A stretch of 64,000 nt of DNA from positions 1 to 64,000 of the forward strand of contig NZ_LMAK01000062.1 of NCBI RefSeq assembly GCF_001439665.1, in the 5' to 3' direction. The first letter of the stretch is position 1. Each line of letters starts with the position of its first letter. This stretch comes from Formosa algae (GTDB lineage Bacteria; Bacteroidota; Bacteroidia; Flavobacteriales; Flavobacteriaceae). Under the pieces are notes generated by a model. The model saw only the letters and a program-made list of their open reading frames with translations. It ran no database searches and was not told where the DNA came from. This document shows, piece by piece, positions 1-64,000 of the stretch. The position numbers and the translations under genes are program-made.

Positions 1-710
1 CCCGGTGTTATAATATTTGCATTCAATTTAAACGGATACGAATTTAATACCGCCACAATATCATCGCTCATGGCTTGCGAACCGGAATCATCTTGCTTTA
101 TATCTATATCAAAACTTTCATCGTCGTCTCCATCGTAACCTATCATATCTATATTATAAACTCCTAGAATAGCATCTCCATTTGTTTCTGCTAGTTCAGC
201 ATAATATTTAGACCCAATTAATCCTATTTCCTCTTCATCCCACAACGCATAAATAATAGTATTCTCTGTACATTGTTCAGATAATAATCTTGCTATTTCT
301 AAAATTGTGGCTACACCACTAGCATTATCATCTGCACAATAGTCGGCTACAGCATCATAATGTGCACAAATCATATAAATCTGTTCTGGGTTGGTTGTTC
401 CTAATTGTGTTGCTATAACGTTTCGCCTCCCCTCATTATCATTCATAAGTTGATAGGTCACAGTCGTGTTTTCTAAAGCTTCAAATCGCTCATAAATATA
501 TTCTGCTGCCAAATTGTTATTGTCTTGCTTTCGGTTTAAAAGCGTTACTGTATTACCTCCAACCACTGTAGAAACTTCTCCCGAAAACTCTCTAACCGTA
601 AGTGAGAGCGAATCTAAATTTACCGCATTAATAATATCGGTAACCGATTGGCCATAAGACCATGCCATGCTAAACATAGCAAAAAGTAGACTTAAATGTA
701 ATTTTTTCAT
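1..710 (-). CDS. Secreted M28-family metallopeptidase, N-terminal part (gene runs off the left edge)
   Basis: Reading leftwards from an ATG at 710 gives an open frame of 236 codons to the window edge. It starts with a hydrophobic signal peptide (MKKLHLSLLFAMFSMAWSYG). The body has the peptidase M28 zinc-site pattern in order: CAHYDA (His ligand), DDNASG (bridging Asp), WDEEEIG (catalytic and metal Glu) and NIDMIGYDG (Asp ligand). Such enzymes are exported di-zinc aminopeptidases that trim peptides; the exact substrate cannot be told. The C-terminus, which in this phylum often carries a type IX secretion sorting domain, lies outside the window. The family call is firm; the substrate is open. 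Confidence 0.85.
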   Translation of the reverse strand, partial: MKKLHLSLLFAMFSMAWSYGQSVTDIINAVNLDSLSLTVREFSGEVSTVVGGNTVTLLNRKQDNNNLAAEYIYERFEALENTTVTYQLMNDNEGRRNVIATQLGTTNPEQIYMICAHYDAVADYCADDNASGVATILEIARLLSEQCTENTIIYALWDEEEIGLIGSKYYAELAETNGDAILGVYNIDMIGYDGDDDESFDIDIKQDDSGSQAMSDDIVAVLNSYPFKLNANIITP

Positions 711-908
711 AAGAGACACAAAAGATGAATAAAGTTTTAAAGATAGAATAATAAAACTTTTCAAAAGTCTATTCAAGATTTGGAAGTTCTGAAAAACACG
801 ACATTAAAAATGTGATTTTCACAACAAATTTTAAACTTTCAGACTTTAGAGTGTAACAATTAACATAAAACGACGTTCTAATAGCATTCATCAATCAAAT
901 CAATCATC

Positions 909-2009
909 ATGTTAAAACAATTCTTCATACTTTGCTCTGGAGCAGATCAAAGTATTTTAAAATCTTGCTCCAACGGCGAACAAAACAAATATGCTGGTAT
1001 TGGTGCTACTGTATTTTTTACGGCACTAATGGCAAGCATCGCAGCAGGTTTCGCTTTACAAATGGTATTTAATAATCTTGTTTCTGCTATATTTTTCGGT
1101 ATTATTTGGGGGCTACTTATTTTTAATCTAGATCGTTTTATAGTGTCTACATTAAAAAAAAGACAGTCCTTTTTAAATGAATTCTTACAGGTTATTCCTA
1201 GGCTACTTCTCGCTTTAATTATAGCGATTGTTATTTCAAAACCTTTAGAATTAAAGATCTTTGAAAAAGAAATTAATCAAGTCTTACTAACGCAAAAAAA
1301 CGCATTAACTCTAGCGAATCAAGATCAGATTGCAAATCAATTCAATCCAGAAATTGAAGCGTTAAATTCTGAAATTGGTATACTAAAGTCTGAAGTAGAC
1401 ACAAAATCGGCAGAAGTAAACACTTTGTATAACACCTATATCACAGAAGCAGAAGGCACCAGCGGAACCAATAAGTTAGGCAAAGGCCCTGTTTACAAAG
1501 AAAAACGAGACAAACATGATGCGGCATTAGCGGCATTACAAGATTTAAAAATAAAGAATTCAGATAAAATAACGACTCTTGAAACTAAAATTGAAACACT
1601 TAAAAGCACTTATAATACTCAGGTTGCCAAAACACAGCCTATAATTGATAATTTTGACGGAATTATGGCTCGAATTACAGCATTAGGCACATTACCGTGG
1701 TTGCCTTCCTTTTTTATATTTCTATTGTTTTTAGCTATAGAAACAGCTCCAATATTTTCTAAATTATTATCTCCAAAAGGAGCATACGATTATAAGTTGG
1801 AAAATGAAGAATCTGCTATAAAGAGTTGGGTCGATCAGCAAATTTACGAGCGTGAGCGTATAGTAAGTACAAATGCTACAGTAAACGATAAAGTGTATAC
1901 TGATATGGCTAATGAAGATGAATTTTATAAATTTAAAAAGCAAAAAACTAGAGAACTTATGCAGTTTCAAGCTGATGCATTTTACAAGAAACAGAAAACA
2001 TTTTTATAA
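909..2009 (+). CDS. DUF4407 domain-containing membrane protein
   Basis: A 366-residue protein with three membrane segments near the N-terminus (about residues 28-50, 55-75 and 92-112), a long charged, probably coiled-coil region (about 115-245), and a fourth hydrophobic segment (about 258-282) before a charged C-terminal tail. The N-terminal pattern FILCSGAD...KYAGIGATVFFTALMA and the LIFNLDRFIV motif are those of DUF4407, a family with no established biochemical role. The predicted fold places the coiled-coil loop on one side of the membrane between segments 3 and 4. It is a single-gene unit ending at a strong hairpin. Family assignment is confident; no function is proposed. Confidence 0.85.
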   Translation: MLKQFFILCSGADQSILKSCSNGEQNKYAGIGATVFFTALMASIAAGFALQMVFNNLVSAIFFGIIWGLLIFNLDRFIVSTLKKRQSFLNEFLQVIPRLLLALIIAIVISKPLELKIFEKEINQVLLTQKNALTLANQDQIANQFNPEIEALNSEIGILKSEVDTKSAEVNTLYNTYITEAEGTSGTNKLGKGPVYKEKRDKHDAALAALQDLKIKNSDKITTLETKIETLKSTYNTQVAKTQPIIDNFDGIMARITALGTLPWLPSFFIFLLFLAIETAPIFSKLLSPKGAYDYKLENEESAIKSWVDQQIYERERIVSTNATVNDKVYTDMANEDEFYKFKKQKTRELMQFQADAFYKKQKTFL

Positions 2010-2016
2010 TAAACAA

Positions 2017-2049
2017 ACGGGCTGTAACATCATATTACAGCCCGTTTTA
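2017..2049. terminator. Bidirectional intrinsic terminator
   Basis: Perfect 11-bp stem ACGGGCTGTAA / TTACAGCCCGT (2017-2027 and 2035-2045) with a 7-base loop, followed by a short T-run. It lies between the DUF4407 gene on the plus strand and the PhnA-domain gene on the minus strand and can serve both. Confidence 0.85.
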
Positions 2050-2072
2050 TATATACTATTAAAACGCTTTAA

Positions 2073-2651
2073 TTACAGCTTCTTCACATATTTAGTGATA
2101 ATCACAATTTGCTGACTTCCAACTTTACCTTCAATGTATTCAGCATTCTCATGATCTAAACGAATGTTTCTAACCGCAGTTCCTTGTTTAGCAACCATAC
2201 TAGATCCTTTTACTTTTAAATCTTTAACTAAAACTACAGAATCTCCTACTTCTAAAACCACACCATTAACATCGCGATGAATAATTTTAGCACTTTCATC
2301 TTCATGTTCTCCAGTTGCACGAGCCAAAGCCATAGCCTCATCATCTAAATACATCATATCTATTAAATCTTTTGGCCAACCCTCTCCACGCAGACGTTGT
2401 AACATTCTCCAAGACATAATTTGTACAGCAACATGCTCGTTCCACATACTATCGTTTAAACAACGCCAGTGGTTCACGTCCATATCTTCATTTCCTTCTA
2501 TTTGTTGCAAACAGGTGTTACACACCAAAACACTATTATCTACATTTTCGTTTAATGAAGGCGGTATTACATATTGTTTTAATTGATCTTTTGATCCACA
2601 TAATTCGCAACTAGTATTACTGCGTTCTTCTAACGTTTGGAGTACACTCAT
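2073..2651 (-). CDS. PhnA domain-containing zinc-ribbon protein
   Basis: A 192-residue cytoplasmic protein. The N-terminus has two CxxC pairs (C15/C18 and C44/C47) forming a zinc ribbon, as in PhnA/YjdM. The C-terminal third (about 122-190) has the PhnA core: RDVNGVVLEVGDSVVLVKDLKVKG and VGSQQIVIITKYVKK. The middle part is an extension usual in the longer Bacteroidota form. Despite the name, the family is not needed for phosphonate use, and its role is unknown. The gene stands alone between two terminators. Confidence 0.85.
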   Translation of the reverse strand: MSVLQTLEERSNTSCELCGSKDQLKQYVIPPSLNENVDNSVLVCNTCLQQIEGNEDMDVNHWRCLNDSMWNEHVAVQIMSWRMLQRLRGEGWPKDLIDMMYLDDEAMALARATGEHEDESAKIIHRDVNGVVLEVGDSVVLVKDLKVKGSSMVAKQGTAVRNIRLDHENAEYIEGKVGSQQIVIITKYVKKL

Positions 2652-2742
2652 GATTTTAATTTTTAGCTTCGCAAAAATACGGTTAAAAACGAATTACAAC
2701 AAGTGAATTTAAACTGTTTTACAGACTAGAAGTACTTTAAAC

Positions 2743-2779
2743 AAAAAAGCGGTATTTAGATCTCTCTAAATACCGCTTT
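2743..2779 (-). terminator. Intrinsic terminator of the peptidase/dehydrogenase gene run
   Basis: Perfect 15-bp stem AAAGCGGTATTTAGA / TCTAAATACCGCTTT (2746-2760 and 2765-2779) with a 4-base loop. On the minus strand it is followed by a T-run, just downstream of the M24 peptidase stop codon at 2801. Confidence 0.9.
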
Positions 2780-2800
2780 AATTATAGTCTACACAACTGT

Positions 2801-4021
2801 TTATTTTGAAAGTCCAAAAGGATCTTCTATTTTATATGCAGGTTCTGTAAACCATTTTGGTCCAGATTCGGTCATATAAATATGATCTTCTAAACGAATA
2901 CCAAATTTTTCTGGAACCACAAGCATGGGCTCGTTACTCACACAAATACCTGGTTCTAAAATAGTCTGATCTGTTTTTACTAAAAATGGCCATTCATGAA
3001 TATCTAAACCAATACCATGCCCTGTTCTATGTGGTAATCCTGGTAATTTATAATCTGGCCCTAATCCGTTTGCTTCTAATGTTTCTCTTACAGCTACATC
3101 TATAGAACCACAGGTTTGTCCTAATTGTGCTGCATTAAAGGCAGAAAACTGAGCTTCACGTTCTAAATTCCAGATACGACGTTGCTCATCTGTAATATCT
3201 CCATACACATAAGTTCTTGTTATGTCTGAGATATAATCATGAAGCATACAGCCTGTATCTATTAAAACCACATCGTTTTCTTCTAAATCTTTTGGTGTTT
3301 TTACACCATGAGGAAACGAAGTATCTACACCAAACAAAACAATACAAAAATACGAACCGTTAGGAGCACCGTAACGTTTATGTGCTTCATGAATAAAATC
3401 GACTACCGTTTGAGCTGCTATTCCTGGTTTTAAAATTCGTGCTACAGCCTTATGTATTTCCATGGTAATATCCATAGCGGTTTGCATGATGGCTATTTCT
3501 TCATCAGATTTAATCATGCGGCATCCTGCAGTAATAGCTTTTGCATTGACTAATTTAAATTCTGACTGACAATTTAAAACACCATCAATAATAAAAAACG
3601 GCGTCACTTCATCCATGGCAATATTACCTTCTGTAATGCCATTCTCTTTTAAAACCGTTACGAGTAATTCAAACGGACTTTCATGCTCTTCCCAACCATG
3701 AACAGGTCCTTCAAACTCCATAAAGTCTAAAATTGTACCTTCTTCAAAATATGGTGCGATATAATGAATTGTACCATCTGCTAATAATAACGCTCCAACC
3801 ATACGTTCGCTAGCACTCCATTTTGTGCCTGTAAAATAGTATAAATTAGTACCTGCATGTAAATATACTGCCGACACATTTTCTGTAGCCATGATTTCTA
3901 AAGCGCGTTTAATACGTTTTGGATAAGCTTCTTTTCCAATAGGCTTAGCCAAATGTGCTTTAGATTCTATGGCAGCTAATTCTGCTTCAATGGTCGAACC
4001 CCCAACTCCTAATGTCATCAT
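2801..4021 (-). CDS. M24-family metallopeptidase (Xaa-Pro peptidase family)
   Basis: A 406-residue protein with an N-terminal creatinase-like domain (about 35-165) and a C-terminal pita-bread catalytic domain. The five metal ligands are all visible: Asp in VVLIDTGCMLHDY, Asp in SDITRTY, His in HRTGHGIGLDIHEWPF, Glu in VSNEPML and Glu in IRLEDHIYMTE. Xaa-Pro peptidases of this kind remove residues next to proline. There is no signal peptide, so it acts in the cytoplasm. It lies only 3 bases after a second M24 gene, so the two are surely co-transcribed. It could be a prolidase-type dipeptidase rather than an aminopeptidase; the sequence alone does not decide. Confidence 0.88.
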   Translation of the reverse strand: MMTLGVGGSTIEAELAAIESKAHLAKPIGKEAYPKRIKRALEIMATENVSAVYLHAGTNLYYFTGTKWSASERMVGALLLADGTIHYIAPYFEEGTILDFMEFEGPVHGWEEHESPFELLVTVLKENGITEGNIAMDEVTPFFIIDGVLNCQSEFKLVNAKAITAGCRMIKSDEEIAIMQTAMDITMEIHKAVARILKPGIAAQTVVDFIHEAHKRYGAPNGSYFCIVLFGVDTSFPHGVKTPKDLEENDVVLIDTGCMLHDYISDITRTYVYGDITDEQRRIWNLEREAQFSAFNAAQLGQTCGSIDVAVRETLEANGLGPDYKLPGLPHRTGHGIGLDIHEWPFLVKTDQTILEPGICVSNEPMLVVPEKFGIRLEDHIYMTESGPKWFTEPAYKIEDPFGLSK

Positions 4022-4024
4022 CCT

Positions 4025-5323
4025 TTATTTGTTATTTTTCATTATTAATTCAATGTCTTCTATTTCTATAGGCATTGCTTCTGTTAAATTGCGATTACCC
4101 TCTTCGGTAATTAGATAATCATTTTCTAAACGACATCCAATACCCTCTTCTGGAATATAAATTCCAGGCTCGCAAGTAAGTACCATTCCTACTTCAAACG
4201 GTCGTGAATACAAACCTACATCATGCACATCTAAACCTATGTGATGTGCAGAATTATGCATATAATACTTTTTATATAATGGCTGTTCTGGGTCTTGATT
4301 TGCAACTTCATCAGCATTTAACAATCCTATTTTAATTAATTGTCCTTCGACCAATTTCCCCATTTGCTTTTCGTAATCGGCAGAAATTGTACCTGGTTTT
4401 AATAATTTAGCACCTTCTTTTAAACAATGTAAAACAGCAGAATACACGTCCTTCTGACGTGCTGAAAAGACGCCATTTACAGGAAAACATCTTGTTGTAT
4501 CACTATTGTAATTGGCATAACATACTCCAAAATCCATAAGGATCAGGTCTCCATCTTTACAAACATCATCATTAGTATTATAATGTAAGGCACAGGCATT
4601 TTTACCTGATGCAATAATGGGCTTAAAGGCATGACGCAACCCTCCAGATTTTGTTAAATGATAAATATGTTCTGCTTCAATTTCATATTCCATTATCCCT
4701 GGCTTAGTTACTTTTAGTGCACGTTTAAAACTTTCTACACTAATATCTGCAGCGTGTTGCATTAAAGCAATTTCTGCTTCAGATTTTATTGGTCGTAAAT
4801 CACGAGTTAATTGTGCTACACGGTGTAAGGTATGTAATGGATATTTTTCTTTAATCCATAAAATCATACGGTCTTGTTGCGTTTGTTGATTAAGTGTTAC
4901 ACGTTTAACATGTTCATTATGTCCTAAGTAAATACCATCAGCCTCGAATGCCATAAGCTGAAGTAATTTCTCGAAATCCTGATTCCACTCTACACGATCT
5001 ATTCCTGAAATTTCAGTAGCCTGTGCTTTGGTTAACTTTTCTCCATCCCAAATTTTAATTTGTTCAGATGTTTCTGTCACAAAAAGAATTGCTCTATTTT
5101 CGGACTTTACCGCATCTGGATATAGGACTAATACAGTCTCGGCCTGATCTATTCCTGAAAGATAAAACAGATCGTTATTTTGGGTAAACCCCATCATATC
5201 GTCTGCATTATTATGTTTTATATCGTTAGACGTTAAAATGGCAATAGTATTGGGTTCCATTTTAGCAGTAAAACGTATTCTGTTATTTATAAAAAGGGAA
5301 TTTGAAATTTGTTTATATCTCAT
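4025..5323 (-). CDS. pepP: Xaa-Pro aminopeptidase (aminopeptidase P, M24B)
   Basis: 432 residues from the ATG at 5323. A longer frame reaches 5353, but the start at 5323 (MRYKQISNSLFINNR) matches the usual N-terminus of bacteroidotal aminopeptidase P. It has an AMP_N-type N-terminal domain (about 1-130) and an M24 catalytic domain with complete metal ligands: Asp in LILMDFGV, Asp in NSDTTRCF, His in SAHHIGLDVHD, Glu in TCEPGIYI and Glu in CRLENDYLI. It releases the N-terminal residue from peptides whose second residue is proline. It is cytoplasmic and sits 3 bases upstream of the other M24 gene. Confidence 0.9.
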   Translation of the reverse strand: MRYKQISNSLFINNRIRFTAKMEPNTIAILTSNDIKHNNADDMMGFTQNNDLFYLSGIDQAETVLVLYPDAVKSENRAILFVTETSEQIKIWDGEKLTKAQATEISGIDRVEWNQDFEKLLQLMAFEADGIYLGHNEHVKRVTLNQQTQQDRMILWIKEKYPLHTLHRVAQLTRDLRPIKSEAEIALMQHAADISVESFKRALKVTKPGIMEYEIEAEHIYHLTKSGGLRHAFKPIIASGKNACALHYNTNDDVCKDGDLILMDFGVCYANYNSDTTRCFPVNGVFSARQKDVYSAVLHCLKEGAKLLKPGTISADYEKQMGKLVEGQLIKIGLLNADEVANQDPEQPLYKKYYMHNSAHHIGLDVHDVGLYSRPFEVGMVLTCEPGIYIPEEGIGCRLENDYLITEEGNRNLTEAMPIEIEDIELIMKNNK

Positions 5324-5451
5324 ATTTAAGTGTTCTATCCGGATAAAAATCATCCAAATTTAATGTTATTTTAATAGCTAAAGTGTATTTTAATATAGTT
5401 TACAGTATTCACTTTTAGATTGTGCAGCACTAATTATATAGGCCTAAAATA

Positions 5452-7032
5452 CTAAAGAGCATCTGTAGTTTGTGTGTTATTTACTAATCTTAAAATCCCA
5501 AGTGGATTAGCATTTTGCAATTCTAAAGGCAATAAATGATCTGGCCAATCTTGAAAACTAAAAGGTCTAACCCATCGTTTTATAGATTGTGTACCAACGG
5601 CTGTAAAACGACTATCTGTAGAGGATGGATATGGCCCACCATGAACCATAGACGGACAAACTTCGACTCCTGTAGGTACACCATTAAAAATAATGCGTCC
5701 AACACGATTTTGTAATGCACTTATAATACCTGGATGCGCATCTGCTTCTTGGTCTGCTGCAATTAATGTTCCTGTTAACTGCCCTTCTAATTTAGATATC
5801 ACAAGCTCTAATTCCTCCAAACTACTACAAGCAACTACCATAGAAAATGGACCGAACACCTCTTGGTGTAAGTTTATATTTTCTAAAAATGTAGAACCAG
5901 CTACACTTACAACTGTTTGTTGCGCATAATTAGGTTGTACTTCAGATTTATATACTGCCGCAACAGTAATACCATCTTGCTCTAAAGCTTTTTCTTTATT
6001 CTTTAAATAAGCTCCTTTTATGTTAGGATGTAACATACAAGTTGGTTCAACTTTTACAATTTCTTGAGAGAGTACATCAATAAATGTATCTAAATCTTCA
6101 CCTGCTATCCCTAAGATTAATCCTGGGTTTGTACAAAACTGTCCCGTACCTAGTGTTATTGATCCGGCATATGTTTTCGCCCATTCTGTTCCTTGCTCAG
6201 ACAACGCTTTTGGTAATAAAACCACTGGGTTGATACTGCCCATTTCTGCAAACACAGGAATAGGTTCTTCACGTTCTGCAGCCAAATCGTATAACGCACG
6301 ACCACCTTTAATACTTCCTGTAAACCCAACAGCTTTAACTCCTGCATGTTTTACCAATTGCTGCCCCACTTCTATACCACTACTATTAATATTAGAAAAC
6401 ACACCATCTGGCATATTGGTTTTCTTAGCCGCTTTAATGATTGCTGAAGCCACAAGCTCTCCTGTTCCGGCATGCATAGGGTGAGATTTAACGATTACTG
6501 GGCAACCTGCTGCAAGAGCTGCTGCTGTATCTCCGCCAGCTGTAGAGTATGCTAAAGGAAAGTTACTCGCACCAAATACCACAACAGGACCTAATCCCCT
6601 ATACATTTTACGTAAATCGGGTTTTGGCATTGGTGAACGTTCGGGCTGTGCGGTATCTATTGCGGCTTCTACCCAAGCGCCTTCTTCTACTAAATTTGCA
6701 AAAGCTCGTAATTGTCCAATAGTTCTTGAACGCTCTCCCATGGCACGACCTTCTGGCAAACCGGACTCTTTACAATAGGTTTCTATTAGAGTGTCTAAAG
6801 CTAAAATTTCATCTGCAATAGTATTTAGAAATTCTGCTTTTGCTTTTCCTGATATTTTAGAAAAATGCTTAAAAGCCTCTGTCGCTAAAGCTACTGCTTG
6901 GTTTATTTCTTCTGAAGTTGCCTCTGTAAAAACGGCATCGTTATCTGTATTGGTTTGCGGATTAAAGGTTTTGTATGTTTTTGTTCCTATTGCAGATGCT
7001 GTAAAACCAATATAATTTTTTCCTGTAATCAT
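5452..7032 (-). CDS. Aldehyde dehydrogenase, 2,5-dioxovalerate (alpha-ketoglutaric semialdehyde) type
   Basis: 526 residues from the ATG at 7032 (MITGKNYIG); the frame is open to 7059, but the first nine residues are atypical. This is an NAD(P)-dependent aldehyde dehydrogenase with catalytic Cys in GTGQFCTNPG (about residue 300), general-base Glu in FAEMGSINP (about 263) and the SNFP active-site Asn (about 157). The EMGSINP and GQFCTNPG signatures are typical of the dioxovalerate subgroup, which makes 2-oxoglutarate at the end of hydroxyproline, glucarate or pentose degradation. The divergent AraC gene is a plausible regulator. The other genes of those pathways are not in the window, so the pathway is not fixed. 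Confidence 0.85.
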   Translation of the reverse strand: MITGKNYIGFTASAIGTKTYKTFNPQTNTDNDAVFTEATSEEINQAVALATEAFKHFSKISGKAKAEFLNTIADEILALDTLIETYCKESGLPEGRAMGERSRTIGQLRAFANLVEEGAWVEAAIDTAQPERSPMPKPDLRKMYRGLGPVVVFGASNFPLAYSTAGGDTAAALAAGCPVIVKSHPMHAGTGELVASAIIKAAKKTNMPDGVFSNINSSGIEVGQQLVKHAGVKAVGFTGSIKGGRALYDLAAEREEPIPVFAEMGSINPVVLLPKALSEQGTEWAKTYAGSITLGTGQFCTNPGLILGIAGEDLDTFIDVLSQEIVKVEPTCMLHPNIKGAYLKNKEKALEQDGITVAAVYKSEVQPNYAQQTVVSVAGSTFLENINLHQEVFGPFSMVVACSSLEELELVISKLEGQLTGTLIAADQEADAHPGIISALQNRVGRIIFNGVPTGVEVCPSMVHGGPYPSSTDSRFTAVGTQSIKRWVRPFSFQDWPDHLLPLELQNANPLGILRLVNNTQTTDAL

Positions 7033-7167
7033 TATTTTTATTTTTTGAATTATAAACACACATTTAGCAACGCCTTACCTTTTATTTAAGTAATACTAAG
7101 TTTAAACACCTGATTATAGAGTAATAAGGAAAATTGTTGTGTTTTATAATTCGGTTTTATATGTGTT

Positions 7168-7266
7168 AAGGATTGAGGCTTTGTTTGAGCTCTTTTTTAA
7201 GGCATTAAAACCTTAAAAAAAGCGAGTGCCGAAAGCCTGACCCGCTAGGGTAACACCCAAATCCTT
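7168..7266 (-). ncRNA. Candidate structured RNA or folded repeat element
   Basis: About 99 bp, clearly richer in G and C than its surroundings, with nested complementary arms. The closing stem is AAGGATT / AATCCTT (7168-7174 with 7260-7266). A second stem is AGGCTTT / AAAGCCT (7176-7182 with 7232-7238). Inside it is a hairpin CTTTTTTAAGG / CCTTAAAAAAAG (7192-7202 with 7211-7222). Between second and closing stems is a small hairpin GGGT / ACCC (7248-7251 with 7255-7258), which competes with CCC / GGG (7241-7243 with 7248-7250). Minus orientation is a guess, because it would then lie in the leader of the aldehyde dehydrogenase gene. It may be a dispersed flavobacterial repeat or a known motif such as Flavo-1; the identity is not established. 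Confidence 0.45.
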
Positions 7267-7353
7267 GTTTAATAAACAAAGCTACTTAGGAAATTAGATT
7301 TTATGGTAATTTTTATTATCCACAGTTAATATAAAAGTATCCATTTATTGAGT

Positions 7354-7373
7354 TTTTAGAATATTTTAGAATA
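7354..7373. repeat. Tandem 10-bp direct repeat upstream of the AraC gene
   Basis: TTTTAGAATA occurs twice head to tail (7354-7363 and 7364-7373), about 40 bp before the AraC-family start codon. AraC proteins usually bind direct repeats, so it may be an autoregulatory site. In such AT-rich DNA, chance is possible. Confidence 0.35.
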
Positions 7374-7412
7374 TTATTTGCGTAATTTTAAACGCGAAAA
7401 AGAAAGTTAAAC

Positions 7413-8252
7413 ATGAAAGTTTTACCGTTTAAAATCCCTAAACCACAACAAAACGCACTTGTTTTTCAGGACGATTTGGATGTTATATTTTATGATAAAC
7501 TACACCAACATGAAGAAATACAGCTTAGTTTGATTGTTTCGGGAGAAGGTTCTTTAATTGTTGGCGACACAATAAACCATTACGAAACTGGCGATATTTT
7601 AATTATTGGAAGCAATTTACCACATGTATTTATAAGTGATGAACACACTACGAAACCGTCGCATATGATGACATTGTTTTTTACAAAACATGCATTTGGT
7701 CCACATTTCTTTGATTTGGTTGAACTTGAAGCTTTAGAACCTTTTTTTAAACGTGCCGAACAAGGATTTAAAGTAACCTCTAAAAAAAAACAGGTTACAG
7801 ATTTATTTTATGCGCTTAAAACAAGTTCTAAATTAGAGTGTTTTATTATTCTAATTCGGCTTTTACAAACCACGGCTACAACGGCATTTGAAAGTTTATC
7901 GTCTTACAGTTACGATAAACGGTATACGGATAATGAGGGAAAACGCATGCGAGATGTGTTTGAATATACCATGACACATTTTAATCAGGATATTACTTTA
8001 GAAACGATTTCTGAAGTGGCTGTAATGACTAAAAATGCATTTTGTAAATATTTTAAAAAACGAACCAATAAAACGTATTTTCAGTTTTTAAATGAATTAC
8101 GGATTGAACATGCATGTAAATTGATTGTAAAAGACAACGATTTGTCTATTTCTGAAATTGCATATCGTTCTGGATTTAAAAATATTTCTAATTTTAATAG
8201 ACAATTTAAAAGCGTAAAAGGCGGTATACCTTCTGCTTATAAGCGCCGATAA
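7413..8252 (+). CDS. AraC-family transcriptional regulator
   Basis: 279 residues. The N-terminal part (about 15-130) is a cupin-like ligand-binding domain (HQHEEIQLSLIVSGEGSLIVG, then GDILIIGSNLPHVF). The C-terminal 100 residues form a double helix-turn-helix of the AraC/XylS type; its second HTH contains ISEIAYRSGFKNISNFNRQF, a near-consensus signature. Such regulators sense a small molecule and activate neighbouring genes. The divergent aldehyde dehydrogenase gene, 380 bp away, is the likely target, by position only. Confidence 0.92.
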   Translation: MKVLPFKIPKPQQNALVFQDDLDVIFYDKLHQHEEIQLSLIVSGEGSLIVGDTINHYETGDILIIGSNLPHVFISDEHTTKPSHMMTLFFTKHAFGPHFFDLVELEALEPFFKRAEQGFKVTSKKKQVTDLFYALKTSSKLECFIILIRLLQTTATTAFESLSSYSYDKRYTDNEGKRMRDVFEYTMTHFNQDITLETISEVAVMTKNAFCKYFKKRTNKTYFQFLNELRIEHACKLIVKDNDLSISEIAYRSGFKNISNFNRQFKSVKGGIPSAYKRR

Positions 8253-8274
8253 TGCATCTATGAAATTGAATACA

Positions 8275-8637
8275 TTACAACGTTTCTCTTAGCTTTTTAG
8301 GTAATCCTTTAACGACTAAATCGTAAGAATGATCAATCAATTTTAATACTAAAGGTGTATCTAAATCGCCTTTATTTAATTGTAATGTATTCCAATGTTT
8401 TTTATTCATGTGATACCCCGGAAGTATATTTTCGTAATGGGCTCTTAAATATTCTGCTTCTGTAGGATCGCATTTTAAATTCATGGTGGGCTGTCCCTCT
8501 TCCCAACTTTTTAATGAGGTTAACAAAAACATCTTCCCTTGCACTTTTAAAACTAAGGCATTATCATCAAACGGAAACGTTTCGGTAACGCCTTTCTTTT
8601 TCAAGCAATACGCATAAAGCTGTTCTATATTCATCAT
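8275..8637 (-). CDS. MmcQ/YjbR family protein
   Basis: 120 residues matching the MmcQ/YjbR fold: an N-terminal helix with KKGVTETFPFDDNALVLKV, then GKMFLLTSL and the late motif MNKKHWNTLQL. The family has a double-wing (CyaY-like) fold and is often labelled DNA-binding, but its cellular role is unknown. Its start overlaps the stop of the DUF4260 gene by ATGA, so the two are translationally coupled. A second ATG immediately follows the first and is an equally possible start. Confidence 0.87.
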   Translation of the reverse strand: MMNIEQLYAYCLKKKGVTETFPFDDNALVLKVQGKMFLLTSLKSWEEGQPTMNLKCDPTEAEYLRAHYENILPGYHMNKKHWNTLQLNKGDLDTPLVLKLIDHSYDLVVKGLPKKLRETL

Positions 8638-8996
8638 AATGTTGAAGATTTACCAATATATCCTAAATGTGTATGCTTAAAACTATCGTTATATTTTAAA
8701 CCGTAACCACATACGCGATCGAACGCAGCATGACCAAACATAACCACACCGGCTAACTGCAAACTCTCTATAGTAAAATAGCTACCAGCCGAAAACAACA
8801 AAATGGCGACTCCTTTATGATGTAAAACATTATAAAACAGGGCGCCTATTTTTGTATTAAAAATATAACCTATACAACCTAAATCTGGTAAAAAAAACAA
8901 GACCAAGTACCACCACCAACTAAAGGATAATAGACTGAATAGCCAAATAGATATTCCGAATAATGCTATGTCTTCAAGTTTTAATACGGTTTTCAT
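8634..8996 (-). CDS. DUF4260 family membrane protein
   Basis: 120 residues, mostly hydrophobic, with about four membrane segments. The motifs LFFLPDLGCIGYIFNTKIGA, NVLHHKG and FDRVCGYGLKYNDSFKHTHLG are typical of DUF4260, a small inner-membrane family without assigned function. It overlaps the MmcQ/YjbR gene by four bases. Confidence 0.87.
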   Translation of the reverse strand: MKTVLKLEDIALFGISIWLFSLLSFSWWWYLVLFFLPDLGCIGYIFNTKIGALFYNVLHHKGVAILLFSAGSYFTIESLQLAGVVMFGHAAFDRVCGYGLKYNDSFKHTHLGYIGKSSTL

Positions 8997-9054
8997 GTCG
9001 TTTTAATATTCTGTTGAATTTAAAGATATGTATATTAAAACAAAACGATAAAAT

Positions 9055-9810
9055 TTACGATGTTATAACTTCGTACAACATGGGTTTACTTGGTGTAGCA
9101 TCATTTTCAAAAGGGGCTATTTGCAAATTTAAAAAGTAAGTGCCGTCCTGAATAAAATTCTGAACATAAATTAATTCTGTAATGGTAGCTTGTTTTCTAA
9201 CGCTTCCTTTGGTATTCCAAAATGCATGATGAGCTAGCAACTCGCCACCATCTTTTTCTTTATCTAAACTGGGTAAGTCTACCAATAAATGCTCTACTCC
9301 TTTTTCGCGTAAATATATGGCAGCATCTTCCATAAGATAAGGTGGATTACTGTGCGCATAATCTTTATTTAATTTCTCTAAAGTATTCGGAATAGTTCTT
9401 ATAATAACCGCTTTACGTTTTTTGTTTCCTAGGGCAAACTGAATTTGTTTTTTAGAAATCACAAAATCGTCTTCGCATTTTTCAACAGCAACGGTAATCA
9501 CTTCCGCTAAAAAGAAAAATTGTTTTAAACTGTCGTTTACCGAATTAAAATCACGTGTTAAATACCCAACGCATTCTGTATGTGTACCATGAGCATGCGG
9601 GTTAAAGGAAATATTATTAAAGTTGAATGCAGCACCTTCAGATACACGAGCAGAAAACCCGTCTTCGTCTTTTACAGGTTCCATTTTTGGTGGCTCTACA
9701 TACCAAGCAGACACATTTGTATGCGATCCGCGTAATGGAATAGAAATATCTATAGGTTTTGTGAGGTCTATTTTATACTTTTTAGAATTGGTTTGAATAC
9801 TTGCAATCAT
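9055..9810 (-). CDS. Cyclase family protein (kynurenine formamidase-like)
   Basis: 251 residues. The N-terminal strand DLTKPIDISIPLRG and the metal-binding motif HAHGTHTE (residues 72-79) place it in the cyclase family (PF04199-type fold), which includes kynurenine formamidase and polyketide cyclases. The His and Glu of this motif bind a divalent metal. No kynurenine-pathway neighbour is present, and hemW follows 15 bases upstream, so the genetic context does not give the substrate. Family firm, activity unknown. Confidence 0.87.
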   Translation of the reverse strand: MIASIQTNSKKYKIDLTKPIDISIPLRGSHTNVSAWYVEPPKMEPVKDEDGFSARVSEGAAFNFNNISFNPHAHGTHTECVGYLTRDFNSVNDSLKQFFFLAEVITVAVEKCEDDFVISKKQIQFALGNKKRKAVIIRTIPNTLEKLNKDYAHSNPPYLMEDAAIYLREKGVEHLLVDLPSLDKEKDGGELLAHHAFWNTKGSVRKQATITELIYVQNFIQDGTYFLNLQIAPFENDATPSKPMLYEVITS

Positions 9811-9825
9811 GTTAAATACTATTTT

Positions 9826-10992
9826 TTAAATCTTAAATAAATGAGACGCAATGCCATCACTTAAAAATTTTCCTTTATTACTTATTTTAAGAGTATCACC
9901 GTCAAGGTACAATAATTCTTCTTTTAAATATTTATCTGATTGTGCTAACAGATAAGCTTTAAAATCTGAACCAAATTGGGTTTCTATAGTCTGTAAAGAC
10001 ACGCCCCAAATGGTACGTAATCCGGTCATAATATATTCGTTATATTTATCGTTATCAGATAAATTTTCAATTTCACTTGGCAATGTTTTAGATTGAATTG
10101 CCTTTATATATTTTGAATTATTAGCGATATTCCAACTTCTAGATTCGCCTGTAAACGAATGTGCAGAAGGGCCAATACCTATATACTTTTTACCTTGCCA
10201 ATAGGCTGAATTATTAACACTAAAATATCCAGACTTTCCAAAATTAGACAATTCGTAATGCTGAAACCCATGAGCTGTTAATTGCTCGATTAACATATGA
10301 AATTGCACTTCTGCTTGTGCTTCATTTACATTTTCAATTTTTCCTTTTTTAATTAATGCATCTAATGCCGTTTTAGGTTCTACTGTTAAGGCATAACTTG
10401 AAATATGCGGAATATTAAAATCTAATACTGTCTGTATGTTGTCTTGCCATTGCTTATGAGATGCTCCAGGAATACCATAAATTAAATCGACCGAAATATT
10501 ATCGAAATATTGGGTAGCCAAAGTTAAACATCTTTTTGCTTCATCTGCGTTATGTGCTCGATTCATAAGTTTTAAATCGGCTTCAAAAAAAGATTGTACA
10601 CCTATACTTAACCGGTTAATTTTACTTTTAGAAAGCTCTATTATTTTAGATTCCGATAAATCGTCTGGATTGGCTTCGAGTGTAATTTCCGGATTTTCAG
10701 TAACCGCATAATTTGTAAATACAGCATTTAGAATACGATTAATTTCATCTAGAGATAAGACACTTGGCGTACCGCCTCCAAAATAAATAGTAGCCACTGT
10801 GTTGGTTTCAAATTCTGTTTTTCGTAATTCTAATTCTAGAATTAATGCATCTATTAATTCATCTTTCTTTTTCAAGGATGTAGAAAAGTGAAAATCGCAA
10901 TAAAAACAAGCTTGTTTGCAAAACGGAATATGAATGTAAATGCCAACACCATCTATAGTTGTAGTAGAATGGGGCTCTAGATTTAAACTCAT
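9826..10992 (-). CDS. hemW: Radical SAM heme chaperone HemW
   Basis: 388 residues. The radical-SAM cluster motif is C25-x3-C29-x2-C32 (PFCKQACFYCDFHF), preceded by GIYIHI as in HemW/HemN-like proteins. Further signatures are TIYFGGGTPSVL, EANPDD, GVQSFF, DLIYGIPG and the C-terminal HemN_C domain (about 300-380). HemW carries heme to target proteins and is not a true coproporphyrinogen oxidase; the extra cysteine just after the CxxxCxxC found in HemN is replaced by DFHF here, which supports HemW. It overlaps ruvC by four bases. Confidence 0.92.
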   Translation of the reverse strand: MSLNLEPHSTTTIDGVGIYIHIPFCKQACFYCDFHFSTSLKKKDELIDALILELELRKTEFETNTVATIYFGGGTPSVLSLDEINRILNAVFTNYAVTENPEITLEANPDDLSESKIIELSKSKINRLSIGVQSFFEADLKLMNRAHNADEAKRCLTLATQYFDNISVDLIYGIPGASHKQWQDNIQTVLDFNIPHISSYALTVEPKTALDALIKKGKIENVNEAQAEVQFHMLIEQLTAHGFQHYELSNFGKSGYFSVNNSAYWQGKKYIGIGPSAHSFTGESRSWNIANNSKYIKAIQSKTLPSEIENLSDNDKYNEYIMTGLRTIWGVSLQTIETQFGSDFKAYLLAQSDKYLKEELLYLDGDTLKISNKGKFLSDGIASHLFKI

Positions 10993-11594
10993 TTCTTAAT
11001 CTGTTTTACTCCGGATTTAATGGTGGTTTTTTTGGCTGTAGGCGATTTAACCCGCGATTCATTTTGCTTAACAAAACTAGCCCAACCGGTATAGTTTTTA
11101 CCGACTTTTACGCGACCTTCATTATAAAAATGACACACAGCTGCTGCAAGTCCGTCGGTAGAGTCTAAATTTTTTGGAAGTGTTTTTAATCCTAAAACAC
11201 TCTGAAGCATTTTAGCTACTTGTTCTTTACTGGCATTTCCATTTCCGGTAATGGCCATTTTTATTTTTTTGGGGGAATACTCTGTAATTGGAACTTCTCG
11301 AGATAAACCTGCCGCCATGGCCACACCTTGTGCACGACCAAGCTTAAGCATACTCTGTACGTTTTTACCGAAAAAAGGCGCTTCAATTGCGATTTCGTCG
11401 GGATGATGGGTTTCAATAAGCTCTATAGTCCGTTCAAAAATAAGCTTTAATTTCAGGTAATGATCGTCGTATTTTTTTAAATCTAATTCATTCAATTGCA
11501 GAAAAGTCATAGTTTTCCCCACAACTTTTATTAGTCCGAACCCCATAATTGTGGTTCCGGGATCAATCCCTAAAATAATACGTTCTTTACTCAT
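10989..11594 (-). CDS. ruvC: Crossover junction endodeoxyribonuclease RuvC
   Basis: 201 residues. The RNase H-like fold has its acidic residues in ILGIDPGTT (D11), EIAIEAPFFGKN and the late DSTDGLAAAVCHFY motif. RuvC resolves Holliday junctions together with RuvAB, which are elsewhere. The C-terminal 30 residues are a lysine-rich tail beyond the conserved core. The stop overlaps the start of hemW, and its own start touches the end of the preceding barrel-protein gene, so the three form one operon. Confidence 0.95.
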   Translation of the reverse strand: MSKERIILGIDPGTTIMGFGLIKVVGKTMTFLQLNELDLKKYDDHYLKLKLIFERTIELIETHHPDEIAIEAPFFGKNVQSMLKLGRAQGVAMAAGLSREVPITEYSPKKIKMAITGNGNASKEQVAKMLQSVLGLKTLPKNLDSTDGLAAAVCHFYNEGRVKVGKNYTGWASFVKQNESRVKSPTAKKTTIKSGVKQIKK

Positions 11595-12244
11595 TAATTA
11601 CAATAATAACATCCGCTCAAAGATAAGGAAATGCCAACTGTAAAGGTAAGTATACTGCCATTAAAAGCACCAAATCCGGCTGAAGTTGGCGAATAAGTCT
11701 CTACATCTGTAAACCCATGAATATAAGACACATCAAAAAATACAGACGAGTTTCCGTTAAGTCTATACAAGATTTCTGTGCCAATTATCACATTAAAATA
11801 ATTCTGATCCGTATCATACGGAGTGTTTAAAGGTCTTACAAAAGAAAATCCTGGACCGGCATGAACTTGGAATTTTAATTTTTTAACATCGACTAAACCT
11901 ACAATATCTGTATAATCGTAAACCCCTTGAAGATTAAGACGTGTGTAGTTAATTTTAAAATCAGACGAACTGCTTTCTCCTTTTAGACGATTAAACCCAA
12001 GATCGAATTTAGCACCAAGTTCTTCTGTAAACATATATTGTGCTCCCACATTTATGGTTGGTAAATTCAGACCTTTACTCGTGAAGGACTCTGCAAATCC
12101 GCTTTCGGAAGCTTGATTGAGACCAATACCCAACTCAAAACGCAATACATCTTCTTCAATTTGAGCAGATCCGTGAGTAGAACATAGAAATAGAAAAATA
12201 ACGAGTACCGTTAAATATTTTTGTTGTTTTAAAATAGAAGACAT
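11594..12244 (-). CDS. Outer-membrane beta-barrel protein
   Basis: 216 residues with a signal peptide (hydrophobic stretch at about 11-26 ending THGSAQ). Alternating amphipathic strands rich in aromatic residues follow (e.g. LPTINVGAQYMFTEELGAKFDLGFNR), ending in a strand-like C-terminus. This is the pattern of small eight-stranded porin/OmpW-like barrels. No specific function can be named. Two cysteines near the extreme C-terminus (SGCYYCN) are unusual for a barrel closing strand. It is the first gene of an operon with ruvC and hemW. Confidence 0.75.
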   Translation of the reverse strand: MSSILKQQKYLTVLVIFLFLCSTHGSAQIEEDVLRFELGIGLNQASESGFAESFTSKGLNLPTINVGAQYMFTEELGAKFDLGFNRLKGESSSSDFKINYTRLNLQGVYDYTDIVGLVDVKKLKFQVHAGPGFSFVRPLNTPYDTDQNYFNVIIGTEILYRLNGNSSVFFDVSYIHGFTDVETYSPTSAGFGAFNGSILTFTVGISLSLSGCYYCN

Positions 12245-12271
12245 CTTATAATAAAAGGTTTAATTTGCAAT

Positions 12272-13234
12272 ATGCACACCAAAGCACATACTTTTAAATC
12301 TTATCAATTCTTAATTTATCTTGTTAAGATAAGCATAATTGCTTTTAGTTTTTATGCGATATACCATAAACTATTTAACAACAACGATTTATCGAATTCC
12401 GAATTTAAAACAAATATATTAACGAATAATTTATTTTCTTTTCAATTCATTTTGATTATCACAATGTTATCCCTGTTAAATTGGTTTTTTGAGATTTTAA
12501 AATGGAAACATTTAGTACAATCTGTTAAATCTATACCTTTTAAAACGGCTATAGAGCAAACTTTAGGTGCACATACTGCCTCTTTATTTACTCCAAATCG
12601 CATTGGAGATTATGGTGCAAAAGCCTTGTATTTCGCATCGGAATTAAGACCAAAAATTGTAGGATTAAACGGTATTGGTAATTTGGCACAGATGCTAATT
12701 ACCACTATATCAGGAAGTATTGGTTTATTTTTTTTCTCTTTAGAATTTCCTTTACATTTTAATATAAACGCTTTCAGTTGGTCCCACTATGCCATATTTG
12801 GGTGTATTGGCATTATACTTTTTATGGTATTAAAACAGTTTGAAACGCCTAATGTTTGGGTTTCAAAAACAATTGCTTTTTTACGCTCCATATCCTTGTC
12901 TTTATTTTTAAAAACATTACTCATTTCGGGAATACGCTATTTTATATTTTCATTTCAGTTTTATGTATTATTACAATGGTTTCATACCGATATTAGCTAC
13001 TTAAATGCTATGATGTTAATATCTAGCATGTACCTTTTAGCTTCTATTTTACCTAGTGTGTTTATTTTTGATGTTGTAGTAAAAGGCAGTATTGCGGTAT
13101 ATTTATTTTCGTTTTTTAATATTCCAGAATCCATTACCTTAAGTTGTATTACCATTATGTGGCTTTTTAACGTTGTGTTACCAAGCCTTATAGGCAGTTA
13201 TTTTGTATGGAATTTTAAACTCCTAAAATCTTAA
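12272..13234 (+). CDS. Lysylphosphatidylglycerol synthase-like/flippase-like (UPF0104) membrane protein
   Basis: 320 residues with about eight membrane segments. The region after residue 90 (KTAIEQTLGAHTASLFTPNRIGDYGAKALYF) carries the family signature of an amphipathic helix followed by xPNRxGDxGxKxxYF. UPF0104 proteins resemble the flippase half of MprF and are often linked to glycolipid assembly. The gene is 27 bp from the divergent barrel-protein gene and 3 bp before a GT2 glycosyltransferase, so the two probably act together on a surface lipid or glycan. The substrate is unknown. Confidence 0.8.
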   Translation: MHTKAHTFKSYQFLIYLVKISIIAFSFYAIYHKLFNNNDLSNSEFKTNILTNNLFSFQFILIITMLSLLNWFFEILKWKHLVQSVKSIPFKTAIEQTLGAHTASLFTPNRIGDYGAKALYFASELRPKIVGLNGIGNLAQMLITTISGSIGLFFFSLEFPLHFNINAFSWSHYAIFGCIGIILFMVLKQFETPNVWVSKTIAFLRSISLSLFLKTLLISGIRYFIFSFQFYVLLQWFHTDISYLNAMMLISSMYLLASILPSVFIFDVVVKGSIAVYLFSFFNIPESITLSCITIMWLFNVVLPSLIGSYFVWNFKLLKS

Positions 13235-13237
13235 TTC

Positions 13238-14368
13238 ATGATTATTTTTAGTATTATTATTCTTATACTTTATACAGGATTAATCGGAAGCTTATGTTAT
13301 GGTTTTACTAGAGTGAAGCCTTTTAAAGCTGAAGTCACTTCTAGTTTTACAGGCTTTACTATTATAATTCCGTTTAGAAATGAAGCTGAACATTTACCAG
13401 AATTATTGCACTCTATTTCTAAATTAAATTATCCTAAAAATCGGTTTGAAATTTTATTAATAAATGATGGTTCTGAAGACGTTTCTGAAACCATCGTTAC
13501 TGAGTTTATTAATACTCAACCAGAGCTACATGTCTCATTACTTCAAAATAAACGCGTATCTCAATCACCCAAAAAAGATGCCATTAGTCTTGCTATCTCT
13601 AAATCTAAATACGATTGGATGATAACTACAGATGCCGATTGCGTATTACCAAAAACTTGGCTAAACACTTATAATAGTTTTATACAGCAGTATAAGTCCT
13701 GTCTGTTTATTGTAGCACCAATAACTTACCTGACGACTCCAAAATTTTTAAATATTTTTCAGTGGTTTGATGTGATGAGTTTACAAGGCGCTACCTTAGG
13801 TGGGTTTGGAATTAACATCCCATTTTTATGTAATGGAGCCAATTTAGCCTACACAAAAGAGGCTTTTTATAATGTAAATGGTTTTGCCGAAAATGATACC
13901 ATTGCTAGTGGCGATGACATTTTTTTACTTGAAAAAATAAGTCATCAATTCCCTGAAAGCGTACGCTATTTAAAATCTAAAGAGGCGGTAATTTACACAC
14001 ATGCACAACCCACAATTTCAGATTTAATAAGTCAGCGTATACGGTGGGCATCGAAAACAAAAGCGTATAAAAACAACTTTAGTAAAATTACGGGACTATT
14101 GGTTTTAAGTATGAATGCACTCTTGGTTTGCTTATTTATTTTTATGTATTTTGGCTCTATGTCTCTCGGTCATTATTGCTGTATATTATTTATAAAATGG
14201 AGTATTGACTATGTGCTTATCTACCAAAGTGCCACATTCTTTAATCAGAAAAAAGAATTAAAATGGTATGGTCTAGTGGCCATAGTATACCCAATATTTT
14301 GCACGTATGTCGCCGTAGCATCATTTTTCACATCGTACACTTGGAAAGACAGAGTATTTAAAAGTTAA
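13238..14368 (+). CDS. Family 2 glycosyltransferase with membrane anchors
   Basis: 376 residues: an N-terminal membrane segment, a GT-A domain (about 40-270) and a hydrophobic C-terminus with two or three segments. Visible GT2 motifs are FTIIIPFRNEAEHL, LLINDGSED, TTDADCV (the DxD that binds metal and nucleotide sugar), ASGDDIFLL and QRIRWASK, the QxxRW motif of processive or membrane-bound GT2 enzymes. It probably transfers sugar to a lipid carrier on the cytoplasmic face. Its stop overlaps the stop of the convergent lipoprotein gene. Confidence 0.87.
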   Translation: MIIFSIIILILYTGLIGSLCYGFTRVKPFKAEVTSSFTGFTIIIPFRNEAEHLPELLHSISKLNYPKNRFEILLINDGSEDVSETIVTEFINTQPELHVSLLQNKRVSQSPKKDAISLAISKSKYDWMITTDADCVLPKTWLNTYNSFIQQYKSCLFIVAPITYLTTPKFLNIFQWFDVMSLQGATLGGFGINIPFLCNGANLAYTKEAFYNVNGFAENDTIASGDDIFLLEKISHQFPESVRYLKSKEAVIYTHAQPTISDLISQRIRWASKTKAYKNNFSKITGLLVLSMNALLVCLFIFMYFGSMSLGHYCCILFIKWSIDYVLIYQSATFFNQKKELKWYGLVAIVYPIFCTYVAVASFFTSYTWKDRVFKS

Positions 14369-14841
14369 TTTACTTTAATAATAATAGGAAGCGTAAATTC
14401 CGAATTCACTTTTTGTCCGCGTTTTATAGCTGGCTCAATAACAGGCAAACTATCTAAACTAGATGTAATTAAAAATTTAATATTCGGAATTTCAGCTTGA
14501 GTAAGCGAATCGACCTCAAAGTGCAACAAGCTTAGATCGCCAAGATCTGAAATCTTAAATTTTATAAGTATAGTATCTAAAACATCATGATTTACAATGA
14601 TGCGCTCAGCTTGTAAACGTTCTAGAATTACAGCAGATAAGGTTTGCTCAAAACATAGTTTATTATCCTGTTGCGTACTTGAAAATTCGCAGGAAGAAAA
14701 GGTTGGATATTCATCGACTTCATTCCATTTAAACGATTTTAATTCTTCATTTAAGATGGCCTCTGTAGATGTTTTTTTCACCTTTAAATCGTCGCAAGCG
14801 CAAAGTAATAGTAATGCAAGAATAAATACAAAATGCTTCAT
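14365..14841 (-). CDS. Hypothetical lipoprotein
   Basis: 158 residues from the ATG at 14841 (a longer frame opens at 14868, but the signal sequence starts here). The signal peptide ends in a lipobox LCAC with the acylated Cys at 16, followed by Asp-Asp. The mature part is mixed and ends in LPIIIKVN; the spacing of conserved-looking strands and the terms 'IKRGQKVNSEFTLPIIIKVN' recall the last strands of a TonB C-terminal-like fold, but this is weak. No function assigned. It converges with the GT2 gene with a 4-bp overlap. Confidence 0.7.
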   Translation of the reverse strand: MKHFVFILALLLLCACDDLKVKKTSTEAILNEELKSFKWNEVDEYPTFSSCEFSSTQQDNKLCFEQTLSAVILERLQAERIIVNHDVLDTILIKFKISDLGDLSLLHFEVDSLTQAEIPNIKFLITSSLDSLPVIEPAIKRGQKVNSEFTLPIIIKVN

Positions 14842-14961
14842 AGTACAAGATGAAAATCGAAAATACAATATTTTTAGTATTTAATCCTTTTTACAGTACA
14901 ATTCTTAAACCAAAATGATTAATAATGAAAGCCTTCTGAAAATTTATTCGTTTTATAAAAC

Positions 14962-14994
14962 AAAAAAACCGAAGTGATTAGCTTTGGTTTTTTT
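14962..14994 (-). terminator. Intrinsic terminator of the BlaI/BlaR1-like operon
   Basis: Stem AAAAAAACCGAAG / CTTTGGTTTTTTT (14962-14974 and 14982-14994; one G-T pair) with a 7-base loop, 17 bp after the BlaR1-like stop codon at 15011. Confidence 0.85.
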
Positions 14995-15010
14995 GTTTAA
15001 ATTCTATTTT

Positions 15011-16438
15011 TTATTCTTGCACTTGGAATACTATAGGTAATGAATACTGCACGGTAACGGCCATTCCTTTTTGTTTACCTGCTTGCATTTGTGGCAACTG
15101 ACTAAGCACGCGAATAGCTTCTTCTTGGAATATTTCATGATCTGCTCTTGCTTTCACGTCCAACACATTACCTTTTTTATCTATTTTAAACATAGTATTT
15201 ATACGCTGAAACCCTTTAATATCTTGCTCTTTCCCTAAATCTGTATTAAAATTCTCTCCTACAAATTGAGAAATTTTGTTTGACATACATTTCTTTTGTT
15301 CTTCTAAAGATAAACCTTCACAACCTGGATATATAGGAACTTGCTCTACAACACCAAAAGGAACCTCTACATCTTGTACTGCATCGGCTAAATCTGGATT
15401 TGTAAATCCGTTTGGTGTGGTTAACACTAGTAACGATTTTAATGCCGCATCTTCTTCATCTGAAATATTGCCTTTTGCAGCAATAGATTCTTTTAAGATT
15501 TCGATATTCTGTAAAATATCGCTCCGGTCTACACTACCTTCTAATGGCGTTCCAGACGTATTGCTATCTTTATCGCAAGACGTATACAATAACATACTAC
15601 ACACCATAGGAATAAGCAAAGCATACTTTAGTAAATGGATTTGTTTTGATTTTGTTTTTGTTAACATAATGATTCGTTTTTTGATTAATGATTGTTTAAA
15701 AAATGGATTGATGAATGAAATATGATTGACATCGAAAACTTGACTAAGTAAGTTTTGATAATAGGTCGCTTTATCTTGTTGCTTTACAACCAAAGCATCT
15801 GCGATATATTCGTGAAGTGTAACCATTCTGTTCTGATACATATACACTAATGGATTAAACCAAAATAGGATACGAAGTACTTCAAAAAACAATAAATCTG
15901 CACTGTGTCTCTGTCGCGTATGTATACTTTCGTGAGTTAAAATGGTTTTATAACTTTCTGGAGTAATAGCATCTCCTAAAAACACATAATTAAAAAATGA
16001 AAAAGCTGCCGAACTATTTTTAACAGTCACAATTGTGAGTCCGTTTAAAGTTTGCTTTTCACTTGAAAAAATGGTGCTGATAAGTTTATACATTTTTACT
16101 AAAAACAAACATGTTGCAACACAAATCCCCACATATATAATAAACTCCCACGACCAAAACGAACTGCTATTTTTAAGATATACAGTAGGTAATAATTGAG
16201 TTTCTATTTCTGTACTATCTGGATTTAAAATTACAGCAGGAAGTTGCACAATATATTGTTGTGGCAAAACGTTCTTAAAGGCTTCAATCTTTATTAAAGG
16301 CAATACAAATGCAGCTATTGGTGTAAACAACAAATAAAACCGGTTCCAGTTAAAAAAGGTTTCGCGTTTTAAAAACAAATCGTAAACCATTAAAAAGAAT
16401 AATTGAAACGCTAAAATTTGTAAGATATAGTGCAACAT
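15011..16438 (-). CDS. BlaR1-type M56 metallopeptidase sensor with TonB-like C-terminal domain
   Basis: 475 residues. Membrane segments lie at about 1-22, 35-50 and 95-120, followed by an M56 gluzincin domain with HESIH (169-173) and the downstream Glu of HEYIADA (about 210). A further membrane segment (about 270-290) leads to a periplasmic region. The last 90 residues (TMFKIDKKGNVLDVKARADHEIF...) are a TonB C-terminal-like domain, in place of the penicillin-binding sensor of true BlaR1. Members of this group cleave their cognate BlaI repressor when triggered from outside. The repressor gene is 3 bp upstream. The signal is unknown; there is no beta-lactamase nearby. Confidence 0.88.
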   Translation of the reverse strand: MLHYILQILAFQLFFLMVYDLFLKRETFFNWNRFYLLFTPIAAFVLPLIKIEAFKNVLPQQYIVQLPAVILNPDSTEIETQLLPTVYLKNSSSFWSWEFIIYVGICVATCLFLVKMYKLISTIFSSEKQTLNGLTIVTVKNSSAAFSFFNYVFLGDAITPESYKTILTHESIHTRQRHSADLLFFEVLRILFWFNPLVYMYQNRMVTLHEYIADALVVKQQDKATYYQNLLSQVFDVNHISFINPFFKQSLIKKRIIMLTKTKSKQIHLLKYALLIPMVCSMLLYTSCDKDSNTSGTPLEGSVDRSDILQNIEILKESIAAKGNISDEEDAALKSLLVLTTPNGFTNPDLADAVQDVEVPFGVVEQVPIYPGCEGLSLEEQKKCMSNKISQFVGENFNTDLGKEQDIKGFQRINTMFKIDKKGNVLDVKARADHEIFQEEAIRVLSQLPQMQAGKQKGMAVTVQYSLPIVFQVQE

Positions 16439-16440
16439 AA

Positions 16441-16800
16441 TTATTTATTTTTTTCGATTTCCTTCATCATAGCTTCTAAATCGTTTAAACTAACATCATT
16501 CTTCTTCACGAAAAATGAGACTAGACTTTTAAATGACCCTTGAAAATAATTATCAACCAATGTATTTAAAGATTGGTTGCTATAGTCTTGTTTAGATATC
16601 AACGGAAAGTAAATATGTCCTTTCCCCTGTTTTTCATAATCTACAAACCCTTTACTTTCTAAAATACGCACTATGGTAGATACGGTATTATACGCTGGTT
16701 TTGGTTCTGGTAATTCTTCTATTAAAGCTTTTACATTGGCATGTTCTAATTGCCAAAGCACTTGCATAATTTCTTCTTCTGCTTTTGTTAACGCTTTCAT
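16441..16800 (-). CDS. BlaI/MecI/CopY-family repressor
   Basis: 119 residues. A winged helix (about 1-75) opens with LTKAEEEIMQVLWQLEHANVK and continues AYNTVSTIVRILESKGFVDYEKQGKGHIYFPLI, the standard BlaI DNA-binding fold. The C-terminal half is the dimerisation region, which the M56 partner typically cuts. Three palindromic sites and a promoter lie directly upstream, the nearest 2 bp from the start codon, so autorepression of the repressor/sensor operon is very likely. Confidence 0.93.
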   Translation of the reverse strand: MKALTKAEEEIMQVLWQLEHANVKALIEELPEPKPAYNTVSTIVRILESKGFVDYEKQGKGHIYFPLISKQDYSNQSLNTLVDNYFQGSFKSLVSFFVKKNDVSLNDLEAMMKEIEKNK

Positions 16801-16802
16801 TC

Positions 16803-16869
16803 AACTAATTTTTTAGTTTAACATAAAACAAATATAACTAATATTTTAGTTTGAACTAATTTTTTAGTT
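16803..16869. promoter_or_regulatory. Triple BlaI-type operator
   Basis: Three near-identical palindromes: AACTAATTTTTTAGTT at 16803-16818, AACTAATATTTTAGTT at 16836-16851 and AACTAATTTTTTAGTT at 16854-16869. Each has perfect 6-bp arms AACTAA / TTAGTT. The copies start 33 and 18 bp apart. They flank the -7 element of the repressor gene and lie between it and the divergent DUF456 gene, so they could regulate both. Direct sequence observation; binding by BlaI is inferred. Confidence 0.85.
16829..16836 (-). promoter_or_regulatory. Promoter -7 element of the BlaI-like gene
   Basis: On the minus strand TATATTTG is a perfect match to the Bacteroidota -7 consensus TAnnTTTG. It lies between operator copies 1 and 2, about 29 bp before the start codon at 16800. 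Repressor bound at either copy would block it. Confidence 0.75.
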
Positions 16870-16923
16870 AAAAAAAACAATTAATAAAATATGTAACTTC
16901 GCTGCACACTTAATTGATAACAC

Positions 16924-17433
16924 ATGGACATACTATTAATTATTCTTGGTTTTATATGTATGGTTATAGGTTTGCTAGGCAGCTTTTTACCGGTATTACC
17001 TGGGCCACCAATATCTTGGATTGGTTTATTATTTTTGTATTTAACCAGAACTATACCTAACGATTGGACTTTTTTAGGCATAACTTTAATTATTGCTATT
17101 GGTATAGCCATTTTAGATTATGCCATACCAGCCATGGGCACAAAAAAATTTGGTGGAAGCAAATTTGGTGTTATTGGGACTACAGTAGGTTTAGTGGTTT
17201 CAATGATTTTTCCTGTACTTGGTTTTTTTGGAATTATTATCTGGCCTTTTATTGGCGCTTTTGTTGGAGAAATGATTTACAAAGCCAACCATAAAACAGC
17301 AATGAAAGCTGCATTTGGTTCCTTCTTAGGTTTTATAACGGGGACGTTTTTAAAGTTTATAGTCTCTGTAGTGTATTTTGGACTATTTATAAATGAATTC
17401 TGGAAGTATAAAGCCGGTTTCAGTTTGTTCTAA
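16924..17433 (+). CDS. DUF456 domain-containing membrane protein
   Basis: 169 residues, very hydrophobic, with about five membrane segments. Glycine-rich motifs GLLGSFLPVLPGPPISWIGLL, KFGGSKFGVIGTTVGLV and FGIIIWPFIGAFVGEMI are diagnostic of DUF456. The family is small, widespread and without known function. The gene is divergent from the BlaI-like operon; the operator closest to it ends 55 bp before its start, so joint control is possible. Confidence 0.87.
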   Translation: MDILLIILGFICMVIGLLGSFLPVLPGPPISWIGLLFLYLTRTIPNDWTFLGITLIIAIGIAILDYAIPAMGTKKFGGSKFGVIGTTVGLVVSMIFPVLGFFGIIIWPFIGAFVGEMIYKANHKTAMKAAFGSFLGFITGTFLKFIVSVVYFGLFINEFWKYKAGFSLF

Positions 17434-17469
17434 AAAAAAACCTTAAAACGAGAGTTCCAAGGTTTTTTT
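17434..17469 (+). terminator. Intrinsic terminator of the DUF456 gene
   Basis: Stem AAAAAAACCTT / AAGGTTTTTTT (17434-17444 and 17459-17469) directly after the stop codon, ending in a T-run. The next 170 bp up to 17641 contain nothing recognised. Confidence 0.85.
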
Positions 17470-17641
17470 ATTGATTTGCTATTATCAACAATTAATTGCA
17501 TGAGGGATTAATTAATCATATATCTGTTTGATACTATAACAAAGATAAGAACTATTATTTGATATCTGTTACGGGAAAACCTTACTTTTTGCATTTTTTT
17601 GCGTTTTTCATGCTTTTTTTTGCCCGTTTAAAGAGTCAAAG

Positions 17642-18316
17642 TTAGATAAAGCCTAATTTTTTTGCTTCTTTAATTAAAGATTCGTCTTGACCGTCTTCAA
17701 TATTAAATATGACTTTAAGTTGTTTTTTACGTTTTTCAACTCCACTTAAAGACAAATCGATATGCTCGGCTAAATTTTTGGTTTTAATACCTTGAGATAA
17801 TAAATACAGAATACGTCTATTTTTATCGTCTAAATAAATATCCGACGTTAGTGTTTGTTTTAAATACTTGCTAACTGTTCCGCTATAAAATGGCGGATGA
17901 TTTAATATGGCTTGAAAAGCACTTGCTAATTCGCTAGATGTTAAATCGCTTTTTATTAAAAATCCTTCTGGATTAATGTCTTCAACTATATTATGTATAC
18001 GGTAGGTTTCGTTAAACATAGTTAGAATGACAATCTTAGAATTTGGCAATATTTTTCTGGCATGTCTTGCCAAATCTTCACCACTTGTAAACAGGCCATC
18101 TGCAGACGGAGGCATTTTAATATCTATAAATAACACATCGTATTGTTCTTCCCGTCTAATACTAGATAACATGGCTTCTATAGATTCATCGCAATTATTT
18201 GCAGTATCTATTTGTAATTCTTGATCGGGTTTCTTAGTAGATAATAATGTGTTTTGATACCCTTCTATAATCATGGGGTGATCGTCTGTCATCAATATTC
18301 TAATAAGTTCTTGCAT
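17642..18316 (-). CDS. Response regulator with C-terminal LuxR-like HTH
   Basis: 224 residues. The receiver domain (about 5-130) has the acidic pair D11/D12, phospho-acceptor D65 in FIDIKMPP and the late Thr and Lys in ILTMFN and LIKSD. The C-terminal part (about 160-224) has a four-helix HTH similar to NarL/LuxR (ILYLLSQGIKTKNLAEHIDLSLSGVEKRKKQLK). It is 22 bp downstream of a histidine kinase gene whose HisKA_3 domain normally pairs with this regulator class. The target genes are unknown. Confidence 0.9.
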   Translation of the reverse strand: MQELIRILMTDDHPMIIEGYQNTLLSTKKPDQELQIDTANNCDESIEAMLSSIRREEQYDVLFIDIKMPPSADGLFTSGEDLARHARKILPNSKIVILTMFNETYRIHNIVEDINPEGFLIKSDLTSSELASAFQAILNHPPFYSGTVSKYLKQTLTSDIYLDDKNRRILYLLSQGIKTKNLAEHIDLSLSGVEKRKKQLKVIFNIEDGQDESLIKEAKKLGFI

Positions 18317-18338
18317 ATTCTTTGGGGCTTTTTTTATT

Positions 18339-20300
18339 TTAAATTGGGGTTCTTATAGATAATATTGTCCCTTTGTTTTTTTCTGATTTAACTAATAGAA
18401 AACCTTCTATTTCATGGACTCTGGATGTCATATTTTTTAATCCAATACCTTTTTTCGATTTAGAAAAATCAAAACCTATACCATCATCTTCAATATCTAA
18501 ACAAATATCTGTTTCTTTTGTATAAAAATTGATATAGATATTATTTGCTTCTGCATGCTTATAAGTGTTTTGAAGGGCTTCTTGTATAATTCTATAAAAA
18601 TGAATTTTAGTTTTATTAGAAATATTGTCCCAATTTATTTTGTCTTCATATTTTAAATGACACATTAAATTGTAGGCAGAGGACTGTTTTTCTAATAATG
18701 TTTTTATGATATCAATATAACCAGAATTTGCGACAAAGTCAATATTTAAATCATGAGACACCTTTCTAATTTCTAATTCTATCGCTTTTAATTCTTCTAT
18801 ATAATTACTTCTGGATTTTATGGCTTGATCATCTTTACTTGTATTTAAACTATCCAAACTTAAACGTGTTCCAAAAAGGCGTCCTAAAATACCATCGTGT
18901 AACTCTTCAGAGATGCGTCTTTTTTCTAAGGTTCGTGCTTCATCTATTTTATCTTGTTGGGATAACATTAAATTATAAATCTCTTCATTGGCATGTTGTT
19001 GCAATTGTTTAAACTCTAAAGATTTGTTTTTAGACCTTTGGGTTACAATTATGTATATTAAAAACGAACTTACTAATAACACTAGAGATAGTAACATAAA
19101 TAAAAGACGCTCTCGCGTTATTCTCGCATTTTTTAATTCTATCTCTTTAGTTTCGTAACTAATTCGTGTAAACTTATTTCGTATAGACCGTTCTACTTTC
19201 TGTAGACTATCGTTTAATTGGATGTACTCTTTATAATATTTTACAGCTTCACTGTCGCTTTCTATTTCTGATAAGAGTAATAATGATTTTAATAAATCGT
19301 CGTTGTGGTATTCATTAGATATATCTTTTGCTACATGTGCATAATATTTAGCTGAATCTTTTTGATTTTTATCGTTATAAAACTGTGCCAAATGCTGATT
19401 GATAATAATAGAATTATATCTAGCACCAATAGAATCGCAGATATGTAAAGCTTCTAAAAATAAATCTGGCAAGTCTATCTCGTTATTACTTAAATAGCGA
19501 GTATGTGCATAATTATCTAAAACTAAAGCGTAAAAATCTGGACGTCTTTGCCTTAATTCTGGTGTACTTAACACATCTTCGTAATAACTTAAGGCAATAT
19601 TGTAGTTCCCTGAGTTTTTATAGGCCATTGCCAAATTATTAAGAGAATTATCTATGGTGTTCTTATTGTCTCCCTCGATATTTCGCTTTAACTCTAAGGC
19701 TTTATTATGATAATCTATAGCATCATCATACTGTTCTAATTGATCGTAAACCAGACCTAAATTATTATATAAATAAGCTTTCTTTCTAATAATTTTATCC
19801 TGTGGCGGAAACGAATCTAGAAGTTGTATACCCTGAAAAGAAGAGACTTCACTACCAACAAAATCTTTTTCATTTTTTTGTATAATAGCAATACTTAATA
19901 GCATAACAGATCTATTAAAAGCGTCGTTTAAGGTGTTATAAATTTTCTCTGCTTTATCGTAGTAGTAATATGAGCTGTCTGATTGTCTGCTATAGAAATA
20001 ATTACCACGAATGGCGTATATATTTGCTAAAGATTTAAGATCGTCCATACGTTTTGCTTGGCGTATGTTAAAACTGTTTGTTTTTAAAAACAATTCATAC
20101 ATATGCTCTTCTTCATATAACGCCGCTAAGTAAATTTGACTCTTCAAAATTAAGGAGTCAATCTTAAGATCGTACGCTAATCTTTCACTTTGTATAGTAA
20201 ATGTAAAACGCTGATTATAGGTGTATAATTCGCTATTAGATGCTTTCTCTAACAGTAAATTTATAGAGTCCAGTTGTTTTGCTTGTGCAACCATTTGCAA
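18339..20300 (-). CDS. TPR-containing sensor histidine kinase (HisKA_3 type)
   Basis: At least 653 residues. The N-terminal 330 residues contain TPR repeats (e.g. AYLYNNLGLVYDQLEQYDDA, NSLNNLAMAYKNSGNYNIAL). A membrane segment follows at about 400-420, then a dimerisation helix with the His box RRISEELHDGILGRL, and an HATPase_c domain with N box IIQEALQNTYKHAEAN and G motifs DDGIGF and KGIGLKNM. It would sense a periplasmic signal through the TPRs and phosphorylate the regulator next door. Position 20300 is a TTG. In-frame codons upstream, from an ATT at 20342, encode a hydrophobic signal peptide, so the true start may be non-canonical. Confidence 0.87.
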   Translation of the reverse strand: MQMVAQAKQLDSINLLLEKASNSELYTYNQRFTFTIQSERLAYDLKIDSLILKSQIYLAALYEEEHMYELFLKTNSFNIRQAKRMDDLKSLANIYAIRGNYFYSRQSDSSYYYYDKAEKIYNTLNDAFNRSVMLLSIAIIQKNEKDFVGSEVSSFQGIQLLDSFPPQDKIIRKKAYLYNNLGLVYDQLEQYDDAIDYHNKALELKRNIEGDNKNTIDNSLNNLAMAYKNSGNYNIALSYYEDVLSTPELRQRRPDFYALVLDNYAHTRYLSNNEIDLPDLFLEALHICDSIGARYNSIIINQHLAQFYNDKNQKDSAKYYAHVAKDISNEYHNDDLLKSLLLLSEIESDSEAVKYYKEYIQLNDSLQKVERSIRNKFTRISYETKEIELKNARITRERLLFMLLSLVLLVSSFLIYIIVTQRSKNKSLEFKQLQQHANEEIYNLMLSQQDKIDEARTLEKRRISEELHDGILGRLFGTRLSLDSLNTSKDDQAIKSRSNYIEELKAIELEIRKVSHDLNIDFVANSGYIDIIKTLLEKQSSAYNLMCHLKYEDKINWDNISNKTKIHFYRIIQEALQNTYKHAEANNIYINFYTKETDICLDIEDDGIGFDFSKSKKGIGLKNMTSRVHEIEGFLLVKSEKNKGTILSIRTPI

Positions 20301-20406
20301 GCAGTAAACAAAACTAACGCAGAATAAAATGTTCTTTAAAATGATTGAAATTATTTATCTTAATAATCTCAAATGTATCTATATTTTTTGATTTTTCACA
20401 ATACAA

Positions 20407-20436
20407 AAAGCCCTTATCTTTTCAGATAAGGGCTTT
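20407..20436 (-). terminator. Intrinsic terminator of the 50-residue lipoprotein gene
   Basis: Perfect 13-bp stem AAAGCCCTTATCT / AGATAAGGGCTTT (20407-20419 and 20424-20436) with a 4-base loop, followed on the minus strand by a T-rich run. It separates the lipoprotein gene from the kinase gene. Confidence 0.88.
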
Positions 20437-20455
20437 AAATTAAAAGTTTTTAAGA

Positions 20456-20608
20456 CTAGTCTCTTTCATCTACTCCACCACCAGTGAAAGTAGTTGCTTC
20501 AACCTCATCAGATCCAACTAGTACATCGTCATCCAATTCTTCATTTACACAAGCAGTTAATGATCCAAATAATACAAAAGCGAATAAAGTAATTTTTAAA
20601 AATTTCAT
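20456..20608 (-). CDS. Small (50-residue) lipoprotein
   Basis: A short frame from ATG at 20608 to TAG at 20456. It encodes a signal peptide MKFLKITLFAFVLFGSLTAC with lipobox LTAC (Cys 20). A 30-residue acidic mature part follows (VNEELDDDVLVGSDEVEATT, then a Gly-rich GGGVDERD end). A dedicated strong terminator follows 20 bp later, which argues for a real, separately transcribed gene. No family was recognised. It lies just upstream of the histidine kinase gene on the same strand. Confidence 0.75.
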   Translation of the reverse strand: MKFLKITLFAFVLFGSLTACVNEELDDDVLVGSDEVEATTFTGGGVDERD

Positions 20609-21190
20609 AAGATTAATTTTTTAGGTTATTAAGGTTTAAATGGTTTTTAAATAAAAATGTAAAGACATATATCTATACATTAACAATCATAATTATGATA
20701 AAAAAAGTCACAAGGAGGCCTTGACACTAATTAACATCAACTAAATGAATTAGTTACAGCCAAATATATATTAATTTTCCTATAAAAACCAAATTTTTCA
20801 TCGTTAAAAAACAGTATTAATCGTTGAAATACGTTAAATTTTAACATTTAGCATGATTTTTGGCTCATTTTAGAGTAAAAAGCACCCTAGAAATTAAAAA
20901 TTGAGGTCTATTTTTTTGAAATTGAAAAGTGGAGAAGACACAAAATGAAACTCAATTTTAGAATTTAGTATAGAAAATAATGGTAAATCTTGTAGAATGA
21001 TATAAAATAAAAAAAACGAAGTCTATTTACCAGAAAATACATGGCATAATAAACTGTTAATAAATACTTATCTTTTTAAGCGAATTGTACTTGAATATAC
21101 TTATTGATTACATTTGGATTAAAATTGAAACATATAGCGTTCATTACTATAAATTAATTATAATATTTTAGCCCCTATTTTATATACACA
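20609..21190. other. 582-bp gene-free, AT-rich divergent intergenic region
   Basis: Divergent region between the small lipoprotein gene and tamB. Apart from a candidate tamB promoter at its right end (21085-21116), no open frame, repeat or hairpin stands out. Its length leaves room for an sRNA or long leader, but nothing seen supports one. Confidence 0.5.
21085..21116 (+). promoter_or_regulatory. Candidate promoter of the tamB-tamL operon
   Basis: TTG (21085-21087) and TACATTTG (21109-21116) separated by 21 bp fit the Bacteroidota -33/-7 pattern TTG-N19-23-TAnnTTTG. It lies 75 bp before the TTG start of tamB. Confidence 0.5.
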
Positions 21191-24100
21191 TTGGAAGACC
21201 AAAAACAACATACTAAATCCTCTAAAAAGCATAAGTTTTTTAAATTTTTAAAGATATTCTTTATTGTCTTTTTTGTTTTAATTCTACTCATCCTACTTTT
21301 TATTAGAAGTCCTTGGGGACAAAACATAATAGTTAATTATGCCACAACGTTTGTGTCTGACAAAACCAACACAGTTGTTAACATAGATAAGCTATTTATA
21401 ACTTTTGATGGAGATATTAAATTAAAAGGGCTGTATTTAGAAGATACTAAAGGAGACACATTGTTATATTCAAAATCTGTAGAAGCAGATTTACCACTTT
21501 GGCCTGCCATAACAGGAAAAGGCATTGGGATTGAAACATTAACTTGGGAAGGATTCCGTGCAAATATTGTTAGAAAAGACTCTATAAGTGGTTATAACTT
21601 TCAATTCTTAATTGATGCTTTTGCTACTACAGATACACTTGCTGTTCCAGAACCGGAAGTAGAAAGTGATCCGTTAAAAATTATAGTTGGCGACATTCAC
21701 CTTAAAGATTTTGACATCGATTTTAATGATGACGTGCTTGGAATAGAAAGTAAAACAAAATTAGGCATACTCGATTTAGAATTTGATACCTTCGATTTAG
21801 ATGCTATGGATTTTAGAGTCTCTGAAGCTTTAATTTCTAATTCAGACATTACCTACAGGCAAGCTCCTACTCCACCATCTACAGACACCACAGCCACAAC
21901 ATTACCTTACCTTTATATAGACGATTTTAAAATTGAAAACGTAAAAGTAGATTACAACGCTATTGCAGATGGTATGACACTGCGTACCAATATTTCAGAT
22001 TTCTATATTGAAGAGGCAACCATCGATTTACCTAAAGATAAATTTGACATTGATGAAATTGGACTTAAAAACTCAGAAATTGCAGTTTTAACAACTGCTA
22101 CATCTACTGAAATAGATACTATTGAAACGACTACATCTACATTTTCTTGGCCAGACTTAAAGGTTAAAATTAATAAAGTAGATTTGGAACAGAATGCCAT
22201 ACAATATACAGTTAACGAGGCAAAACCCATAGCAAACAACTTTAACGCAAATGCTATCGTTTTAACTAATTTCAATTTAAATATCCAAGACATTTATCTT
22301 CAAGATAAAACAGCAGGTTTAAATCTAAAGATTTTTTCTTTTATAGAAGGTTCAGGATTACATCTTAAACAAGGCGAATTAAAGTTTGCTGTAACAGATA
22401 ATATGCTGAATATAGAAGATTTAAAAGTAGCTTTAAATAACAATAAAATTCAAGGTAAAACGCGTTTAGATTTTTCAACCATGTCTGCTTTAATACAAGC
22501 TCCTGAAACTTCAAAATTAGATTTAAAACTCCCCGTTATTCAATTAGATGTTGCAGATGCCTATCGTTTTCAACCGGATTTAAAAACAAATCCGTATGTA
22601 GATAGTTTAAGTCAGAAGTTAATTACTGGACAAATTTATGCGATTGGTTATGTATCTGCTATAACCTTAGAAAACACTAAAGTGAATTGGGGGCAAGCTA
22701 CACGCATGTCTACATCGGGAGTCATTGAAAATGCAACAGATCCTGATCTACTCAAATTCAACATCTCAAATTTTAAAGCAGAAACGGTAAAAACAGATGT
22801 ACTTAAATTTATAAACGAAACAGACTTAGGTATAAACCTTCCAAAAGACATTGCTTTACAAGCAAATTTAAAAGGCACTGTTAACAACCTAGAGACCAAA
22901 GCCAAATTAAATACCTCTCAAGGTATAGCAAATCTGGATGCTAGCTATACAGATATAAACGGACTCGATTTTACAACCGATTTAACTATTGAAGAGTTTA
23001 AACTTAACGAACTCTTATTAAACGAAGAATTAGGAGCACTCAGTCTATCGGTAAAAGCCAGCGGAAGTGGTAAAAACATTAATACTTTAGATGCAAAATT
23101 AGAAGCTATGATTTCTAATTTTAAAATGAAAAATTACGAAATTATAAACCTTCCTATTAACGGAGAGATTGAAAACGGAGTTGGAGATATTAGTTCTAAT
23201 TACAAAGACAAGAATATAAATGCAGAACTACAAACACATGTTATTTTAGATAGTATTTCTCCAGAAGTTAATGCTAATTTAAATATTATTGGAGTCGATT
23301 TACTTGCTTTAGGTGTTGTAAACAAAGACATCCGTGCAAGATTAAATCTAAATGCTAATTTTAAAGGAAATGCAGATAATTTTGATCTAACAAGCGCTGT
23401 AGATGAAGGGACTATTGTTTACGACAATAAAACCTATTTACTTGGCGACCTAGTTGCTAATGCCCATGTAGATACAGACTCTACTTTTGTTAGCGTTACC
23501 AATAAATTATTGAATTTAGAACTAGCGTCTAATGCCAATCCGCAAACTTTTAGCAAAGCTTTAGAACAGCATATTTCAAGTTATTTTGCTTCAGATTCTA
23601 TACAAACGGATACTAATAAACCTGTTCGTTTACAATTTAAAGGAAAGCTTAGTGACGATCCGATTTTAACCGACTTATTCCTTCCTAATTTAAAGAATAT
23701 TGACACGGTAGATATTGCAGTCGATTTTAATTCATCTAAAAAACTCTTAGATGCAAAAATGCTAGCACCACATATTAACTACGGAGGAAACGAAATTGAC
23801 AGCTTAGCATTCACATTTAATTCCGACCCCGACACGTTTAAATTCGACTTTGGTTTTAAAGCCATTAAAGCCGGTCCAATCTATTTAAAGCGTACACAAT
23901 TTAATGGGAATGTGTTAGATAAAGAATTAGATTTAAATATGTATGCGTACGATGGCGAAGCTGTGTTAATGCAATTAAAATCTAAAATTAAAAAGGAAGA
24001 CGATAACTTTACAGTTCATATTTTACCAGATAATTTTATTGTAAATAAATCGGTCTGGGAAATTCCTAACGACAATTTAATCACTTACGGAGACGACAGC

Positions 24101-26224
24101 ATTATCTTTAATAATGTTAATTTCTCAAAAGCCAATCAATCTATTTCCATCACCAATGGTGAGGCTACTGAAACAGAAACTAATGATATATCTATAAACT
24201 TCGACGGGTTTAATCTCAACGAATTTTTAACCTATCTAAACCCAGAGCAGGAATTAGCACAAGGGGTTTTAAATGGTAGTTTTACAGTGCAAAATCCATT
24301 TAGCAATCGTGGGTATTTAGCAGATTTATCTATAAGTCAATTTAACATATTAAACACCAATTTTGGAACACTAACCTTACAAGGTGATTCTGAAAGCAGT
24401 GCCCGATACAATTTTAGCTTGGCTACTAAAGAAGGTGATGTAGATTTGGATATAACAGGAGATTATACGGCTTCAGAAACCAACTCTAATATTAATGCAG
24501 TTGTAGATATAAATGAATTTAAAACAAAAGCACTTGAAGGATTATCTTTAGGCGAAATCACAGATGCGACAGGATCTTTTAATGGACATTTTGAAATTAA
24601 TGGTGCTTTAGATGCGCCACAATACAGTGGGAATTTAGTATTTAATTCATCGCGATTTAAAGCCACAAAACTAAACAGCTACTTCGAACTACCAAACGAA
24701 ACACTAACTATAGACAATTCGGGCATCAGTATGACCGACTTCACAATTAAAGATGAAAACAATAATACTTTTGTGCTTGGTGGTTTTATAAATACAGAAT
24801 CGCTTATAAATCCAAAATTCGATTTAAAGATAAAAGCAGACAATTTTCAACTCTTAAATGCCAAAAAAGAAGACAACGATATGTTATATGGTTTCCTAGC
24901 TTTTAAAGCACAAGGAACCATTAAAGGCGATTTAAACGTACCTATTGTAAACATTAAAGCTGGAGTAAATCCAAAGACAAATATTACTTATGTTATGCCG
25001 TCTTCTACAGTGAATATTGAAGATCGCGATGGGGTTGTACTTTTTGTAAATAGAGATAATCCAGATGCTATTTTAACACGAAATCAAGAAGATATTACAA
25101 CCGTTACTGGCTTCGATGTTAATGCCAATTTCTCTATTCCAAAAGAAGCAAAAGTAACTTTAGTTATCGATAAAAATACTGGAGATAATTTTATGACTTC
25201 CGGACAAGGAAACTTTCTCTTTAATATGGACACTAACGGACGTATGAACCTTTCTGGAGTATATACTGTTTCTAGTGGGCATTACGAGATGAGTTTGTAT
25301 CAACTTGTAAAACGTAAGTTCGAGTTAGTTGCAGGTAGTCAGGTCACTTGGTCTGGCAATCCGTTCGATGCCAATTTAGATGTTCAAGCCTTATATAATG
25401 TAGAAACTTCTGCATCTGCTTTAATGGCTGCTCAAATCTCTGGATCGAGCAGTTCTACTCAAAATGAATTTAAACAAACCTTACCTTTCGAAGTGTATTT
25501 AAATGTAGATGGCGAGCTTATGCATCCAAAAATCTCGTTTAATCTAGATATGCCCGAAGAAGACCAAGGTGCAGTTAGCGGACAAGTATATGGGCGTTTA
25601 CAACAGGTTAATCAGCAAGAAGGAGAATTAAACCGCCAAGTATTTTCACTACTCGTCATGAACAGGTTTTACCCAGAATCTGGTAGCGATGGTAGTGACG
25701 GAGGTTTTGCATCAATTGCTAGAGATAATTTAAACGACGCCATTTCAGATCAGCTTAATATGTTTTCAGACAAATTATTAGGAAGTTCTGGCGTAGAACT
25801 CGATTTCGGATTAAATAGCTTTACAGATTATTCGGGAGACTCTTCGCAACAACGTACACAATTAGAAGTTGCTGCTCAGAAAAAACTGTTTAACGATCGT
25901 GTAATTGTTCGTGTTGGTAGCGATGTAGATATTGAAGGAAGTAGCGCATCTGGTGAAGAAACACCACTTATTGGCGATGTAAGTTTAGAGTATTTAATTA
26001 CACCTAGCGGAAAATACAGATTGAAAGCATTTCAGAAAAACGAATTCGAATCGGTTATAGACGGACAAACTATTGTAAGTGGATTGGCTTTAATCTTTAC
26101 TAAAGAATTCAATAAGTTTGAAGAATTATGGTCGGCATTATTTAATTCTGAACAAGAGAAATCTAGAGCCAGACGCAGACTAGAAAAAGAAGAAAACAAC
26201 GAACAACAGGAAACAACGAAATAA
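21191..26224 (+). CDS. tamB: Translocation and assembly module protein TamB (AsmA/DUF490 family)
   Basis: 1,677 residues. A single N-terminal membrane anchor (about 17-38, FLKIFFIVFFVLILLILLF) is followed by a very long periplasmic region of repeating amphipathic beta strands. The C-terminal TamB/DUF490 domain (about 1,300-1,650) has NFLFNMDTNGRMNLSGVYTV, then LPFEVYLNVDGELMHPKISF. TamB-like proteins form a beta-taco bridge for lipid transport or barrel assembly between the membranes. The gene starts at a TTG; no in-frame ATG is near. tamL follows 5 bp later. Confidence 0.9.
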   Translation: MEDQKQHTKSSKKHKFFKFLKIFFIVFFVLILLILLFIRSPWGQNIIVNYATTFVSDKTNTVVNIDKLFITFDGDIKLKGLYLEDTKGDTLLYSKSVEADLPLWPAITGKGIGIETLTWEGFRANIVRKDSISGYNFQFLIDAFATTDTLAVPEPEVESDPLKIIVGDIHLKDFDIDFNDDVLGIESKTKLGILDLEFDTFDLDAMDFRVSEALISNSDITYRQAPTPPSTDTTATTLPYLYIDDFKIENVKVDYNAIADGMTLRTNISDFYIEEATIDLPKDKFDIDEIGLKNSEIAVLTTATSTEIDTIETTTSTFSWPDLKVKINKVDLEQNAIQYTVNEAKPIANNFNANAIVLTNFNLNIQDIYLQDKTAGLNLKIFSFIEGSGLHLKQGELKFAVTDNMLNIEDLKVALNNNKIQGKTRLDFSTMSALIQAPETSKLDLKLPVIQLDVADAYRFQPDLKTNPYVDSLSQKLITGQIYAIGYVSAITLENTKVNWGQATRMSTSGVIENATDPDLLKFNISNFKAETVKTDVLKFINETDLGINLPKDIALQANLKGTVNNLETKAKLNTSQGIANLDASYTDINGLDFTTDLTIEEFKLNELLLNEELGALSLSVKASGSGKNINTLDAKLEAMISNFKMKNYEIINLPINGEIENGVGDISSNYKDKNINAELQTHVILDSISPEVNANLNIIGVDLLALGVVNKDIRARLNLNANFKGNADNFDLTSAVDEGTIVYDNKTYLLGDLVANAHVDTDSTFVSVTNKLLNLELASNANPQTFSKALEQHISSYFASDSIQTDTNKPVRLQFKGKLSDDPILTDLFLPNLKNIDTVDIAVDFNSSKKLLDAKMLAPHINYGGNEIDSLAFTFNSDPDTFKFDFGFKAIKAGPIYLKRTQFNGNVLDKELDLNMYAYDGEAVLMQLKSKIKKEDDNFTVHILPDNFIVNKSVWEIPNDNLITYGDDSIIFNNVNFSKANQSISITNGEATETETNDISINFDGFNLNEFLTYLNPEQELAQGVLNGSFTVQNPFSNRGYLADLSISQFNILNTNFGTLTLQGDSESSARYNFSLATKEGDVDLDITGDYTASETNSNINAVVDINEFKTKALEGLSLGEITDATGSFNGHFEINGALDAPQYSGNLVFNSSRFKATKLNSYFELPNETLTIDNSGISMTDFTIKDENNNTFVLGGFINTESLINPKFDLKIKADNFQLLNAKKEDNDMLYGFLAFKAQGTIKGDLNVPIVNIKAGVNPKTNITYVMPSSTVNIEDRDGVVLFVNRDNPDAILTRNQEDITTVTGFDVNANFSIPKEAKVTLVIDKNTGDNFMTSGQGNFLFNMDTNGRMNLSGVYTVSSGHYEMSLYQLVKRKFELVAGSQVTWSGNPFDANLDVQALYNVETSASALMAAQISGSSSSTQNEFKQTLPFEVYLNVDGELMHPKISFNLDMPEEDQGAVSGQVYGRLQQVNQQEGELNRQVFSLLVMNRFYPESGSDGSDGGFASIARDNLNDAISDQLNMFSDKLLGSSGVELDFGLNSFTDYSGDSSQQRTQLEVAAQKKLFNDRVIVRVGSDVDIEGSSASGEETPLIGDVSLEYLITPSGKYRLKAFQKNEFESVIDGQTIVSGLALIFTKEFNKFEELWSALFNSEQEKSRARRRLEKEENNEQQETTK

Positions 26225-26229
26225 ATATT

Positions 26230-28527
26230 TTGAAAAGCAATCTCAACACAACCGCAGTAATTAAGTCTTGTAAATTCGCATTTGCGTTACTTATTATTAC
26301 TTTTTCTCAGGCCTGTAGTATTGTAAAATATATTCCTGAAGACGAATTATTATACACAGGAGCAACCGTAGAAATTAAAACAGATTCTATAGTAGAAAGC
26401 GAGTCTGAACTTAAAGCAGAATTAGAGTCCACCATTCGCCCTGTGCCGAACTCTAAAATTTTAGGGATGTATCCTGGTTTGTATTATTACTACAAAAATC
26501 AAAAAGAAAAACCAGGTTTTATCAACCGTTGGTTGTATAAAAAAATAGGAGAAGAACCGGTATACCAATCAAGTATTGAAACGTATGAAGTTGAAGACAT
26601 TCTAGTCAATCGTTTAGAAAATCACGGATTCTTTTACAGTAGTGCCTCTTCAGAAGTTGTAGAAAACGAAGCCGATAAAAAATCAGAGATACAATATCAA
26701 GTACAAATAAAACAACCTTATAAAATGAAAACGTATCAGGTAGATTCTTTACCTGAACCTATTTTTTCTGAAATTAAAAATAGTGTAACCAATACTGAAT
26801 TTAAACCTGGCATTCGTTTCGATTTAGATTTTCTAAAAACCGAACGCTTGCGTATTGATGCCGATTTAAAAAAAGCAGGATACTATAACTTTAATTCCGA
26901 ATTTTTAATTTTTGAAGCCGATACAACACGTTATAAAAACAAAACTTTCGATTTATATTTAAGATTAAAAAGTGCTGTTCCTCAAGAAGCGATTAAACCC
27001 TATAAAATTGGTAATATTAATATCTATCCCGATTACGATATTAAAAAAGACAGCCTAAAACAGAAGTCTACACGCTACAACGAAAAAAACTATATACAAG
27101 ACGAAATCTTTTTTAAAATTAAACATTTAGATCCATTTGTAACGCTTAACGAAGGTGAACTATATAGTCCTGAAGCTTCTAGAAATACAGCAAGACGCTT
27201 ATCGACAATCGGGACTTATAAATTTGTAAACATTCAATACGAAGAAAGAGATAGCACCTTAACAGATAGCTCAAGAATTTTAGATGCTAACATATACTTA
27301 TCGCCGTTAAACCAAAGATCTTTGAGAGCAGAATTACAAGCTGTTACAAAATCTAATAATTTTGCAGGCCCTGCTTTAGAATTCTCTTATAATAACAGAA
27401 ATATTTTTAGAGGTGGCGAAATTTTAAGTCTGAGTACTAATTTAGGCTACGAACTTCAAATGGGTGGTGGTAGTACCATTAGCAACACGGCCTTGGGTAT
27501 AAAATCTGAAATGATTTTCCCTAGAGTGATTTTCCCTATAAAAATTAACGACGATTTCTTTGAGTATTCTATCCCTAAAACAAAAACGAGCCTAGGAGTA
27601 GATTATTTAAAACGAACAGAATTATATGCTTTACTCTCCGGAACAGCAGAGTTTGGATATTCTTGGAATGCTAACAGATATACCACACACAATATCAACC
27701 CCATTTCAATCAATTACAATAATTTAATTGAAACTTCAGACGAGTTTCAAGAAATCCTTGACGAGAACACCTATTTAGAACAGAGTTTTGAACAGCAATT
27801 TATTGCGGGTTTAAATTATTCTTTCACGTATAACGAAATGGTTAATGCTTCAAAAAAGAATCAGTTATACGCTAATATAACTTTCGATATTGCAGGAAAT
27901 GGTCTTAGTCTATTCGATTCTAAAAACGACAGTGGAACGCAAACTTTCTTCGGTTTAGAATATGCACAATATGTAAAAGCCGATATTGATTTTCGTTACC
28001 ATTTCAACTTCAATAACGATAAAAAAATAGCTACTAGATTATTTGCAGGATATGGGATTCCTTATGGAAATTCTGAATACATGCCGTATATAAAACAGTA
28101 TTATTCTGGGGGTCCAAATAGCGTTCGTGCGTTTAGAATTAGATCTTTAGGTCCTGGAACTTATGTGAGTGACGAAGAGACTGACGACGATTATTATATA
28201 GACCAAACAGGAAACATTAGGTTGGAAGCCAATGTAGAATACCGTTTCCCTTTATTTTCTTATTTTAAAGGTGCAATCTTTGCAGATGCTGGAAACGTTT
28301 GGAACTCTAAAGAAATTGACGATGTGCCTGGCGGAAAATTCAGTTCAGATTTTATTAATGAACTTGGTATTGGTGTGGGTGTAGGATTACGTGTAGATGT
28401 CCAAGGATTTGTTATCCGTTTCGATTTTGCGACACCAATTCACGATCCCGCTTTAGAAGAAGGTAAGCGTTACGATTTTCAGTATGAAGAAACCACCTTT
28501 AATTTTGCAATTGGTTATCCGTTTTAA
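26230..28527 (+). CDS. tamL: TamL: lipoprotein-anchored BamA/TamA-family outer-membrane protein
   Basis: 765 residues. The start is again TTG. The signal peptide ends in lipobox SQAC (Cys 29). POTRA-like repeats occupy about 40-370, and a C-terminal Omp85 barrel (about 390-765) includes the conserved loop region GGPNSVRAFRIRSLGPGTY, the (V/I)RGF-like motif of the family. Unlike proteobacterial TamA, the Bacteroidota form is a lipoprotein. It pairs with the adjacent tamB and should act in outer-membrane protein or lipid delivery. Confidence 0.92.
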   Translation: MKSNLNTTAVIKSCKFAFALLIITFSQACSIVKYIPEDELLYTGATVEIKTDSIVESESELKAELESTIRPVPNSKILGMYPGLYYYYKNQKEKPGFINRWLYKKIGEEPVYQSSIETYEVEDILVNRLENHGFFYSSASSEVVENEADKKSEIQYQVQIKQPYKMKTYQVDSLPEPIFSEIKNSVTNTEFKPGIRFDLDFLKTERLRIDADLKKAGYYNFNSEFLIFEADTTRYKNKTFDLYLRLKSAVPQEAIKPYKIGNINIYPDYDIKKDSLKQKSTRYNEKNYIQDEIFFKIKHLDPFVTLNEGELYSPEASRNTARRLSTIGTYKFVNIQYEERDSTLTDSSRILDANIYLSPLNQRSLRAELQAVTKSNNFAGPALEFSYNNRNIFRGGEILSLSTNLGYELQMGGGSTISNTALGIKSEMIFPRVIFPIKINDDFFEYSIPKTKTSLGVDYLKRTELYALLSGTAEFGYSWNANRYTTHNINPISINYNNLIETSDEFQEILDENTYLEQSFEQQFIAGLNYSFTYNEMVNASKKNQLYANITFDIAGNGLSLFDSKNDSGTQTFFGLEYAQYVKADIDFRYHFNFNNDKKIATRLFAGYGIPYGNSEYMPYIKQYYSGGPNSVRAFRIRSLGPGTYVSDEETDDDYYIDQTGNIRLEANVEYRFPLFSYFKGAIFADAGNVWNSKEIDDVPGGKFSSDFINELGIGVGVGLRVDVQGFVIRFDFATPIHDPALEEGKRYDFQYEETTFNFAIGYPF

Positions 28528-28610
28528 AGCCTTTACTATTTATAATTTTGCTTAACTTATTTACCCAAGCACATAACTAATAACTAAATTTACAATCTAG
28601 TATTACACAT

Positions 28611-29396
28611 ATGACAAACAATTTTGAGTTAAGGCATGTACAGGTCACTCGATATATGATGGCGTTAAGAGAAGGCGGATCGCTTCCTGCTTTAGCTGAA
28701 GCTGATGACGATTTTAAATATGTTTTGAAATTTAAAGGCGCTGGACACGGCACTAAAGCTTTAATAGCAGAACTTATTGGCGGACAAATAGCGAAAGCTT
28801 TAAAATTACAATTACCAGAATTAGTATTTGCACATCTAGACGAAGCTTTTGGAAGAACGGAAGCCGATGAAGAAATTCAAGACTTATTACAAGGCAGTCA
28901 AGGTTTAAATTTAGCACTTCATTTTTTATCTGGAGCCATAACTTTCGACCCAGCTGTTACAATTATAGATGCAACTTTAGCTTCTAAAATTGTGTGGTTA
29001 GATGCATTTATTACCAATGTAGATCGCACTTTTAAAAACACCAATATGTTAATCTGGCATAAAGAATTATGGTTAATAGATCATGGTGCATGCTTATATT
29101 TCCATCATTCTTGGAGTAATTGGGAACAATCTGCTAAGAGTCCGTTTAAGTTAATTAAAGATCATGTGTTATTACCACAAGCCTCTGAGGTAAGAACTAT
29201 AGACGCCGAATTTAAAGCACTTTTAACACCCGAAATATTAAAACACATCGTGAATACTATTCCAGATGAATGGTTAGAATGGGAAGACTTAGAACTTACT
29301 CCTGATGCCATAAGAACGGTTTACTTCAACTTTTTAAATACACGCTTAGCCCATTCAGAAATTTTTGTAAATGAAATTGAACATGCCAGATCTTAA
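28611..29396 (+). CDS. HipA-like kinase family protein
   Basis: 261 residues. It lacks the N-terminal subdomain of canonical HipA but keeps a kinase-like core: Lys in YVLKFKGAGHGTKALIAELIGG, the catalytic loop DAFITNVDRTFKNTNML and the metal-binding LWLIDHGACLYF. HipA proteins are serine/threonine-type kinases, some acting as toxins by phosphorylating tRNA synthetases. No HipB-type repressor is adjacent. Instead a DUF3037 gene overlaps its 3' end, an arrangement typical of this subfamily. Activity on any target is unproven. Confidence 0.8.
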   Translation: MTNNFELRHVQVTRYMMALREGGSLPALAEADDDFKYVLKFKGAGHGTKALIAELIGGQIAKALKLQLPELVFAHLDEAFGRTEADEEIQDLLQGSQGLNLALHFLSGAITFDPAVTIIDATLASKIVWLDAFITNVDRTFKNTNMLIWHKELWLIDHGACLYFHHSWSNWEQSAKSPFKLIKDHVLLPQASEVRTIDAEFKALLTPEILKHIVNTIPDEWLEWEDLELTPDAIRTVYFNFLNTRLAHSEIFVNEIEHARS

Positions 29397-29766
29397 ATTA
29401 TACGAATATGCTGTAATTCGCGTGGTTCCAAGATTAGAACGCGAAGAATTTATAAATATAGGCATCATACTATTTAGTAAACAAGCAAAGTTTATTACGG
29501 TGCTATACGATATCCCTTCAGAAAAAATTAAAGTTTTTGATGACGATTTTGATATTGAACAACTGCAATTAAATATGAGCGCATTTAAAACCATCGCAAC
29601 TGGAACTTGTAAAACGAGTCCGATTGCTTTAATGGATATTCCATCACGTTTCAGATGGTTAACAGCTATTAGAAGCTCGGCAATACAAACTTCAAGACCT
29701 CATCCAGGTATGTGTAACGATCTTGAACACACAGCACAACGCTTATTTAAAGAATTGGTGTTGTAA
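29383..29766 (+). CDS. DUF3037 domain-containing protein
   Basis: 127 residues from the ATG at 29383; a start at 29371 would add four residues, but LKLYEYAVIRVVPRLEREEF is the usual family N-terminus. Further motifs are NIGIILFSKQ and FRWLTAIRSSAIQTSRPHPG. It overlaps the HipA-like gene by 14 bp, so the two are translationally coupled. The domain has no known function; its constant linkage to HipA-like kinases suggests a partner or antidote role, which is inference. Confidence 0.83.
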   Translation: MPDLKLYEYAVIRVVPRLEREEFINIGIILFSKQAKFITVLYDIPSEKIKVFDDDFDIEQLQLNMSAFKTIATGTCKTSPIALMDIPSRFRWLTAIRSSAIQTSRPHPGMCNDLEHTAQRLFKELVL

Positions 29767-29786
29767 TGCTATTATGGATTCAAAAA

Positions 29787-29832
29787 AAAAAGACTTCATC
29801 TTTTCACATATTGAAAATGATGAAGTCTTTTT
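29787..29832. terminator. Bidirectional intrinsic terminator
   Basis: Stem AAAAAGACTTCATC / GATGAAGTCTTTTT (29787-29800 and 29819-29832), prolonged inside by TTTTC / GAAAA. T-runs on both sides let it serve the DUF3037 gene (plus) and the mannose-6-phosphate isomerase gene (minus). Confidence 0.88.
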
Positions 29833-29879
29833 AGTTTATAATTTTAGGTGTTTAGTCTAATTTCAACAGACTTAACAAT

Positions 29880-30974
29880 CTAATTTGGAGGATAACATAA
29901 CAATATTTTTGAAGCTTCGTCAGATTTAAATGTAAGTTCTGAAATTGCAGCAGAGATAAAAATCTCATCACCTTGACTGTACGTATATTTTTTTCCGTTA
30001 CACACCATAGTGCCTACTCCTGAATAAATTACGGCAACATAAAAGCTTGAACTTCCTTTAATGGTATGACTTCCATTTAAAAGTAATTCACTTAACCCAA
30101 AGCAATTGGTATGTTTGGTATTAAATAATGTTCTTAAAGTGAATTCGTCTGAATGTTCTAAAACTTCTGGAGTAATTTTCCAAGCTTCCAGCGCTTCATC
30201 TAGTGTATAATTATCGTAATGAAAACACTCTAACATTTTTTCTTCACCAACACCTTGATGAATTAATTCCGGTCCAATAGTTAACCCATTAGGCGTTGTT
30301 TTTTCTACACGCATGGTGTAATCTGTAGGTTCCTGAACTTCCATTAAAAAACAACCTGCTCCAATGGCATGTGGCACACCGCCGTAGATCATGAACGCAT
30401 CTCCGGGTTTAACTTCAATTTTATGTAAGCAATCTAACATGCCTTGAATGTTCTGATTCTCAAAATGGGTCTTCCACTCTGCTCTAGTCACATGTTTTTT
30501 GAATCCCATATACACCACACTTTTTTCGCCATCTATTTCGCGCGTGTTTAATACATACCAAGATTCTGTTTTACCAAATTCAGAATTAAAAACAGTTCTA
30601 GCATATTCTTTATCGGGATGCACCTGAACAGTTAAACGTTCTTTAGAGTCTAACATTTTAATCAGGACACCTGTAGTTCCGAATTTTTCAGCAAGGGGTT
30701 TTCCTAAATATAATTCTAGATCAGAATTGATTAATTGTTTTAAAGGAATAGTTCCTTCTTCAGTTTCAATAAGCGACAATCCTTCATCTTCAGGTCTGTT
30801 ATTTCCACGTGCAGTAACGGCAGACATAATCCATTCTTCTGGCATGCTTCCGTCTGTTTCAGGAGTTGTTTTTTTCCATCTATCAATCAATGCGCCACCT
30901 TCATACGTTCTCCAAACTCTATTTTGAAGTTGTTTTAAAGGCATATGTGCATATTTTTGTAAGTGATCACTCAT
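29880..30974 (-). CDS. manA: Class I mannose-6-phosphate isomerase
   Basis: 364 residues from the ATG at 30974 (MSDHLQKYAHM); the open frame extends to 31061, but the extra residues are not family-like. The cupin metal site is visible: His in TVQVHPDKEYA (about 119), Glu in GKTESWYVL and His in GGVPHAIGAG. The enzyme interconverts mannose-6-phosphate and fructose-6-phosphate, linking mannose use and GDP-mannose supply for glycan synthesis. It lies downstream of an Nramp-like transporter gene on the same strand, about 105 bp away. Confidence 0.88.
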   Translation of the reverse strand: MSDHLQKYAHMPLKQLQNRVWRTYEGGALIDRWKKTTPETDGSMPEEWIMSAVTARGNNRPEDEGLSLIETEEGTIPLKQLINSDLELYLGKPLAEKFGTTGVLIKMLDSKERLTVQVHPDKEYARTVFNSEFGKTESWYVLNTREIDGEKSVVYMGFKKHVTRAEWKTHFENQNIQGMLDCLHKIEVKPGDAFMIYGGVPHAIGAGCFLMEVQEPTDYTMRVEKTTPNGLTIGPELIHQGVGEEKMLECFHYDNYTLDEALEAWKITPEVLEHSDEFTLRTLFNTKHTNCFGLSELLLNGSHTIKGSSSFYVAVIYSGVGTMVCNGKKYTYSQGDEIFISAAISELTFKSDEASKILLCYPPN

Positions 30975-31078
30975 GATTTCTCTATTATATTTTAAATGTG
31001 TATTTGTAAATTTAAGATGTAATTTGATGCTATAAAAATTTAGAAGGCGGAATTCATACACCTTCTAATAAGGGGGCT

Positions 31079-32329
31079 TTATATATAACTCATAAACCCA
31101 GTTAAGGCCACGTAAAGCATATATATATTAAAAACTAATGTTGCGCCTAAAGCGATATTCATCCATAAGCTTGTTTTAAACTCTTTCATAACCTCTTTTC
31201 TATTCAGTAAAATAATTAAAAACAGGGTTATTAAAGGCATTATAAACGGACTTAAAGCCTGAGATGCAATTAATATCCAAACGGGTTTTCCGCCAAAAAA
31301 CGGCACGATTGCACCACTAAATGCGACCACAACCACAAGAATTTTAAACAAAGGTTTTTTCATATTACGCTCTGTTCCTGTGTAGTCTGCTATTAACCAA
31401 GGAAACAACAGTAAGTTAGGAAAGATTGAAGATAGTCCTGCACCAATGATTCCAAGCGTAAATAAAGTTAAAGCGAAATCGCCTGCCCAAGGTCCTAAGG
31501 CACTCATCATATCGGTGGCATCATTCACTTTAATGCCTTGAAAATATAAGGTTCCGGTTGCACTAACCATAATTGCAAAACTAATAAAGAAGGTTAATGC
31601 CATAGACGACAAGGCATCTCTATTCTCTGTTTTTAAATCTTCTATTCCCCAGTGTTGTTCTTGTACTAAAATACTTCTAGATGCTAAACAGACACCAGCC
31701 ATAGTTGTTCCTACAATACCAGCAATAACAAGACCGGAATTATCACCAACGGGTAATTCAGGAAAGAAATCTGCAATATTTGTACCCGTCTCTTTAACAA
31801 CCATAATACTAGTCGCTATAAACGAAAGCGCCATAAAGCCTACCATGACACTCATTGCTTTTATAAAATTTTCGTGTTTCCCAGTCCAAAATAATCCAAT
31901 AAGTAAACAGATAAAAAACACAGAAACCATAGGTGCATTAAGAAACGAAATGGAGGTTTTTACAGAGATCCATTCCATCGTTACTTCTGCAACAACTCCC
32001 ATTACTCCAATAACCGAAGACACAATAGAGACTAAGAGTGCGACAATTATAAATATAGTAACTGGTTTACCGAAAGATTTCTTGAAATTAAACATCAGTG
32101 TTTCACCAGAAACAATTGTTAATTTACTAATAGATACAAGTAAAAAGTAGGTGAAAAAACAGGATAATAATAAAGCCCAAGAAAGACTTAAACCGTAATT
32201 GGCTCCGGAAACGACCATAGATGTTACACTTCCTGTACCAACGACGTACCCTATAATAAAGAATGCAGGCCCGAAATCCTTTAGTCCTTTTTGAATTTTA
32301 TCCTTAAATGATAATTGAGTTGATGCCAT
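31079..32329 (-). CDS. Nramp-superfamily transporter lacking canonical metal motifs
   Basis: 416 residues with about eleven membrane segments and the general Nramp layout (FGPAFFIIGYVVGTGSVTSMVVSGANYG at the start; GAGLSSIFPNLLLFPWLI later). The TM1 DPGN motif is replaced by residues around YVVGTGS, and the TM6 MPH motif by MAGVCLAS. These are the manganese/iron ligands of true Nramp proteins, so manganese or iron uptake by the usual mechanism is doubtful. Related divergent branches carry magnesium or have no known substrate. The neighbouring gene is manA. Confidence 0.75.
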   Translation of the reverse strand: MASTQLSFKDKIQKGLKDFGPAFFIIGYVVGTGSVTSMVVSGANYGLSLSWALLLSCFFTYFLLVSISKLTIVSGETLMFNFKKSFGKPVTIFIIVALLVSIVSSVIGVMGVVAEVTMEWISVKTSISFLNAPMVSVFFICLLIGLFWTGKHENFIKAMSVMVGFMALSFIATSIMVVKETGTNIADFFPELPVGDNSGLVIAGIVGTTMAGVCLASRSILVQEQHWGIEDLKTENRDALSSMALTFFISFAIMVSATGTLYFQGIKVNDATDMMSALGPWAGDFALTLFTLGIIGAGLSSIFPNLLLFPWLIADYTGTERNMKKPLFKILVVVVAFSGAIVPFFGGKPVWILIASQALSPFIMPLITLFLIILLNRKEVMKEFKTSLWMNIALGATLVFNIYMLYVALTGFMSYI

Positions 32330-32775
32330 AAGTTATTAGTAGTTTTATAATTTAGTTTTGTTTATATAAAATGCTTATACGCTCTCTTTTAGCTATTTAG
32401 AATTTTATTCCAAATTCAGCTAAATATCAAATAGTTATTTTGCTTTTTAATATTCTAAATTAAAATACTAAAAGATCTTAAACGCCGTGGTTACTGGCTT
32501 TAAAAGCATATAGGCTCAATAAAGTTAGGCATTTAATGCCTAAAAACACTTACAGAATTAAAGAAAGATTTTTTTTACAAATTACACGATTTAAGGACTC
32601 TAACTTACACCCCCTTTTTCTTAAAAAAACAGGATGTATGTTAGTTTCGTTTAAAATGTGATTCTGAGTTTAATTCTGTTGTAAAAAAAAATACTGACCT
32701 AAAACTTAGATCAGTATTTTTCATTACATAAACACAATCTCTTACAAGTTTTGTTTATATTATTTTAAATGGTAC
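32330..32775. other. 446-bp intergenic region
   Basis: It lies upstream of the Nramp-like gene and downstream of susD. It holds the susD terminator (32687-32721) and a short perfect hairpin TTAGGCAT / ATGCCTAA (32525-32532 and 32536-32543) without a T-run. No open frame of note was seen. The promoter of the Nramp-like gene should lie here but was not recognised. Confidence 0.5.
32687..32721 (-). terminator. Intrinsic terminator of the susC-susD operon
   Basis: Stem AAAAATACTGA / TCAGTATTTTT (32687-32697 and 32711-32721) with an internal CCTAA / TTAG pairing and a following T-run on the minus strand, 54 bp after the susD stop. Confidence 0.85.
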
Positions 32776-34308
32776 TTAGTACCCAGGGTTCTGAGTTAAG
32801 TTTGTATTTCTTTCTAATTCATCTTCTGGTAATGGTAATAAATAGTCGTCTGAACTAAAGAATGGTTTATCACCTTCTAAGCCGCTTGCACTAAATACTT
32901 CATCTCCAATTTGTCTTCTTACAATATCATACCATCTAATACTTTCAAAAGCAAATTCTAATTTACGTTCTTCTAAAATATCGTCAATAGTAACTGTTCC
33001 TGTAAGATCTGCTGGTACTGCACTAGCTGGGAATGTGTATTCTACATCTGCTCCAGTTTTAGTATCTCCACCCATTCTTGCTCTAGCTCTTACTTGGTTT
33101 ACATACATAAGGGCGTCTGCATTATTTCCTAATTCTACTGCAGATTCTGCTGCAATTAATAATACTTCAGCATAACGAATCATAGAGTAGTTAAGACTTG
33201 TTGCTCTTGCATTTGCACGAGCAAAAGGTCCTGGGTAACGCATAAACTTAGCGATGTAAGGATTGTTTTTAGCGAATTCGTGTCCACTAATATCAAATTC
33301 TGTGTAGTCTACAACAGTACCGTTAATAGATGCTTCATCGTCTAAACTAACAGCTCTTCTGTAATCTCCTTCGTCCCAAGTTGTATATACTGCAAGTGTA
33401 GGTACGGCTACAGACCATCCACCACCTAGGTTTCTGTCGTCTCCTCTAATTCCTGTCATTGGAGCAACTTGATCGTAAGCATTATCTTCTGCTTCAAAGT
33501 TGTTATAATCTACAGCAAATATTGGCTCTAAAGAATTGTCAATAGCTTCTCCATCAAATAAGTTTTGGAAATTAGAATCTAAAGCTAAATTATATGTTCC
33601 TGCATTAGCAATAACTTCAGTAGATTCATCGTAAGCATTTTGGTATTCTCCTAATGTTAAATACACTAACGCTAAATAAGAACTAGCAGCTGCTTTAGAA
33701 GGAGTTGCTCTTGATGATTGTGTATCTGGCAACCACGTTTTAGCAAATTCTAAATCTGCAATAATATTATCATAAACTTCAGAAGCTGGTGTTCTACTAA
33801 TAGAAGTTGCAGCATCAATATCTGTAATTGGTTCACTAATGTAAGGCACTGCTCCAAATAATCTTACTAAATGGAAGTAATAAAATGCTCTTGCAAAATA
33901 CGCCTGAGCTGTTACTGGGTTCTTAATAGACTCATCTACATCTACATCTTCTGCTCCTGCGATAGCTTGGTTAGCCGCTGCAATACCTTGGTATGTTCTT
34001 GGCCAAAATTCGCTAATCATACCGTTACTTGCTAAGGTAGTAAATTCGTTCATTTCTACCCTTCTTGTTTCGTTAGAAGCAAGACTTACCATATCTGAAC
34101 GTAGCATTAAGGCGATAGATAATTTTCTTCCCCAGAATTGTTCGTTAATAGCATGAGTTAAAGATCCATTAACTGCTGTTTCTATATCACTTGTTGTTTG
34201 AAAGAAACCGTCTGGTGATAGTAACCCTACCGGTTCTTCCTCTAAATCTGAACATCCTACAATTGATATACTTACCAAGAATAAGAATAAATATTTATAT
34301 ATTTTCAT
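32776..34308 (-). CDS. SusD/RagB family nutrient-binding outer-membrane lipoprotein
   Basis: 510 residues. The lipoprotein signal ends IVGCS (Cys 19), followed by acidic SDLEEEP. TPR-like helices (e.g. AQAYFARAFYYFHLVRLFGAVPYI) and the C-terminal RagB/SusD signature (ILEERKLEFAFESIRWYDIVR, then YLLPLPEDELERNTNLTQNPGY) are clear. SusD proteins form the lid that captures ligand for the SusC channel. It follows susC by 23 bp. The substrate is not evident: no glycoside hydrolase or lyase lies beside it. Confidence 0.95.
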   Translation of the reverse strand: MKIYKYLFLFLVSISIVGCSDLEEEPVGLLSPDGFFQTTSDIETAVNGSLTHAINEQFWGRKLSIALMLRSDMVSLASNETRRVEMNEFTTLASNGMISEFWPRTYQGIAAANQAIAGAEDVDVDESIKNPVTAQAYFARAFYYFHLVRLFGAVPYISEPITDIDAATSISRTPASEVYDNIIADLEFAKTWLPDTQSSRATPSKAAASSYLALVYLTLGEYQNAYDESTEVIANAGTYNLALDSNFQNLFDGEAIDNSLEPIFAVDYNNFEAEDNAYDQVAPMTGIRGDDRNLGGGWSVAVPTLAVYTTWDEGDYRRAVSLDDEASINGTVVDYTEFDISGHEFAKNNPYIAKFMRYPGPFARANARATSLNYSMIRYAEVLLIAAESAVELGNNADALMYVNQVRARARMGGDTKTGADVEYTFPASAVPADLTGTVTIDDILEERKLEFAFESIRWYDIVRRQIGDEVFSASGLEGDKPFFSSDDYLLPLPEDELERNTNLTQNPGY

Positions 34309-34331
34309 TGTGTTTCTTTTTAAATTATTTA

Positions 34332-37300
34332 TTAAAATTTCAAGTTAAGACTGAAGTTTACAGATTTTACTGTTGGATAATTTCCAAAGTCAAATCCTTG
34401 AGCTGTGTTAGCCGATGTATTATTATCTCCTCCAGCACCGTAGTAGTTTACTTCAGGATCTAAACCTGAATAACTAGTAAATGTTAATAAGTTTTGTGCA
34501 CTAACTGAAAATCTTAATGCTTCTAAACCGAATTTCTCTATAACATCGCTAGGTAAGTTATATCCAATTGCGATGTTTTTTAATCTGATGTAACTTCCGT
34601 CTTCAACAAAACGAGAAGACACTTCTCTGTTACTATTGTTTCCTACTCTTGGATCGTTAGTATCTGTATTTGTAGATGTCCAAGCATTATTGTAATAGTT
34701 TTTAGTTGTATTAGCATCTCCATTAGTTAACTGAGAATCTGTTAAGTTAAAGATTTCACCGCCTTGAGAACCTTGGAAGAAGATACTCATATCGAAGTTT
34801 TTGTAGCTAAAGTTGTTTGTAAATCCGAATGTGAAATCTGGATTAGGATTACCAATAGTTGTTCTATCTGCTTCAGTAATATCTCCACTTCCATCTAAAT
34901 CTGCAAATAAAGGATCTCCTGCTACACCACCTGATAAAGTTGCTGTACCTTCTGGTAAATCATTTCCTTGGTAAACACCTTCGTACTCATACCCCCAGAA
35001 TAAACCAACTTCTTCTCCTTCTCTTAATACGTAACTTCTATCATGACTCCAGTAACTTGGTGTCGCATCGAAGAATAAATCTGCTCCGTTAGCTAAGTTT
35101 ACAACTTCGTTTTTATTAAACGCAATGTTGAAATCTGTAGACCAACTAAAGTTATCGTTAGTAATGTTTCTAGTGTTAATAGCGAATTCAAAACCTCTGT
35201 TGTTAATTTCACCAATGTTTGCTAAGATATCATCTCCTGTATACCCTAAGTATTCAGTAATCGTATTATCTGTTAAAATTAAATCTTTAGTATCTATATT
35301 ATAATAATCTACAGAGAAAGATATTCTGTTATTTAAGAAAGCGACATCAACACCAAAGTTAGCTTGGTAAGAAGATTCCCATTTTAAATCTGGGTTAGCA
35401 GCTTGTTCTGGAGTAATAGCACTTACTGTTTCACCATTACTTGAAGCGTAAAGTGTTTCAAATCTAGCTAAAGACTCGTAAGCTCCAATAGAAGGGTTAC
35501 CAGTTACACCATAACTCGCTCTTAATTTCAAGTTAGATATTGTTTCGCTATCTTTTAAGAAATCTTCGTTAGATAATTTCCAACCTAAAGCTCCTGAAGG
35601 AAAGATTGCATATTTTTCGTTTTCAGCAAAGTTAGAAGCTCCATCTCGTCTTACTGTAGCAGTTATTAAGTACTTATCGTCCCAATCGTAATTTAATCTA
35701 CCAAATTGAGATTGAATTTCTACTGTAGAAATAGAAGAATCTGGAGTTAATACATTTGTTGCTGAACTTAAACCGTAGTAAGAAAAACTATCTGAGATAA
35801 ATCCTGTTGCTTCAGTATAAAAATTTTCATTTACTGTTTTTTGATAAGAATAACCTGCTAATACTGTTAAGTTACCCTTTCCAATCTCTTTAGTATATGT
35901 CAAGTAGTTTTCACTTAATACACTAGTTTCTCTATCTGTTTCTACAGATGCTCTACCATTATCTCCACCAGCTGTTTGAGTTAACACAGATGGCAAGTAT
36001 ATACCACGTGTAGAATTTTCTGTACTTAAACCAAATGTAGTTTTAAACGTAAGGTTTTCTAAGATATCGTAGTTTGCGTAGAAGTTTGCTCTAAAATCAT
36101 CTGCTTTAGTTTCGTCTATTCTTTCTTTAGCAACTGCATATGGATTATCTACTGGATCTCCCACTGTGTTACCATAGTTATAAGTTCCATCTTCATTATA
36201 AATACCTTGGTCTGGAGCATAACGCATTGCTAATGTAATAACGTCGTCACCACCTGCAGAAACTGAACCGTTAGATTGAGTCGCAGCACCATTTTTAGTA
36301 CCTCTACTTCCAAAAAGATTCATTCCTAATTTTAATTTGTCTGTAACTTGAGCATCTACGTTAGTTAAGAATGTAGCTCTTTCGAAATCTGAATTAATTA
36401 AGATACCTTCTTGATTAAAGTAGTTAGCAGAAGCATAGAAGTTAATTTTTTCTGTACCACCTGAAAAAGAAAGTTGGTGATTTTGAGTACTACCAGATCT
36501 GTAAATTAAATCTTGCCAATCTGTATCTGAATCGCCTTGAACATAAGCAGAAGACACACCGTTGTTAGTTCTGATTTGATTTTGGTAATCTGCAAATTCA
36601 TCTGCATTTAACAAATCTAATTTGTTAGAAATAGAGTTGATAGCATAAGTAGAATTAAGTTCTACAACTAATTTACCACTTCTACCTTTTTTAGTAGTTA
36701 CTAAAACCACACCGTTAGATCCTCTAGATCCGTAGATTGCTGTAGCAGAAGCATCTTTTAAAACTTCCATAGATTGGATGTCGTTTGCTTGAGGCATTGA
36801 AGCTCCAACAAAACCATCGACAACAATAAGCGGAGAACTACTTGCATTAATAGAAGTATTACCTCTAATCTTAATACTAATAGGAGCACCAGGCTCACCA
36901 CCATTATTAGATTGAACAACCACACCAGCAGCACGTCCCTGAAGCGCTTGCTCTGCGTTTAATACAGGAAATGCTGTTAAATCTTCAGATTTTACTGAAG
37001 ATACAGCTCCTGTAATGTCACTCTTCTTTTGAGAACCATAACCTACAACAACAACCTCATCTAATTCACTAGCATCTTCTACTAAAGAAACAGTAAGTGT
37101 TTGTTGATCTGTAATTGTAACCGATTGTTTAATGTAACCTACATAAGAAAACTGTAGAACGTCTCCAGGAGAAACTTCTAATTCAAAATTACCATCAAAA
37201 TCTGTAGCGGCCCCTGTTGTGGTCCCTACCACAAGTACATTGACACCAGGAATGGGCATATTGCCCGCATCTGTTACTGTCCCGGATAATTGATATCCGT

Positions 37301-37367
37301 CTTGTGCGAATAATGATATATTGAATATCAATACTAGCATTAAAGTTAGTTTAGTTTTTAAATTCAT
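34332..37367 (-). CDS. SusC/RagA family TonB-dependent outer-membrane transporter
   Basis: 1,011 residues. Signal peptide (about 1-21), carboxypeptidase-regulatory-like domain (about 25-100, LSGTVTDAGNMPIPGVNVLV), the SusC TonB-box-like VVVVGYGSQKKSDITGAV, a plug domain with SIKIRGNTSINASSSPLIVVDG and a C-terminal 22-strand barrel ending in FSLNLKF. It imports oligomers across the outer membrane with TonB energy, together with the SusD just downstream. An unusual inverted and direct repeat sits 50 bp upstream of its start. Confidence 0.96.
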   Translation of the reverse strand: MNLKTKLTLMLVLIFNISLFAQDGYQLSGTVTDAGNMPIPGVNVLVVGTTTGAATDFDGNFELEVSPGDVLQFSYVGYIKQSVTITDQQTLTVSLVEDASELDEVVVVGYGSQKKSDITGAVSSVKSEDLTAFPVLNAEQALQGRAAGVVVQSNNGGEPGAPISIKIRGNTSINASSSPLIVVDGFVGASMPQANDIQSMEVLKDASATAIYGSRGSNGVVLVTTKKGRSGKLVVELNSTYAINSISNKLDLLNADEFADYQNQIRTNNGVSSAYVQGDSDTDWQDLIYRSGSTQNHQLSFSGGTEKINFYASANYFNQEGILINSDFERATFLTNVDAQVTDKLKLGMNLFGSRGTKNGAATQSNGSVSAGGDDVITLAMRYAPDQGIYNEDGTYNYGNTVGDPVDNPYAVAKERIDETKADDFRANFYANYDILENLTFKTTFGLSTENSTRGIYLPSVLTQTAGGDNGRASVETDRETSVLSENYLTYTKEIGKGNLTVLAGYSYQKTVNENFYTEATGFISDSFSYYGLSSATNVLTPDSSISTVEIQSQFGRLNYDWDDKYLITATVRRDGASNFAENEKYAIFPSGALGWKLSNEDFLKDSETISNLKLRASYGVTGNPSIGAYESLARFETLYASSNGETVSAITPEQAANPDLKWESSYQANFGVDVAFLNNRISFSVDYYNIDTKDLILTDNTITEYLGYTGDDILANIGEINNRGFEFAINTRNITNDNFSWSTDFNIAFNKNEVVNLANGADLFFDATPSYWSHDRSYVLREGEEVGLFWGYEYEGVYQGNDLPEGTATLSGGVAGDPLFADLDGSGDITEADRTTIGNPNPDFTFGFTNNFSYKNFDMSIFFQGSQGGEIFNLTDSQLTNGDANTTKNYYNNAWTSTNTDTNDPRVGNNSNREVSSRFVEDGSYIRLKNIAIGYNLPSDVIEKFGLEALRFSVSAQNLLTFTSYSGLDPEVNYYGAGGDNNTSANTAQGFDFGNYPTVKSVNFSLNLKF

Positions 37368-37417
37368 TTGTAATTTGTTTTGGTTAAAAAATACTTTTAA
37401 AAAAAATCAATAATGAT

Positions 37418-37471
37418 CTATGAAATTGGTTATCTAGATTGGTTATCTAGATTGGTTTACCAATTTCATAG
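37418..37471. repeat. Inverted repeat enclosing tandem 13-bp repeats, in the susC leader/promoter region
   Basis: Outer arms CTATGAAATTGGT / ACCAATTTCATAG (37418-37430 and 37459-37471) are perfect 13-bp inverted repeats. Within, ATTGGTTATCTAG is repeated in tandem (37425-37437 and 37438-37450) with a partial third copy (37451-37457). It may be a regulator-binding array or an mRNA hairpin in the susC leader. Confidence 0.75.
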
Positions 37472-37994
37472 TGCTAAGATATGTTATTATAATGTTAAAA
37501 CCATAAGTATTTTGTAAGAAATATAAAAATAACCCCGAAAAAACAACAATTTAACAATAGAGCGCCATAGTAATTACATATATGACATCTTTTGGACTAC
37601 AAAAAATTGTAAGAATTAACTTGTATTTATATTTTTTAATATTTACGAAAACCTTGTAGTTACCGAAATTATTGACTTTTGATTACCGTATCGAAGTAAG
37701 ATTAGAGTCTAGATTACACTAATTTTTACTTACAATTTCCAAATGCACTGAAATTTTAAATAATATATCTCATAGTACTTAATGCAAGTCTGAGCACTTA
37801 AAACCATAATATTTAAACACATAAACTTGTAAGGCAAAATTAAATGTGATTTTATACCCATTAGGAAGAAAAAATAAAAAAACAGCACCCTTTTTAAAAC
37901 AACACGACCTATTCCATGATTTTTAATTCGCTTTAAAAATTATAAATAGCTACTAAGAAGTCTCCTAACTTGAAGTCGTTTTTATAAGATAGGT

Positions 37995-38039
37995 ATACCT
38001 ATTATATTATCACACCATAATATGTTATACAATAGGTAT
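37995..38039 (-). terminator. Hairpin downstream of the prolyl oligopeptidase gene
   Basis: Arms ATACCTATT / AATAGGTAT (37995-38003 and 38031-38039), with inner ATATTAT / ATAATAT (38004-38010 and 38017-38023). It lies 7 bp after the stop codon. The following T-run is weak, so termination is likely but not certain. The outer arm overlaps a perfect palindrome ATAGGTATACCTAT at 37989-38002. Confidence 0.55.
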
Positions 38040-38045
38040 GAAATC

Positions 38046-40199
38046 TTAATTTAAAAAATGATATAGAAAAGCATATTTATACAAGATTTCATCGAACCAA
38101 TCATTAACTGTTAAAGCACCTCCATGCCCCTTACCTGGAGTAACATACATTATAGACAAAGACTCGGGGTTTGCTTGCTCTTGAAGTGTTGCTAAAAATT
38201 TATAGGTGTGTAATGGAGGTACTCTGTCGTCATTCTCTCCAGTCATAACTAAAAAGTTAGGATACTCTAGTCCTGCTTTAATATTATGCATAGGCGAATA
38301 AGATTTTAAATTATTAAAATCGTCTAGTTCTGAAACATCTCCAAACTCTTCTACATTGGTAGTCATAGAACCTACCGTAAATTTACCAAATCGTAACATA
38401 TCGTATGGTCCAGCTTCTGCTACTACAGCGTTAAATAAATCTGGTCTTTGTATTGCGGCTGCACTAACAAGCAAACCTCCATGAGAACCTCCATTGCTAC
38501 CTAAATGCTCGGGACTGGTGTAATTTTGAGTTACAAGATATTCTCCTGCAGCAATAAAATCGTCTATAGCGTTTTGCTTTTTTAAACGTCGGCCTGCTTT
38601 ACCCCATTCGGAACCACCTGCACCACCTCCTCTAACATTAGGAATAGCAAGTACACCGCCATGTAGAACCCACAATACTTTAGACCGATCAAAATTAGGC
38701 ACCACAGTCGAGCCGTATCCACCATACCCATAAAGCAGAGTTGGATTCTTTCCATCTAGTTTTGTTTTCTTTAAACACGTTATATACATAGGAATTTCTG
38801 TCCCATCTTTAGACTTATATTTTACTATACGCGTTTCCAACGATTCCGGATCGTAGGGCACAGAAACTGCAACACTTGGTTTAAAAGACAGATCTTTTAA
38901 AGACAATTCGTATTCTAAGTCCGGATGGTAAAAAGCTGACACATAAAATTTAGTAGTTTGGGCATTCTCATCATATTCAAAAAGGCCTTTAACCTTTTTA
39001 CCTTCTGGAAAGTCAATTTTATTTAACAACTCGCCTTCTAAATTAAAAAACAAAGCCAAGTCACTGTTTCCGTTTTTATAAATACATACAAATTTATCTT
39101 TCCCCAAGCGATTAACCGCTAACAATCGCACATCATATTCAGGCACAAGTTCTATTGGTTGATTGGGTTTATTTAAATCAGACAACAATACTCGGCCATT
39201 TGGCGCTCCCCAATCGGTTTGCAATAATATCTTGTCACCAAAAGCTTCTTCAACAGTCATGGCAATATCTTCACCCCTAGGATAAACAAGAAAATTTTTA
39301 AGATTTAAAGCTGTAGAATCTTTTTCTGAAACGGCTAAAGCGTTATATTTTTTTCCTTTATGCTCAAATAGTTTATAGAAAAACAATCGGTCACCAATTT
39401 CCTTATATGTAAAGTTATTTACACCTGAACTATCTAAACTAGTAAGAAGGGCAACATCTTTATCTTGAGTATCTCCAAACTTATGATAGTAGAGTTTCTG
39501 ACCCTCTGCACGATCTAAAAGTTCTCGCCCAGCTTTTGGTGCCGCAAAAGCATCGTAATACACATTCATTTCATCCCAAATCACATGGCTCCCTATTCTA
39601 AGATTTTTCAAGGGACTATGCATTTGCCGTCCGTTTTTTAAATTGTAAAAATACAATTCCATCCAATCACCTCCTCTATGCGATAAAGTTACGGCCAACA
39701 TATCATAATCTTCATTGACAAAATAATCCCTAATCAAGATATTATCGTCTTTGGACTTCATAAAGGATTTAGTATCAACCAAAGTCATAAAGTTACCTTG
39801 ATCTCTTAATCTAAATAATAAATTGGGGTTACTATTAGAACTTTGCACTTTGTATTCAAACTCGTATTTACTATTAAATTCAGAATCTTTTTCTGTAAAA
39901 CGATCGACCTCTTTATTTTTAATACCATAATACATGGCAGATATTTGAGCTTTTAAATCAAAAGTTTTAAGGTATTTACTTTTTATTTTGTTGGTAAATT
40001 TCTCTTGCTCTTCTAACCAAACTTGAAGTCTTGGATCTTGAGGATTTTCCATCCATTGGTACGAATCGCTTATTGTGGTATCAAAATAGATATCCTCTGT
40101 ATTATCTTTTGGAGCCGACACATATTCGAAAGATTTTTGAGCAAATGCAGTTGGAGTTGCTATAATAAACAACAATAAAAATTGGGTAATTTTAGGCAT
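38046..40199 (-). CDS. Prolyl oligopeptidase family serine peptidase (S9A)
   Basis: 717 residues with a signal peptide (MPKITQFLLLFIIATPTAFA). An N-terminal seven-bladed propeller (about 60-430) is followed by an alpha/beta hydrolase domain. The catalytic Ser is in GSNGGSHGGLL, the Asp in TGENDDRVPP and the His in GKGHGGA. The enzyme cleaves short peptides after proline, probably in the periplasm. It lies upstream of the susC/susD pair on the same strand but is separated by 678 bp and a hairpin. Confidence 0.93.
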   Translation of the reverse strand: MPKITQFLLLFIIATPTAFAQKSFEYVSAPKDNTEDIYFDTTISDSYQWMENPQDPRLQVWLEEQEKFTNKIKSKYLKTFDLKAQISAMYYGIKNKEVDRFTEKDSEFNSKYEFEYKVQSSNSNPNLLFRLRDQGNFMTLVDTKSFMKSKDDNILIRDYFVNEDYDMLAVTLSHRGGDWMELYFYNLKNGRQMHSPLKNLRIGSHVIWDEMNVYYDAFAAPKAGRELLDRAEGQKLYYHKFGDTQDKDVALLTSLDSSGVNNFTYKEIGDRLFFYKLFEHKGKKYNALAVSEKDSTALNLKNFLVYPRGEDIAMTVEEAFGDKILLQTDWGAPNGRVLLSDLNKPNQPIELVPEYDVRLLAVNRLGKDKFVCIYKNGNSDLALFFNLEGELLNKIDFPEGKKVKGLFEYDENAQTTKFYVSAFYHPDLEYELSLKDLSFKPSVAVSVPYDPESLETRIVKYKSKDGTEIPMYITCLKKTKLDGKNPTLLYGYGGYGSTVVPNFDRSKVLWVLHGGVLAIPNVRGGGAGGSEWGKAGRRLKKQNAIDDFIAAGEYLVTQNYTSPEHLGSNGGSHGGLLVSAAAIQRPDLFNAVVAEAGPYDMLRFGKFTVGSMTTNVEEFGDVSELDDFNNLKSYSPMHNIKAGLEYPNFLVMTGENDDRVPPLHTYKFLATLQEQANPESLSIMYVTPGKGHGGALTVNDWFDEILYKYAFLYHFLN

Positions 40200-40352
40200 A
40201 ATAAAGTAGGTTTATACAGCTAATTCGAGGGTAAAAAATTTGAACTAAAAATAAGAAATCTAAAATGTTATTTCTAATAATTTATGCGATAGTTTATCAA
40301 ACAACTACATAGCTTTAAAACCGAAGCATTGAAATAAAAAATAAGGACATAA

Positions 40353-40388
40353 AAAAACCAAGCACGTTATTAAACATACTTGGTTTTT
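40353..40388 (-). terminator. Intrinsic terminator of the tRNA-Arg transcript
   Basis: Stem AAAAACCAAG / CTTGGTTTTT (40353-40362 and 40379-40388) with a 16-base loop, 23 bp beyond the 3' end of the tRNA on the minus strand. Confidence 0.8.
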
Positions 40389-40410
40389 ATTACTATAAAG
40401 TAATACGATG

Positions 40411-40484
40411 TGACCGCGAAGGGATTCGAACCCCCAACCCTCAGAGCCGAAATCTGATATTCTATCCAGTTGAACTACGCAGCC
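40411..40484 (-). tRNA. tRNA-Arg (anticodon TCG)
   Basis: 74 bases. Acceptor arms GGCTGCG / CGCGGTC pair over seven positions with two G-U pairs. The anticodon stem TCAGA / TCTGA encloses the loop TTTCGGC, giving anticodon TCG, which reads CGA-family arginine codons. The T arm has GGGGGTTCGAATCCCTT. CCA is not encoded. It lies 32 bp downstream of the GatB/YqeY gene. Confidence 0.95.
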
Positions 40485-40516
40485 AATTCTCCCACAAAAA
40501 TAGGAGGTTTTTTATA

Positions 40517-40966
40517 TTAAGCTAATTTTGCTTTAACAATGTTAGATATGGTTTTACCATCGGCTTTACCAGCTAATTCTTTATTAACTATACCCATAAC
40601 CTTACCCATATCTTTCATGCCTGCTGCACCAACTGTTGCAATCGCATCTACAACTACTTTTTCAATAGCTGCTTCGTCTAATTGCTCTGGTAAAAACTGA
40701 CTAATAACTTTGGCTTGTGCCAATTCTGGCTCTGCTAAATCTGCACGGTTTTGTTCTGCAAAAATTACAGCACTATCTTTACGTTGCTTCACTAATTTAG
40801 ACAGTATTTTGATTTCTTGTTCTTCAGTAATTTCTTCTTTAGAACCGGTCTCGGTTTGTGCTAATAATAATTCAGACTTTACGGCTCTTAAAGCGGCTAA
40901 AGCTGTTTGGTCTTTTGCTTTCATGGCAGCTTTCATAGCTGTCATGATATCTTGTTGTAAACCCAT
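40517..40966 (-). CDS. GatB/YqeY domain-containing protein
   Basis: 149 residues, the full YqeY length: helical N-terminal domain (LQQDIMTAMKAAMKAKDQTALAALRAVKSEL) and a C-terminal domain with MKDMGKVMGIVNKELAGKADGK, related to the tRNA-binding tail of GatB. YqeY may help in tRNA-dependent amidation, but this is not shown. It follows ftsZ by 96 bp, with a hairpin between them. Confidence 0.92.
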   Translation of the reverse strand: MGLQQDIMTAMKAAMKAKDQTALAALRAVKSELLLAQTETGSKEEITEEQEIKILSKLVKQRKDSAVIFAEQNRADLAEPELAQAKVISQFLPEQLDEAAIEKVVVDAIATVGAAGMKDMGKVMGIVNKELAGKADGKTISNIVKAKLA

Positions 40967-40996
40967 AATTTTAATTTGTTGCGAAGATAAAAAGAA

Positions 40997-41028
40997 AAAC
41001 CCAAAAAGCTCTTAGAGTTTATGGGTTT
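40997..41028 (-). terminator. Probable terminator after ftsZ
   Basis: Stem AAACCCA / TGGGTTT (40997-41003 and 41022-41028) with further pairing inside, followed on the minus strand by a T-rich run. It lies 34 bp after the ftsZ stop codon and would end the dcw transcript. Confidence 0.7.
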
Positions 41029-41062
41029 AACCTTAAAATATTAATAGATTTTTACTGTAAAA

Positions 41063-43045
41063 TTAGTCTACATTATCATGTAAAAATGAATTGTTACTTC
41101 TTAACTGAATATCGTTGTTATCATCTACACTTAAACTCGTTCCAGACATATTATTTTCTGAAGAATGTTGAGTTTCGTCTAAATTTACCCCTTGACGTTT
41201 GTAAGCAGGAACTTTTTCTATTTCTTCAATTTTTGAAGTATTGAATTTATAGTTAAAATCCTTCATTTTTCTACGACGTTCTGCTGCTCTTTCTTTAAGC
41301 ATTTCAGAAATTGGCGTATTCATAGGGTCGATAGGTTCTGAAGGCGTTTTCGGTTCAGCTTTTACAGGTTCTTGTGGTGTATCCTTCTTAACAAAACTAA
41401 CCTCTTGGTTAAAATTATTTAAGGTTTCATCTTGTACTCGTTTCTGCTCAGGCTTACGCGTAACAGGCTTCTCTTCCTCTTCGTAATCATCAAGTGCATA
41501 TCTTACTTCACCTTTCTTATTAGACTCTGTAACATTAATAATTTCGACATACTCATTTACAGGCGTATTTTTAACATCGTCTGTATCTTCTAAAGCATGT
41601 TTTATTACCTCTGGTTTTTCTGATGACTCTGCATTACTGTTCTGTAATGGCATATCAAAAGTTAACGTAATTTGCTTTTCTTCTTCCTCTACAGGTTCAG
41701 ATTGAGGGCTACCAGCTTTAACTTCTGTAAAAACAAAATCTTTAGCATCGATATCTAAATCTTTAAATTGATCTAATGCAACCTCAATATTTTTTATAGC
41801 TTCTGTAGTAGGCACTAAATCCATGTTATTTGTAGGTTTTGGTGTTTCCTTTTTTGCAGGAGCATCAAAATCTTCAAAATCGTCTAAATCTAAAGTGTGT
41901 CTTACTACTTCTGGAGCTTTTTCAGTTTTTAATTCTATGTTTGGTGTAATAATAGCAGGCTCACGGTCTACCTTATTAGACTCTTGTTTATCTAAATTTT
42001 GTTCTTCGTCTAAAGAATGAACTACTTTTTTAGCTTCTGTATTAGAAATTTCATTTTGCTGATCTAAATTAAAACCTGTTGCAATAATTGTTACTGCGAT
42101 AGATTCTTCTAAAGATTCGTCTTCACCAACACCCATAATAATGTTTGCACCGTGACCGGCTTCACTCTGGATATGATCGTTAATTTCTCCAATCTCATCG
42201 ATAGTGATTTCTTGAGAACCAGAAACAATAAGCAACAATACGTTTTTGGCACCTTGAATTTTATTATCGTTTAATAAAGGCGAATCTAAAGCTTTCATAA
42301 TCGCATCTTGAGCACGATTTTGACCAGATGAAATTGAAGATCCCATGATTGCAGAACCACTGTTACTTAAAACGGTTTTGGCATCACGTAAATCGATGTT
42401 TTGTGTGTAGTGGTGTGTAATAACTTCTGCTATACCACGAGCAGCTGTGGCTAACACTTCGTCTGCTTTAGAGAACCCAGCTTTAAAACCAAGGTTACCG
42501 TAAACTTCACGAAGTTTATTGTTATTAATTACAATTAAAGAATCGACTACATTACGCAACTTTTCAATTCCTTTTTGAGCTTGTTCGTTACGCATTTTAC
42601 CTTCAAATTGAAAAGGCATAGTAACAATACCAACAGTTAAGACATCTAAATCTTTTGCCATTTTAGCGATGATTGGTGCAGCTCCAGTACCTGTACCACC
42701 ACCCATTCCGGCAGTTATAAAAATCATTTTTGTGTTGGTATCCAACATACGTTTTAAGTCGTCGTAACTTTCTACGGCAGATTGCTCTCCTATTTCAGGA
42801 TTTGCTCCTGCTCCTAATCCTTCAGTTAAATCTAATCCTAACTGAATTTTATTGGGAACGCCACTATTTTGAAGCGCTTGTGCATCTGTATTACAGATTA
42901 CAAAATCTACTCCTTTAATGCCTTGTTGGAACATGTGATTGATAGCGTTGCTACCTCCACCACCAACACCAATAACTTTAATGACATTTGATTGGTTCTT
43001 TGGTAAGTCAAATGAGATACTTGCGAATTCTTTGTTGCTGCTCAT
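41063..43045 (-). CDS. ftsZ: Cell division protein FtsZ
   Basis: 660 residues. The tubulin-like GTPase core (about 20-335) has GVGGGGSNA (26-34) and the signature GGGTGTG (115-121). It is followed by an unusually long, acidic, Pro/Glu/Lys-rich linker of nearly 300 residues, as in Flavobacteriia, and a conserved C-terminal peptide PAYKRQGVNL near 620-630. FtsZ polymerises into the division ring and binds FtsA through this peptide. It is the last division gene of the cluster, 92 bp after ftsA. Confidence 0.98.
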   Translation of the reverse strand: MSSNKEFASISFDLPKNQSNVIKVIGVGGGGSNAINHMFQQGIKGVDFVICNTDAQALQNSGVPNKIQLGLDLTEGLGAGANPEIGEQSAVESYDDLKRMLDTNTKMIFITAGMGGGTGTGAAPIIAKMAKDLDVLTVGIVTMPFQFEGKMRNEQAQKGIEKLRNVVDSLIVINNNKLREVYGNLGFKAGFSKADEVLATAARGIAEVITHHYTQNIDLRDAKTVLSNSGSAIMGSSISSGQNRAQDAIMKALDSPLLNDNKIQGAKNVLLLIVSGSQEITIDEIGEINDHIQSEAGHGANIIMGVGEDESLEESIAVTIIATGFNLDQQNEISNTEAKKVVHSLDEEQNLDKQESNKVDREPAIITPNIELKTEKAPEVVRHTLDLDDFEDFDAPAKKETPKPTNNMDLVPTTEAIKNIEVALDQFKDLDIDAKDFVFTEVKAGSPQSEPVEEEEKQITLTFDMPLQNSNAESSEKPEVIKHALEDTDDVKNTPVNEYVEIINVTESNKKGEVRYALDDYEEEEKPVTRKPEQKRVQDETLNNFNQEVSFVKKDTPQEPVKAEPKTPSEPIDPMNTPISEMLKERAAERRRKMKDFNYKFNTSKIEEIEKVPAYKRQGVNLDETQHSSENNMSGTSLSVDDNNDIQLRSNNSFLHDNVD

Positions 43046-43137
43046 AAATTCTTTTTTACTGGTTTTTTAATCTTAACTTTTGTCTTTACTCTTTATCTCT
43101 TGCAATAGCTTTTTTAGGATATTGCGTATCTTTTTTA

Positions 43138-44490
43138 TTATTCGGCGTTGTCCAAAAAATCCTTGATCTTGTCTGTAAACTTGTCCAAAAAATTTCTGCG
43201 CTCCTTTCTTTCTGGTGGTGTTGTTTCTATTAACTCCTCCTTTTCTTCTAAAACGTCTTCTGAAATAGTGGTTGGATTTTGAATTTCCTCTTCTTCTATT
43301 TCTTCAATTCTCGTTTCTCTTTGTTTGCGTTCTTGATGTTTTAATCCATCTAAAACTAAACCGACACTGGTTGCGTATAACGGACTTGTAATATCTTCAT
43401 TACTATCGCCAGCTAAATGCTCGTTCGGATAACCAATTCTGGTATCCATTCCAGTGATATATTCTACCAATTGCTTTAAATGTTTTAATTGTGCTCCTCC
43501 ACCGGTGAGTACAATTCCTGCAATTAATTTCTTTTTTTGTTCTTCGTGACCGTAGTTTTTAATTTCTAAAAATACTTGCTCAACGATTTCAACTACACGT
43601 GCATGAATAATTTTAGATAAATTCTTCAGTGTAATTTCTTTTGGTTCTCTGCCTCTTAACCCAGGAATAGAGACAATCTCATTATCTTTATTTTCTCCTG
43701 GCCAAGCTGAACCAAATTTTATTTTTAATAATTCGGCTTGTTTTTCAATAATAGAACAGCCTTCTTTAATATCTTCTGTAATGACGTTTCCGCCAAAAGG
43801 AATCACTGCTGTATGGCGAATAATACCATCTTTAAAAACAGCTAAATCTGTTGTACCACCTCCTATATCAATAAGGGCTACACCAGCTTCTTTTTCTTCC
43901 TGACTTAAAACGGCATTAGCAGAAGCTAAAGGTTCTAACGTTAAACGTTCCAACTCTAGATCTGCACTTTTTATACAACGTCCAATATTTCTAATAGATG
44001 ACACTTGACCAACTACCACATGAAAATTCGCTTCTAAACGTCCGCCATGCATCCCGATTGGTTCTTTTATCTCTGCCTGACCATCAATTTTGTATTCTTG
44101 AGGTAAAACATGAATAATTTCTTCTCCAGGAAGCATCACCAATTTATGTACTTGATTGATTAATTTATCGATATCTGTTTCATCGATAACGGTTTCAGAA
44201 TTAGGACGTGTAATATAATCGCTATGTTGCAAACTACGAATGTGCTGTCCCGCAATACCCACGGTAACACCTTCTATTTTATTACCCGCAGAAGCCTCTG
44301 CTTCTTGCACGGCTTGCTGTATAGACTGTATGGTTTGTGTAATATTACTAACTACACCACGGTGTACACCCAAACTTTTAGAGCGTCCTATACCTAAAAT
44401 TTCTAATTTTCCGTAATCGTTTTTACGACCAATCATGGCCACAATTTTTGTGGTCCCAATATCTAATCCAACTGCTATATTATGTTCCAT
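43138..44490 (-). CDS. ftsA: Cell division protein FtsA
   Basis: 450 residues with an actin-like fold: phosphate-1 motif VGLDIGTTKIVA, phosphate-2 ALIDIGGGTTDLAVF and the adenosine motif IVLTGGGAQLKHL. The 1C subdomain lies between about 85 and 165. The C-terminus has a charged linker and ends in an amphipathic helix (FLDKFTDKIKDFLDN) that binds the membrane. It tethers FtsZ to the inner membrane. Three bp separate it from ftsQ. Confidence 0.97.
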   Translation of the reverse strand: MEHNIAVGLDIGTTKIVAMIGRKNDYGKLEILGIGRSKSLGVHRGVVSNITQTIQSIQQAVQEAEASAGNKIEGVTVGIAGQHIRSLQHSDYITRPNSETVIDETDIDKLINQVHKLVMLPGEEIIHVLPQEYKIDGQAEIKEPIGMHGGRLEANFHVVVGQVSSIRNIGRCIKSADLELERLTLEPLASANAVLSQEEKEAGVALIDIGGGTTDLAVFKDGIIRHTAVIPFGGNVITEDIKEGCSIIEKQAELLKIKFGSAWPGENKDNEIVSIPGLRGREPKEITLKNLSKIIHARVVEIVEQVFLEIKNYGHEEQKKKLIAGIVLTGGGAQLKHLKQLVEYITGMDTRIGYPNEHLAGDSNEDITSPLYATSVGLVLDGLKHQERKQRETRIEEIEEEEIQNPTTISEDVLEEKEELIETTPPERKERRNFLDKFTDKIKDFLDNAE

Positions 44491-44493
44491 AGT

Positions 44494-45219
44494 TTAGTTT
44501 TTGGTGCACACCACTTGGTTATCGAATTGCAAATTAATAGTCTTATAATCATCAAGAGTATCCTCTTTTAAAGCCTTTTTATAAAAGACTTTAAGATTAT
44601 TTATTTTTTTATCTAGTTGATTTAAATCTCCTAAATACACATCGAAACGGTGTTGTCTTAACTTTAATGACACGTTTAGATCTTCAGTTTGATGAATTTC
44701 TACAACATGTGTCTTTAAAAAAATATCATTATAAACTTTCTGGGCGATTTTAAAAACATTACTCAAATTATTTTTTTCAATATATCCCACAACAAAGGGC
44801 ACTCTTGCCGTATAATTTGAAGACAATGGCATATATCCACCTTCATCATCTATATAGAAAGATGTTGCGTCTTGGACGCGAGCAATAGGTTTTTTCTGTT
44901 CAATATCAGCGGTTAACATGCCATTTACATCTACATAAACCTCTGCCGACTTGATTAATGGATTAGAATTCAGGGCAAACTCTAAAGTATTCAAATCTAG
45001 AGCTTCTTTGCTCAAATTTAAAACCTCTTTCTCATTTTGTATTAACAAGTTACTAACATTTTCATGAGTAATATACAGGTTATCATCGCCTCCAAAATGA
45101 ATCACCGGTTCAGACACTTTTCTATGCCCATTTCTTACAGCTGCAAATGCAAACAGAAACAAAGTTAATCCCGCCAAAACAAATAGTTTTATATACCCCC
45201 AATGTACTCTAATTGCCAT
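44494..45219 (-). CDS. ftsQ: Cell division protein FtsQ/DivIB
   Basis: 241 residues from the ATG at 45219 (MAIRVHWGYIK). A start at 45243 is possible but would overlap murC by 35 bp; the chosen one overlaps by 11. One membrane segment (about 10-30) is followed by a POTRA-type periplasmic domain (ITHENVSNLLIQ, then LKSAEVYVDVNGMLTADIEQKKPIARV in related form) and a beta domain. FtsQ links early and late divisome proteins. The sequence is divergent, as usual for this family; position between murC and ftsA supports the call. Confidence 0.9.
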   Translation of the reverse strand: MAIRVHWGYIKLFVLAGLTLFLFAFAAVRNGHRKVSEPVIHFGGDDNLYITHENVSNLLIQNEKEVLNLSKEALDLNTLEFALNSNPLIKSAEVYVDVNGMLTADIEQKKPIARVQDATSFYIDDEGGYMPLSSNYTARVPFVVGYIEKNNLSNVFKIAQKVYNDIFLKTHVVEIHQTEDLNVSLKLRQHRFDVYLGDLNQLDKKINNLKVFYKKALKEDTLDDYKTINLQFDNQVVCTKN

Positions 45220-46561
45220 ATAATGCGGTTTTAATAGGTTCAACTTCTACTCCGACATCTCCAGCACCCATGGTAATAATAACTTGAGCATTGCTAGCTT
45301 TTATATTTGAAATAAGATCTGATTTTGACACCAAACGCTTATGTTCATGTTCTATTTTACTTAATAACCATTCAGACGTCACCCCTTCAATAGGAAGTTC
45401 TCTGGCTGGATAAATATCTAATAACAAGATTTCGTCAAATTGTGACAAACTCTTAGCAAAATCATCTATAAAATCACGCGTTCTCGTAAACAAATGAGGT
45501 TGAAACACAGCCAACACTTGTTTTTCAGGATACATTTCTCTTACCGCTTGATGCACAGCATTAATCTCTTCTGGATGATGCGCATAGTCATCAATAAACA
45601 CCAAATCTTCTGTCTTAATCTGGTATGTAAATCGTCTTTTAACCCCTTTATACAATGCTAAAGCGTTGGCGAGCTGCGGGTGAGGGCAACCATATTCGGC
45701 AGCCATCGCCAAGGCTATTAATGCATTCGACAAATTATGTCTACCAGGTAGGTCAAATTTAAAACCTTCAATAATGGCAGTAGGTGTTTTTACATCAAAC
45801 ACATAACCTCCATTTTCAATCTTTATATTTTGTGCGGTATAATCAGAATCATCTTCAATACCATATGTTATCCCTTTAATAGGCAAGCCATTTTTAACAA
45901 ACAACATGCCATGTTCTTTTATCCTTTGTGAAAATGCTACAAAAGAGTCGTGCAACGCTTCCGCTTCACCATAAATATCTAAATGATCTGCATCCATAGA
46001 AGTGATGCAAGCAATATCCGGTGATAACGTTAAAAATGAACGATCGAATTCATCGGCTTCAACCACAGAAACCTCTGTGCCCTTAGAAATATAATTCGAA
46101 TTGTAGTTCTCACTAATCCCTCCTAAGAAGCCCGTTACGGGTACATTACACTCATACAATAAATGAGCTAATATACTAGATGTTGTGGTTTTTCCATGAG
46201 TTCCAGCCACAGCTAAACAAAATGTGTTTTTAGTAACAATTCCTAAAACTTCAGAACGCTTTAAAACACTAAAACTTTTGTTATTTTTAAAATACACAAG
46301 CTCCATATTATCTTTTGGAACAGCTGGTGTATACACCACTAAAGTAGTATCATAATTAAAAAATGAATTTGGAATATTTGCCACAGAATCATTAAAATGA
46401 ACCGCAATATCTAATGCTTCTAAAGCACGCGTAACCTCACTAGGCGTTTTGTCGTACCCAGCAACACGTTTGTTATTAGCCTTGAAATAGCGAGCTAAAG
46501 CGCTCATACCTATTCCGCCAATACCAATAAAATACACGTTATCTATGGAGTCTAAATTCAT
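45209..46561 (-). CDS. murC: UDP-N-acetylmuramate--L-alanine ligase MurC
   Basis: 450 residues. The N-terminal UDP-binding domain has YFIGIGGIGMSALARYF, the central ATP-binding domain has the P-loop AGTHGKTTTSS, and the ligase domain has DDYAHHPEEI. MurC adds the first amino acid, L-alanine, to UDP-MurNAc in the cytoplasm. It starts directly after the murG stop (no gap) and overlaps ftsQ. Confidence 0.97.
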   Translation of the reverse strand: MNLDSIDNVYFIGIGGIGMSALARYFKANNKRVAGYDKTPSEVTRALEALDIAVHFNDSVANIPNSFFNYDTTLVVYTPAVPKDNMELVYFKNNKSFSVLKRSEVLGIVTKNTFCLAVAGTHGKTTTSSILAHLLYECNVPVTGFLGGISENYNSNYISKGTEVSVVEADEFDRSFLTLSPDIACITSMDADHLDIYGEAEALHDSFVAFSQRIKEHGMLFVKNGLPIKGITYGIEDDSDYTAQNIKIENGGYVFDVKTPTAIIEGFKFDLPGRHNLSNALIALAMAAEYGCPHPQLANALALYKGVKRRFTYQIKTEDLVFIDDYAHHPEEINAVHQAVREMYPEKQVLAVFQPHLFTRTRDFIDDFAKSLSQFDEILLLDIYPARELPIEGVTSEWLLSKIEHEHKRLVSKSDLISNIKASNAQVIITMGAGDVGVEVEPIKTALYGN

Positions 46562-47659
46562 TTAAATATTTAATAATTTATCTACTTCGTTAGCAATATC
46601 TTTAGTTGCATTTACTAATGCTAATTTCTTTATATTTTCACCTAAAAGGAGTTGTTTTTCTTTTGATTCTATTAATTGAGAAAATTTATTTTCAAAATCG
46701 ACTTCCAAATCTTGCTCCTGAATTAATAAGGCTGCATTTTCTTTTACAATAGCCATCGCATTTTTAGTCTGATGGTCTTCAGCAACATTTGGAGATGGTA
46801 TAAAAATAACAGGCTTACCAACTATACAAAGTTCTGATACCGAACTCGCTCCCGCTCTAGAAATAATAACATCTGCAGCAGCATAAGCAAAATCCATATT
46901 ATTTAAATACGCATGCACTTGAACATTTTTAGTATTACCTGAAATTTTATACGTGTTATAATACAACTTTCCACATTGCCATATAATTTGAACGTTTCGT
47001 GTTTGCAAGTAATCTATCTCTTTCTCAATCAACTCGTTTATACGCTTAGACCCTAAACTTCCACCCAAAACCAACAAGGTTTTTTTCTCCGGCACCAATT
47101 TGAAAAATGCTTTCGCTTCTGCTGTTTTAGACTGAATATCTAACAAGCCTTGGCGTACAGGATTTCCAGTTTTAATAATTTTTTGCTTCGGAAAAAAGCG
47201 CTCTAAACCATCGTAAGCCACACAAATTTTCTGAACCTTTTTAGACAACAACTTATTTGTTATTCCTGGAAAAGAGTTCTGTTCTTGTATTAAACTCGGT
47301 ATTTGTTTTCCTGATGCCATCTGCAATAAAGGTCCGCTAGCGAAACCACCAGTACCGATAACTACATCTGGTTTAAATTGTTTTAAAATTTTTCTAGCAG
47401 CGAACAAACTGCTGATAAGTTTAAATGGGAACATTAAATTCTTAAGCGTCAATTCGCGCTGAATCCCTGAAATCCATAACCCTTTTATATCGTACCCTGC
47501 CTGAGGTACTTTCTCCATTTCCATTCTATCTTTTGCACCCACAAATAAAAACTTAGCATCTGGATGACGCTGTTTTAATTCGTTTGCAATCGCAATCGCC
47601 GGATAAATATGTCCGCCGGTTCCTCCTCCTGATAATATGATACGATACGTTTTACTCAT
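46562..47659 (-). CDS. murG: UDP-N-acetylglucosamine--N-acetylmuramyl-(pentapeptide) transferase MurG
   Basis: 365 residues, GT28/GT-B fold. The glycine-rich loop [19 protein letters not shown] begins the N-domain, and the C-domain has [13 protein letters not shown] and the UDP-GlcNAc site [11 protein letters not shown] with [16 protein letters not shown]. It makes lipid II from lipid I on the inner face of the membrane. The stop and start overlap by one base with ftsW. Confidence 0.97.
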
Positions 47660-48855
47660 TATATTGCTTCCGATAATATTTCTAACGGATTTTCTTCATC
47701 TATTTCTTCTTCTTTTGCCGAAGCTTGACTTCTAGCACTCACACTTAAAATTATTCCTACTGCTAAACACGTCATCCAAATAGAGGTTCCCCCACTACTA
47801 ATTAGCGGCAATGTTTGTCCCGTAACGGGAAACAACTCTACAGCTACTGCCATATTTATTAATGCCTGAATTACAATTGGCAACCCTACACCCAACACAA
47901 CAAGCGCACCAAAAATAGTTTTCGCTTGATGCGAAACGATTATTACTCTAACTAGAAACCACAGATAGACCGACATTAAAACCACACCTCCAATTAAACC
48001 ATATTCTTCAATAATTATGGCATAAATAAAATCTGATGACGATTGTGGTAAAAAGTTTTTCTGAACACTTTTACCTGGTCCAACCCCCTGAATTCCTCCA
48101 GAAGCAATAGCAATCTTAGCCTTTTCTATCTGATAATCTTCTTCTGTATCTTCTCCGTTAGAAAAGTTTTCAATACGACTCATCCATGTATCTACACGGT
48201 TTGGCATGGCATCTGGAAACGCTTTAGCAACCAAAATAAAAATCGCTAAAGACAATACACCCAACCCGATAATTAATGCCAAGTATTTAATAGGATATCC
48301 GCCTAAAAACACCAAAATCAATACCGTTAAAAATATTAAAGCTGCTGTTGAAAAATTGGCTGGCAAAATTAATATTAATACTAGAAACACAGGTACCCAA
48401 AGCGGTAAAATAGATTCTTTTAACGTAATGGGTTTGTCTTCCATTTTCGACATATATCTGGCGACATATACCATTAAAATCACCGATGCAAATGTTGATG
48501 TTTGAAACGACATCCCAACAATAGGTATCTGTATCCAACGGCTTGCATTTGCCCCTTCTATAGTGGTACCCTGAAACATAGTAACACCCAATAACACTAA
48601 AGCTACAGGTATAAAAACCATAGACAGACCTCTTAGATAACGGTATGGCATAAGATGCATGGCATACATAATAAAAAAGCCAACACCTAAATGCATAAAA
48701 TGTTTTAAGAAAAAAGCAAAAGTACTACCGCTACCACGTAAATACGCCAAGTTACTTGCCGCACTGTATACAGGTAAAAATGAGAACAAAGCTAACAATG
48801 CAGCTATGGCCCAAATGGAACGATCTCCTTTTAATTTTTTTAAAAACTCTTGCAT
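47659..48855 (-). CDS. ftsW: Peptidoglycan glycosyltransferase FtsW
   Basis: 398 residues with about ten membrane segments (SEDS family). Motifs include the conserved extracellular loop region [31 protein letters not shown] and [25 protein letters not shown]. FtsW polymerises lipid II at the septum with FtsI. It overlaps murD and murG by one base each. Confidence 0.96.
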
Positions 48856-50186
48856 TATAAATTTCTAACGGCGTCTTTAAACTGTCTTCCTCTATCTTCG
48901 TAATTCTCAAACAAATCAAAACTAGCACATGCTGGAGACAACAATACATTATCACCTGCTTCAGCTAATTTGTAAGCTATTTTAACTGCTTCACTCATAT
49001 ATTGTGTTTCCACAATAACATCAACCATATTGCTAAAGTTTTGCAACAATTTTTCATTGTTTACACCCAAGCAAATAATAGCTTTCACTCTAGTATTTAC
49101 AAACGAATACAACTCTTCATAACTATTTCCTTTATCTTCTCCGCCAACAATCCAAACTGTAGGTGCCGACATACTTTCTAAAGCATAATATGTTGCGTTA
49201 ACATTAGTTGCTTTTGAATCGTTTATATATTGAACTTTGTTAATTTTTAACACATGTTCTAAGCGGTGTTCTACACCTTGAAAATTTTCTAAACTCTCAC
49301 GAATGGTCTGCTTTCTTATTTTTAATAAGTGTGCTACTGTTGATGCAGCCATTGCATTTTTAATATTATGCTTACCCTCTAATGCTAGGTCTCTTGCTGA
49401 CATAATTATTTGGTTGTTATCTATTGTTATTTTAATATTATCTTCTTCTAAATAGGCGCCATTTTCTATAGGTTTTACTAATGAAAAGGGCAATAATTGC
49501 GATTGTACAGGATGACGTTCTAACCAATCGACTAAAACAGGATCATCGGCATCATAAATCAAATAATCGTTTGTTGTCTGATTCATTGCAATTCTAAATT
49601 TTGAAGCGATATATGCATCAAAATTATAATTATACCGATCTAAATGATCTGGTGTAATATTGGTTATTACTGCAATATGCGGTTTAAAATCGACCACACC
49701 ATCCAACTGAAAACTACTAATCTCTAACACATAGTTTTTAAAATCGTCTTCTAAAATCTGTTTGGCAAAACTGTCTCCAATATTACCTGCCAACCCCACA
49801 TCTAATTCCTTGTTTAAGATGTAATGCGCTAAACTTGCTGTAGTTGTTTTTCCGTTACTACCAGTAATGCCCACTATAGTTGCCGATGTATATTGAGCAG
49901 CAAATTCAATTTCAGAAATTACAGGAATTCCTTTTTCTACTAGCACTTTAACCAAAGGCACTTTATCTGGAATTCCAGGGCTTTTCATTACCACATCTGC
50001 ATTCAGTATTTGTGCTTCTGTATGCTGTAGTTCCTCCCAAGCAATCTCATTATTTATAAGAACGTCTTTATACTTTTCTTTTATTTTTCCCTTATCGGAA
50101 ACAAACACTTCAAATCCTTTCTCCTTTCCTAAAAGCGCTGTTCCCACACCACTTTCTCCACCTCCAAGAATCACTAACCTTTTCAT
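48855..50186 (-). CDS. murD: UDP-N-acetylmuramoyl-L-alanine--D-glutamate ligase MurD
   Basis: 443 residues. Motifs: N-terminal LGGGESGVGTALLG, P-loop GITGSNGKTTTASL, NITPDHLDRY and the C-domain NDSKATNVNATYYAL. It adds D-glutamate to UDP-MurNAc-L-Ala. One bp separates it from mraY. Confidence 0.97.
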   Translation of the reverse strand: MKRLVILGGGESGVGTALLGKEKGFEVFVSDKGKIKEKYKDVLINNEIAWEELQHTEAQILNADVVMKSPGIPDKVPLVKVLVEKGIPVISEIEFAAQYTSATIVGITGSNGKTTTASLAHYILNKELDVGLAGNIGDSFAKQILEDDFKNYVLEISSFQLDGVVDFKPHIAVITNITPDHLDRYNYNFDAYIASKFRIAMNQTTNDYLIYDADDPVLVDWLERHPVQSQLLPFSLVKPIENGAYLEEDNIKITIDNNQIIMSARDLALEGKHNIKNAMAASTVAHLLKIRKQTIRESLENFQGVEHRLEHVLKINKVQYINDSKATNVNATYYALESMSAPTVWIVGGEDKGNSYEELYSFVNTRVKAIICLGVNNEKLLQNFSNMVDVIVETQYMSEAVKIAYKLAEAGDNVLLSPACASFDLFENYEDRGRQFKDAVRNL

Positions 50187-50187
50187 C

Positions 50188-51429
50188 TTATCTGATTTTT
50201 AAGGTTACCACTGTAATTACAGCCAACAATATGCCTATAATCCAGAATCGGGTTACTATCTTACTTTCATGATATCCTGATTTCTGATAATGATGATGTA
50301 AAGGCGACATTTTAAAAATGCGTCGGCCTTCACCATATTTCTTTCGGGTGTATTTAAAGTAACTTACTTGCAATACCACCGATAAATTCTCTGCTAAGAA
50401 GATTCCGCATAACACCGGAATCAACCATTCTTTTCTAACTGCAATAGCGATTACCGCAATAATTCCTCCAATAGTTAGACTTCCTGTATCACCCATAAAT
50501 ACTTGAGCTGGATAGGTATTATACCACAAGAAACCAACTAAAGCCCCCATAAAAGCCGCGATATAAATTGTGATTTCCTCAACTCTTGGGATATACATTA
50601 TATTAAGATAATCTGAGAAAATAATATTCCCCGACACCCATGCAAAGATCCCTAGAGTAAACACAATAATTGCAGATGTTCCTGCCGCTAAACCATCTAT
50701 ACCATCGGTAAGATTAGCACCATTAGATACTGCTGTAATTATAAAAATGACGATTGGAATAAATAACATCCAAGCGTATTTCGCTAAACTCGGATCGATC
50801 CAAGTAATTAAATCTGCATAATCAAACTCATTCCCTTTAATAAAAGGAATTGTGGTTTTTGTAGATTGCTCTTCATCTGCGAAAAACTTACCGGGTAAAG
50901 CATTTGGGTTTTCTGCTAAAATCTCTAATTGCTGTGCTTCTGGTAATTTTTCTTTTATAGCCACATTAGGATTAAAATATAAAGTCGCTCCTACAATTAG
51001 ACCTAAGCCCACTTGACCAAGCACTTTAAACTTTCCTTTTAAACCTTCTTTATCGTTTTTAAATTTCTTGATATAATCATCTATAAACCCAATAGTCCCC
51101 ATCCACAAGGTGGTAACCAACAAAAGAAGGATGTAAACATTATCTAATTTGGCCAATAAAAGCACAGGAATTAAAGTGGCTAGAATAATAATAATTCCAC
51201 CCATGGTTGGCGTTCCTGCTTTTTCAGTTTGACCTTCTAAACCCAAATCACGAATAGTCTCTCCAACTTGCTGACGTTGTAAAAAACGAATAATACGTTT
51301 TCCGTACACCGTAGAAATCATTAGAGACATCAGGACTGCAATAGCCGCACGAAAGGTGATAAACCCAAACAACGACGCTCCTGGGAATTGATAATGTGTT
51401 TCTAAATACTCGAAAAAATAGTATAGCAT
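50188..51429 (-). CDS. mraY: Phospho-N-acetylmuramoyl-pentapeptide-transferase MraY
   Basis: 413 residues, about ten membrane segments. Signatures: [31 protein letters not shown] (catalytic Asp pair), [27 protein letters not shown] and the His-rich [13 protein letters not shown] hydrophilic insertion of roughly 60 residues after about 150 is usual in Bacteroidota. It makes lipid I from undecaprenyl phosphate and UDP-MurNAc-pentapeptide. Confidence 0.97.
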
Positions 51430-51430
51430 T

Positions 51431-52894
51431 TTACTTCTCTAGCTGTTTTAAATAGTCCTTTACAATTTCGAAATCATTAAAATCGAAACGTTCTCCTTTA
51501 ATTTCTTGGTAAGTCTCATGACCTTTACCAGCAATTAATATAATGTCGTTCGCTTGCGCCAATTGGCAAGCCGTTTTTATTGCTTGTCGTCTATCTGAAA
51601 TAGACATTGTCTTCTTAAAATTAATAGGCTCAACCCCTTTTTCAATCTCCTCAATAATGACTTCTGCATCTTCATTTCTAGGATTATCGCTTGTAAACAC
51701 CACTTTAGTACTTAACACAGAAGCGATATGCCCCATTTTCGGACGTTTAGTTTTATCGCGATTTCCGCCACACCCAACAACCGTAATTAAATCTTCGTTT
51801 TTTGTTCTGATACTATTTATAGTTTCCAATACATTTTGCAAAGCATCTGGAGTGTGCGCATAATCTACAATAGCCGTAATTTTTGAATCCGAAATCACAT
51901 ACTGGAATCGTCCGCTTACACTTTCTAAACCACTAATCAACCTTAAGGTTTCAACTTTCTCCAACCCTAATAATTCGGCAACACCATAAATAGCTAATAA
52001 ATTAGACGCATTAAAATGACCAATTAACCTAGACCAAACTTCGTTATCATTTATCTTCAACAATAAACCCGTGAACTGATTTTCTAAAATTTGAGCTTTA
52101 TAATCGGCATAGTTTTTTAACGCATAGGTATATTTTTGTGCTTTCGTATTCTGAAGCATGACCTCACCATTCTTATCATCTACATTCACCAACGCAAAAG
52201 CCGTTTTAGGCAACTGATCAAAAAATGTTTTTTTAACATCGCGATATTCCGCAAAAGTGTTATGATAATCTAAATGATCGTGCGACAGATTTGTAAACAC
52301 ACCACCAACAAAATGAAGTCCTTCGGTACGTTTTTGATGAATACCATGCGAACTCACTTCCATAAAACAAAACTCTACACCAGCCTCATTCATCATACTC
52401 AAATACGAGTTTATAGTTAATGAGTCTGGAGTGGTATGCGTTGCAGGATATTCTGTATTATCTATTAAAATTTTAACTGTTGAAAGCAACCCTACTTTGT
52501 AACCTGCAGCTTTAAACAATTGATACAACAAGGTTGCTATAGTTGTTTTTCCATTGGTTCCAGTAACTCCAACAAGCTTTAAATTTTCTGAAGGATTCTG
52601 GTAAAAATTTGAAGCCATTACAGCCAAAGCCACTTTAGAATCGGCAACCTGAATATAAGTCACCCCATTAACTCTTTGCTCTGGCATATGCTCGCAAACA
52701 ATTACTAAAGCCCCTTTATTTACAGCAGTCTCTATAAACCCATGGCCATCGGCTACAGTTCCAGATATTGCCACAAATACATCATTCAATTCAATCTGTC
52801 TTGAATCGAAAGCAATATTATTAACCCGTACGTTAGTTGGTCCAACTACAGTATCAATAGCAACTTTATATAATATGTCTTTTAATAAACTCAC
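51431..52894 (-). CDS. murE: UDP-MurNAc-tripeptide ligase MurE (meso-diaminopimelate-adding)
   Basis: 487 residues. P-loop [15 protein letters not shown], then LSHDHLDYH (with the carbamylated-lysine region following), [10 protein letters not shown], and in the C-domain the specificity motif DNPR ([16 protein letters not shown]). That motif marks enzymes that add meso-diaminopimelate as the third residue. It overlaps ftsI by four bases and sits one base from mraY. Confidence 0.97.
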
Positions 52895-54897
52895 GATATC
52901 TTTAAAACTACTTTTTGATTCTTTTTTATTTTTTGTCCTTTAGGAATTGACTGCGATTTCACTCGTCCTAAACCTTCCATCTCGACTTCCAATCCTAAAT
53001 TTTCTAATAACGCTACAGCATCCATAACCGGTAAACCGACCACGGTAGGCATAATGGTTTTGTAAGTCTGAGCAGTTTCATAAAACCCATCAAACTCTTT
53101 ATCTACAGATTCATCTGCCACCTGAAGCGTATTTACTTCATCTATAATTGGTGTATCTGTAAATATTTTTTGCGCAATTCGTTTAAACACTGGACCAGAC
53201 ACATCTGCACCATAAATCCCTTTCTTTGTGCTTGGTTTATGAATAACTACAATACAAGAGTACTTCGGATTTACCGCTGGAAAATACCCTGCAAAAGACG
53301 ACACATAACGCTTGTTTTCCTTCCAATCTGCCATCCAATATTCTGTTTGCGCAGTTCCCGTCTTGCCTGCCATAGAAAAATATGGATTATATAACGACTT
53401 CCCTGTTCCGTGTTTTACTACATTTTCAAGAATAGCCTGAATTTCTTTTAAAGTCTCTGTGGAACAGATTTTTTCATTAATAACTTCTTTATCAAAAGTT
53501 TCAATAGGCTTATCTAATTCTTTTACACTGTAAATAAAACGCGGCTTCACCATAACACCATCATTAGCAATGGCATTGTAAAACGTTAACGTTTGTAAAG
53601 GTGTTAATCTTAAATTATACCCGTACGACATAGACGGCAAAGCATTTCTACTCCATTTAGCATGTCCAGGCTCTGGAATCATTGGCAACCCTTCACCTTT
53701 AATTGGTATTCCCAGAGGCTGATCTAAATGCCAATCCTTTATTCTATTAATAAATTTCTCTGGATTTTTAGAATATCCTTCATCAATAAGTGTTGCTAAA
53801 CCAATATTAGAAGACACCTCCAAGGCACGTGCCACAGAAATTTTACCAAAACCTCCATGATGAGAATCATAAATAGTTCTTCCATAAAAGCGCTTCCATC
53901 CTTTCCCGGTATCTACCACAGTAGCCGTATCAACCACTTTATCTTCTAAAGCCGCCATTAAAGCCATTGTTTTAAACGTAGAACCCGGCTCATGAGATTC
54001 ACCAACTGCATAATTTAGTTTTTCGTAATACCCGCCACTCTTTGTTCTTCCTAAATTTGAAATCGCTTTAATCTCGCCCGTTTCAACCTCCATCACAATA
54101 ACACAACCATGTTCTGCCTCGTAATATTCTAATTGCTTTAGTAAGGCATGGTGTGCGATATCCTGAATATTTACATTAATGGTTGTATACACATCGTAAC
54201 CATCTTTAGGCTCGACCTGATTGTAATCTGCAATAGGCTTCCATTGCCCTTTACCAATATTTTGTTTTAGACGCTTCCCATCTGTTCCGCGTAAATATTT
54301 TACTCCAAAAGCCCCATCTATTCCTGGACGCGTTACATTTCCTTGATCGTCTATACGCTCGTAACCAATAGTACGTTCCGCCATTCCACCCATTGGATGC
54401 TCTCGCTTTGTTTTTTGCTCTACAATTAAACCACCCTTAAATGCCCCAAGACTTAAAAGCGGAAAATTGCGCAAACGGATATAATCCGAATACCCAATAT
54501 TTCTAGCAATTAAATGGTATCTATTTCTATTTGCCCGCGCCTTACGCAAAATATTCTGATAATAACTTGAAGGCTTACCCGTAAACACATGCAGCGAATC
54601 GCACAATGGTTTTAAATATTTCTCGAACGTTTTAGAAGACGGCGTAACAGCATCGAAGCGAATATCGTATTTAGGAACTGAAGTCGCCAAGAGACTTCCT
54701 TCGGAATCGTAAACATTTCCGCGATTTGCAGGAATAGTTACCGATTTAATAGTCCGCTTTTCAGCTAGACTACGATATTTATCACCATCTATAAACTGAA
54801 TAGAACATAACTTAAAAAGTACAGCCACGGCAAAAATAAACATACATCCTGCCACAAAATACAATCGGTTTAATATGTTCTTTTCGTTTGTTGCCAA
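52891..54897 (-). CDS. ftsI: Division-specific transpeptidase FtsI (class B PBP) with PASTA domain
   Basis: 668 residues. An N-terminal membrane segment (about 11-32) is followed by a PBP dimerisation domain (about 50-215) and a transpeptidase domain with Ser306 in GSTFK (SxxK), SSN in EVSSNIGLATL and KTGTAQTEYW. A C-terminal PASTA domain (about 608-668, MPTVVGLPVMDAVALLENLGL) is present. It cross-links septal peptidoglycan with FtsW and is a beta-lactam target. ftsL lies 9 bp upstream. Confidence 0.96.
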   Translation of the reverse strand: MATNEKNILNRLYFVAGCMFIFAVAVLFKLCSIQFIDGDKYRSLAEKRTIKSVTIPANRGNVYDSEGSLLATSVPKYDIRFDAVTPSSKTFEKYLKPLCDSLHVFTGKPSSYYQNILRKARANRNRYHLIARNIGYSDYIRLRNFPLLSLGAFKGGLIVEQKTKREHPMGGMAERTIGYERIDDQGNVTRPGIDGAFGVKYLRGTDGKRLKQNIGKGQWKPIADYNQVEPKDGYDVYTTINVNIQDIAHHALLKQLEYYEAEHGCVIVMEVETGEIKAISNLGRTKSGGYYEKLNYAVGESHEPGSTFKTMALMAALEDKVVDTATVVDTGKGWKRFYGRTIYDSHHGGFGKISVARALEVSSNIGLATLIDEGYSKNPEKFINRIKDWHLDQPLGIPIKGEGLPMIPEPGHAKWSRNALPSMSYGYNLRLTPLQTLTFYNAIANDGVMVKPRFIYSVKELDKPIETFDKEVINEKICSTETLKEIQAILENVVKHGTGKSLYNPYFSMAGKTGTAQTEYWMADWKENKRYVSSFAGYFPAVNPKYSCIVVIHKPSTKKGIYGADVSGPVFKRIAQKIFTDTPIIDEVNTLQVADESVDKEFDGFYETAQTYKTIMPTVVGLPVMDAVALLENLGLEVEMEGLGRVKSQSIPKGQKIKKNQKVVLKIS

Positions 54898-54906
54898 GTT
54901 TAAACT

Positions 54907-55224
54907 CTAATTTTTAATTTTAACTTTAATTTTTCTTGGTGGAATTTCCGAAGGCACCAAGCCCTTGTTTAACATTTTCTTTACTATTGATGATTCCATC
55001 TTCACCCGCATTAACCGGGATCGGCCATCTACAAACGCAGACCGTAATTCTTTAACCTCATCGCCTAGCCTTGCAATTTCATGTACTTTCCGATCTGCAC
55101 TATGCGAACTTGCAATCATGATAAAAGCCAGAAACGAGACAAATACAATAATTCGCCAATTTTTAAACGAATCGTCGCTAACAAGAAAAGTTCCTTTTAA
55201 TAAACTATAAGCTCCTTTTCTCAT
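54907..55224 (-). CDS. ftsL: FtsL-like cell division protein
   Basis: 105 residues: short cytoplasmic N-terminus, one membrane segment (about 25-43), then a helical, coiled-coil-like periplasmic part (VHEIARLGDEVKELRSAFVDGRSRLMRVKMES). Sequence similarity in this family is low; the single-pass coiled-coil form, its size and the position between rsmH and ftsI give the call. FtsL joins FtsQ (and FtsB where present) to activate FtsWI. It overlaps rsmH by four bases. Confidence 0.88.
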   Translation of the reverse strand: MRKGAYSLLKGTFLVSDDSFKNWRIIVFVSFLAFIMIASSHSADRKVHEIARLGDEVKELRSAFVDGRSRLMRVKMESSIVKKMLNKGLVPSEIPPRKIKVKIKN

Positions 55225-56117
55225 AACTTCTCTGCAATCCTAAGCTTAGCACTACGCGCCCTATTATTCAATTTTATTTCTGCAGCAGACGGCACTATTA
55301 ATCCGCCCACTTTTTTTAAAGGCACTTCATAATTCCCAAACACATCACGTTCCGGCTCCCCTTCAAACATTCCGTTTCTAATAAAGCGTTTCACCAATCT
55401 ATCTTCTAAAGAGTGATAACTTAATAAACTCAATCTTCCATTAGGTGCTAAAATTTCTGGAGTCTGCATTAAAAACTCTTTTAAAACTTCAATCTCCTGA
55501 TTCACCTCTATACGGATGGCCTGATAAATTTGTGCTAAAATTTTATTTTCGTGTTTAGGAGATAAAAACCTCTTCAACACTAATTTTAACTGGTTACTCG
55601 TTTTTATAATTTCATTCTCACGAGATTCGACAATCATTTTTGCCATTGCTGGAGCAGAACGCAATTCACCGTACTGAGACAACACTTGCTTAATTTGCTC
55701 TTCATCATATTCATTCACCACATGATATGCAGACAGCTGACTCGTCTGATTCATACGCATATCTAAATCTGCCTCAAAGCGTGTTGAAAACCCACGTTCT
55801 GCAACATCAAATTGATGAGACGACACCCCAAAATCTGCCAACACTCCATCTACTTGTTTTACACCGTAAAAGCGTAAAAATCGTTTTACGTATCTAAAAT
55901 TTTCATGAATTAATTGAAAACGATCATCATCTATAGCATTTTCTAAAGCATCTGGATCCTGATCGAATGCAAACAATTTTCCATTCGGACCAAGACGTTT
56001 TAACATCTCTTTACTATGTCCGCCACCACCAAAAGTTACGTCTACATATATACCGTCTTCTTTAATATTAAGACCGTCTACCGTTTCCTTTAATAATACC
56101 GGGTTATGATATTCCAT
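55221..56117 (-). CDS. rsmH: 16S rRNA (cytosine-1402-N4) methyltransferase RsmH
   Basis: 298 residues from the ATG at 56117 (MEYHNPVLLKETVDGL, the family N-terminus); a start at 56129 is possible. SAM-binding VDVTFGGGGHSKEML, then LADFGVSSHQFD and the C-terminal LSYHSLEDRLVKRF and NNRARSAKLRIAE. It methylates C1402 of 16S rRNA. It overlaps mraZ by 14 bp, the usual mraZ-rsmH head of the dcw cluster. Confidence 0.96.
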   Translation of the reverse strand: MEYHNPVLLKETVDGLNIKEDGIYVDVTFGGGGHSKEMLKRLGPNGKLFAFDQDPDALENAIDDDRFQLIHENFRYVKRFLRFYGVKQVDGVLADFGVSSHQFDVAERGFSTRFEADLDMRMNQTSQLSAYHVVNEYDEEQIKQVLSQYGELRSAPAMAKMIVESRENEIIKTSNQLKLVLKRFLSPKHENKILAQIYQAIRIEVNQEIEVLKEFLMQTPEILAPNGRLSLLSYHSLEDRLVKRFIRNGMFEGEPERDVFGNYEVPLKKVGGLIVPSAAEIKLNNRARSAKLRIAEKL

Positions 56118-56574
56118 AATCTTCATCATCTTGTCCCATAACTTCTTCAGCTAAATCTGCAAAATCATCAGCCGAACCACTTATGCTTAATTCATACTTA
56201 TCTTTATCCCAGATTTCAACAATATTTACAGCCGAAGCCACAACTATTTCTTTTGAAATCCCTCCAAAAACTGCTAAATCTTTCGGAATTAACAACCGAC
56301 CCGTTCCATCTACTTCAACCATTTTCACACCTGCAGTAAATTTTCTAATAAAATCGACGTTCTTTTTTTTGAACCTATTTAACTTATTTATCTTCTGCAT
56401 TAGCACATTCCACTCCTGCATTGGATACAATTCCAAGCACGGATTAAACACAGATCGTTTTACCACAAACCCATCTTGCAATACGGCACTCAACTGCTTT
56501 TTCAACGAAACAGGAAGCATCATTCTGCCTTTCGCGTCTACTTTACATTCGTATGTACCTATTAATGAGTTCAA
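56104..56574 (-). CDS. mraZ: Transcriptional regulator MraZ
   Basis: 156 residues with two SpoVT/AbrB-like repeats, each carrying a signature: GTYECKVDAKGRMMLPVSLKK (about 6-26) and MVEVDGTGRLLIPKDLAVFGG (about 85-105). MraZ binds tandem direct repeats upstream of its own gene and controls the dcw cluster. Such repeats are present 51-76 bp upstream of this start. An acidic tail (DDFADLAEEVMGQDDEDYG) follows the core. Confidence 0.96.
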   Translation of the reverse strand: MNSLIGTYECKVDAKGRMMLPVSLKKQLSAVLQDGFVVKRSVFNPCLELYPMQEWNVLMQKINKLNRFKKKNVDFIRKFTAGVKMVEVDGTGRLLIPKDLAVFGGISKEIVVASAVNIVEIWDKDKYELSISGSADDFADLAEEVMGQDDEDYGIS

Positions 56575-56606
56575 AACAATTTTTGGGAATTAGATTCTTC
56601 AATTGT

Positions 56607-56614
56607 CAAATATA
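56607..56614 (-). promoter_or_regulatory. Promoter -7 element of mraZ and the dcw operon
   Basis: TATATTTG on the minus strand is a perfect TAnnTTTG match, 33 bp before the mraZ start codon. No clear TTG -33 box is present; the GTGGTA array occupies the place where it would be. Confidence 0.7.
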
Positions 56615-56624
56615 TTGAAAAATA

Positions 56625-56650
56625 TACCACTTTTTACCACATTATACCAC
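56625..56650 (-). promoter_or_regulatory. Probable MraZ box (three GTGGTA repeats)
   Basis: On the minus strand GTGGTA occurs three times at exact 10-bp spacing (56645-56650, 56635-56640, 56625-56630). MraZ is known to bind direct repeats of a G-rich core at about one helical turn, so an autoregulatory operator is likely. The first repeat is preceded by AAA, as in the AAAGTG cores reported from other bacteria. The array lies 11 bp upstream of the -7 element. Confidence 0.75.
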
Positions 56651-56835
56651 TTTGTTGATAAGTTTATGATCTCAGTTTCTATATTTATAGGTTTAAATAC
56701 CTAAAAAATCGCTTAAAGCCTGACTTAAAATATATTAGAGCCTAAATTTTCGCTTTAATTTTGTTGTTAAAATTTAATCTTAAAAAGTATTTAAGCTGAG
56801 AGGCATTAAATAGGTCTTTATAAAAATGAAATACC

Positions 56836-56843
56836 TATATTTG
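56836..56843 (+). promoter_or_regulatory. Candidate promoter -7 element of the alpha/beta hydrolase-engB unit
   Basis: TATATTTG matches TAnnTTTG and lies 25 bp before the start codon at 56868. No clear -33 TTG was found at the expected distance. Confidence 0.5.
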
Positions 56844-56867
56844 TTTGTTGATGATAATGACTAATTA

Positions 56868-57632
56868 ATGACGCATCGCTTAAAAAAAGAAAAGAATTTT
56901 AGCTACATGGAAGTGGGTGAAGGACAACCCATAATTGTATTACATGGGTTAATGGGCGGATTGAGCAACTTCGACGCAGTATCTGATTATTTCAGCGCTA
57001 AAGGCTACAAAATAGTAATCCCTCTGCTACCTATATATAGTATGAGCTTACTAAAAACGAATGTAAAAAGTTTCGCAAATTACTTACACGAATTTATTGA
57101 ATATAAAGGATTTGACAATGTTATTTTACTAGGAAACTCTCTTGGTGGACACATTGGTTTATACCATACAAAACTGTTTCCTGAAAAAGTAAAAGCACTT
57201 ATTATAACTGGAAGTTCTGGGCTATATGAAAGCGCTATGGGAAGCGGATATACAAAGAGAAGTGACTACGAAGTAATTAAGAAAAAAGCACAAGATGTGT
57301 TTTACGATCCAGCTGTAGCAACTAAAGAAATTGTTGACGAAGTCTACGAAACTGTAAACGACCGCAACAAATTAATAAAGACTTTGGCTATCGCAAAAAG
57401 TGCGATTAGACATAATATGGCAAAAGATTTGCCTGTTATGAATATACCAACGTGTATAATTTGGGGTAAAAACGATATTGTTACACCTCCAGAAGTTGCT
57501 GTTGAATTTGATAACCTGTTACCCGATTCGGATTTATTTTGGATTGACAAATGTGGGCACGCAGCTATGATGGAACACCCAGATGAATTTAATAACATAC
57601 TAGATGCTTGGCTAACAGCTAGAGCGCTATAA
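56868..57632 (+). CDS. Alpha/beta-fold hydrolase
   Basis: 254 residues. Oxyanion region VLHGLMGG, nucleophile elbow GNSLGGH (Ser), acid in IIWGKNDIVTPP (Asp) and His in DKCGHAAMMEHPDEF complete the catalytic triad. No signal peptide. The fold covers esterases, lipases and C-C hydrolases, so no substrate can be assigned. It lies 12 bp before engB, and this hydrolase-engB-dcw grouping suggests a conserved neighbourhood rather than a shared pathway. Confidence 0.87.
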   Translation: MTHRLKKEKNFSYMEVGEGQPIIVLHGLMGGLSNFDAVSDYFSAKGYKIVIPLLPIYSMSLLKTNVKSFANYLHEFIEYKGFDNVILLGNSLGGHIGLYHTKLFPEKVKALIITGSSGLYESAMGSGYTKRSDYEVIKKKAQDVFYDPAVATKEIVDEVYETVNDRNKLIKTLAIAKSAIRHNMAKDLPVMNIPTCIIWGKNDIVTPPEVAVEFDNLLPDSDLFWIDKCGHAAMMEHPDEFNNILDAWLTARAL

Positions 57633-57644
57633 CAGTAAAATATT

Positions 57645-58250
57645 ATGCAAATTAAATCGGCTGAGTTTGTAGTAAGTAATTCGGATGTTTCCAAATGTCC
57701 GAAAGATAGAATCCCTGAATACGCCTTTATTGGACGTAGTAATGTGGGAAAATCGTCGCTTATTAATATGCTTACCAACCGTAAAAGTCTTGCCAAAACT
57801 TCTGGAAGGCCAGGAAAAACTCAATTAATAAATCATTTTTTAATAAATAAAACGTGGTTTCTTGTCGATTTACCTGGTTACGGATACGCTCGCGTTTCTA
57901 AAAGTGCTAAAAAAACCTTTCAGAAATTTATTACAGAATATTTTAGTAAGCGAGAGCAATTAATCTCTGCATTTGTTTTGGTAGATATTCGCCACAATCC
58001 GCAACCTGTAGATTTAGAATTTATGACATGGTTAGGAGAACACAGCATACCGTTTTCTATTATTTTCACTAAAGCCGACAAGTTAAAACCAATGGCTATA
58101 GAAAATCATATAAATTCTTACCGCGACATATTACTTGAAACTTGGGAAGAGATGCCTAACTATTTTGTAACCTCGTCCTCTAAAGAAATTGGAAAAGACG
58201 AACTCTTACAATATATAGACGACACAAACTCTAATCTTAAAATAGATTAG
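57645..58250 (+). CDS. engB: Ribosome biogenesis GTP-binding protein EngB (YihA/YsxC)
   Basis: 201 residues, a single TRAFAC GTPase domain: G1 GRSNVGKSS (30-38), G2 region with SGRPGKTQ, G3 DLPGYGYA, G4 TKADKLK and G5 SSSKEIG. It is needed for assembly of the large ribosomal subunit. Its stop codon is one base from the stop of the convergent ABC permease gene, with no terminator visible. Confidence 0.96.
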
Positions 58251-58251
58251 A

Positions 58252-59346
58252 TTAGCTTTTTACATCTAAAGCATCTCTCAAGGCATTCCCCATTAACATA
58301 AACGCCATTACTAAACTCATAATGCACAATCCTGGAATTATTGCCAAATAGGGTTTACCTAGTATGATGTAATTATAATGATCTTTAATCATGGCTCCCC
58401 AACTTGCCATAGGAGGTTGTGCCCCAATACCCAAAAAACTAAGTCCGCTTTCAATTAATATTGCCGATGCAAAATTAGCGGCACAAATAACAATTACTGG
58501 CGCCATAATATTAGGCAGTATATGTTTTGTTATAATTCTATAATCTGTATAACCTAGCGCTCTAGCCGCTGTAACATATTGCATCTCTTTAGCGCTTATA
58601 ATTTGGCCTCTAACCACACGTGCAACTTCTACCCACATGGTTAAACCAACAGCTATAAAGACTTGCCAAAACCCTTTACCCAACGCTAATGTAATAGCTA
58701 TTACTAATAATAAGGTAGGAATAGACCAAGTTACATTAATAACCCACATAATAACAGCATCTACTTTACCACCATAATATCCGGCTACGCTTCCTAACGT
58801 TAACCCAATAATTAAAGAAATAAACACGGCTACAAATCCTATAAAGAACGATATTCTTGCTCCTACTAAGACACGACTTAACACATCGCGTCCATATTTA
58901 TCGGTACCAAGATGAAAGGTTTTAGGCGCAACTAAATTGGATTCTTCTACTTTTGAAAAAGCATTTAAATCTAAGCTTTTTTCTTCTCCAACTAAACCAT
59001 CTGAAGCATACTCAGTATATAATAAGGTATAGTCTTTAATTTTGAATGCTGAAACAGGCACTTCTGTTTCTGTATTCACTGTGCCAAAAAACAGTTTATC
59101 TAACGCATTTTGAGTGTTCTGAATTTTAGAAGGTAGCGTTAGCATATCTATTGTAAAACCCGGTCTTTTAGAATGGATAGACAAATGCATTTGATTGGCA
59201 TATTGCGAATGATCTGGCGCTAAAACATAAGCAAACACAGATACTAATCCTACTATTATAATAAAACAGAAACTAAAAACGCCCCAGAAATTGTGTTTAA
59301 ATTTCTGAAGCGCTAATTGTTTTAACGATTGTGTTTTACCACCCAT
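58252..59346 (-). CDS. Oligopeptide-type ABC transporter permease (OppC/DppC-like)
   Basis: 364 residues. An N-terminal OppC_N-type membrane segment (about 18-42) is followed by a soluble region of about 95 residues, then the permease domain with five membrane segments (from about 160). FHLGTDKYGRDVLSRVLVGARIS and the EAA-like loop AARALGYTDYRIITKHILPN that contacts the ATPase are typical of dipeptide/oligopeptide importers. No partner permease, ATPase or binding protein lies next to it, so the rest of the transporter must be elsewhere. Confidence 0.88.
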   Translation of the reverse strand: MGGKTQSLKQLALQKFKHNFWGVFSFCFIIIVGLVSVFAYVLAPDHSQYANQMHLSIHSKRPGFTIDMLTLPSKIQNTQNALDKLFFGTVNTETEVPVSAFKIKDYTLLYTEYASDGLVGEEKSLDLNAFSKVEESNLVAPKTFHLGTDKYGRDVLSRVLVGARISFFIGFVAVFISLIIGLTLGSVAGYYGGKVDAVIMWVINVTWSIPTLLLVIAITLALGKGFWQVFIAVGLTMWVEVARVVRGQIISAKEMQYVTAARALGYTDYRIITKHILPNIMAPVIVICAANFASAILIESGLSFLGIGAQPPMASWGAMIKDHYNYIILGKPYLAIIPGLCIMSLVMAFMLMGNALRDALDVKS

Positions 59347-59353
59347 TCACTAC

Positions 59354-61531
59354 TTAATTTTTTGCAGATTTTGCAGTGGTTGATTTTATATCTGTTTTAG
59401 ATTGTGTTGATGCAAATTCATCTTTTAATGTATAAGCATTTTTTAAATCTTCAAGCACATTAACAGCTTCTTCTACATAAACATCTTGCGTTAAACTTTC
59501 GTGCCAACGGTCGCGTTTCTCTTTTAACGTAGAATCTTTAGCGAAAAGCGCTTCCTCATAAGGTAAAGACGAATAGGTTAAATTAGATTTATAATCAGAA
59601 ATTTTTTCAAAACGTTTTGCTTCATCTTCATTTAAATCTAACTTACTTTTATACTTAGCATAGTTTAAGTTAAATGTGTTTTCATCCATTTTCGTCTTTA
59701 TCCATTTAGCATTTTCAGCAATAAGGTTAAGTTGCTCATTATTACTCATACGCTCTTTACTTTTCTGTATGGTAGTATCATAATCAAAATAGCCATTCCA
59801 TAATGTATAATCTGCAGGTGCAATTTTATCCCATGGTAACGGATTCTCTTGATCCTTTTCCCCGATATCAATAAAGCTATAACGGTCTGGAACAACCACA
59901 TCACTTTTAACACCTTCTAACTGAGTAGAACCTCCATTTATACGGTAAAACTTTTGCGTTGTTAATTTAAGAGCTCCTAAGTCGCCATTACTATTATTAC
60001 GTACCATACGGTTTAAATCTAATACATTTTGTACTGTACCTTTACCATAAGTTTGTTCGCTACCTATAATAATACCACGTTTATAATCTTGCATAGCTGC
60101 AGCCAAAATCTCTGATGCAGAAGCCGATAATTCGTTTACTAAAATCACTAAAGGTCCGTCCCAATCTATAGACTCGTCTTTATCTCTTAAAATTTCTTTA
60201 GGTTCTCCAGTAGAACGTACCTGTACAATCGGACCATCTTTTATAAATAAACCGGCCATATCTACAACGGTTTGTAAAGACCCGCCACCATTATTTCTTA
60301 AATCTAACACAAGACCTTCCATACCTTGTTCCTTCAATCTATCAATTTCAATTTTAATATCTGAAGCGGCATTTCTGCTGTTATAATCTTCAAAATCTAC
60401 ATAGAATTTAGGAAGATTAATTACGCCGTATTTTATAGCATTTTTAGTAACAATCGAAGATTTTGCATACGTTTCTTCAAGTTCTACAATATCTCTTACA
60501 ATGGTAATTTCTTTAGTAGAACCATCTACCTTTTTAACCGTTAAGATAACCTCAGTTCCTTTAGGACCTTTAATATATTTAATGGCATCGTCTAAACGCA
60601 TACCCACAATATTAACGGCTTCTTTTTCGTCTTCTTGGCGTACTTTTAAAATAGCATCTCCAACTTCTAACTCTTTTCCTCTCCAAGCAGGACCTCCCGA
60701 AATAAGTTCCATGATTTTAACATTGTCCATTTTCTTTTGCAGTCTAGCTCCAATACCTTCTAACTTACCAGACATTTGCTGGTCGAATCTATCCTTGTCT
60801 TCAGGGGCGAAATAAAATGTATGCGGATCGAAATTTTCAACCACAGCGTTAACGTACATTGTAAACCAATCGCTACGTTCTAGATCGTCTATATAATCTG
60901 TGTAGTAATTGTCTATAGATTTTAAAGTTGACTCACGAGACTCTTTTTCCATCTCATTTTCAGACTTTAAAACATACTCAGGATCGTTTTCTTTATTAAG
61001 ACGTTCTTCTGTTTGTAAATCGTCATAATTAGAAATTGTAGAGAATTTAAGTTGTTGTCTCCAACGGTTTCTCATTTCTTTCTTAGAATTTACGTAAGAT
61101 TTATTTTCATAATCTACATTAAAATCTTCGTCTACAGTATAATCAAAAGGCTCGTCTAAAATTGCTTTATATAGCACTTTAGATTCTTCCATTCTTTGCA
61201 ACAAACGTTCATGAGTAATATTGAAAAAAGTAATATCGTACTCTTTTAATTGCTCATCAATATTGTGCTTATACTTTTCAAATTCCTTTATATCGGATTC
61301 GTAGAAGTATCGTTTAAGCGGATCTATTGCCTGTAAATAATTATTGTAAACTTCTTCAGAGAAATTATCATCCAATGTTTTGGGATCGAAATGACCACGT
61401 TCCAATACGTAAGTTATAACTTGAACTAATAATTTGTCTTTATCTGGGTCGCTAAAAGTTTTAGTAGTAAAACTGCAAGAAGCGAAGCCTAATAACAATA
61501 GTAATACTAAATATCTGTAATTCCTTTTCAT
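59354..61531 (-). CDS. prc: Carboxy-terminal processing peptidase (tail-specific protease, S41)
   Basis: 725 residues from the ATG at 61531 (MKRNYRYLVLLLLLGFASCS, lipobox FASC); a start at 61549 is also open. After an N-terminal helical domain comes a PDZ domain (about 240-330, with GIGARL and GPAWRGKELEVGDAILKV). The S41 core has LVLDLRNNGGGSLQTVVDMAG and the Ser/Lys dyad in NELSASASEILAAAMQDY and GSEQTYGKGTVQ. A C-terminal DUF3340 domain follows. Prc degrades periplasmic proteins from their C-termini and controls peptidoglycan hydrolases. Confidence 0.92.
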   Translation of the reverse strand: MKRNYRYLVLLLLLGFASCSFTTKTFSDPDKDKLLVQVITYVLERGHFDPKTLDDNFSEEVYNNYLQAIDPLKRYFYESDIKEFEKYKHNIDEQLKEYDITFFNITHERLLQRMEESKVLYKAILDEPFDYTVDEDFNVDYENKSYVNSKKEMRNRWRQQLKFSTISNYDDLQTEERLNKENDPEYVLKSENEMEKESRESTLKSIDNYYTDYIDDLERSDWFTMYVNAVVENFDPHTFYFAPEDKDRFDQQMSGKLEGIGARLQKKMDNVKIMELISGGPAWRGKELEVGDAILKVRQEDEKEAVNIVGMRLDDAIKYIKGPKGTEVILTVKKVDGSTKEITIVRDIVELEETYAKSSIVTKNAIKYGVINLPKFYVDFEDYNSRNAASDIKIEIDRLKEQGMEGLVLDLRNNGGGSLQTVVDMAGLFIKDGPIVQVRSTGEPKEILRDKDESIDWDGPLVILVNELSASASEILAAAMQDYKRGIIIGSEQTYGKGTVQNVLDLNRMVRNNSNGDLGALKLTTQKFYRINGGSTQLEGVKSDVVVPDRYSFIDIGEKDQENPLPWDKIAPADYTLWNGYFDYDTTIQKSKERMSNNEQLNLIAENAKWIKTKMDENTFNLNYAKYKSKLDLNEDEAKRFEKISDYKSNLTYSSLPYEEALFAKDSTLKEKRDRWHESLTQDVYVEEAVNVLEDLKNAYTLKDEFASTQSKTDIKSTTAKSAKN

Positions 61532-61685
61532 AAGCCTATAAAAATGCATCGTATATTTTTCACTAAAGTAGAGAAAAAACTATGCCAATAAAAATCCATG
61601 AAAGGTAATTTTTTGTTAAACTAAACAAATTCGAGGTTTCAGCAAGATTTTATGTATTTTAGCATAGCTATTTAAAACACGAAAT

Positions 61686-62462
61686 ATGTCTAAAAAGCCC
61701 CTCATTTTAGTGACTAATGACGATGGTATTACTGCCCCAGGAATTAGAACTTTAATACGAATTATGAATACTATTGGAGATGTTGTGGTGGTTGCACCCG
61801 ACAGTCCACAGAGCGGAATGGGACACGCTATTACAGTAGATTCTACCTTATATGTTGAAAAATTAACTATAGATAATGGTCCGCAAGAAGACTACAGTTG
61901 CTCGGGAACACCAGCAGATTGTGTTAAATTGGGTGTCCGTGAAATTTTAAAACGAAAACCAGATTTATGTGTATCGGGAATAAACCATGGGTCTAACTCA
62001 TCAATCAATGTTATTTATTCTGGAACTATGAGTGCTGCCATTGAAGCAGGTATAGAAGGTATTCCGGCTATTGGTTTTTCATTATTGGATTACAGTTGGA
62101 GTGCAAATTTTGAGCATACAGAATCTTTTATAAAAAATATTACATTAAAGACCTTAGAGCACGGTTTACCTTTGGGTGTGGTTTTAAATGTAAATATCCC
62201 TAATGTTCCTAAAAAAGACATAAAAGGTATTCGTGTTTGTAGACAAGCCCGTGCAAATTGGGTAGAAAAGTTTGATAAAAGACAAAGCCCAATGGGTAAA
62301 GATTATTATTGGCTTGCTGGAACATTTGAAAATTTAGACCAAGGCGAAGATACAGACGAGTGGGCCTTAGAAAATAATTATGTTTCTATAGTCCCTGTAC
62401 AATTCGATCTCACAGCATACCAAAGCATAAAACAAATTAACACTTGGAATTTGAATGATTAA
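61686..62462 (+). CDS. surE: 5'/3'-nucleotidase SurE
   Basis: 258 residues. Metal ligands in VTNDDGITAPGI (Asp12, Asp13), then VVAPDSPQSGMGHAITV, CSGTPADCVKLG and SGINHGSNSSINVIYSGTMSAAIEA. SurE removes phosphate from nucleoside monophosphates and is linked to stationary-phase survival. It overlaps the following small membrane-protein gene by eight bases. Confidence 0.96.
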   Translation: MSKKPLILVTNDDGITAPGIRTLIRIMNTIGDVVVVAPDSPQSGMGHAITVDSTLYVEKLTIDNGPQEDYSCSGTPADCVKLGVREILKRKPDLCVSGINHGSNSSINVIYSGTMSAAIEAGIEGIPAIGFSLLDYSWSANFEHTESFIKNITLKTLEHGLPLGVVLNVNIPNVPKKDIKGIRVCRQARANWVEKFDKRQSPMGKDYYWLAGTFENLDQGEDTDEWALENNYVSIVPVQFDLTAYQSIKQINTWNLND

Positions 62463-62739
62463 AAAAGAAGTTTTTATAGGATTTATAGTTGGTGTTATAG
62501 CCAATGGAATGGGCTTACTTTTAGCCGCTTTATTACTAGGTCGTGGAGATGATGTTACCACAGTAATAAAAGCAGCAGCTGCAGAAGATTTTTTAGGAAA
62601 ACTAATAAGTATTGGTGCCATTTTAAATTTAGCAGCATTTTTTATTTTTATTAAAAAGAGACAAGATTACAGAGCAAGAGGTGTAATATTAGCCACTGTT
62701 TGTATTGCCATTTTTACCTTTATTTTTAAATTTATATAA
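62455..62739 (+). CDS. Small membrane protein between surE and lpxB
   Basis: 94 residues with three hydrophobic segments (about 7-28, 47-65 and 75-93) and a short charged loop KKRQDYRARG between the last two. No domain was recognised. It overlaps surE by 8 bp and lpxB by 1 bp, so translation of the three genes is coupled. Context makes a role at the inner membrane in lipid A or envelope supply conceivable, but nothing in the sequence proves it. Confidence 0.75.
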   Translation: MIKKEVFIGFIVGVIANGMGLLLAALLLGRGDDVTTVIKAAAAEDFLGKLISIGAILNLAAFFIFIKKRQDYRARGVILATVCIAIFTFIFKFI

Positions 62740-63857
62740 TGAAATATTACATTATTGCAGGAGAAGCCTCGGGAGATTTACATGGCTCGAATCTAATTAA
62801 AGCGCTACAGGTTGTAGATACAGATGCTGAATTTAGATTTTGGGGAGGTGACCTTATGCAAAATGTAGGAGGTACTTTAGTTAGCCATTATAAAGAGCGT
62901 GCCTTTATGGGGTTTGCAGAAGTGATTTTGAATTTATCTAAAATTTTAAAAGCCATATCGTTTTGTAAAGCAGATATAGCTACATATCATCCCGATGTTA
63001 TTATTTTTATAGATAACTCTGGGTTTAATTTACGTATCGCAAAATGGGCAAAAGAGCAAAATTACCGTACCAATTATTATATATCACCACAAGTTTGGGC
63101 CTCTAGAGCAGGACGTGTTAAAAAAATAAAACACGACATAGATAATATGTACGTGATACTTCCGTTTGTAAAATCATTTTATGATACATATGATTATGAT
63201 GTCACTTTTGTGGGACATCCATTAATTGATGCCATTGCAGACAGAACTCAAGTAGACGAGCATCAATTTAGAGCCGAATATAAATTAAGCGAAAAACCAA
63301 TTATTGCTATTTTACCTGGTAGTAGAAAACAAGAAATTAATAAAATGCTAACGGTAATGCTTAGCATTATTGACGATTATCCGGACTATCAATTTGTAAT
63401 TGCAGGTGCACCTAGTCAAGAATTTGAGTATTATCAACAATTTATAAAAAATACAGACGTTCATTTTATAGCCAATAAAACTTACGATTTACTTAGTGTT
63501 TCTTATGCCGCTTTAGTAACCTCTGGTACTGCAACCTTAGAAACGGCCTTATTTAAAGTCCCACAAGTTGTCTGTTATAAAGGTAGTTGGTTATCGTACC
63601 AAATTGGTCGCCGTATTATCACTTTGAAATATATTTCATTGGTGAATTTAATTATGGATAAACCTGTAGTTAAAGAACTTATTCAAGATGAATTTACGTC
63701 TAAAAACTTAAAAAAGGAATTAGACTTGATTTTAAATCCGTACGAACGCACAAAGTTTTTTATTAATTATTACGATTTAGAAAAGAAGCTTGGAGGTAAA
63801 GGCGCAAGCAAAAAAACTGCCGAACATATTTACAATGCCCTAAAACAGAATGCCTAA
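62739..63857 (+). CDS. lpxB: Lipid-A-disaccharide synthase LpxB
   Basis: 372 residues, GT19 family. Signature YYIIAGEASGDLHGSNLIKAL at the N-terminus, then NSGFNLRIAKWAK, YYISPQVWASR, FVGHPLID, LPGSRKQEI and TSGTATLETALFKVPQVVCY. It condenses UDP-2,3-diacylglucosamine with lipid X to form the lipid A disaccharide. It is full length. Confidence 0.96.
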   Translation: MKYYIIAGEASGDLHGSNLIKALQVVDTDAEFRFWGGDLMQNVGGTLVSHYKERAFMGFAEVILNLSKILKAISFCKADIATYHPDVIIFIDNSGFNLRIAKWAKEQNYRTNYYISPQVWASRAGRVKKIKHDIDNMYVILPFVKSFYDTYDYDVTFVGHPLIDAIADRTQVDEHQFRAEYKLSEKPIIAILPGSRKQEINKMLTVMLSIIDDYPDYQFVIAGAPSQEFEYYQQFIKNTDVHFIANKTYDLLSVSYAALVTSGTATLETALFKVPQVVCYKGSWLSYQIGRRIITLKYISLVNLIMDKPVVKELIQDEFTSKNLKKELDLILNPYERTKFFINYYDLEKKLGGKGASKKTAEHIYNALKQNA

Positions 63858-63858
63858 T

Positions 63859-64000
63859 ATGCATAAACTATCTTTTATACTTTGTTTACTTATTTGCGTA
63901 AGCAGCTGTAAATCATCTAAAAAAACAACAACCTACAGAAAGTCTAACAACGTTACCGTATCTCCTACGAACTCTATTAAAACAGATCGGTCTGAAGACA
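63859..64000 (+). CDS. Lipoprotein, N-terminal part (gene runs off the right edge)
   Basis: A frame from ATG at 63859 (MHKLSFILCLLICVSSC) with lipobox VSSC and a Ser/Lys/Thr-rich linker after it. An ATG at 63850 in the same frame would overlap the end of lpxB by 8 bp. Only 47 residues are in the window. The polar linker after the Cys is what precedes NlpC/P60-type domains in some flavobacterial lipoproteins, but the domain itself is not visible, so no function is claimed. Confidence 0.7.
   Translation, partial: MHKLSFILCLLICVSSCKSSKKTTTYRKSNNVTVSPTNSIKTDRSED

Follow-up and report, generated by a model that had tools for sequence, protein, structure and literature searches.

A Flavo-1-like structured element, dispersed through flavobacteria, in front of an aldehyde dehydrogenase gene of Formosa algae

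In the window, a 64,000-nt stretch of the Formosa algae genome, a gene for an aldehyde dehydrogenase (open reading frame 5452-7059 on the minus strand, with a likelier ATG, by reading, at 7032) diverges from a gene for an AraC-type regulator (open reading frame 7413-8252 on the plus strand, whose AraC-type NCBIfam matches all fall below cut-off). The named family nearest to the dehydrogenase is 2,5-dioxovalerate dehydrogenase (NCBIfam NF052305), which it matches at 114.1 bits, far below the cut-off of 750. A sequence-only reading had noticed four complementary arm pairs in the space between these genes and had offered three explanations: a regulatory 5' leader of the dehydrogenase gene on the minus strand, a small RNA, or a dispersed flavobacterial repeat for which Flavo-1 was named as a pointer. 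The questions that this locus raises are what the segment is, which of its strands folds, and whether it serves the gene in front of which it stands.

Architecture and covariation of the element

Positions 7163-7259 of the plus strand are one copy of a dispersed structured repeat of about 95 nt that is widespread in flavobacteria. The copy is 97 nt long, has a branched fold and is of the GAGCTC type (type A, Flavo-1-like); its extent is that of a match of 104.7 bits to our model R1, which replaces the span 7168-7266 first proposed, and the ends of the element are sharp across 58 loci.

The closing stem, P1 (in general GYGTT/AACRC), pairs GTGTT at 7163-7167 with AACAC at 7252-7256 and shows a two-sided CG/TA change among copies. 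Inside it follow an unpaired A and then P1a, whose 5' side (7169-7174) and 3' side (7233-7238) covary: AGG forms three pairs (7169-7171 with 7236-7238), and a GATTGA/GAAAG internal region contributes two more, the T-A pairs of 7173-7174 with 7233-7234. Substitutions in P1a turn A-U into G-C and G-C into C-G. P2 consists of three variable pairs, here GGC at 7177-7179 with GCC at 7228-7230; among copies its 5' arm reads GGC, GCG, GCA or GCT, each with a matching partner. Beyond an internal loop stands P3, in which the arm 7189-7202 (GCT, a bulged C at 7192, then TTTTTTAAGG) pairs through 7189-7191 and 7193-7202 with the arm 7211-7223. The base of P3 is GCT/AGC, its outer arm is A/T-rich and covaries freely, and two-sided changes occur in all 12 of its modelled pairs. 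A small hairpin, P4 (7241-7250, with CCC at 7241-7243 and GGG at 7248-7250), likewise covaries and sits at the base of the long irregular hairpin.

All four arm pairs of the sequence-only reading are present in the sequence, and two of them recur among relatives: the A/T-rich hairpin, which is P3, and the CCC/GGG form of the small hairpin, whose proposed GGGT/ACCC alternative is not a conserved pairing. The other two are not conserved: among 124 type A copies, only 4 could form the 7-bp closing stem 7168-7174/7260-7266 (AAGGATT/AATCCTT) and only 3 the second stem of 7 bp, 7176-7182/7232-7238 (AGGCTTT/AAAGCCT). P1, both parts of P1a and P2 had been missed. Folded alone, the segment reaches z -3.65 on the plus strand (0 of 200 shuffles as good) and z -3.58 on the minus strand (1 of 200), and its minimum-energy fold relies on stems that are absent from relatives.

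The fold is maintained through compensatory changes, single orthologous sites included. Fifteen aligned copies share one structure of 26 pairs, with 96.4% of cells paired and two-sided changes at 14 pairs; no shuffle among 500 was as good on any measure, and the values dropped sharply when the partner was slid. In 59 distinct copies 97.3% of cells are paired and 22 of the 26 pairs show two-sided changes, and in 80 further copies, scored over 28 pairs, the corresponding figures are 95.5% and 25 of 28; the first pair of P2 is the weakest and is not formed in 32 of these 80. A chance fold in AT-rich DNA could point to the two stems of the first proposal that are nearly private to the window copy, but it is refuted by covariation in all three copy sets, where 0 of 500 shuffles reached the observed values each time, and it retains next to no probability. 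Compensatory changes, without which or with decayed copies alone the sequence-only reading would have given up a structured element, are thus abundant, and decay affects some copies.

A stem position with G-T on the plus strand still pairs when that strand is present as RNA or as single-stranded DNA, whereas A-C would pair on the minus strand only. By this measure the plus strand is the folded strand, independent of the direction of the neighbouring genes. Over 198 copies there are 99 G-T against 40 A-C (p 6e-7), divided into 51 against 20 in the core stems and 48 against 20 in the inward extension of P3, which was walked without preference; counted by site cluster, 50 hold G-T and 22 hold A-C. 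The bias is found with both neighbours opposed to the element ('<<', 46 vs 18) and with both in its own direction ('>>', 27 vs 8). A smaller first set showed none in the settings '<>' (5 vs 5) and '><' (2 vs 3), and for type B alone it is weak (25 vs 15, p 0.15). The plus-strand wobble bias argues against selection having acted on the fold of the operon's own mRNA.

Kinship with Flavo-1 and distribution of copies

As judged from its sequence, the element is by homology a divergent 'GAGCTC' branch of Flavo-1 that lies outside RF01705 as defined. The Rfam search suggested by the sequence-only reading gave nothing for the window copy: at the gathering threshold (42 bits), which sets membership by score, RF01705 has no match anywhere in the window; at E up to 10 it has none in 6900-7500; and none of the best 10 of its 11 matches in the own genome lies at this place. 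The pointer to Flavo-1 and the option of a dispersed flavobacterial repeat were right all the same, because 10 of 20 related loci scanned, the window's own included, pass the RF01705 gathering score. Of the remainder, the hybrid L112 reaches 29.9 bits, below gathering, and nine, among them the window copy, are unmatched at E 1. BLASTN from the window segment leads to a copy in G003 (L059/L080) at E 4.9e-6, and that place (L080) scores 64.7 bits for RF01705; model R1, one of whose 15 training copies (L059) is itself of RF01705-positive form, picks up further RF01705-positive loci. The shared core and fold, together with the intermediates, place the element in the group by homology, as does its occurrence in Bacteroidetes, for which the counts are given below. 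Among 18 named GAGCTC-pattern loci (of 80 listed), the pattern site itself passes gathering in 2. In Tenacibaculum, GAGCTC-pattern copies at L281 6918-7001 and L337 2584-2667 pass this score, and the L337 site has a match to model R2 without the outer stem (model positions 7-74).

Flavo-1 was reportedly listed in 2010. Table 1 of PMC2864571, the part of that paper used here, enters it as RNA 'y' and cis-regulatory 'n'. According to the sections of PMC9723704 available to us, Flavo-1 copies of F. psychrophilum are placed indifferently sense or antisense of transcribed regions, many lie in none, and there is no consistent strand. In the available parts of the literature found, which also includes PMC9029176, no function of Flavo-1 is given, and a search by sequence and topic, with subscription papers largely outside its range, returned no description of the GAGCTC branch.

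BLASTN, the other check suggested at the outset, gave two further places in the own genome at E <0.01, besides one 19-base match, and matches at E 0.001 in all six genomes of the genus, over which R1 has 62 matches. In the family, R1 matches were obtained in at least 122 of 199 Flavobacteriaceae genomes, a lower bound since 21 candidates per genome were scored. Model R2 has 14 matches in the own genome; 28 of 39 relatives have at least one, with up to 36 per genome; and a phylum scan that scored 10 candidates per genome gave matches in at least 47 of 395 genomes (33 of the same family, 4 more of the same order, 6 more of the same class and 4 elsewhere). The exact GAGCTC core pattern occurs in at least 119 stretches, in genera that include Polaribacter, Tenacibaculum, Chryseobacterium, Lutibacter, Algibacter and Flavobacterium, and 76 of the 80 loci taken from these have a model match at E 0.001; at the same value R2 missed one Flavo-1 copy in L292 that Rfam detected. 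Copy counts exclude a duplicate row for the window and a weak second match in L107, and types A and B were assigned by short patterns, by which L096 was misfiled as A through a chance AGCTC in a loop.

Viral contigs gave 0 matches to the GAGCTC core pattern, and blastn in phages and plasmids returned no copy at the sensitivity used. An exact 16-mer occurs in 30 stretches of viral contigs, at one site each, in contexts that were unlike the element when inspected by eye and were judged chance. A degenerate type A copy lies in the sufD/sufS gap of the own genome (L003, C67:190214-190301), with matching copies in G001, G002 and G004. In G040 a second dispersed repeat, about 165 bp long and apparently not related to the element, lies at about 1616-1793 of L199 as fetched, next to the Flavo-1 copy of that locus; this repeat occurs in at least 10 places, with some matches on both strands.

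Placement, descent and decay at individual sites

Copies are intergenic, in many cases immediately downstream of a stop codon, and have many unrelated genes as neighbours. They fall into 107 site clusters, 25 of them in at least two genera and 10 in at least three, as formed by single linkage on the same-side flanking protein at 40% identity, which is blind to flips and may merge paralogous sites. Type A clusters number 35 in the setting '<<' against 14 in '>>' (p 0.004), with 15 in '><', 9 in '<>' and 1 one-sided, and most type A copies are antisense to at least one neighbour.

Over loci with two flanking genes and a gap slack above 0 and up to 600, the genes being taken from a simple ORF picker that makes errors (some negative spacings), 45 of 65 type A copies in '<<' begin at most 12 nt from the stop codon, where even placement in the gap would give 18.6; copies keep away from the start codon at the opposite end (11 of 65). 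The other types behave alike in this setting, with 14 of 31 near the stop (6.9 expected, p 0.0004). For convergent type A copies a stop lies near the 3' end in 10 of 15 (5.0 expected) and near the 5' end in 7 of 15 (p 0.09), and in '>>' the stop-codon excess is not significant (type A, 6 of 20 with 3.5 expected; other types, 7 of 19 with 4.1 expected). When locus pairs from different genera with a flanking protein in common were compared in a way that allows flipped copies, the element had the same orientation in 154 of 159, was flipped in 4 and was neither in 1; 23 of 25 groups were free of flips. End matches of 3 to 9 nt, counted as a sign of target-site duplication, were no commoner than in shuffles.

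The dehydrogenase gene is present in four of the six genomes of the genus, each with a type A copy upstream, and the other two are without the gene; in two further genera (L108, L237) the dehydrogenase likewise has a copy upstream. In alignments of single sites, of which A6 and A7 each lack one later-found cluster member (L237, L183), five copies of the window site, one of them from another genus, have 99.3% of cells paired and 6 pairs with two-sided changes, and eight copies of the queD/lpxH site have 11 such pairs. Each of the 6 copies in the window's site cluster, from three genera, has the GTGTT form of P1, which only 2 of the 192 other copies share. Because this form is nearly confined to the cluster, the copy has been kept there by descent and its helices repaired, which is more than would be expected of idle mobile DNA.

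Other sites differ among relatives. The mgtE/PGDH copy is intact in three genomes of the genus and decaying in three (L081, L153, L214), with GG changed to CC in P1a and, in this genome (L214), a truncation with loss of the 3' half. Between yrdA and murI a copy is present in 5 genera, and 3 others have a gap of 0-17 nt and no copy. Of the 16 loci read there, five carry the copy downstream of the yrdA stop, always in the same orientation (at G011 it was identified only by eye); in three the murI match follows after 0-17 nt, with no copy; three more have wider gaps, where no copy was recognised, and five are without a murI match. Some genomes carry near-identical cores (92-99%) beside different genes, as in L182/L184 (99%), L195/L199 (97%), L160/L168 and L162/L164, and mean identity is 0.751 within a genome (129 pairs), 0.728 between orthologous cross-genus copies (103) and 0.691 between unrelated cross-genus copies (1432). 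Movement combined with selection at some sites could produce the near-identical copies, and so could gene conversion.

The largest site cluster (12 loci, 9 genera) sits in front of tmRNA. At 14 loci chosen because they appeared tmRNA-sided, namely the 12 members and two more, ARAGORN placed in every case, over 10 genera, a tmRNA on the same strand as the element and 15-131 nt downstream of it; type A is found at L109, L110, L119, L158, L167, L176, L204, L220 and L270, and another type at the five loci of the own genus (L080, L086, L089, L093, L097). At 6 of 7 examined tmRNA loci outside the own genus, the element is preceded by a TAnnTTTG box whose end lies 5-6 nt away; the own genus's five loci have no such box. 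Its place just before the element suggests that the pre-tmRNA may start with the element. The box was rejected as a general plus-strand promoter: no more than 18 of 138 copies have it between 30 nt upstream and 6 nt inside the 5' end, and 6 of these 18 belong to tmRNA loci.

Competing explanations and known systems

We favour, with a probability of about 0.5, a copied non-autonomous structured element of the Flavo-1 group, some sites of which, such as the tmRNA leaders, are kept by selection. Dispersal, kinship with Flavo-1, strand bias, near-identical copies, presence and absence at given sites, decay and placement behind stop codons count for it; sites and orientation kept across genera, with helices repaired there and descent marked by GTGTT at the window site, count against it, as do the lack of a Y1 transposase match in the own genome at E 1e-5, the lack of copies in phages, plasmids and viral contigs at the sensitivity used, and end matches no commoner than in shuffles. 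Such an element would spread as a non-autonomous copy, with a putative trans-acting factor recognising its folded plus strand as RNA or as single-stranded DNA. Copies would settle behind stop codons, where harm is small; some would then decay, and others would be inherited, perhaps through being put to use.

A structured RNA that is useful to the host would be transcribed from the plus strand and kept beside particular operons, with one protein per genome binding all copies; the transcript could be a small RNA, the leader of tmRNA, an antisense RNA or an intercistronic one. Taken jointly, these propositions have in our judgement a real chance of being true, if somewhat short of an even one. 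They draw on the compensatory changes at fixed orthologous sites (window and queD/lpxH), on the descent marked by GTGTT at the window site, on a plus-strand bias that holds even where both neighbours run opposite, on the constancy of orientation between genera, and on the tmRNA found downstream at every chosen locus with its box outside the own genus. Against them stand the rarity of TAnnTTTG among copies in general and its absence from the own genus's tmRNA loci, the antisense position of most type A copies, the decay of some copies, and the indifference to sense and antisense, with many copies outside transcribed regions, that the available sections of PMC9723704 describe for F. psychrophilum.

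The element is not devoted to controlling the dehydrogenase gene. A cis-regulatory leader on its minus strand, whether riboswitch or attenuator, has in its favour the position of the copy, which fits here, in all three other gene-bearing genomes of the genus and in the two further genera; we consider it highly improbable, as the 107 site clusters lie beside unrelated genes, the wobble pairs and the conserved fold belong to the plus strand, antisense to the dehydrogenase, and the six copies lie at anything from 6 to 283 nt from the predicted start. The diversity of neighbours also led us to reject a riboswitch for one metabolite. The folded-strand specificity, the proximity to stop codons and the lack of target-site duplication would suit a repeat of REP type, mobilised as folded single-stranded DNA by a Y1 (REP-associated tyrosine) transposase, and Y1 genes are present in 49 of 122 genomes with the element against 13 of 77 without (p 0.0005). 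This explanation is nevertheless improbable: the own genome (G000) has no Y1_Tnp (PF01797) match at E 1e-5 despite its 14 copies, Y1 is found in only 9 of 24 high-copy genomes, and an element of about 95 nt with a branched fold is not a 20-40 bp palindrome.

With the copied element as our preferred reading, a wider and rather doubtful proposal is that the extended Flavo-1 forms a family-wide system, in which one putative factor per genome would act on tens of folded plus-strand copies behind stop codons in fixed orientation; it might be a mobile element of a new type, copied via an intermediate that is structured RNA or single-stranded, or else an antisense regulon in dispersed form, and tmRNA leaders would be among its oldest sites. 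The element itself is real and strongly supported, ordinary as a member of a known orphan family and useful as an extension of that family. The analysis widens Flavo-1 by a second large branch that Rfam mostly does not recognise, supplies the full architecture, and identifies the folded strand independently of the neighbouring genes. It also gives rules of placement: behind stop codons, in an orientation fixed across genera, before tmRNA in ten genera, and with near-identical copies at unrelated sites. An orphan motif becomes a testable question of what copies the element and whether any copy serves the host.

Integron attC sites have RYYYAAC at their start and GTTRRRY at their end; by reading, the element has these in reverse order, with GYGTTA at its start and AACRCC at its end, and an attC site was rejected. 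REPs lie close to stop codons. Like REP/BIME sequences with their RAYT transposases, the element is dispersed, structured and intergenic; unlike them, it is longer and branched, in a genome without a Y1 transposase match, whereas a REP, by the definition in the part of PMC3733652 used here, is a 20-40 bp palindrome with a tagged end. With Flavo-1 the element shares the GATTGA ... GAAAGC core, the T-A pairs and the A/T-rich hairpin; one model finds both, both occur in the same bacterial family, and the two types stand at the same tmRNA-side site in different genera. They differ at the base of P3 and its internal loop, which read TTTGTTTGAGCTC / GCGAGT in the GAGCTC branch and GGCATCC / GATATA in Flavo-1, and the Rfam model (76 positions) has its first base pairs at P1a, inside the outer GYGTT/AACRC stem and without the CCC/GGG side hairpin that complete the architecture described here.
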